From a virus: DNA of 25,537 nucleotides. A program made the translations under genes and the position numbers. Location: IMG/VR virus record IMGVR_UViG_3300028027_000218, positions 1-25,537 of that record; one strand, 5' to 3'. How positions within the stretch are numbered: the stretch's first letter is position 1; the number at the start of each line of letters is the position of its first letter. The notes beneath the pieces were generated by a model that saw only the letters and a program-made list of their open reading frames with translations, had not been told where the DNA came from and made no database searches. Positions 1-25,537 of this stretch are shown piece by piece.

Positions 1-1079
1 TCTTTACGTACTGCTGTATTGCTTTTGCCGTTATTGTCGCTTGCACGAGTTCCAGACACTGGGTTTGGCGATAAGCCATTAATTGTCTCTGTCTTACCTA
101 ATTGGTAAGCTCTTGCAACTTCGTTTTTGTAATATTTTTCTAAACTATCTAAAACATTAGTTCCGTTTTTATAAAACCATGCTGCTTTAAATAATTCATT
201 AGGATCAGAAAAAACTTTCTCCATAAATAAAGAATCTCCATATTCATTTACTTCTAGTAAATCATGTAGGATTTCGTTTTTATCTTCATCAGAAACTTCA
301 AAACCAGCAATATCTTTAATACTGCTAACTGCAGTTGCTATTTCAGATCTTTCCTCTTCTAATGATTGGTAAAATTCTTCTTGTTCACGATCTTGTTGTT
401 GTTTTAAATAACCTTGTTGATCATTTACAAACTGCTCTCTTAAACGGGCAGAAGTTTTTTGGTAAAGTTTACTATCTTTTTGGCGAGCTAATTCTTCTGC
501 TAAATCTTCTTCTGAAGCTTCTGGATCATTTTCTCTTAACCAACGCATTGTAATTGCATCATCATCCATAGTCGCAAAGTCTGTAGATGTAGAATTGTTT
601 AATGCTAAAATTTGAGATGCTCTTGCTTGAGCTAGTTCTTCAATAGATTCTTGTATAGGTCTGTTTTGTTCACGTACCCAATTGATAAGGTCAATTTCTG
701 TGTCATCTAAACCATATTGTTCTGCAATATCAGGAGAACTAGTTACAGATAAATCTTTAAGTACATTGAATTTTTCAACTTCTGATAATTCATCAAAATG
801 TTTAGCTTCTCCGTCTTCAAATTGAATCATGCCGCCTAATACACCGTATTGGGATAAAAATTGTTCAATAGCAGGCACATCTTCATTAGGCTCGTAATCA
901 CCGATATTTGGTCTTTTACTATCACCATCATTATCTGCAGAATTGTCTGTTGTGTCTACATTAGCAGCGTTTTCTCCAGTTTCGTCAACAGGAGGCGTAT
1001 CATTTGTAGTCTCAGTTGTTTTACTTTCGTTTTCTAAACCATCATCATTATGAAGGTCGTCTAAATCAAAATCAGTCAT
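1..1079 (-). CDS. Scaffold-like acidic protein, C-terminus cut by window edge
   Basis: An open minus-strand frame begins at the ATG at 1077-1079 (MTDFDLDDLHNDDG) and runs off the left edge, giving about 359 residues. The first ~80 residues are very rich in Asp, Glu, Asn and Thr, with no hydrophobic core. Residues ~170-240 are charged and helical (KQQQDREQEEFYQSLEEERSE), a likely coiled coil. Low-complexity acidic ends plus coiled coil downstream of the portal gene fit a capsid scaffolding or prohead core protein, which in tailed phages usually precedes the major capsid gene; that gene would then lie beyond the left edge. The role is inferred from composition and position; no motif proves it. 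Confidence 0.6.
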   Translation of the reverse strand, partial: MTDFDLDDLHNDDGLENESKTTETTNDTPPVDETGENAANVDTTDNSADNDGDSKRPNIGDYEPNEDVPAIEQFLSQYGVLGGMIQFEDGEAKHFDELSEVEKFNVLKDLSVTSSPDIAEQYGLDDTEIDLINWVREQNRPIQESIEELAQARASQILALNNSTSTDFATMDDDAITMRWLRENDPEASEEDLAEELARQKDSKLYQKTSARLREQFVNDQQGYLKQQQDREQEEFYQSLEEERSEIATAVSSIKDIAGFEVSDEDKNEILHDLLEVNEYGDSLFMEKVFSDPNELFKAAWFYKNGTNVLDSLEKYYKNEVARAYQLGKTETINGLSPNPVSGTRASDNNGKSNTAVRK

Positions 1080-1128
1080 ATTATCTTATTTTATTATTTG
1101 CTGTAAATATATTTAAAATATTTTTAAA

Positions 1129-1557
1129 TTAAATAGTACTATCGCTTTGAACTCTAAAATAAACTTTATTATTGATAATAGTTCCATACCAAACTGCTTT
1201 TTGACCGCCAGGCACAGCATAATTATTTGTACCTAGATCATCTAAAAATACATATGATGAAGAAAAAGTAAAAGATCTCGGTAAAGGATTTTTAGTGTTA
1301 TCTAAAGTTAAACTTAATAAAGATCTATTTTCTAATTTTATTGGTTTTATAAAATTTATAGTTCCTACAGAGAAGCCTTGAGGCGCAGTATAAATTATTA
1401 TTGCATGATCAAACATTAAGTTTGGCTCAATAGTACTTGCACTTCCAGTTATGCTAATAAGCCTAGCATCTGTATCAGGTTTATTAAAAACCTTCATTGC
1501 ATTAGGGTTCTTACTAGATTGCCCTAAAATATTGTTGTTAGTTTGAAAAGATGGCAT
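1129..1557 (-). CDS. Beta-rich small virion protein candidate (142 aa)
   Basis: A 142-aa protein starting MPSFQTNNNILGQ. It has no membrane segment or signal peptide. The sequence alternates hydrophobic and polar residues with many Thr, Ser and Asn (for example FDHAIIIYTAPQGF and KAVWYGTIINNKVYFRV), as in an all-beta jelly-roll or fibre-tip domain. It sits between the Pro/Thr-rich 186-aa gene and the scaffold-like gene, 27 and 49 bases away, in the head-gene block. A head-decoration or short fibre protein is the best guess from fold type and place; I do not recognise the family. Confidence 0.55.
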   Translation of the reverse strand: MPSFQTNNNILGQSSKNPNAMKVFNKPDTDARLISITGSASTIEPNLMFDHAIIIYTAPQGFSVGTINFIKPIKLENRSLLSLTLDNTKNPLPRSFTFSSSYVFLDDLGTNNYAVPGGQKAVWYGTIINNKVYFRVQSDSTI

Positions 1558-1584
1558 AGTTATTTATATTTAAGATTTTTATAA

Positions 1585-2145
1585 TTAAGCTAAATTAAAC
1601 CCCCCACTTCTAGGGTCTGGTTCTGTCCCTACATTAGTGTTATTAGCACTAATTGGTTCTTCTTGGTCAATAACTGGAAAAGTAGGATTAACTACAGGAA
1701 CTACTTCAGTTGTAGGAATAACAGCTACTAAAGTTGGGTCTATTATAGGGTCTATAACTTCAATTATTTCAACAGGAGTAGGTTTAGGTGTTGGAATAGT
1801 TGGAAAAACAATTGTTTTTCCAGTAGGCGTAGGTATAGTAAGTAAATTTGTATGAAAGTTACTTGTATCTTTTATTTTGTTATGGAATCTTCTGCATAAA
1901 TTTTTGTCTAATGCAGAACGTAAACACAACAATAAAGACTCATCTTCTCTAGGCGTTGAATTATCTGAATTTTCTAAATAATCTATTATACCAGATATAA
2001 CTACGCTTTGAGCATACAGCCTATCTAATACTTTAGATGAGCCTAAAAATGGTTCTTTCATAGCAATATTATGATTAATATCACCTATTAGTAATTTACC
2101 GTTTTCAATTGTATTTACAAAATCGTCTGTGAATTTTAACAACAT
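1585..2145 (-). CDS. Unknown protein with Pro/Thr/Ile/Val-rich linker (186 aa)
   Basis: Residues 1-~95 look globular and helical (LLLCLRSALDKNLCRRFHNKIKD). From ~100 to the end the chain is a Pro-, Thr-, Ile- and Val-rich tract with repeated short units (TIPTPTGK, TIPTPKPTP, IDPIIDP), likely an extended linker or stalk. Its start overlaps the end of the 367-aa gene by 10 bases, which suggests translational coupling and a shared structure. The unusual composition makes the opposite strand open too, but codon phase and overlap favour this strand. A fibre or neck-attachment protein is possible; function unknown. Confidence 0.55.
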   Translation of the reverse strand: MLLKFTDDFVNTIENGKLLIGDINHNIAMKEPFLGSSKVLDRLYAQSVVISGIIDYLENSDNSTPREDESLLLCLRSALDKNLCRRFHNKIKDTSNFHTNLLTIPTPTGKTIVFPTIPTPKPTPVEIIEVIDPIIDPTLVAVIPTTEVVPVVNPTFPVIDQEEPISANNTNVGTEPDPRSGGFNLA

Positions 2146-3239
2146 CCCCCTACTTTTTTATTATATAAACAAATTGAGCAAATTTGTCTAGAACTTTCTA
2201 CAACGCATTGTGCCTCATGAAAAATTTCTTCATTAAACAATACATAAGCGCCTAAACGTTTTTGCATTAACTTCATATAAGCTAATATTTTTGAAGTATC
2301 AAAGTCTGGATTATCGCAACAAGAACATTGACATTTTAATTCTGATAAGATAGCTTCATTTAATTCAGCAGTTACTAAATGTTGTGTTTCTATATAATAA
2401 CATTTATTACTAGCTAAAACACTATCATAATGCTTAATAAATTCTAACCAATCTGCAAAGCTTACTTCAGCAGACCAATGTGCAGGATCTGGAATAAGCC
2501 AAACAGTAGTTGTAGGCACTTTTGGATCTTGTACTAAACTAACACCAAGGCCAGTTACATTTTTATAAAACTTATTATTATGATATACTATATCTCCTTT
2601 TGAAGGTAAATTTGTAGTTGTAAAATTATAAGATGACCATGTTCTACATGCAATAACATAACTTGTGTACCAACCATCTGTGTATATTCTATTGTTCTCT
2701 ACATTAGAAGGTAAGAAAGAGGTTAGAGTAGGTACTCTATAAAATGCAGTATATGGTGATTGTGAACCAGGTGTAATATTACCTCCTGAAGTTAAAAATT
2801 GTTTAACAACAGTAAAGCCTTGACTATAATCATAAGGTTGATTTGCATAGTCTGCTATATTTGTAAACTCTTTAAACTCTGGATTGTAATTAAAATCAGC
2901 TGGTGTATATTTCCATTCATTTGAATTAGCGTAACCAGGAATATAATTTGCATCTAATTCTGAATTAGACTCTATTAAAACCGTTTCTAACATTTGCCCA
3001 GTTTCACAATTCTTACCATTATAAGTTAAAAATGTTTTCTTGACAATACCAGAACCATTAAGCGTATAAGCAAATTTATGTGGTAAAAAATTATAATCTA
3101 AGTTATAATCTACTAAAGTTAATGCTCGATCTTCTTGAGACCAAACTAAACTTACGTTTTCTATACCAGAGTCTACACGAAAAACTGGGTCTTTCATAGC
3201 CCCACTTGTGGCTACAGATTCAACTACACGAATATCCAT
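2136..3239 (-). CDS. Unknown structural-block protein with Cys-rich C-terminus (367 aa)
   Basis: A 367-aa protein starting MDIRVVESVATSG. The first ~270 residues are rich in Tyr, Asn, Ser and Trp, with beta-type alternation (VYHNNKFYKNVTGLGV resembles repeat units of carbohydrate-binding or fibre domains). The last ~80 residues change character: a CQCSCC cluster, then a helix, then CVVESSRQICSICLYNKK and a final GCC. That spacing suggests a metal site or disulfide cluster. It is followed by the overlapping 186-aa gene and preceded by a 45-aa gene after the portal. A tail or neck fibre or adaptor fits the place; the family is not recognised. Confidence 0.6.
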   Translation of the reverse strand: MDIRVVESVATSGAMKDPVFRVDSGIENVSLVWSQEDRALTLVDYNLDYNFLPHKFAYTLNGSGIVKKTFLTYNGKNCETGQMLETVLIESNSELDANYIPGYANSNEWKYTPADFNYNPEFKEFTNIADYANQPYDYSQGFTVVKQFLTSGGNITPGSQSPYTAFYRVPTLTSFLPSNVENNRIYTDGWYTSYVIACRTWSSYNFTTTNLPSKGDIVYHNNKFYKNVTGLGVSLVQDPKVPTTTVWLIPDPAHWSAEVSFADWLEFIKHYDSVLASNKCYYIETQHLVTAELNEAILSELKCQCSCCDNPDFDTSKILAYMKLMQKRLGAYVLFNEEIFHEAQCVVESSRQICSICLYNKKVGGCC

Positions 3240-3242
3240 TTT

Positions 3243-3380
3243 TTAATCCTTATAATTTTTAATAAATTCTTCTACTCCTTCTATTCCACCAAAATATGTC
3301 AGCCATCTTTCTTTATAGATCTGATGTTCATTAACAATCACTAAAGTTTTAGGGTCTAAATATATTTTAAATTTTCTCAT
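3243..3380 (-). CDS. Small unknown protein (45 aa) coupled to portal
   Basis: A 45-residue frame begins MRKFKIYLDPKTLVIV and ends IKNYKD then TAA. Its ATG overlaps the portal stop codon by one base (TAATG), the same coupling seen at other junctions in this block, and it fills the otherwise empty 140 bases before the 367-aa gene. The first part could form two beta strands and the rest a helix. No motif is recognised. The TAATG junction and tight packing are the main support for it being real. Confidence 0.55.
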   Translation of the reverse strand: MRKFKIYLDPKTLVIVNEHQIYKERWLTYFGGIEGVEEFIKNYKD

Positions 3381-5746
3381 TATATATTATTCCTAACTTC
3401 TTTAGCATTACCTGCTGTTTGTTCTGCATATAATTGCTCTCTTTCTAACTGTACAATTTTGCTGTCTTTTACAGCTTCGTTTTCAGCTATTTCTTTTTCA
3501 AGATCTACTTGTTCTTGTGATATTTCAATACGTTTATCTTCTCGTTGATAACGGAATTCTAACTCTTTGTTTTTGTATTCTCGGTCTACTTTTTCTAATT
3601 GTTCTTTTTCTTGAGTAGTTTTTTCCAATTGTTTTTGTAGTTGTTTTTGAGCTTCTGAAAGTTGTTGTAATTGTTGTTGTAATTTTCCAATAGTGTCGTT
3701 TTCTTGTTTTTTAAGCTCCATGCTTTCATCTAACAATTTAACTGCTTCTGTTGTAGAATCTGTCAACATTAATTTAATTAATACATCATCACTTACAGTT
3801 CCTTTACCAGCTAACTGAGGTGCTATTGCATTTAATTTTTCTAACTTTATAGTCTCTTTGCTAGTGTTATTAATATGTATATTAAAATCACTAAATCTAA
3901 AATTTTCTGGTTGTACATTAAATAATACAGTTCTGTGCCCTACAATATAAGATCCACGTTTACCGTCTTTATAAGATATTTTTGCTAAATTTGTTAAATC
4001 TGTTAACATATTTTTTCTAGACAAAAACACAGATTCAAACATGTCCTTTGTAATTAAAGATGTTTGTTTAATACCAGTTCTTACGTTGCTCACTGCATCT
4101 CTTTGTTCAGCTGCTTGATACATATAACGGTTTACACCTGTAACAATATCTGCTTGCTTTTCTAAAGCTTCTAACACTAAATTTAAAGAGTTGATAACAT
4201 TGCCATCTAAAGAACCACGGAATTCTCCATAATGTGAAAACAAGTTTGCTCCTTCTTCTGTAGGATCATAAATTTCTAAACCTTGTTTACGGAATGCAAT
4301 AAACTTTAAGATTCTTTCCATGAAATCTTGGCCTAATACTTTTGGTATAGCTGCTAAATTTACACGAGAACCATCTACTCCAGAGTTAGCTATAAGGTTA
4401 TCTCTAAAGAAAGTAATAATGTCATAAGAATCTTGTATATGTTTTAGAGATAAAGCTAATGAATAAGGTTTTGAATTTCTATCATTATATACACATCCAT
4501 TGTAGGATAATGTAGTTTTATAAGGAGCAGCAATACTTCTTGCTTGATTCTTACTTTTACCTAAATTTAAGTAAATATCCCAACCAACTCTAATACCTTC
4601 GTAACGATCTAATCTGTAAACTTTATTTTTTACTTCTCCATTACCTGCGGCTTTACCTAAGTGACTATCAGGAACTAAACTATCTTTCCAATATGCTTTA
4701 GGAGAAATATGCGTAACTACTTCTAGTTTTGCTCTATCTGCCTCATCTATTATTAATTCATTATTTGCTAACCATTCTACATGGTAAATAGGTAAAGTAT
4801 CCCAAGTACTATTTGTATGTTGGTCATATACTGCATCTTGTAAGTTATACATGTGGTCCAATTGTCTAGGATCACGTATACGATTTACTGCTGTATTTCT
4901 AGCCATACCGTATAATGCTGTTTTTTGTTCTTCTGTCATTACATGTCCCCAACGATTTAAAATCTCGTTACGTTTCATATAAGTTCTATGAACTACTGCC
5001 ATTACATGAGGATCATTTCCTTCTGACATAAATTGATGCGCGGTATTCTTACTAAAGAATAAATTTTCTGGTTTACAAATTTCTAATTTTGGATCTCCAG
5101 TTTCGTAATCTAAGTAAGTTCTATAATACGCTTCTCCAGTTAACAAAAAATCTAATAAAAATTGTTTTGCTTTTTGTCTAATATTTATAGTAGCATCTTG
5201 TTCAAAAAATCTAATTAATGCTTGAATAGCAATTTCAAATTCAGATATAAAACTTTCATTTAAAGACTTATCTAATTTAGATAAAAAATCAGCAGCAAAT
5301 ACATCTTTAGTTGTTTCTTTTCCTTGTTGGGTTAAAACTTTGTTTTCATTAGTAAAGCTTTCTACTTTAGCCATAACTCTTTTAGAAAACTCTTTTCTTT
5401 TTTGTTCTTCTATTTGAGTAATAGTAGGAGCATCGTTTATAGAAACATGATAATGGTATTCTTCATCAAGAAAAATACCAATTAATACATCAATACGAGT
5501 TTTAATTAAAGGAGTCATTTTGATGGATAAAGGAGTTTCTATTCCAAAAGTTTCCTCTAAATATCTAAATTCATCTTTACTTCTAACGCCGTCGTATAAA
5601 TTTCTTGCTTGTTTAATATGAGCTTTTTCTCTCACTAAAGCAGCAATATAGAAGTCAATCGTATGGCTTAAATAATTAAAACCTGATTTTTCTTCTTCAG
5701 ATACCGCGGTATCTTCAACATTATAGTAACGACCTAAACTACTCAT
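3380..5746 (-). CDS. Portal protein
   Basis: A 788-aa protein directly after the terminase and co-chaperonin genes, where tailed phages place the portal, the dodecameric ring through which DNA is packaged and ejected. The body has the mixed helix/strand make-up of large phage portals. The N-terminal half has long helices plus a segment on the virion gene pattern (AYYRTYLDYETGDPKLEICKP, about residues 205-225). The C-terminal ~110 residues are an uninterrupted Gln/Glu/Lys coiled coil (KLQQQLQQLSEAQKQLQKQL onward, residues ~685-780), which could form the barrel or crown. The length is large for podovirus portals but suits crAss-like phages. Start ATG overlaps the upstream stop (TAATG). The call rests on length, architecture and synteny with the terminase. 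Confidence 0.75.
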   Translation of the reverse strand: MSSLGRYYNVEDTAVSEEEKSGFNYLSHTIDFYIAALVREKAHIKQARNLYDGVRSKDEFRYLEETFGIETPLSIKMTPLIKTRIDVLIGIFLDEEYHYHVSINDAPTITQIEEQKRKEFSKRVMAKVESFTNENKVLTQQGKETTKDVFAADFLSKLDKSLNESFISEFEIAIQALIRFFEQDATINIRQKAKQFLLDFLLTGEAYYRTYLDYETGDPKLEICKPENLFFSKNTAHQFMSEGNDPHVMAVVHRTYMKRNEILNRWGHVMTEEQKTALYGMARNTAVNRIRDPRQLDHMYNLQDAVYDQHTNSTWDTLPIYHVEWLANNELIIDEADRAKLEVVTHISPKAYWKDSLVPDSHLGKAAGNGEVKNKVYRLDRYEGIRVGWDIYLNLGKSKNQARSIAAPYKTTLSYNGCVYNDRNSKPYSLALSLKHIQDSYDIITFFRDNLIANSGVDGSRVNLAAIPKVLGQDFMERILKFIAFRKQGLEIYDPTEEGANLFSHYGEFRGSLDGNVINSLNLVLEALEKQADIVTGVNRYMYQAAEQRDAVSNVRTGIKQTSLITKDMFESVFLSRKNMLTDLTNLAKISYKDGKRGSYIVGHRTVLFNVQPENFRFSDFNIHINNTSKETIKLEKLNAIAPQLAGKGTVSDDVLIKLMLTDSTTEAVKLLDESMELKKQENDTIGKLQQQLQQLSEAQKQLQKQLEKTTQEKEQLEKVDREYKNKELEFRYQREDKRIEISQEQVDLEKEIAENEAVKDSKIVQLEREQLYAEQTAGNAKEVRNNI

Positions 5747-6342
5747 TATTTAATACTATATAAAATATCTAAACTATGTACTGTTTTTAGTTTTAAATTA
5801 TTTTCGTTAACAATTAAGTTACCGCAATAAGGCTCAAATGCTACAATAGTTCCTGGTTTAAATTGTTGTGCATTTTTAGCACATTTAATAACCACACCTT
5901 TTTGTGTTATTGCATCTCTTGGATCTTCTTTGGTATCATCATATATACCGTCATTTACCAAGTTTTCACCTATAATTTTAACTAAAATTCGTTCTCCTGT
6001 TGGGTCTATTGTTTGTTCTGTCATGTCTTCAAAATTAGAATTTACTATTGCTACAATGTCACTACCTCTTATTACTTTAGAGTAGCTATCTTTAGTTTCT
6101 GTTACAAAACCTGCAAATTGTGAAAAGATTATATTTTTGTTTTCTTCAACTTCTGCGCATTGATCCGGATCTTTTGCTCTTGGCCCAAAGGTTAAAGCTT
6201 TCCCGTAATAATACTCAATATTAGTTTTTGTAGCTAATTGTTGAGGTCCAGAATAAATATTATCTTTTACTTTTTCTAATTCAGTGACTTCTGCTAAAAC
6301 ATAATAGTTTTCAGGAGTTACCTTATCTTTTGTTATTTCCAT
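5746..6342 (-). CDS. Tandem GroES-like co-chaperonin
   Basis: A 198-aa protein that reads as two GroES-type beta-barrel copies. The first (~residues 6-100) has the pattern V-x-P-x-x-Y-Y-V-L, then GKALTFGP and a final RGSDIVAIV. The second (~115-198) begins TGERILVKI, has GVVIKCAKNAQQFKPGTIVAF, matching GroES '..G.V.avG.....vkvGd.V.F', and ends HSLDILYSI, like the GroES terminus. GroES caps GroEL and is normally ~97 aa with one copy; a phage copy usually redirects host GroEL to fold capsid protein (as T4 gp31 does). Placement between terminase and portal fits capsid folding. The fold is inferred from pattern; no mobile-loop identity was tested. Confidence 0.7.
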   Translation of the reverse strand: MEITKDKVTPENYYVLAEVTELEKVKDNIYSGPQQLATKTNIEYYYGKALTFGPRAKDPDQCAEVEENKNIIFSQFAGFVTETKDSYSKVIRGSDIVAIVNSNFEDMTEQTIDPTGERILVKIIGENLVNDGIYDDTKEDPRDAITQKGVVIKCAKNAQQFKPGTIVAFEPYCGNLIVNENNLKLKTVHSLDILYSIK

Positions 6343-6400
6343 ATTTACATATTTTTAATTCGTAATATTATAAAAATGTAATATATAATCAAGGGAAATA

Positions 6401-8680
6401 TTAGTCGTACATATAAAGTGGATTTTTAGGATCGGACATATCTATCCACCTTACTCCACCATGTTCTAGGAATGATTTGCTCATAGACTTTTCTAGTTCT
6501 TTTTTGCCGTCACTTTTATCAGGAATTACTCCATATTTTTTATTGCCGGTTTCTGGGTCAGTATAATAACCAAATAATTTAAATTGATCACTAACAGCTT
6601 CTCTTGGTTTAGCTACAGTACCCATGAGATCTTCATCTGAAAGCTCACAAAGCCCCATAGCTATGACAAGGTCAAATTTAGTTCTATCTTCACGGTTGTA
6701 ATCTTGTAAATGTTCTAAAACATCTTTAAAGAATATAGTGTCGTAAAAATCATCTATATAAGCTTTTATTTTTTGATCTTGGTGATCTATAATAGGCCCG
6801 CCTGCAGTAGTACCTATAAGGTGTGTTTGTCTATTAGGATCTGCATTTTGTAAATTAATTGTAGGTCTCTTTTTTAACAAGTGATAAAATCCTTTGTCAC
6901 GAAAATGACCAACTATACCAATTTTAGTATACTCAATATTCACTTCTGAATTGTAATAATAAGCCAACTTTAAAGCATTATCCCAGTCATCTCTTACATC
7001 TACAGATCTTTTTTTGTATTTTGCTACATAAATATTTGATGATGTTCTAAAATAACCTTTATCTAATATACGTTTTTTTACAAGTATAGCTAATTCGGAT
7101 CCTTTTTTATTATCTTTTGCATAAGCAGAATCGCCTGTACCTTGGTCAATACTATCGCATCCTGCAACATATAAATTTGGTAATGGTATTTTTTCATCCT
7201 CATTTGCAAGTTCAGAAAACCAATGCGGGTGCTCTAAAATTTCTATATCTCCAAGAGGACTAGGGTCCCAATCTACACCTACAATTTTACCATTCTCTGC
7301 TCTCTTCCATTTAAGAAAGCCTTTTTCTGGTTTACGTATATCTGGATTCATGTCTAGATTAATACGTTGCGTTGCAATTTTATCCTGATCAAATATATTA
7401 GAGCCTTTACGTATAAATACCTCTTTAATATTCATAGGATATTCCTGCAATAAACCCATGTAACTTTCAGGGTCACTTTTAGCAGCTTCCCTTTCTTGCA
7501 TTACTTCTTTAGTAGCTAAAGTTACATCTGGACAACCTGTTACTTCCCATGTACCTGCACGTTTAATATGTGTAGGGCAAAAGAAACCTGATTTAATTCC
7601 AAAATCATTTGTAGCTAAAATTTCATGGGCGTCTGGATTACAAAATATGCCTTCAGCTTCATCATTTTCTACAGTACCACCTGTACCAGAATAATATACT
7701 TGGCATTTTTTGATACTACCCATTACATACCAAGAACCTCGACTTTCTCTTTTACAAGCTCCAAGAGATCCTTTTTGATGTGACGGCGGAAATGCTGCAA
7801 ACTCTTCTACTAATTGTTTACTAGGACGTTTACCCCTTGTTTTACCTGGGTTTTTACCGTATATAATTTTTTCAAAACGGCTAAGTATACCTCTATCTTC
7901 TGGTGTTCCGTCTGGAAGTTCTACGCGCTCACCTGAATATTTAGTCTCAGATGAATTAGTAATTAATTTTAATTTTAAAGCTCTATGTAAAGTTTCAATA
8001 GCGTTTAAACCAGCTTCAATTTTATTCCAAGCTTCGTTTGTAGTTTCTTCGTTTGTGGAAGATACTAATGTTAAACTATTAGGCACTAATCTAAATTCAC
8101 GGTCAAGAATATTGTTAATCATATATGATTTACCAACACCCCGGCCACCCATAATAGCTGAATCTTTATTATTTAAGTATGCTTTCCAACAGTAATCAAA
8201 ATAATATCTGTCTATATTGCTGTATTGTGGATGCGAAACTATAAAGTCTTCAGTAGGTTGCCCAAACTTATCGTATACAGGCACTGGAAACACAAATATA
8301 TTTAACCAATAAACAAAATAAGGGTTATAATATTCTCCATCAATCCAAACTCCACGGTAACAAAAGTTAATAAGGGGCCTGTACCAATCTTCCATATCCA
8401 TACTATCTGGGTGATAATTTGGTATTTCTCTCCAGGCTATAAGTTCTTTAGGTATGGGTCTATATACAAGATAATCAATTAGTTTTATTTCTTCTTCACC
8501 TGTAGCAACACCAGTTAATCTTTTAGGGGCTTCAGTTACATTGAATTCTCCATTCCATATTTGACCTTGCTCATCAGTACGTAAAAATTCTAAAGAAAAA
8601 GGATCATATTTGTTTTTAACCCCATGCATATGAGGTATTTTATTTTGATCTACTTTCTTTAATTTTTTAATACTACTCAT
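6401..8680 (-). CDS. Terminase large subunit (ATPase-nuclease)
   Basis: A 759-aa DNA-packaging motor. A Walker A loop is clear at residues 178-185 (GGRGVGKS), with a Walker B-like strand at 289-297 (QLVEEFAAF) ending in two acidic residues. The C-terminal RNase H-like nuclease shows a first acidic residue at D509 (VAGCDSIDQG) and a late one at D670 (FDLVIAMGL), the usual 'DLVxA' context. A long N-terminal ~170-residue extension precedes the ATPase. Length exceeds the common 450-600 aa but agrees with crAss-like terminases. Its start overlaps the previous gene by 8 bases. Gene-family assignment is secure; the subgroup is inferred. Confidence 0.92.
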   Translation of the reverse strand: MSSIKKLKKVDQNKIPHMHGVKNKYDPFSLEFLRTDEQGQIWNGEFNVTEAPKRLTGVATGEEEIKLIDYLVYRPIPKELIAWREIPNYHPDSMDMEDWYRPLINFCYRGVWIDGEYYNPYFVYWLNIFVFPVPVYDKFGQPTEDFIVSHPQYSNIDRYYFDYCWKAYLNNKDSAIMGGRGVGKSYMINNILDREFRLVPNSLTLVSSTNEETTNEAWNKIEAGLNAIETLHRALKLKLITNSSETKYSGERVELPDGTPEDRGILSRFEKIIYGKNPGKTRGKRPSKQLVEEFAAFPPSHQKGSLGACKRESRGSWYVMGSIKKCQVYYSGTGGTVENDEAEGIFCNPDAHEILATNDFGIKSGFFCPTHIKRAGTWEVTGCPDVTLATKEVMQEREAAKSDPESYMGLLQEYPMNIKEVFIRKGSNIFDQDKIATQRINLDMNPDIRKPEKGFLKWKRAENGKIVGVDWDPSPLGDIEILEHPHWFSELANEDEKIPLPNLYVAGCDSIDQGTGDSAYAKDNKKGSELAILVKKRILDKGYFRTSSNIYVAKYKKRSVDVRDDWDNALKLAYYYNSEVNIEYTKIGIVGHFRDKGFYHLLKKRPTINLQNADPNRQTHLIGTTAGGPIIDHQDQKIKAYIDDFYDTIFFKDVLEHLQDYNREDRTKFDLVIAMGLCELSDEDLMGTVAKPREAVSDQFKLFGYYTDPETGNKKYGVIPDKSDGKKELEKSMSKSFLEHGGVRWIDMSDPKNPLYMYD

Positions 8681-9275
8681 CTTCTGGTCTTTGGATTAAT
8701 CCACCACGTTCTAGCAATGAAGATCCTTTACCGCCGCGCACACGACCAGTATTTTCCATTTTCTTAGCAGCATTCATAACGCTTAATTTTAACGTCATTA
8801 AAGCGCCTATATTAGTTGCTAATTTAGAAAGTATACCTTCATTAGAGGCAAAAGAAACTTCGCCATTATCTTTTTGATTTCTAACAATTTCAATTTCTGT
8901 TGTTTCTAATACTGTTCTGGCCTCATCTATTTTTTTATCAATAGCTAATACAGCTCTTTCAGCAGAAGTCTCATTAAAAAAATTGTAAGCAGCAATACCA
9001 GCATCTATAAGATCTTGTTCGTCAGAAGTAAATTTATCTTTTTTACCCGCAAAAGCACGCATAAGAGCTTGCTCAGGTTTTTGTCGAAAATCAATATCGC
9101 GCATAAAATTATCATCTGTTAAATCGCAACAAAAGAAAATATATAATAACATGCGGTTTGCTAGATCCTCATCTTTCTTTTTCTTGCCATAAGCAAGTAT
9201 AGTAGAAAATTCTTCTAAAAGAACTACGCTAGGATCCATACAAACTTTAGAGTTGTGTACGGTAAATTTTAGCAT
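8673..9275 (-). CDS. Unknown helical protein; small terminase candidate by position
   Basis: A 200-aa mostly helical protein beginning MLKFTVHNSKVCM. Residues ~85-140 look like a coiled coil (AERAVLAIDKKIDEARTVLE), and the C-terminus is Gly- and Arg-rich (GRVRGGKGSSLLERGG). It ends inside the start of the terminase large subunit, an 8-base overlap, in the place where small terminase genes are usual. Small terminases bind the packaging site and are helical with coiled-coil oligomerisation segments, so the fit is fair. No clear DNA-binding HTH can be seen, so the role remains inference from position. Confidence 0.6.
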   Translation of the reverse strand: MLKFTVHNSKVCMDPSVVLLEEFSTILAYGKKKKDEDLANRMLLYIFFCCDLTDDNFMRDIDFRQKPEQALMRAFAGKKDKFTSDEQDLIDAGIAAYNFFNETSAERAVLAIDKKIDEARTVLETTEIEIVRNQKDNGEVSFASNEGILSKLATNIGALMTLKLSVMNAAKKMENTGRVRGGKGSSLLERGGLIQRPEDE

Positions 9276-9279
9276 AATA

Positions 9280-9519
9280 TTAATTTTTTATTGGAATAAT
9301 CTCTAAATCTTTAGTGTTGAAAGTTTTTTCTTGGTATAGTCCATCTTTAGTAAACCAACAACATGTTACTCCAAGAAGCATAGCTTGGCTTCTTTTTTCT
9401 CCAGTTGCAGTTATAGGTTTAGCTTTAGGTATACGTAAAACCAGCATGTGCGGTTTATATAATAGATCTTGCTTTAATGTGACAATATCACCAGCATGAA
9501 AATAAACGAAATTTGACAT
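9280..9519 (-). CDS. DUF2158-like (YodC-type) small protein
   Basis: A 79-aa protein with the pattern FxxGDIVTLKxD near the N-terminus, a central MLVLRI strand and a C-terminal CCWFTKDGLYQEKTF-x(4)-LEII. This matches the layout of the small DUF2158/YodC family: 'GDvV.LKSGGP.MTV ... C.WF ... F....L', a compact SH3-like beta barrel of unknown function. The SGGP segment of the family is replaced by DLLYKP, so the match is partial. It lies 4 bases upstream of the 200-aa gene in the packaging block. Confidence 0.5.
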   Translation of the reverse strand: MSNFVYFHAGDIVTLKQDLLYKPHMLVLRIPKAKPITATGEKRSQAMLLGVTCCWFTKDGLYQEKTFNTKDLEIIPIKN

Positions 9520-9575
9520 ATTATCTTATTTAAATTTTGCAGTAATATAGAGTAATTTTTTAAAACCTTAAAGTG

Positions 9576-11258
9576 CTATCTTTTGCCATACAAAACTCCC
9601 CCATTTTTAAACTGCTTAATACCATAATGCGGTAACATAACAGTATTATCTTTTAAAATAAAAGGCCTTTGTATATTTTTTGGTATTATTCCTCTTTTTA
9701 TTTGCTCATCTATTTCTGTATTTAAATATTTAGCAATTTCTCCGCGGGAATAATTTTGTTCATTTAAAAATCCTAAACTGTTCATAGGTTTATAACCTAA
9801 AAAATAAGGTTCGCCATTTGTGTATTTAAAAACGTCTTTTAATTGAGGTAAATATGAACTATGTGAAGTATTTAAACTTCCTGTAAAAACTGTGCCGGGT
9901 ATAATTTGTTTACTTTTTTTAGCTTCTGCTACTCTTTCAAGGACTTTAGCTTTAGAACTGTTAGTTAAACCCAAATAAGGCACTGTTTGCTCAACTGTAC
10001 CTGAATAAGTAGGATAGTTAGAAAACATATTACTAATTAAAGTTTTTGCGGTATTTTTAGTTCTTTCACTTTTATCAGGTGTAACTAAAAATTCAACTCC
10101 TCCATGAGTATCATAATCATTAACATCTTCTAATAAATGTCTTATTGTATTATCTCTTCTTACACTACTTAAACCTCTTGCGTCTAAAATACTATTTCCC
10201 AAGTCGCGTATGCTTTCTCTATGTTGAATTGCCCTAGCTCTTTCCATAATTGAATTTCTTCTTGCACTAGCATCATTAATTTCATCTATTTGTAAAGAAG
10301 AAGGTTTTCCAGTAATTTGTGCTTGGTAATCAACATGTTTAATTGCTTCTGATTTTGGCATACCAAATATTTTTTCAAAATGTTCATCTGATAAATTTTG
10401 ATCAATTCCATACTTATATCTATCAGCTAAACTTTTTTCTAAAGCTCCCATTCTGCTTATTTCTTGCACTTTTCTAAAGTCTTTTAGTTGAGCTTCAGAC
10501 ATTCTAGGCAAAGAATTTGGCGTAGGAATTCTATTAAAAGTACCCATTACTTCTTTCAAGTTTTTAGCTTGTGACATAGTGCCCATTGCTTGTAGCCTAG
10601 GAGAATTATTTATAATTTTTGCAATTTTTGCCCCAGACTGTGTGTTAATCATTGGTCCACCTATAGCTAATCCTGCTGCGTTAGTAAGAAATTCCCCGTA
10701 ACCAGATGCATAATTTCCATTACTAACTTCATTGCCTGAATGTAATCCCCAAGCCCCTGGGTTAAACATTTTAAATACATTATTTGTAGCTATACCTCCT
10801 TCAGGTTGACTAGTAGCTTTTAAATATTTGTTATAATTTGGAGACTCTGGATCAAGCCCGTCAGACATACCTGGTATGTAAGCTTGCTTGCCCATTAATA
10901 AATTTGTTGTCATTAATAAAGGTTCAGATAATGCTGCTTTAGTTCTATCGGCTGCTTTATCTAAAAAACTAGATTCATTGTATTTATCCCAACGTTCTTT
11001 TTCAAAAGCAACTTGAGCTTTTTTAGCTTCTTTTTCTGCTTGTAGTTTATCTTTCCAAGCTTGGATCTTTGCTAAACGCTGTGCTTCTAACTTAGCTTTA
11101 TACTCAGGGCTATTTCTATAATTAACTTCTCTTTTTGCTTGCACAGCTTGTTTAGGAGCTGTTGCAGCCTTATTAGTAGTTTCACTAGGTATAGCTTTAC
11201 TATTAGGCAATTCTAGCTTTTTAAATTGATCTCCGTTTTGATATTTTTTTAAAAGCAT
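9576..11258 (-). CDS. Unknown tagged virion-block protein (560 aa)
   Basis: A 560-aa protein starting MLLKKYQNGDQFKKLEL, the tag shared with neighbours. Residues ~45-95 are a highly charged helix (AKLEAQRLAKIQAWKDKLQ). Residues ~165-200 are Gly-, Ala- and Asn-rich with a hydrophobic stretch (GEFLTNAAGLAIGGPMI) that could meet a membrane. The central part is helical and charged. The C-terminus ends KNGGVLYGKR, echoing the tag. The gene abuts the two-domain hydrolase (1-base gap), so it probably belongs with ejected or virion-internal proteins. No family is recognised. Confidence 0.7.
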   Translation of the reverse strand: MLLKKYQNGDQFKKLELPNSKAIPSETTNKAATAPKQAVQAKREVNYRNSPEYKAKLEAQRLAKIQAWKDKLQAEKEAKKAQVAFEKERWDKYNESSFLDKAADRTKAALSEPLLMTTNLLMGKQAYIPGMSDGLDPESPNYNKYLKATSQPEGGIATNNVFKMFNPGAWGLHSGNEVSNGNYASGYGEFLTNAAGLAIGGPMINTQSGAKIAKIINNSPRLQAMGTMSQAKNLKEVMGTFNRIPTPNSLPRMSEAQLKDFRKVQEISRMGALEKSLADRYKYGIDQNLSDEHFEKIFGMPKSEAIKHVDYQAQITGKPSSLQIDEINDASARRNSIMERARAIQHRESIRDLGNSILDARGLSSVRRDNTIRHLLEDVNDYDTHGGVEFLVTPDKSERTKNTAKTLISNMFSNYPTYSGTVEQTVPYLGLTNSSKAKVLERVAEAKKSKQIIPGTVFTGSLNTSHSSYLPQLKDVFKYTNGEPYFLGYKPMNSLGFLNEQNYSRGEIAKYLNTEIDEQIKRGIIPKNIQRPFILKDNTVMLPHYGIKQFKNGGVLYGKR

Positions 11259-11259
11259 T

Positions 11260-12789
11260 TTACTTTCTATATAATAGTGATTTCATAGTAGGCTTTAATA
11301 ACGGCGGTGAAATTGTTGCCTGCTGTAAAGGATTAATACCAAAATTTTCATAATCTTCCAGGATATTTTTAGTATATTGATCCTTTCCTTGAGCATCCCC
11401 TGTTTTAAGCTTTTTAAGCCCCCGCCAGCCGTAAGCCATTTGTTGTTCCCAAGGCATGTTTTCAATGTTACCTTTAGTGTAATACCCTTCGTGTTCTACA
11501 GTATTTCTACCACGCCACCAGTTTCCTAATCTTGTTTTTATAGAAGGGTCATTAGACTCTATATATTCTTTGCGTTTTAAACCTTCTTTATAAGCTGCAG
11601 GAGCAGTTTGAGATAATTCTGCTAAATGATATATTGTAGCAATAGCAGATTTAGAGGGGTCATTTAAATCTTTAGAATCTTTAATATCATACTTATCTGA
11701 TAAATAAGATCTTAATTTTGGATCAATTTGATCTAAGCTTAGTTGAGTTATACCTTGTGATTTAGTAAAATTTTTGTCTACCCAACCAGATAACCCAGAT
11801 ACTCCTCTACCACCTTTACTTTCATTAAGGGCCAAGGAAGAAGCTAAATTAGCTAATTTAGTATAATCTTCAGTGTTTAATCTTAAATCTGTTGCTATTT
11901 GAGGTCCATATTGATGCAGTGTTTGCATAAAAGAAGACATTTTACCTTCATCAAATTGACCGTCTGGTCCAGCAAAACTAGCATGTTTTTTCATGTGTTC
12001 ATAATATTTTGGAGAATTATAATTTACATTATAAAATTCCAAAGTATTTAAATCCATTGGTTTTTCTTTTTCTTCCTTGTTAACCCCTTCTTTTTTTATA
12101 AGTGGTACAGGAGTTTTAAATTCTTCTTTTTTAGCTTCTAAAAATGATGTAATATTATCTTGATCTAAACCAATATATTCCTTTGGTGTAAATACAGTTT
12201 GTATATGGTAATTTTTCCATTCTTTTTCTGCTTCTCCTCTTCTATACAATTGTTTATTGTATCCATCCATAAGTAAAGGCTCACCATTAGTGTCATAACC
12301 ATAAACTATTAGTGTGTGGCTTGATGGTTTAAACCCTTTAGTTGCAGAATAACTTCCCTCATGTGGAGAATTATCAGTACCAAATAATACAAAACTACCT
12401 ACAGGTAATTTAGTGTTAAACACTTCGTCTAACTTCTTTTTATCATGTTCTATTTCATTATAGTGTATTACAGCTCCATTTTCAGAAGCAATACCTGCAT
12501 TATGCCAAGAACTATTTGCGCCTTGTTTAAGTACTTGAGAAGGTTTATCTTTAAATCCCCCTGCATTTTCTATGTTTGCTAATATAGTGTAATAATTAGG
12601 TCTCTCTAAAGTTTGTAAAGGAATCATCATATTTCTACAAGCATCACCAGCGCATTGTTTTGCGTCACTAGGAAATACTCGCACATCTTTACTATTATTT
12701 AAAGCTACTCTTTCTTCTTGTGTAAGAACTGGCTTATAAGCAGATAATGCAGAAAATCTGTCCCCCCTTTGGTATTTACGTAAAATCAT
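11260..12789 (-). CDS. Two-domain peptidoglycan hydrolase: cysteine peptidase-like plus lytic transglycosylase-like
   Basis: A 509-aa protein whose start I place at the ATG at 12787-12789 (MILRKYQRGDRF), because upstream codons need a TTG start and this ATG begins the shared tag. Residues ~40-200 resemble a papain-like/C39-type peptidase: candidate Cys at 46 and 51 (AKQCAGDAC), then SSHTLIVYGYD with H158 and a later Asp at ~175. Residues ~250-500 look lysozyme-like: E323 in ALNESKGG followed by SQGITQLS at 344-351, the order E...S-x-G-x-x-Q typical of lytic transglycosylases. Cutting both peptide and glycan would suit penetration of the wall at infection or lysis. Domain calls come from motif order only. 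It ends in MKSLLYRK. Confidence 0.65.
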   Translation of the reverse strand: MILRKYQRGDRFSALSAYKPVLTQEERVALNNSKDVRVFPSDAKQCAGDACRNMMIPLQTLERPNYYTILANIENAGGFKDKPSQVLKQGANSSWHNAGIASENGAVIHYNEIEHDKKKLDEVFNTKLPVGSFVLFGTDNSPHEGSYSATKGFKPSSHTLIVYGYDTNGEPLLMDGYNKQLYRRGEAEKEWKNYHIQTVFTPKEYIGLDQDNITSFLEAKKEEFKTPVPLIKKEGVNKEEKEKPMDLNTLEFYNVNYNSPKYYEHMKKHASFAGPDGQFDEGKMSSFMQTLHQYGPQIATDLRLNTEDYTKLANLASSLALNESKGGRGVSGLSGWVDKNFTKSQGITQLSLDQIDPKLRSYLSDKYDIKDSKDLNDPSKSAIATIYHLAELSQTAPAAYKEGLKRKEYIESNDPSIKTRLGNWWRGRNTVEHEGYYTKGNIENMPWEQQMAYGWRGLKKLKTGDAQGKDQYTKNILEDYENFGINPLQQATISPPLLKPTMKSLLYRK

Positions 12790-12790
12790 G

Positions 12791-13519
12791 TTACAAATGT
12801 TTATTAATAAATTCAACTGACCATTTATTTCTTTCTGTCAAAGGAGTTTCTACACCATCAATAGTTGCAACTCTTCCAGATTCTTTTGCCGCAGCCTTTT
12901 TATCCCCTGTTATAACAGCAGGTACAAACTTTTGAAACTTGTCATAAAATCCAGGACCCATGTTAAAAGTATAATCTGTAAATAAAACTTGTTTAGCCTC
13001 TGGTAATTGATCCCAAGTTACTCCAAGTTTTTTAGCATGGGCTGAATCATTAAAATAACTCTCCGCAAGAGTTTTGTGTTTAACTAAATCTCCTTTTAGT
13101 AATTGTACGGCTTGATCGTAAGTAATACCATGTTTGAATTTTTCATATTCTCCTGGTAATAAATCGTGACCAAATCCTATAGTCTTTCCTTTATTTTCTA
13201 GATGATAAAAGTCTTTTTTATGATTTTCTAGACCTTGTATTTCGTCAAAATAGCTTTTATATATTGGACTTGTTTCTAATTTTGTTTTAGAATACAATAA
13301 AGAAGGCCCTTTGCCCTCAGTTATTTTTTCTACCTTACCATAAGTTTCATCTTTGTGATTACCACTAGTATAAGATTTTTTCATCCATCTATCGCCATTT
13401 TTGTTTTGTACAATAGTAGTAGTTAAGCCTTCAGCTTCACCGTCATTCATTACAAATGTATTAGTTCCATTTTTAGAATGGTGATAAGTTCCGTTTTTAG
13501 GGTATTTTTTTAATAACAT
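12791..13519 (-). CDS. GH24-type lysozyme (endolysin or virion lysin)
   Basis: A 242-aa protein with the tag MLLKKYPKNG, an ~85-residue N-terminal arm and a T4-lysozyme-like domain at ~90-242. E98 lies 15 residues before T113 in GKTIGFGH, the same spacing as E11 to T26 in T4 lysozyme (TIGxGH). The residue at the D20 position is Leu107, with Glu108 next to it, so the acid may have shifted or activity be reduced. Later YTFNMGPG matches the family 'xNxG' segment. It hydrolyses the glycan strand. With the adjacent two-domain hydrolase it forms the lysis or entry set. No signal peptide or holin is seen near it. Confidence 0.8.
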   Translation of the reverse strand: MLLKKYPKNGTYHHSKNGTNTFVMNDGEAEGLTTTIVQNKNGDRWMKKSYTSGNHKDETYGKVEKITEGKGPSLLYSKTKLETSPIYKSYFDEIQGLENHKKDFYHLENKGKTIGFGHDLLPGEYEKFKHGITYDQAVQLLKGDLVKHKTLAESYFNDSAHAKKLGVTWDQLPEAKQVLFTDYTFNMGPGFYDKFQKFVPAVITGDKKAAAKESGRVATIDGVETPLTERNKWSVEFINKHL

Positions 13520-13530
13520 AACTTTAAATT

Positions 13531-13716
13531 TTATATACCGTATTTACTCCATTTTTCATCTAAGCCCTCATTGTCATTAAACAATGCAGCCCTTCTAGCA
13601 GAAGTATAACCAAAGTTTTCCTCTTTTACAGTTTCTTTTGGAATCTGAGGACTTTTCTTTTGATCGTAAAATACTTCAAAATTATCTTCTCTATCGTGTA
13701 AGTCTTCTAAATTCAT
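13531..13716 (-). CDS. Small acidic unknown protein (61 aa)
   Basis: A 61-residue, charged, Asp/Glu/Lys-rich protein starting MNLEDLHDREDNFEVF and ending KWSKYGI. It has no membrane segment and no motif I know. It lies 11 bases upstream of the lysozyme and 3 bases after the broken HNH gene, in the same direction. It could be a small virion-internal peptide or a chaperone for a neighbour; nothing in the sequence decides this. Confidence 0.5.
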   Translation of the reverse strand: MNLEDLHDREDNFEVFYDQKKSPQIPKETVKEENFGYTSARRAALFNDNEGLDEKWSKYGI

Positions 13717-13719
13717 ATT

Positions 13720-14370
13720 TTAATGTTTCCATTTAGAGGCATGATTTATAATACCAGAACAAACTGCCATGATAACATCATTATCAAAATCAGATTTTAA
13801 TTGGTTTACTGCCATGCAAATAAATTGTATATTATCTAAAGTATAACCTTTTGAGGGAATTATTTGATCTAAACTTAAATTAAACGGGGACCTGCCATTA
13901 CGCATGTTTACAGTCATGTCAATATTTGATATTGCACATTTTCCATTTTGTTTATTAAATAACAATAGTAAATTTTCTTACGTTAAATCAAATGGTAAAT
14001 TTTTCATTGTCGCACGTCTTTTTGCACCATTTAATCTTTCAGCCAACAAATGCATTAACCTAGAATCAAAATCTTTATCACGTAAAATATTATTTCTTAC
14101 TTTTTGCTTACAGCAGTTACACCTAGTATCATGGTTTTTTCTTGGTGCGTTATTTCTATTTTGTGTAAAATTGTCTAATGTTTTGTATTCTTTGCAAACC
14201 CTACATATTAACAGACCGTCTTTAAAATTTTCATTTTCTTTTTCCTTAAGTCTTTCATCTGCTATACATGTTTTACATATATGTCTTTTATTTACATATC
14301 TTGACTTAGATATATTTTCACTATTAAGTAGTACATTACATTTTACACAAAATTTTTCTTTACTTGCCAT
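13720..14370 (-). pseudogene. HNH endonuclease interrupted by in-frame TAA
   Basis: Two frames, 13978-14370 and 13720-13977, lie in the same phase and are parted only by one TAA at 13978-13980. Read through it, the protein is a typical Bacteroidota-phage HNH nuclease: two Cys4 clusters (CVKC...CKTC and CRVC...CNCC), then RLNGAKRRATMKNLPFDLT, the break, then LLFNKQNGKCAISNIDM and SLDQIIPSKGYTLDNIQ with VNQLKSD. Family members usually have D-H or D-R at the catalytic step; here it reads D-Q. The true start is the ATG at 14368-14370 (MASKEKFC), overlapping the previous gene by 11 bases. A nonsense mutation, readthrough or sequencing error are all open; homing endonucleases often decay. Confidence 0.8.
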
Positions 14371-15409
14371 GACTCCACTTTTTTGAGTTAGCTGCAAACA
14401 CTGCCTTTTTTACCATCTTGCTACTATAATTTTCTTTATTAGCTAAAACTTGACTGGCAAAAGCTTGCACACTTTTACTATGCTTAGTTGCAGCTGCTGT
14501 AAAGGTACCCTTTTTATTTTTATCTATATGGATAGATCCACCTTTTCCGTAAAATTTTGTATTATCTGTACTGCATTCATGGCAAATATACATATCATTT
14601 CCGCCATCTTCTCTAGGCCAACTATGATTGCATTTTGGATTATGGCATTCTATTCTAGATTTAAGTGCACCACCTTTTTTATACAATAACATACCTCCCT
14701 TTTTATTTTTCTTTAGTTCATAAGGGTCTACAAATTTATTGTGGTAAGGGTGATATTCTCCATACCCATCTGGAACTTTATGATAAAAAGAATTGTCAAT
14801 TATAGCATTACGTTTATTAGTATAAGTTTTATCTGATAGCCCTAAATTTACACCTACTGCATTATTATAAATATCTTCTCCTGCCTCTTTTAATTTAATG
14901 CCCCACGGACGTTTATCCTCAAATAAAGTTGTAGCTTCATGAGCCACCCCTAGTGCATTTGCAACTACCCAACTATTGGCTTTATTTACAACATCTGGAA
15001 AAGGTATAGCTCCATTACGCGCATTTTTTAATAATTCTTCAGCTGTGTATCTACCTGCAGACATATGTCTAACATTGTCTAAACCATCTTCACCTTTAGG
15101 TGTAACTTTAGACATAAATTCCATAGCTCTTTTTTGCGGCGAGCCTAATTTTTTATCTACCTTTTCTTCAAAAGTTGGGTATTCACTTGTTTTTTCGTAA
15201 TATTTACCGTCTTTAGTTTTAACTTGAGTTATAAGACCAAATTTAGTTTTGTAAACATTTGTTATAGTGCCGTTTTTATTTTTAACAGTTGTTAATTCAC
15301 CAAGATCACCACCCTTATCATAAGATGGAGTAGTTGTAGGAAAAGTCCCGTGAGAATAATCTCCTAAATGCTTACGCAATTTATTTAAAATTTTTTCTAC
15401 TGGTGTCAT
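14360..15409 (-). CDS. Zinc-ribbon protein with phage 'GTFTAAA' C-terminal domain (349 aa)
   Basis: A 349-aa protein. Residues ~30-80 are Lys/Gly/Thr-rich beta repeats (VKNKNGTITNVYKTKFGLI). Residues ~110-215 are helical and globular. At ~235-250 the tag appears inside the chain (KKGGMLLYKKGG). Next is a zinc ribbon: CHNPKCNHSWPREDGG then YICHEC, with four Cys in two pairs. The last ~55 residues (KGTFTAAATKHSKSVQAFASQ and ending KWSHGK) match a short helical domain that I know from phage virion proteins in several host groups. Start ATG overlaps the previous stop (TAATG). Likely a virion or ejected protein; activity unknown. Confidence 0.65.
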   Translation of the reverse strand: MTPVEKILNKLRKHLGDYSHGTFPTTTPSYDKGGDLGELTTVKNKNGTITNVYKTKFGLITQVKTKDGKYYEKTSEYPTFEEKVDKKLGSPQKRAMEFMSKVTPKGEDGLDNVRHMSAGRYTAEELLKNARNGAIPFPDVVNKANSWVVANALGVAHEATTLFEDKRPWGIKLKEAGEDIYNNAVGVNLGLSDKTYTNKRNAIIDNSFYHKVPDGYGEYHPYHNKFVDPYELKKNKKGGMLLYKKGGALKSRIECHNPKCNHSWPREDGGNDMYICHECSTDNTKFYGKGGSIHIDKNKKGTFTAAATKHSKSVQAFASQVLANKENYSSKMVKKAVFAANSKKWSHGK

Positions 15410-15756
15410 TACTTATTATTAATTACAGTTGTTATTTTATTTTGATAAAATTTACGTTGCTCCGGTGTTAACGGTTTATTTGATATTTTTTGATTTGTTT
15501 CTGGATCAATTTTTGTTGAAAAAAATACGTTATCAGTAGGTGTTGTATACATATAAGAAGTGTCCGAAGGCGTACCATCATTATAATGGTCAATTATTCT
15601 TGCATGACTAGAAAAGTTTTGCTTTGTGATAGCATTAGAATTATTTAATTGAGTATTTTGCATATTAAAATTATTAACTGCTTTTACTTCAGAATTATAA
15701 GCGGGTTTCATTTGTGGGTAAGTTGAAACCGGTTTTGGTTTTTTATATATAATCAT
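15409..15756 (-). CDS. Small tagged unknown protein (115 aa)
   Basis: A 115-aa protein starting MIIYKKPKPVSTYPQM, a variant of the shared N-terminal tag. The rest is Asn-, Thr- and Lys-rich and probably flexible (NNFNMQNTQLNNSNAIT), with a few possible strands near DTSYMYTTPTDNVFF. Start 2 bases from the end of the beta-rich gene and end overlapping the next start. No family recognised; the tag and operon position suggest a virion-associated protein. Confidence 0.55.
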   Translation of the reverse strand: MIIYKKPKPVSTYPQMKPAYNSEVKAVNNFNMQNTQLNNSNAITKQNFSSHARIIDHYNDGTPSDTSYMYTTPTDNVFFSTKIDPETNQKISNKPLTPEQRKFYQNKITTVINNK

Positions 15757-15758
15757 AA

Positions 15759-16526
15759 TTAAAAAGGTCTAGATCGTGGTGTAATTGTTGTTCCAGCTTG
15801 ATCTTTTGTAGATTCAGGAATGCCTTGTGGTCTTGGTCTTGAATTTGACGGTGAAGGTTTTTTGTATAAAAGGTTTTTTACCCCAGCAAGATTAGACTTT
15901 AAAGTTACACTAGCACTAGGCATAACTCTTAAATTTGTGCCATAATCTCCAGCATTTCTAACCATATCATCCCCAGTACCAGTAAAGCCTGTACCAGAAA
16001 TTCCTAAACCTGCTTGAGCCCCTAAACTTAAATTTTTAGACAGCATTCTTTCAAATCTAACATTTGCTCCTGTTTCTATTAAACTTCTAGTTCTACCGTC
16101 TGCGGTATATTGATTATTTAGATTAAGACCACCACCTTCAGCAATAGATCTACTAGTAGCTGTCATTCCTAAATAAGGACTAATGCTTAAACTAGTGTCT
16201 CCAGCACGTTTCATAGGTGATTTAAGCACATTAAAATTTAAACCTGCTTTAGCACTAAGTGCAGCACCTTGGTTACCATTGTAAGTAAGGTTTGTATTTA
16301 CTTCATCAGATATAAATTTGTTTACTTTTCCAGCATTTGTAAGACCGATCCCAGCAGCTAAGCCTTTGTCATTGTATCCTAAATTACCTGTAAAACTATA
16401 TTGGCCTGCTTTACCACCTTGATGGCCAGCCATTTTCCAACTTGGGCTAGTATATTGTATACTAGGAGTTGTAAGATTACCCGTTTGATCTACATTAGTA
16501 CTTAATATTCCTTTTATATTGCCCAT
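15759..16526 (-). CDS. Gly-rich beta-repeat protein, possible membrane-barrel fold (255 aa)
   Basis: A 255-aa protein made almost wholly of alternating polar/hydrophobic strands separated by Gly- and Asn-rich turns: GQYSFTGNLGYNDKGLAAGI, NTNLTYNGNQGAALSAKAGL, TSLSISPYLGMTATS, KNLSLGAQAGLGISG. That is the pattern of an outer-membrane beta barrel of ~10-12 strands, ending with a disordered Pro/Ser/Arg tail after residues LLYKKPSP, a copy of the tag. It lacks a signal peptide, so if it is a barrel it would have to be delivered another way, for example with the virion. A soluble repetitive virion protein is the main alternative. Confidence 0.55.
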   Translation of the reverse strand: MGNIKGILSTNVDQTGNLTTPSIQYTSPSWKMAGHQGGKAGQYSFTGNLGYNDKGLAAGIGLTNAGKVNKFISDEVNTNLTYNGNQGAALSAKAGLNFNVLKSPMKRAGDTSLSISPYLGMTATSRSIAEGGGLNLNNQYTADGRTRSLIETGANVRFERMLSKNLSLGAQAGLGISGTGFTGTGDDMVRNAGDYGTNLRVMPSASVTLKSNLAGVKNLLYKKPSPSNSRPRPQGIPESTKDQAGTTITPRSRPF

Positions 16527-16532
16527 AATATT

Positions 16533-16727
16533 TTATTTTACGGCGTCTATCAGGCCAATTCTTTTACTAGGAAGATTTTTCAATCTTTCTAAGCGTGTTG
16601 CATAAGTGTCTGTAGTAGTAGTCAACCCCCTAGGATCAGAATTTACAGCTGCAGCTACATAAGCAGGAACAGTAAGACCATCTTTAGTCTTTACCATTTT
16701 TGATTCTTTCTTTGTATATAGTATCAT
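16533..16727 (-). CDS. Small tagged unknown protein (64 aa)
   Basis: A 64-aa protein starting MILYTKKESKMVKTKDG, with the shared tag. A second Met at residue 11 could also be a start. The middle (TVPAYVAAAVNSDPRG) may form a helix and the end (ATRLERLKNLPSKRIGL) is basic and helical. It is 6 bases from each neighbour. Function unknown; the tag groups it with the virion-block set. Confidence 0.5.
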   Translation of the reverse strand: MILYTKKESKMVKTKDGLTVPAYVAAAVNSDPRGLTTTTDTYATRLERLKNLPSKRIGLIDAVK

Positions 16728-16732
16728 TATAT

Positions 16733-17080
16733 TTATCTTTTAATATAATTATTATTTCTAAATTGTGATGGAGTTTGCAATTGATTTTCTCCCTGCAATG
16801 ATCGATTTTCTTCCGATATAATTTCTTGTTGTCTTCTAATTTGATCTAATCTTCTCTGTGTTTCTGCTTTAAATAATGCTAAATTGCCGCCGTTTAGAGT
16901 TGCAGAAGGAAGCCCTACTCCTATTCCTGAAGCTGGTGCTGCTGCGCCTAAATTATTTACACCTGTTGCCATTTCATTGCCTGTCATAGTCATAGGTATT
17001 CCGACTCCTATAGACGAAGCAGGAAATTTTTTAAGGGTAAGTGTGTCCCCTAATTGATATTTTTTACTATATAAAATCAT
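16733..17080 (-). CDS. Small tagged unknown protein (115 aa)
   Basis: Starts MILYSKKYQLGDTLTL, one of the fullest copies of the shared tag with the GD of the longer proteins. The centre is Gly-, Ala- and Met-rich (GVGIPMTMTGNEMATGV, GIGVGLPSATLNGG), with two copies of a GVG(I/L)P unit. The C-terminal ~45 residues form a charged coiled coil (RRLDQIRRQQEIISEENRSL). It could be an internal scaffold or ejection protein; no family match. Confidence 0.55.
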   Translation of the reverse strand: MILYSKKYQLGDTLTLKKFPASSIGVGIPMTMTGNEMATGVNNLGAAAPASGIGVGLPSATLNGGNLALFKAETQRRLDQIRRQQEIISEENRSLQGENQLQTPSQFRNNNYIKR

Positions 17081-17136
17081 GTTCTTAAGAATTATTATTC
17101 AAAGAATATCAAAATGTTTTGTAAGTGGAAAGGAAA

Positions 17137-17394
17137 TTAATTTCTTGCAGTCATAGCCGCGCGGTACGCTAAAACCATACTATCTTTATTTTCCTCCTTT
17201 ATCTGATCATCAAGAGCTGTATAATAGATGTCATCTGGCCCGTATTGATTATATATTTTTTGTAAATCTCTAATAGGATGCTTATCCTTTGCCAACATTT
17301 TATTATGCATACTTACACATATTTCATAATCTTCTGCTACATTAAGGTAGAAAAAGTTAGTGGCTATTGAGGATATACAATATATAGTATGCAT
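17137..17394 (-). CDS. Small unknown protein (85 aa)
   Basis: I start at the ATG at 17392-17394 (MHTIYCISSIATNFF); a longer version would need TTG. Residues ~1-18 are moderately hydrophobic, then a soluble Tyr/Asp-rich helical part follows (LQKIYNQYGPDDIYYTALDDQ), ending MTARN. A GNRA-type hairpin lies in the leader just upstream. No recognised family. It is the first gene after an 81-base gap and may begin a transcript for the tagged-protein run. Confidence 0.5.
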   Translation of the reverse strand: MHTIYCISSIATNFFYLNVAEDYEICVSMHNKMLAKDKHPIRDLQKIYNQYGPDDIYYTALDDQIKEENKDSMVLAYRAAMTARN

Positions 17395-17406
17395 AAAATT
17401 CAAAAT

Positions 17407-17440
17407 CCGACGCCCCTGTTTCCAGGGACTACCTTGTCGG
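17407..17440 (-). promoter_or_regulatory. Leader hairpin with GAAA tetraloop
   Basis: Read on the minus strand, CCGAC and GTCGG (outer arms at 17436-17440 and 17407-17411) enclose CCCTG-GAAA-CAGGG (17414-17427), a 5-bp helix capped by a GNRA tetraloop. A T-rich run (ATTTTGAATTTT) follows before the start at 17394. It could be a weak terminator of the phosphoesterase transcript, an RNA stabiliser, or a leader control element. Confidence 0.5.
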
Positions 17441-17484
17441 GTATATATCTTTGTGTATAATTCTATGCTATTATAAGAATAACT

Positions 17485-18654
17485 TTAGAAAAAGTAAGGA
17501 AAAATGTTTTTGTTTTGACCGTATTTTTCTATATTCATAAATGTAAATCCACTGCGACCCTTAGTAAAATTAAGTTGCACCCATTCTGAAGAGGGAGAAA
17601 ATGCCGCATAATTGAAATAATGAAAATCATCAGATGTGCACATATCAAATAAACATTGGTGGCTATCACCTTTACTGATTTCTATGTATTTTGCTAAGCT
17701 GTAGATATTTTCGTTTTTCAAAAACTGATCTATTTTGTATATTTGCTTACTGTCTAACACAGGTTTAAACCCATATTTCATATGACGATCATCTTTACCA
17801 TGCGTAATTACAAAACAATGGTCCCCTACTACGTAGTAAGACATAAATTTTTTGTGGTTAATTACTTCCACATTTCCGTGTTTTACATCTACTATATGTT
17901 TGAAGGCAGAATTAACAGTATAAGAAAAAGAAGAACTGTGATTGTCATTATTTATATTATTAAAAACTACGTATTTATAATGTTGTGAAAAAGTAGTAGC
18001 TAAATGTACTTTTATACGTAAGCCTAAATCAAAAGCCTCTTCATTAGTCATATTTTGCGGTAAATGATGCCCTCCTCTCGTAGTTAAAGAATTAAAACCG
18101 TCCATATAATCCCCTAATTCGTCCACATACAGAACGTCTGAACTCTTATATTCTAAAGTTTTGGCTACCATCGTATTAACACGCTTCCACAACATCTCTT
18201 CTCCCCATTCTTCAGCATACATAGCTAAACCTTTACGACTAGCATCCATACCTATGTGTACATCTGTAAAGATTAACCTATCAAAAGTTTCTACAGCAGG
18301 CTGTTCTACTTTTTCTACAGGTTCCATATTGTAGTCTTCTAATACTTTTGCAAATATCTCTTCTACATTTATTTCTTTAGTATCTGGACGAGCATTTATA
18401 GAAAAACTTTTGCCCTTGTGCCAGTAGTGAGACACACTGTCTATAGGTATACCTACTTCCAAACATTCTTTTTCCAAGGCTGCGTTATGTCGTTGTACTA
18501 CGCGCCTTACAGCTGAATGTGCTGAGGCTAAACTAACATGTCCGTATTTATCTTGTATGATTCCGGCTGCAGCGTATTGAGATAGTTTTTGATTGTAGAT
18601 AAGGTCTAGAACTTCCGCGGTTCTTTCTACATTTAGAATATTATTCCCTTTCAT
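17485..18654 (-). CDS. HTH plus calcineurin-like metallophosphoesterase (389 aa)
   Basis: Start placed at the ATG at 18652-18654 (MKGNNILNVERTAEV) in an ACACATGAAA context; earlier codons need TTG and overlap a conserved upstream motif. Residues ~8-55 form a helix-turn-helix (DLIYNQKLSQYAAAGIIQDKYG, then SLASAHSAVRRVV). From ~125 a metallophosphoesterase follows: D-V-H at 131-133, GDYMDG at 181-186, an NDNH at 236-239 in the usual 'GNH' place, and THGKDD at 284-289 for the 'GHxH' motif with Lys replacing the second His. Such fusions are phage proteins that may act on nucleic acids or nucleotides. Substrate unknown. Confidence 0.75.
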   Translation of the reverse strand: MKGNNILNVERTAEVLDLIYNQKLSQYAAAGIIQDKYGHVSLASAHSAVRRVVQRHNAALEKECLEVGIPIDSVSHYWHKGKSFSINARPDTKEINVEEIFAKVLEDYNMEPVEKVEQPAVETFDRLIFTDVHIGMDASRKGLAMYAEEWGEEMLWKRVNTMVAKTLEYKSSDVLYVDELGDYMDGFNSLTTRGGHHLPQNMTNEEAFDLGLRIKVHLATTFSQHYKYVVFNNINNDNHSSSFSYTVNSAFKHIVDVKHGNVEVINHKKFMSYYVVGDHCFVITHGKDDRHMKYGFKPVLDSKQIYKIDQFLKNENIYSLAKYIEISKGDSHQCLFDMCTSDDFHYFNYAAFSPSSEWVQLNFTKGRSGFTFMNIEKYGQNKNIFPYFF

Positions 18655-18667
18655 GTGTGAGATAATG

Positions 18668-18683
18668 GTGTACAAGTAGGGTA
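18668..18683 (-). promoter_or_regulatory. Conserved 16-base motif upstream of phosphoesterase gene
   Basis: Plus-strand reading GTGTACAAGTAGGGTA, 14 bases before the ATG at 18654. It matches 14 of 16 bases of the element at 19116-19131 before the other outermost minus-strand gene. Candidate late promoter or regulator site. Confidence 0.4.
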
Positions 18684-18718
18684 CTAAAAGTATATGTAAA
18701 TGTGGGGTAAATTCTTTA

Positions 18719-19093
18719 TTAAATTTTTATATGGCGTAAAGATTCCGGAACTCTATTTTCTACTAATTTCCTACCTACGCCAAATATTTTTTCTAGGGCA
18801 TCTTTAGGTTTCATAGTATAGGTAATATGTATTTGCGCATTCCATATATCTCCTCCCATCATACCGGTAGTTCGAAATTTTAAACCTTTAAAGACGTGTG
18901 GCTCTTCTACAAAACGTATAAATAAATTTCTAGGTATGTAAAGATAATGTACCCTTTCACCGATAGTAAACTTACTATCTACTTCATCAGCTGTAAGATC
19001 AAAATCACTCGCCTCTAATAACAAGTGGTGTTTATGTTCGTAAGATGTATACCCATAAGTATTGTCTTCTATTCTCTCTGTATATAATATCAT
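18719..19093 (-). CDS. Tagged unknown protein (124 aa), first minus-strand gene
   Basis: Starts MILYTERIEDNTYGYTS, a tag variant. The rest looks beta-rich and soluble (TIGERVHYLYIPRNLFIRF, GGDIWNAQIHITYTM), ending in a basic helix (VENRVPESLRHIKI). It is the leftward-facing gene nearest the divergent control region, preceded by a 16-base repeat element. No family recognised. Confidence 0.55.
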   Translation of the reverse strand: MILYTERIEDNTYGYTSYEHKHHLLLEASDFDLTADEVDSKFTIGERVHYLYIPRNLFIRFVEEPHVFKGLKFRTTGMMGGDIWNAQIHITYTMKPKDALEKIFGVGRKLVENRVPESLRHIKI

Positions 19094-19115
19094 AGTGTGA
19101 AGTTAAGTATAAAGA

Positions 19116-19131
19116 GTGTAAAAGTAGAGTA
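19116..19131 (-). promoter_or_regulatory. Conserved 16-base motif, copy 2
   Basis: Plus-strand reading GTGTAAAAGTAGAGTA, 22 bases upstream of the ATG at 19093. With the copy at 18668-18683 the consensus is GTGTAMAAGTAGRGTA. Two copies, both just before minus-strand gene starts, suggest a phage-specific promoter or operator; two instances are too few to be sure. Confidence 0.4.
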
Positions 19132-19164
19132 AAAACCCGCACTGTTTATATATAGGTACCTGTA

Positions 19165-19231
19165 AAAAGGCCCCCCATGTTGTAGAGAAAAATGTAAGTA
19201 GAAAAATGTAAGTTGTGGAGAAAAGGCCCCC
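19165..19231. repeat. Short direct repeats in divergent control region
   Basis: AAAAGGCCCCC occurs at 19165-19175 and 19221-19231. GAAAAATGTAAGT occurs in tandem at 19187-19199 and 19201-19213. TTGTRGAGAAAA occurs at 19180-19191 and 19213-19224. Nested short repeats between divergent gene blocks resemble operator arrays or origin iterons. Confidence 0.6.
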
Positions 19232-19234
19232 GGT

Positions 19235-19540
19235 AGTTGAAAGATGTGAAAAGTTGTGAGAGTGGAGGGCTAATATACTCTGCTCCCCGCCTTGGGTTTG
19301 CCGGGGTTTTCCTTTGCGTGGCGGCGTTTTGCTGCTCGTTGGGGGGCCAGTTCTGGCTAGCCTGCCTAGGGGTGGGGTACGGGAAAGTGTTTGGCGTCAG
19401 TATTGTCGGCTGCTGTCGCTAGCCTCCTGTGCTCTGTCTTGCGTTTGGCTTGTCGGACTACCGTTGGTATAGTGTGCCTAATGACGTGGGCCTGGTTGAG
19501 CGTCACAACAACATGTAACAACCTTAGATGAGGGTATAGG
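19235..19540. other. GC-rich, G/T-rich non-coding island between divergent blocks
   Basis: About 300 bases without a convincing gene, visibly richer in G and C than the flanking AT-rich DNA and strongly G/T-biased on the plus strand. It holds hairpins: CCCCG/CGGGG at 19285-19306, GGCGGC-GTTTT-GCTGCT at 19320-19336, and TGACG/CGTCA at 19482-19505. GCTAGCCT appears twice. A frame at 19237-19422 is open but its composition (G, C, F runs) looks like a by-product. An origin, divergent promoter or structured RNA are the main options. Confidence 0.5.
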
Positions 19541-19560
19541 TTAAATCATCATTATACACC

Positions 19561-19851
19561 ATGAAAGATTTTAAAACAATCACCAGAGTAGGAATGCAAG
19601 AAGCATTCTTACCAGTGACAATGACTGGTATTACAGCTATTAGATTTTGCTACTCTCACGATTATGGGAGTACCTACTTCCATAGTATGGATGTAGTTAC
19701 AAACAATAATCAGTACATAAGAGTGAATTTTAACGGGAAATTATATAACCCATACAAGTTTGATTCAGAACTGGAACAAATAATCCCTGCAGGTAGAGGA
19801 TTGAAGTATATTAAGTCTCAGCATGAAATGTTCTGCGAAGAAGTAAAATAA
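19561..19851 (+). CDS. Unknown protein (96 aa), first plus-strand gene
   Basis: Starts in a CACCATGAAA context (MKDFKTITRVGMQEAF). It looks like a compact mixed beta fold: TGITAIRFCYSHDYG, YFHSMDVVTNNNQYIRVNF, ending in a charged helix. No motif recognised. First gene of the rightward block after the control region, so likely an early gene. Confidence 0.6.
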   Translation: MKDFKTITRVGMQEAFLPVTMTGITAIRFCYSHDYGSTYFHSMDVVTNNNQYIRVNFNGKLYNPYKFDSELEQIIPAGRGLKYIKSQHEMFCEEVK

Positions 19852-19857
19852 TTTTAA

Positions 19858-19907
19858 CCCAGAGCTGTGTGGGAAATACAAGGCACAATAGCTTAGTGAA
19901 AGCCTTG
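19858..19907 (+). promoter_or_regulatory. Two leader hairpins before the deaminase fusion gene
   Basis: CCCA/TGGG pairs at 19858-19861 with 19870-19873, and CAAGGC at 19879-19884 with GCCTTG at 19902-19907. They fill the gap between genes, followed by an A-rich run to the start at 19927. A leader or RNA-processing role is possible. Confidence 0.4.
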
Positions 19908-19926
19908 ATTATTAAAAACAAACACC

Positions 19927-20619
19927 ATGAAAACAACTAATTTAATTAGAGAGAGATATGCTACAGTCAGCGGCATCTTTCCTTTGGTCGTAGTGTGCGG
20001 AAGTACAGCACTTTACTATCATCAAGGATTACCTAAGATGGGTAATGACCTTGACTGTATAATACCAGATGAACAGATTTTAGAGGTTTGTTCACGTATT
20101 ATAAAAAGTGTAGGTGGCAAGATCATTCATGACTTTACCACTGATAGAGGTAAGTTTGATTTACGCAGATCATTTCGTTTACCTAATGGCTATAAAGTAG
20201 AATTCTTTATAGATCCAGTAGAGGGTAAAAGAAATCCATTTACAGGTTTAGAATTTTGTAGCCAAGCTAACATCTGGGCTGCTAGAGAATACTACTCTAA
20301 AAAGCTAGGAAGTAGTAAATACCAAGACCAGATAATATGGGCTAAGGTACAACAGGTTGCTGCTATGTCACCTGAAAGATATCAGGTTGGTGCTGTGTAT
20401 GTTGTAGATGACATGCAGATTAGTGGCCACAATCACCATAGGTCATACTGTGGCCATGCAGAAATTACAGCAATTAGACGCTACGAGAAGAAAACATTTC
20501 GTAAAGCTCGTGGAGGTAAGATGTACTGTACACTATCACCATGTACGAACTGCGCTAAAGAGTTAGAAGCTCGCAACATAGAAGCTGTGTATCAACAAGT
20601 TTATACAGGTAAATTATAA
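19927..20619 (+). CDS. Nucleotidyltransferase-like / cytidine deaminase-family fusion (230 aa)
   Basis: Residues ~15-100 carry the nucleotidyltransferase signature: CGSTAL at 24-29, then DLD at 41-43, and a third acidic strand VEFFID at 91-96, as in MNT/AbiEii-type enzymes that move a nucleotide onto a target. Residues ~155-230 are a cytidine/dCMP deaminase fold: GAVYVV..., HAE at 177-179 (zinc ligand and proton-shuttling Glu), and SPCTNC at 204-209 (two Cys zinc ligands). The deaminase is short (~75 aa). Either half alone is common in phages; I do not know this fusion. Roles could include base salvage, nucleotide modification, or tagging a host factor. A CACCATGAAA start follows a hairpin leader. 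Confidence 0.75.
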   Translation: MKTTNLIRERYATVSGIFPLVVVCGSTALYYHQGLPKMGNDLDCIIPDEQILEVCSRIIKSVGGKIIHDFTTDRGKFDLRRSFRLPNGYKVEFFIDPVEGKRNPFTGLEFCSQANIWAAREYYSKKLGSSKYQDQIIWAKVQQVAAMSPERYQVGAVYVVDDMQISGHNHHRSYCGHAEITAIRRYEKKTFRKARGGKMYCTLSPCTNCAKELEARNIEAVYQQVYTGKL

Positions 20620-20632
20620 TTAAAAACAGGGG

Positions 20633-20651
20633 ATGCGCATCTGTAACGCAT
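20633..20651 (+). promoter_or_regulatory. Leader hairpin
   Basis: ATGCG at 20633-20637 pairs with CGCAT at 20647-20651, and GATGCGCATC is itself a palindrome. It lies 31 bases before the next ATG. Possible RNA-processing or operator site. Confidence 0.35.
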
Positions 20652-20682
20652 ATATTTATTTACAATTAAAACAAAAAACACC

Positions 20683-21174
20683 ATGAAAACAAAAACTTTA
20701 AACTTAACAAGAAACGGTGAAAATATAGCAACTAATTTAAATGCTATAATAGCTTTAGTAAAAAGCCCTGACTTTAATACAAGAAGTTGGAGAGTTAAGA
20801 AAACTGATTACGGCACTGATTATGTTTACAGAGTAACAGCGGCTAATTCTGATGGTTATATTACCATTGAGTATACTATTAAAGACCTCATTTATGGTAA
20901 AGAATATGACTTTAGAAAAGAAAGCCATGTAATACCTGAAGATGTAGAACCGTACGAAATTGTTATTGCCATTAACCAAGATAAAGATGGTAAAATAGTA
21001 ACTGAATCTATTTATGTAGACAAGTCAAAAGTTAGAGTAAACTGGGCCAGAGTAATGGGTTCAGAAGAAAGGTTTAACGGATGTGTTAAACATTTAGGTT
21101 ATGTGGAGCCAGTAGTTATTGATAACACTACATCTATACCAGGTATAGATTCTACTGTTAAGCTAGGATTCTAA
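20683..21174 (+). CDS. Unknown protein (163 aa)
   Basis: Starts in a CACCATGAAA context (MKTKTLNLTRNGENI). Basic N-terminus, then mixed beta/helical content (YVYRVTAANSDGYITIEYTI, YEIVIAINQDKDGKIV). No motif, membrane segment or coil is clear. Codon use is as its neighbours. Probably a small cytosolic early protein. Confidence 0.6.
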   Translation: MKTKTLNLTRNGENIATNLNAIIALVKSPDFNTRSWRVKKTDYGTDYVYRVTAANSDGYITIEYTIKDLIYGKEYDFRKESHVIPEDVEPYEIVIAINQDKDGKIVTESIYVDKSKVRVNWARVMGSEERFNGCVKHLGYVEPVVIDNTTSIPGIDSTVKLGF

Positions 21175-21230
21175 TCTACAAACTAAAGCATGTCCGTCAT
21201 AGTCGGGGTTGAGAAGTGCTGTAAACCAAA

Positions 21231-21267
21231 CTGTTTATATAGTAAGCGTGAACTATATAATATACAG
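21231..21267 (+). promoter_or_regulatory. Stable leader hairpin
   Basis: TTATATAGT (21235-21243) and ACTATATAA (21252-21260) pair perfectly over 9 bp around an 8-base loop, and outer CTGT/ACAG (21231-21234 with 21264-21267) add four pairs. ACTGTTTATATA at the start also occurs at 19141-19152 in the control region (as shared ACTGTTTATATA), so it may include a promoter element. Confidence 0.5.
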
Positions 21268-21293
21268 CGCATTATATTTAAAATTAAAAAAAA

Positions 21294-21596
21294 ATGAAAA
21301 CAATTGCAATTAGAAAAGATGAATTTTTAGATTTACTTTCTTTTCAAGAAGACACAAGTTTAATACCAGGTGAAATCCTAGAAATATTTGAAGTCATGGA
21401 AGCACATGATTATCAATCTGCATTTATAATAAGCAGGAGTTCTAAAGAAAGACCAATGAAAGTCCTGATATATGATTTCATAAAAATGATTTACAAAGAG
21501 TCAATTGAAGGGCTTTTAATTAATAAAGACAAGGAGGAAGTTGATTTGCCTACCCATTGGGTGGTGTTAGATGAGAATACTATACGACCAATGTAA
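21294..21596 (+). CDS. Unknown acidic protein (100 aa)
   Basis: Starts MKTIAIRKDEFLDLLSFQ after an A9 run. It is mildly acidic and helical in the first half, with a possible strand core (SAFIISRSSKERPMKVLIYDF). It ends WVVLDENTIRPM and its stop overlaps the next ATG by one base (TAATG). No recognised motif. Confidence 0.6.
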   Translation: MKTIAIRKDEFLDLLSFQEDTSLIPGEILEIFEVMEAHDYQSAFIISRSSKERPMKVLIYDFIKMIYKESIEGLLINKDKEEVDLPTHWVVLDENTIRPM

Positions 21597-21757
21597 TGAG
21601 TAAGTATTACTCTGCAAAATTACCTAGTGGGCAGACGTTCACTAGGTATTGTGAAACTATGTGGGAATTCTGTGCCCATGTGAATAGTAAATTAGATAGT
21701 GGTTACAGAGCCACAATAGTTAAAAACAAAAAAATAAAAATAACAAAGTTATGTTGA
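21596..21757 (+). CDS. Small unknown protein (53 aa) overlapped at both ends
   Basis: Starts at the TAATG overlap (MSKYYSAKLPSGQTFTRY) and ends ITKLC, its TGA lying inside the start of the next gene (ATGTTGA). Overlaps on both sides support it. Rich in Lys/Tyr with two Cys (CETMWEFC) three residues apart only by spacing; no motif recognised. Confidence 0.5.
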   Translation: MSKYYSAKLPSGQTFTRYCETMWEFCAHVNSKLDSGYRATIVKNKKIKITKLC

Positions 21758-22041
21758 TTTACAAGACAATTACTCCTGAGGATATAGATATCCTTATGGA
21801 AGAGTATGGCATTATGGTAACGCCTACTGCATGTGTATTATCAAGTGAAGATCCAGATGTAGATCTATACGACCTTATGGTAGAAATAGGCCGCATTGGA
21901 AACAACGCAGATTACACAATAGAGTTTAATGATTTTGTTTTGTATGAGCACGGTAGTATGGACTATTACGTCATTCAAGACAACGGGTTGCATTACATTG
22001 CATGCGACATACATGATAACAGAGAACCAGAAATAAACTAA
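21751..22041 (+). CDS. Unknown acidic protein (96 aa)
   Basis: Starts MLIYKTITPEDIDIL. Strongly acidic, Tyr-rich, with strands (ITPTACVLSS, TIEFNDFVLYEH) and a terminal CDIHDNREPEIN. Acidic small proteins of this sort in phages may mimic DNA or inhibit a host enzyme; nothing specific is visible. Confidence 0.55.
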   Translation: MLIYKTITPEDIDILMEEYGIMVTPTACVLSSEDPDVDLYDLMVEIGRIGNNADYTIEFNDFVLYEHGSMDYYVIQDNGLHYIACDIHDNREPEIN

Positions 22042-22044
22042 ATA

Positions 22045-22251
22045 ATGGAAGAGACTAAATTAATAAAGGCTGAGTTAAGATTAACTCGCCTTCAAAGAGA
22101 ATTAAAAAGCGAGTTTAAAATAATCCAAGAAATGGAAGAAGTGCTAAGTAAACATTATGGCGACATGAATTTACAAGATTTTTTGGTTCAGCATAACCTC
22201 TTAAAGGAATTTTTAGAAGATCAAATCAAATTAGTAGAATCACTTAAATAA
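22045..22251 (+). CDS. Small coiled-coil protein (68 aa)
   Basis: MEETKLIKAELRLTRLQRELK begins an almost unbroken heptad-patterned helix through LLKEFLEDQIKLVESL, so a coiled coil. It lies 3 bases after the previous gene. Function unknown. Confidence 0.55.
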   Translation: MEETKLIKAELRLTRLQRELKSEFKIIQEMEEVLSKHYGDMNLQDFLVQHNLLKEFLEDQIKLVESLK

Positions 22252-22260
22252 TTAAATAAT

Positions 22261-22506
22261 ATGGAAAGACTGATTTACAATGGGTGTTATTACACTCATA
22301 AAACAAGTTATAGAACTCCATTTGGAGGTAATACTGTAACTTTTGAATTTCTAAAAATTGCATTGAAAACTGGTGTAATTGAAAAGATCAACCACAAAGA
22401 GTGGGATGATATGATAGAAAAAGTAGGTAATAAAATTGGGTTTGACAAACTAAATAATACAGCCTACAATTTAGTAAATGAGGGCGGGCTAGAGCCTAGT
22501 TGGTAA
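22261..22506 (+). CDS. Unknown protein (81 aa)
   Basis: MERLIYNGCYYTHKTSYRT, then TVTFEFLKIALKTGVIE and a helical C-terminus ending GLEPSW. A compact alpha/beta domain; no motif recognised. Close to both neighbours in the small-gene run. Confidence 0.55.
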   Translation: MERLIYNGCYYTHKTSYRTPFGGNTVTFEFLKIALKTGVIEKINHKEWDDMIEKVGNKIGFDKLNNTAYNLVNEGGLEPSW

Positions 22507-22526
22507 TTAAAATTAAAATAAACACT

Positions 22527-22742
22527 ATGAAAAAACAAGAAAAAAGAAAGCGCATCAACCAGGGTGTTGGTATGTTTGTAACTACTAAGGTAGCCGTGAA
22601 GATTAACCACTTTCCTCGCAAGAAAAAGAGAAAAGAAAATTACGAACCTCAAGAGTTTGTAATCAAAATAATCTCTAATAATATTAGAGACCGTCATAGA
22701 GATGGCGAAACACAAATAGCAAAATTAATGATTGAATTATAA
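22527..22742 (+). CDS. Small basic protein (71 aa)
   Basis: Start at ATG 22527 in a CACTATGAAA context; a longer frame needs TTG. Very basic (MKKQEKRKRINQG, FPRKKKRKEN), so it may bind nucleic acid. Its last 13 codons (…IAKLMIEL) recur, degenerate, at 22956-22994. Confidence 0.55.
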   Translation: MKKQEKRKRINQGVGMFVTTKVAVKINHFPRKKKRKENYEPQEFVIKIISNNIRDRHRDGETQIAKLMIEL

Positions 22743-22758
22743 TTTAAAAACAAAAGCC

Positions 22759-22932
22759 ATGAAAACTAAAAGAACTAAAAGAGAAGTAATTAACGTAAAT
22801 GTAACCGTTAAAACTAAAAGAAACGTTGGGGATAGACCAAAACCTTGGGTACTTTCTTCATCTGTAGAAGATCAATTAATTCTAGACCAGGAGTATAACC
22901 GCATACTACTTAAAATAGATATGATGTTCTAA
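22759..22932 (+). CDS. Small basic protein (57 aa)
   Basis: Start at ATG 22759 in a GCCATGAAA context (MKTKRTKREVINVNVTVK). Basic N-terminus, then SSVEDQLILDQEYNRILLK as a helix. The stop TAA at 22930-22932 abuts the degenerate hammerhead. Unknown function. Confidence 0.5.
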   Translation: MKTKRTKREVINVNVTVKTKRNVGDRPKPWVLSSSVEDQLILDQEYNRILLKIDMMF

Positions 22933-22962
22933 GCTATACTGATGAGGCCTTAATGGTCGAAA
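22933..22962 (+). ncRNA. Degenerate hammerhead ribozyme half-copy
   Basis: Stem I 5' strand GCTATA (22933-22938), core CTGATGA (22939-22945), stem II GGCC/GGTC around TTAAT (22946-22958) and GAAA (22959-22962) are present. Stem II differs from the full copy at 23145-23201 but still pairs, with a G-T pair. No stem III hairpin or TATAGC strand follows; instead the duplicated gene tail does. Likely broken by recombination and not self-cleaving. Confidence 0.65.
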
Positions 22963-22997
22963 CTAGAATTGCAAAATTAATGATTAATTTATAAGCC

Positions 22998-23165
22998 ATG
23001 AGAAATATAATATTGAACCCAGAGGAAACTTTGAGGTTAGATTACGAGTATAATTGGAAGGATTTAGTAACCTTTGAAGATTATCTTTCAATAAAAGCAC
23101 AACAAGAAGTGTTTGAAAGTAATCAAAAAGGTTATGAAGTAGCAGCTATACTGACGAGATCTTAA
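22998..23165 (+). CDS. Small protein (55 aa) ending inside hammerhead
   Basis: Starts in a GCCATGAGAAA context (MRNIILNPEETLRLDYEY). Acidic, helical, ending VAAILTRS with a TAA at 23163-23165. Its last eight codons encode the stem I and core bases of the ribozyme at 23145-23201, so coding and ribozyme constraints overlap. No family recognised. Confidence 0.5.
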   Translation: MRNIILNPEETLRLDYEYNWKDLVTFEDYLSIKAQQEVFESNQKGYEVAAILTRS

Positions 23166-23201
23166 TGATCGAAACCAACCTGTAATGGGTTGGTCTATAG
23201 C
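23145..23201 (+). ncRNA. Type I hammerhead ribozyme
   Basis: All parts are present. Stem I GCTATA (23145-23150) pairs perfectly with TATAGC (23196-23201). Core CTGACGA (23151-23157) fits CUGANGA. Stem II GATC-TTAAT-GATC (23158-23170). GAAA at 23171-23174. Stem III CCAACC (23175-23180) with GGTTGG (23188-23193). Then T-C (23194-23195), making the GUC cleavage triplet; the expected cut is between 23195 and 23196. The open ends are in stem I, which defines type I. It overlaps the end of the 55-aa gene and lies 97 bases before the next start, so cleavage would give that gene's mRNA a defined 5' end. Phage hammerheads are known; catalytic activity here is not tested. Confidence 0.9.
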
Positions 23202-23207
23202 AAATTT

Positions 23208-23259
23208 GGGGGCCTCTGCGCGCGCAGTCTTCCCCCCGGCCTTGCTGTGTTTTGCCGGG
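23208..23259 (+). promoter_or_regulatory. GC-rich leader hairpins after ribozyme cut site
   Basis: Just 12 bases past the cut lie GGGGG (23208-23212) and CCCCCC (23232-23237) enclosing the palindrome CTGCGCGCGCAG (23216-23227), then CCCGGC (23235-23240) pairing with GCCGGG (23254-23259). The two helices cannot both form fully. They may protect the cleaved 5' end or control translation. Confidence 0.5.
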
Positions 23260-23297
23260 ACAGGGTGTCACGGTATGTATATTTAAAAGTTTAAAAA

Positions 23298-23759
23298 ATG
23301 TTAGAATTAAGTCAAAACAGAGCATTTGCTCAAGTACCAGCAACATCAATCAAGTCTAAGAAACTTACTAGTGGTGACCGTATCAAGATCCTTGATGTTA
23401 AGTTACAGTCTGTAAGAGGTAAAGACGATGTGTTCAACGATGTGTTGATTTGTGAAGGACCAGAAGGTACGCTAAGTGTTCCATTGAGAGAGTATTTTAA
23501 ATTCAAATTTAATGACTCTTCTATGTACACAAAAGAAGGTGTAGCTGAAGGTACGATTAAGATCCACACGGAGATTGAAATTGTTGAATCGAAAGACCGT
23601 ACGGATAATGAAGGTGACGTTGTTTATCCTTCTAATGCGTACTTGGACTTCCAAAAAGTAATCAATCAAGAGATGGATTATGATTATGGGAAACTAAAGG
23701 CTTCAGGATTCAAACCTGGATTTGAGCCAGTACAGGATTACACAGTACGTGTAATCTAA
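23298..23759 (+). CDS. Unknown, probably highly expressed protein (153 aa)
   Basis: MLELSQNRAFAQVPATSIK begins an OB- or beta-barrel-like chain (KILDVKLQSVRGKDDVFND, VLICEGPEGTLSVPLREYF, GTIKIHTEIEIVESK), then a helix (YLDFQKVINQ) and a C-terminal strand. Codon choice looks less AT-biased than the neighbours (GGT, GTA, CGT, ACG), which with a dedicated ribozyme-processed leader and its own strong terminator suggests high expression. A single-stranded-nucleic-acid-binding role is possible but I see no defining motif. Confidence 0.6.
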   Translation: MLELSQNRAFAQVPATSIKSKKLTSGDRIKILDVKLQSVRGKDDVFNDVLICEGPEGTLSVPLREYFKFKFNDSSMYTKEGVAEGTIKIHTEIEIVESKDRTDNEGDVVYPSNAYLDFQKVINQEMDYDYGKLKASGFKPGFEPVQDYTVRVI

Positions 23760-23767
23760 GTATGAGT

Positions 23768-23801
23768 GAGGAGTACCTACGGGTATTCCTCATTTTTTTT
23801 T
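23768..23801 (+). terminator. Intrinsic terminator after 153-aa gene
   Basis: A 10-bp stem (GAGGAGTACC 23768-23777 with GGTATTCCTC 23782-23791) and a T9 tract (23793-23801). The same 3' arm ending TTCCTCA-T tract recurs at 24825-24840. Confidence 0.9.
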
Positions 23802-23860
23802 ATACGGGGGTTGGTTGGCAGAGTGATAAGGCCGAACTCGTTAATTTTAAAATTTGCACC

Positions 23861-24097
23861 ATGAAAACAATGAAATTTTACGAGCGTCAAGAACAGGATT
23901 TTCAACAACTGTTTGTAGCTCAATACCAGGATATCAAGAGTGATATTGTGGAAGATATCAAAGAAGTTGAAGCGGATATACTCATGGCTAATCTTGTAGA
24001 AGATTACATAGAATGTGTTAACTTAAATGGCGTGTTGGCCACGCTGAAATGCGTAAAAAGACAATACGAGGTTCTCATACAGAAGAATCTAAACTAA
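23861..24097 (+). CDS. Small coiled-coil protein (78 aa)
   Basis: Start at ATG 23861 in a CACCATGAAA context (MKTMKFYERQEQDF). A longer frame from 23762 crosses the terminator and is unlikely. It is helical and acidic (DIKSDIVEDIKEVEADI) with a coil. Its TAA is directly followed by the structured RNA. Function unknown. Confidence 0.55.
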   Translation: MKTMKFYERQEQDFQQLFVAQYQDIKSDIVEDIKEVEADILMANLVEDYIECVNLNGVLATLKCVKRQYEVLIQKNLN

Positions 24098-24098
24098 T

Positions 24099-24840
24099 CA
24101 TATGCCCTTAGTTACCAATGTAGTATGTGTTTTTCATATATGTTTTTTGGTTATTACTTTGTAACGTGCTACATCGAAGGCTGGTAACCTTCCCTAGGGG
24201 CTATGATTGAGTGGGTAGTAGTTGTAATATATTCCTTCTCCTAAAAGGTTAAAAGAATCTGATATGAGTCAGCAAACTTTTAACAGTTGATAGGGCGGTT
24301 TAAGTGATAGACTTCAAATGTATTACAACTCAGTGCGGAGGAAAAACATGGCCAGGTGAGGGTGAATCCTTTCCTGGTCACTATGCAGAAAATCCAGGGG
24401 TCTGATCAACTCAGGGTGTGCATGGCTAGTCAATAAGTCCATGTGAAGGGTAGTGTCGGGCTCAAGCTGGCATCGGGTGTTCAGCCTAGCAGGTAATGAA
24501 ACGGTTGTCGTTGCAGTATCAGCGACTAGGTGTCTATGACTAATCCCATAGAATGGTGAACAAACTCTACGGCCAAGATACAAACGAGAGGGGCTGCTAC
24601 TAGCTCAAACCTGTAGACGGAGTGCTGATGCCGAAACAAGACAGTATGATAGAGGGTATACGTGCCTCCGCGTAGTTTCAAGGCTACAATCAGGAGAGTA
24701 GATCTGGTAGATGGCCATCGTTTGTAAAACGTTCGCCTCGGGTTCGATTCTCGACTACCCACTATGCCTCTTATTTGAGGATTTTCGTGGTGGAAAAGTA
24801 AAGATGGGGGACACTGTAATGGTGTTCCTCATTTTTTTTT
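24099..24840 (+). ncRNA. Large structured non-coding RNA candidate (~740 nt)
   Basis: No plausible gene over ~800 bases, yet dense complementarity. A 5' domain pairs 24099-24111 with 24194-24205 (12 pairs, one bulge), TTACC 24112-24116 with GGTAA 24183-24187, and 24118-24128 with 24164-24174 (11 pairs, two G-T). Then AGTGGGTAGT (24210-24219) pairs perfectly with ACTACCCACT (24754-24763), closing a 544-nt domain. Inside: 24221-24230 with 24320-24329 (10 pairs), 24248-24255 with 24277-24284, 24350-24356 with 24373-24379, and 24468-24476 with 24625-24633 (9 pairs, two wobble). Near the 3' end a tRNA T-arm-like loop (TTCGATT, 24743-24749) abuts the closing helix. A terminator follows. Size, phage setting and T-loop recall GOLLD or ROOL RNA; class unproven. 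Confidence 0.75.
24806..24840 (+). terminator. Intrinsic terminator at end of structured RNA
   Basis: A 10-bp stem (24806-24815 with 24821-24830, three wobble pairs) around GTAAT, then A and a T9 run (24832-24840). A preceding CCTC-TTATTT-GAGG hairpin (24767-24780) may help define the RNA 3' end. Confidence 0.9.
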
Positions 24841-24895
24841 GTTCGCGACTGAGATAAAAGAGTGATATGTAAATTTAAAACTAAAATGTAAAATT

Positions 24896-25321
24896 ATGGA
24901 ACCAACACAAATGAGATTATCTTCTGCAAAGTTCAGAGGAATGACAGTAGGAGTAGTAGAGAACGCTCACGGCGATGTATGCATCTACAACCCCTTCACA
25001 AAGGATAATATGCACGTTAGCAACCTGTTAAGATGGGATGGTAATGAGCCTATAATAGTAGATCCGTATCTTTTAGAAGTAGAAGAGGCTATAAGTATAC
25101 TATGTAGTAACCCTATACTAGATTTTAATGTACAAGATCTTGAGTATAGAGGAACTTTTGAAGAAATAGAGTTTCATAATGCTACTACTAAAGATATGGT
25201 AGAAGAAATTCGTATGAAAGACCATGCTATGGGTTTTTTACAGCATATCTGGAATTTAGGTACAGGTGACGCCGATATAGACTTAGATGCTGAGTACGCT
25301 GAATATGTAAACTCCAAGTAA
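24896..25321 (+). CDS. Unknown acidic protein (141 aa)
   Basis: MEPTQMRLSSAKFRGMTV begins a strand-rich N-terminal ~60 residues (GVVENAHGDVCIYNPF), then an acidic helical C-terminus ending DIDLDAEYAEYVNSK. It follows the RNA terminator after a 55-base A/T-rich leader, so it likely has its own promoter. No motif recognised. Confidence 0.6.
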   Translation: MEPTQMRLSSAKFRGMTVGVVENAHGDVCIYNPFTKDNMHVSNLLRWDGNEPIIVDPYLLEVEEAISILCSNPILDFNVQDLEYRGTFEEIEFHNATTKDMVEEIRMKDHAMGFLQHIWNLGTGDADIDLDAEYAEYVNSK

Positions 25322-25322
25322 A

Positions 25323-25388
25323 ATGCATGAAGTACTACTAATATTAGTAATCTGCTTTATATGGGTAATAGGTGATAGTTTAGAATAG
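25323..25388 (+). CDS. Possible 21-aa membrane peptide
   Basis: An ATG one base after the previous stop opens a frame for MHEVLLILVICFIWVIGDSLE, a single hydrophobic helix then an acidic tail. Such peptides occur in phages, but 21 codons can arise by chance. Confidence 0.3.
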   Translation: MHEVLLILVICFIWVIGDSLE

Positions 25389-25460
25389 TATAATATTGTA
25401 TATCAGGTATATAATATATGTTACTGAATGTAAAGGATAAGGTAAATGGTGTAAAGTATT

Positions 25461-25503
25461 GATATATAATATAATATAATATATTAATATATATATAATA
25501 AAT
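25461..25503. repeat. AT-only repeat tract
   Basis: A run made only of A and T apart from its first base, with repeated TATAA and TATA units. The surrounding 25389-25537 shows no gene. It may be a low-melting site or an upstream promoter region for a gene to the right. Confidence 0.55.
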
Positions 25504-25537
25504 ACAGTGGCGGGGCGTTCTCTACTACTCCTACTGT

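Follow-up and report, generated by a model that had tools for sequence, protein, structure and literature searches.

A predicted type I hammerhead ribozyme between two phage genes belongs to a large group of phage hammerheads overlooked by Rfam

A hammerhead ribozyme was found between two consecutive genes, on their coding strand, in the window, which is the whole stretch of viral DNA analyzed (25,537 nt, the 25.5-kb record IMGVR_UViG_3300028027_000218). On sequence evidence, positions 23145-23201 were confirmed as a hammerhead ribozyme, which is predicted to cleave itself. It probably cuts a polycistronic phage mRNA between a 55-aa gene and a 153-aa gene. The analysis established the ribozyme's sequence and structure, its covariation, its family and its placement; that it cuts, and what this does to the messages, is inferred. 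The features are as follows.

22932..22963, + strand: ribozyme half copy with stem I 5' strand, core, stem II and CGAAAC; no proper cut site
22998..23165, + strand: upstream 55-aa gene, stop UAA 23163-23165 in loop II
23145..23201, + strand: type I hammerhead ribozyme, bounded by the two strands of stem I (sequence, fold, held-out covariance model)
23145-23150 and 23196-23201, + strand: stem I, 6 bp, GCUAUA/UAUAGC (sequence)
23151..23157, + strand: conserved core CUGACGA, C3-A9 (sequence; invariant in alignments except N7)
23158..23170, + strand: stem II, 4 bp, GAUC 23158-23161/GAUC 23167-23170, loop UUAAU (sequence, covariation)
23171-23173, + strand: core GAA (sequence)
23174..23194, + strand: stem III hairpin ACCAACCU/GGGUUGGU, loop GUAAU (fold; compensated relative to locus L033)
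23195..23196, + strand: predicted cleavage site C17/U1.1 (triplet GUC, G23193 U23194 C23195)
23196..23297, + strand: leader of the downstream message after the predicted cut, 102 nt
23203..23275, + strand: structured, GC-rich part of the leader, containing AGUCUUCC and CGGCC..GCCGG
23298..23759, + strand: downstream 153-aa gene

The window copy contained the CUGANGA core, GAA and an NUH cut triplet at a three-way junction. Its sequence and fold both gave a type I topology, with an open stem I and loops closing stems II and III. The MFE fold with flanks was exactly the hammerhead structure (z -3.25), and none of 200 shuffles was equally stable. The earlier note, made from the sequence alone, had claimed a complete type I hammerhead with a 6-bp stem I and a self-complementary stem II. 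Both points were borne out: the core bases, three helices and GUC were all present in the sequence, fold and held-out model, and the stem I and stem II strands were read directly. Its cut site at 23195/23196 agreed with the position predicted from GUC at 23193-23195. The stem III hairpin that it had described was also found, but its length was 8 bp rather than 6 bp (23174-23181/23187-23194), counting A15.1-U16.1 and a terminal U-G. Loop II U-N-A-A-U and an A flanking stem I were conserved (93% and 84% on the two sides); a tertiary contact of loop II with the stem I side may exist.

The earlier note had set in advance that a negative covariance search with the Rfam Hammerhead I model would refute the ribozyme. 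This search gave no match above threshold. The window was unmatched by Hammerhead_1 (RF00163, cut-off 34 bits) even at E 10, although it shares the core and type I topology of that family. No family in Rfam 15 reached its gathering score in the window. The best sub-threshold match was the RAGATH-1 hammerhead (RF03152), with 30.0 bits against a gathering cut-off of 56.3. RF03152 has the same type I permutation and the core CUGAUGAG...CGAAAC...GUC, whereas the upstream hairpin of its model was poorly formed in the window (2 of 4 aligned pairs were non-standard). Rfam also left 18 loci with clear hammerheads unreported. Because it is equally blind to these loci, the missing match does not refute the ribozyme. 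Two covariance models were built, R1 including the window and R2 excluding it. With R2, the window scored 65.9 bits (E 5.7e-16) and L033 scored 59.1 bits; E-values from R2 are rough, since the calibration was short. L033 belongs to the second record with the gene arrangement of the window (G009, loci L032 and L033) and was the only close relative among the matches listed.

Relatives were searched for with patterns. The first one fixed the core, the loop UUAAU and TATA of stem I, left stem III and three bases per side of stem II free, and matched 32 viral stretches. Looser patterns matched 68 viral stretches and then more than 120 among the matches listed. About 9 of the 68 could not be parsed as hammerheads, in line with chance matches. 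A structural parse of all retrieved sequence gave at least 293 hammerheads, at least 251 of them distinct and all of type I; the strict parse of a reversed-sequence control (1.83 Mb) gave none. Most records had one to three copies. One record, G038, had nine between successive small genes within 4.3 kb (L212, G038:C1:3500-10500), and in most of these copies the stop codon TAA formed the end of a stem I strand. In bacterial genomes, a strict pattern had no match and a looser one matched six stretches. The crAss-like phage genomes MT835470, PQ006092 and NC_055900 had no hammerhead. Sixteen viral records, most of them fragments, shared the terminase or the 55-aa protein of the phage, and only G009 among them had a hammerhead. 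Judged by these sequence matches, the window ribozyme is one of a large group of uncultured-phage hammerheads overlooked by Rfam.

The helices were backed by compensatory change. In 22 distinct aligned sequences, stem II was paired in every cell (100%); its three unconstrained pairs each had 3-5 pair types, and three of its four pairs had two-sided changes. This pairing is informative because the search pattern left stem II open. In the covariation test, 98.2% of cells were paired versus 70.5% after shuffling, and cells with two-sided changes numbered 119 versus 29. The covariation was well above both shuffled and slid controls. The statistics of stem I partly reflect the search itself, in which core letters were fixed by the patterns and stems were required by the parse; stem II in the 22-sequence alignment and the gene positions are free of that bias.

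The placement of the ribozymes between genes was very regular. Among the matches listed (251 distinct sequences), an ATG lay 10-40 nt past the cut in 84% versus 19% of random positions, an upstream stop lay within -15 to +8 of the ribozyme in 65% versus 5.6%, and both were in place in 54% versus 1.6%. An ORF started within 150 nt in 247 distinct sequences; the start was ATG in 246 of them, and the median distance from cut to ATG was 25 nt (IQR 22-31.5). The median end of the upstream ORFs was 1 nt inside stem I. Stops clustered at nt 0/+1 and at three further positions: at +6, a UAA provides the last bases of the stem I strand; at +10, the stop is the UGA within CUGA; at +20/+21, it is the UAA in loop II. 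The last three positions held 56, 25 and 23 of 245 upstream stops, respectively. The downstream genes were highly diverse and mostly without known function; one of ten scanned encoded an anti-restriction protein, which recalls an ardA neighbor reported in 2011. The window copy was atypical in two ways. Its cut lies 102 nt from the ATG versus the family median of 25, and its upstream ORF stops within the core region, at UAA in loop II, where the earlier note had correctly seen the ORF end inside the ribozyme.

The 55-aa protein had a homologue with 77% identity in L216/L217, where the gene ends without a ribozyme. The differences between the two genes were distributed over codon positions as 9/4/16, mostly in the third. 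This homologue and the third-position bias indicated that the 55-aa ORF is probably genuine. In the window, its final codons are ribozyme sequence.

These observations fit a splitting of the transcript. The ribozyme would fold during transcription and cut the polycistronic RNA between C23195 and U23196; transcription across the gap between the two genes is assumed here. The upstream message would retain the ribozyme core and end in the stem II and stem III hairpins with a 2',3'-cyclic phosphate. The message of the 153-aa gene would begin with a 5'-OH at U23196, and the structured leader element would thereby be placed at its extreme 5' end. In this way, the ribozyme would uncouple the stability and translation of neighboring genes in one transcript.

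Ribosomes might instead decide when the cut occurs. Those finishing at the UAA of loop II would hold the ribozyme unfolded, and cutting would take place only without translation of the 55-aa gene. The stop is in loop II in both the window and L033, and stops across the family are often in stem I, CUGA or loop II. However, most upstream ORFs end before the core, i.e., translation is kept out of it, and loop II and CUGA hold stop codons anyway, so an intruding ORF must often end there. We consider this switch rather unlikely. A link between translation and ribozyme folding is nevertheless plausible, because overlap of stop and ribozyme is common across the family.

In the transcript-splitting reading, the 153-aa gene would receive a defined leader. 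The earlier note had made this claim, and positions 23196..23297, given the predicted cut, support it. The 102-nt leader is unusually long. Its GC-rich element was conserved in front of genes homologous to the 153-aa gene. In G063 and G062, where these genes have no hammerhead, the corresponding position had three occurrences of AGUCUUCC, exact or nearly so. The element is thus separate from the hammerhead, and it could be a protein-binding leader. Its loci are 23203-23275 in the window, L239:1376-1470 and L240:1197-1290. The 153-aa protein had no Pfam or PHROG match, and its structure model was of low confidence (pLDDT 54.6).

Once cut, the leader might also act as a switch. Its stem I strand, now free, would pair downstream, which would make the cut irreversible and fold or free the RBS. 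In the MFE fold of the window, the first 8 nt of the leader (23196-23203) paired with 23242-23249, and one marine sub-lineage paired UAUAGC/GCUAU and UAUGGC/GCCAU around GGAG. In L033, however, the MFE fold formed just 5 of the 8 pairs, and such pairing occurred in 36 of 128 representatives versus 29 ± 4 with swapped partners. We regard this exchange as improbable. As a feature of the whole family, an alternative hairpin of the 3' product was rejected, since it did not exceed the swap control.

The comparison with L033 was informative about the stems of the ribozyme. The two sequences were identical from 23007 to 23150 (144 nt) and had two differences in the 80 nt from GUC. Between these blocks, stem II differed at six positions, N7 differed, and stem III and its loop were different. 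All stem I and stem II pairs were kept, and stem III was rebuilt with other pairs. Among 11 locus pairs with closely similar flanks, stem II or stem III differed in 10. These comparisons showed that constraint acts on the structure and that the stems turn over fast. Another pair, L016:1093-1159 and L025:1720-1786, had identical flanks and stem III, with a stem II that was different yet fully paired, which reads as quick compensated turnover of one helix. Exchange at CUGA and CGAAAC, both conserved, is only an idea for how the stems turn over.

The half copy at 22932 was considered as an active ribozyme and rejected: stem III was unformed, and no GUC was present at stem I. Precisely at CGAAAC, it runs into a diverged repeat of 22706-22742, the end of ORF 22500-22742. 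This fusion (22932-22994 with 22706-22742) resembles recombination at a core sequence. The hammerhead family, the half copy and the second structured leader element were absent from the earlier note.

A ribozyme brought in by a mobile block and now disused, i.e., a decayed or neutral relic, would account for its patchy occurrence among relatives (G009 only of the 16 records, most of them fragments) and for the broken half copy 212 nt upstream. The complete core, and stems changed by compensated steps within an otherwise identical block, argue against it, and we consider it very unlikely. That the match arose by chance or that protein-coding constraint mimics a ribozyme has next to no probability: the region does overlap the end of the real 55-aa ORF, but the R2 E-value and the absence of matches in the reversed-sequence control speak against a chance match, the helices covary, and ribozyme-less homologues of the 55-aa gene have different ends.

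The terminase of the phage resembled those of crAss-like phages at 24-28% identity, and by this match a Bacteroidota host is likely. A DNA similarity search with 22500-24100 found nothing in known phages, and the open-access literature contained no paper linking hammerheads with crAss-like phages. Several other features were seen in the window. A long non-coding region (24091-24900; L033:4801-5420) had 571 identities and 36 mismatches with its counterpart, and about 200 more bases in the window. In it, pairing is possible between TGGGTAG (near 24209) and CTACCCA (near 24761), the latter following a T-arm-like stretch, GGTTCGATTC. The region had no tRNA, tmRNA or Rfam match. A near-identical intergenic segment (AAGCATGTCCGTCATAGTCGGGGTTGAGAAGTGCTGTAAACC) was located at 21175-21235 and at about 1945-2005 of L033. 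A perfect 23-nt inverted repeat (24944-24966/25515-25537), whose second arm is the extreme end of the contig, is possibly a fold-back assembly artefact.

Hammerheads of phages and prophages are known to lie between phage genes, often several per operon, and transcript splitting was proposed for them (PMC3088659, Perreault et al. 2011). In that study, tandem phage-type hammerheads cut in vitro, and one set did so in E. coli. In haloviruses HF1/HF2, the hammerhead HHphage precedes a start codon by 13 nt, and a mapped 5' end was within 3 nt of the halovirus hammerhead cut (PMC3088659). The window group shares the intergenic position in phages and the frequent multiple copies per operon. Compared by description, it differs in coming from uncultured phage contigs, in consisting solely of type I ribozymes, whose stem I has 6 bp and whose 4-bp stem II carries a UNAAU-like loop, in its very regular placement relative to stop and start, and in reaching nine copies in 4.3 kb. 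HDV-like theta ribozymes, as described in PMC10879173, are also self-cleaving RNAs of uncultured gut phages; they are of another ribozyme class and are tied to tRNA-based recoding.

Hammerhead splitting of phage operons has thus been proposed since 2011, and the window is a further example, from a group absent from Rfam. Tentatively, and at less than even odds, a sizeable uncatalogued group of type I phage hammerheads may punctuate operons, in which a stop at or in stem I and a cut about 25 nt before the start would couple the end of translation to cutting; fast turnover of stems II and III, perhaps by core exchange, might also have made the half copy at 22932. Three points would surprise a specialist: the group is missing from Rfam, it is placed very regularly, and nine copies form one array. 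An RNA library in wide use misses an abundant group of ribozymes. At least 251 distinct, precisely placed examples, up to nine of them in one operon, make operon splitting directly testable.
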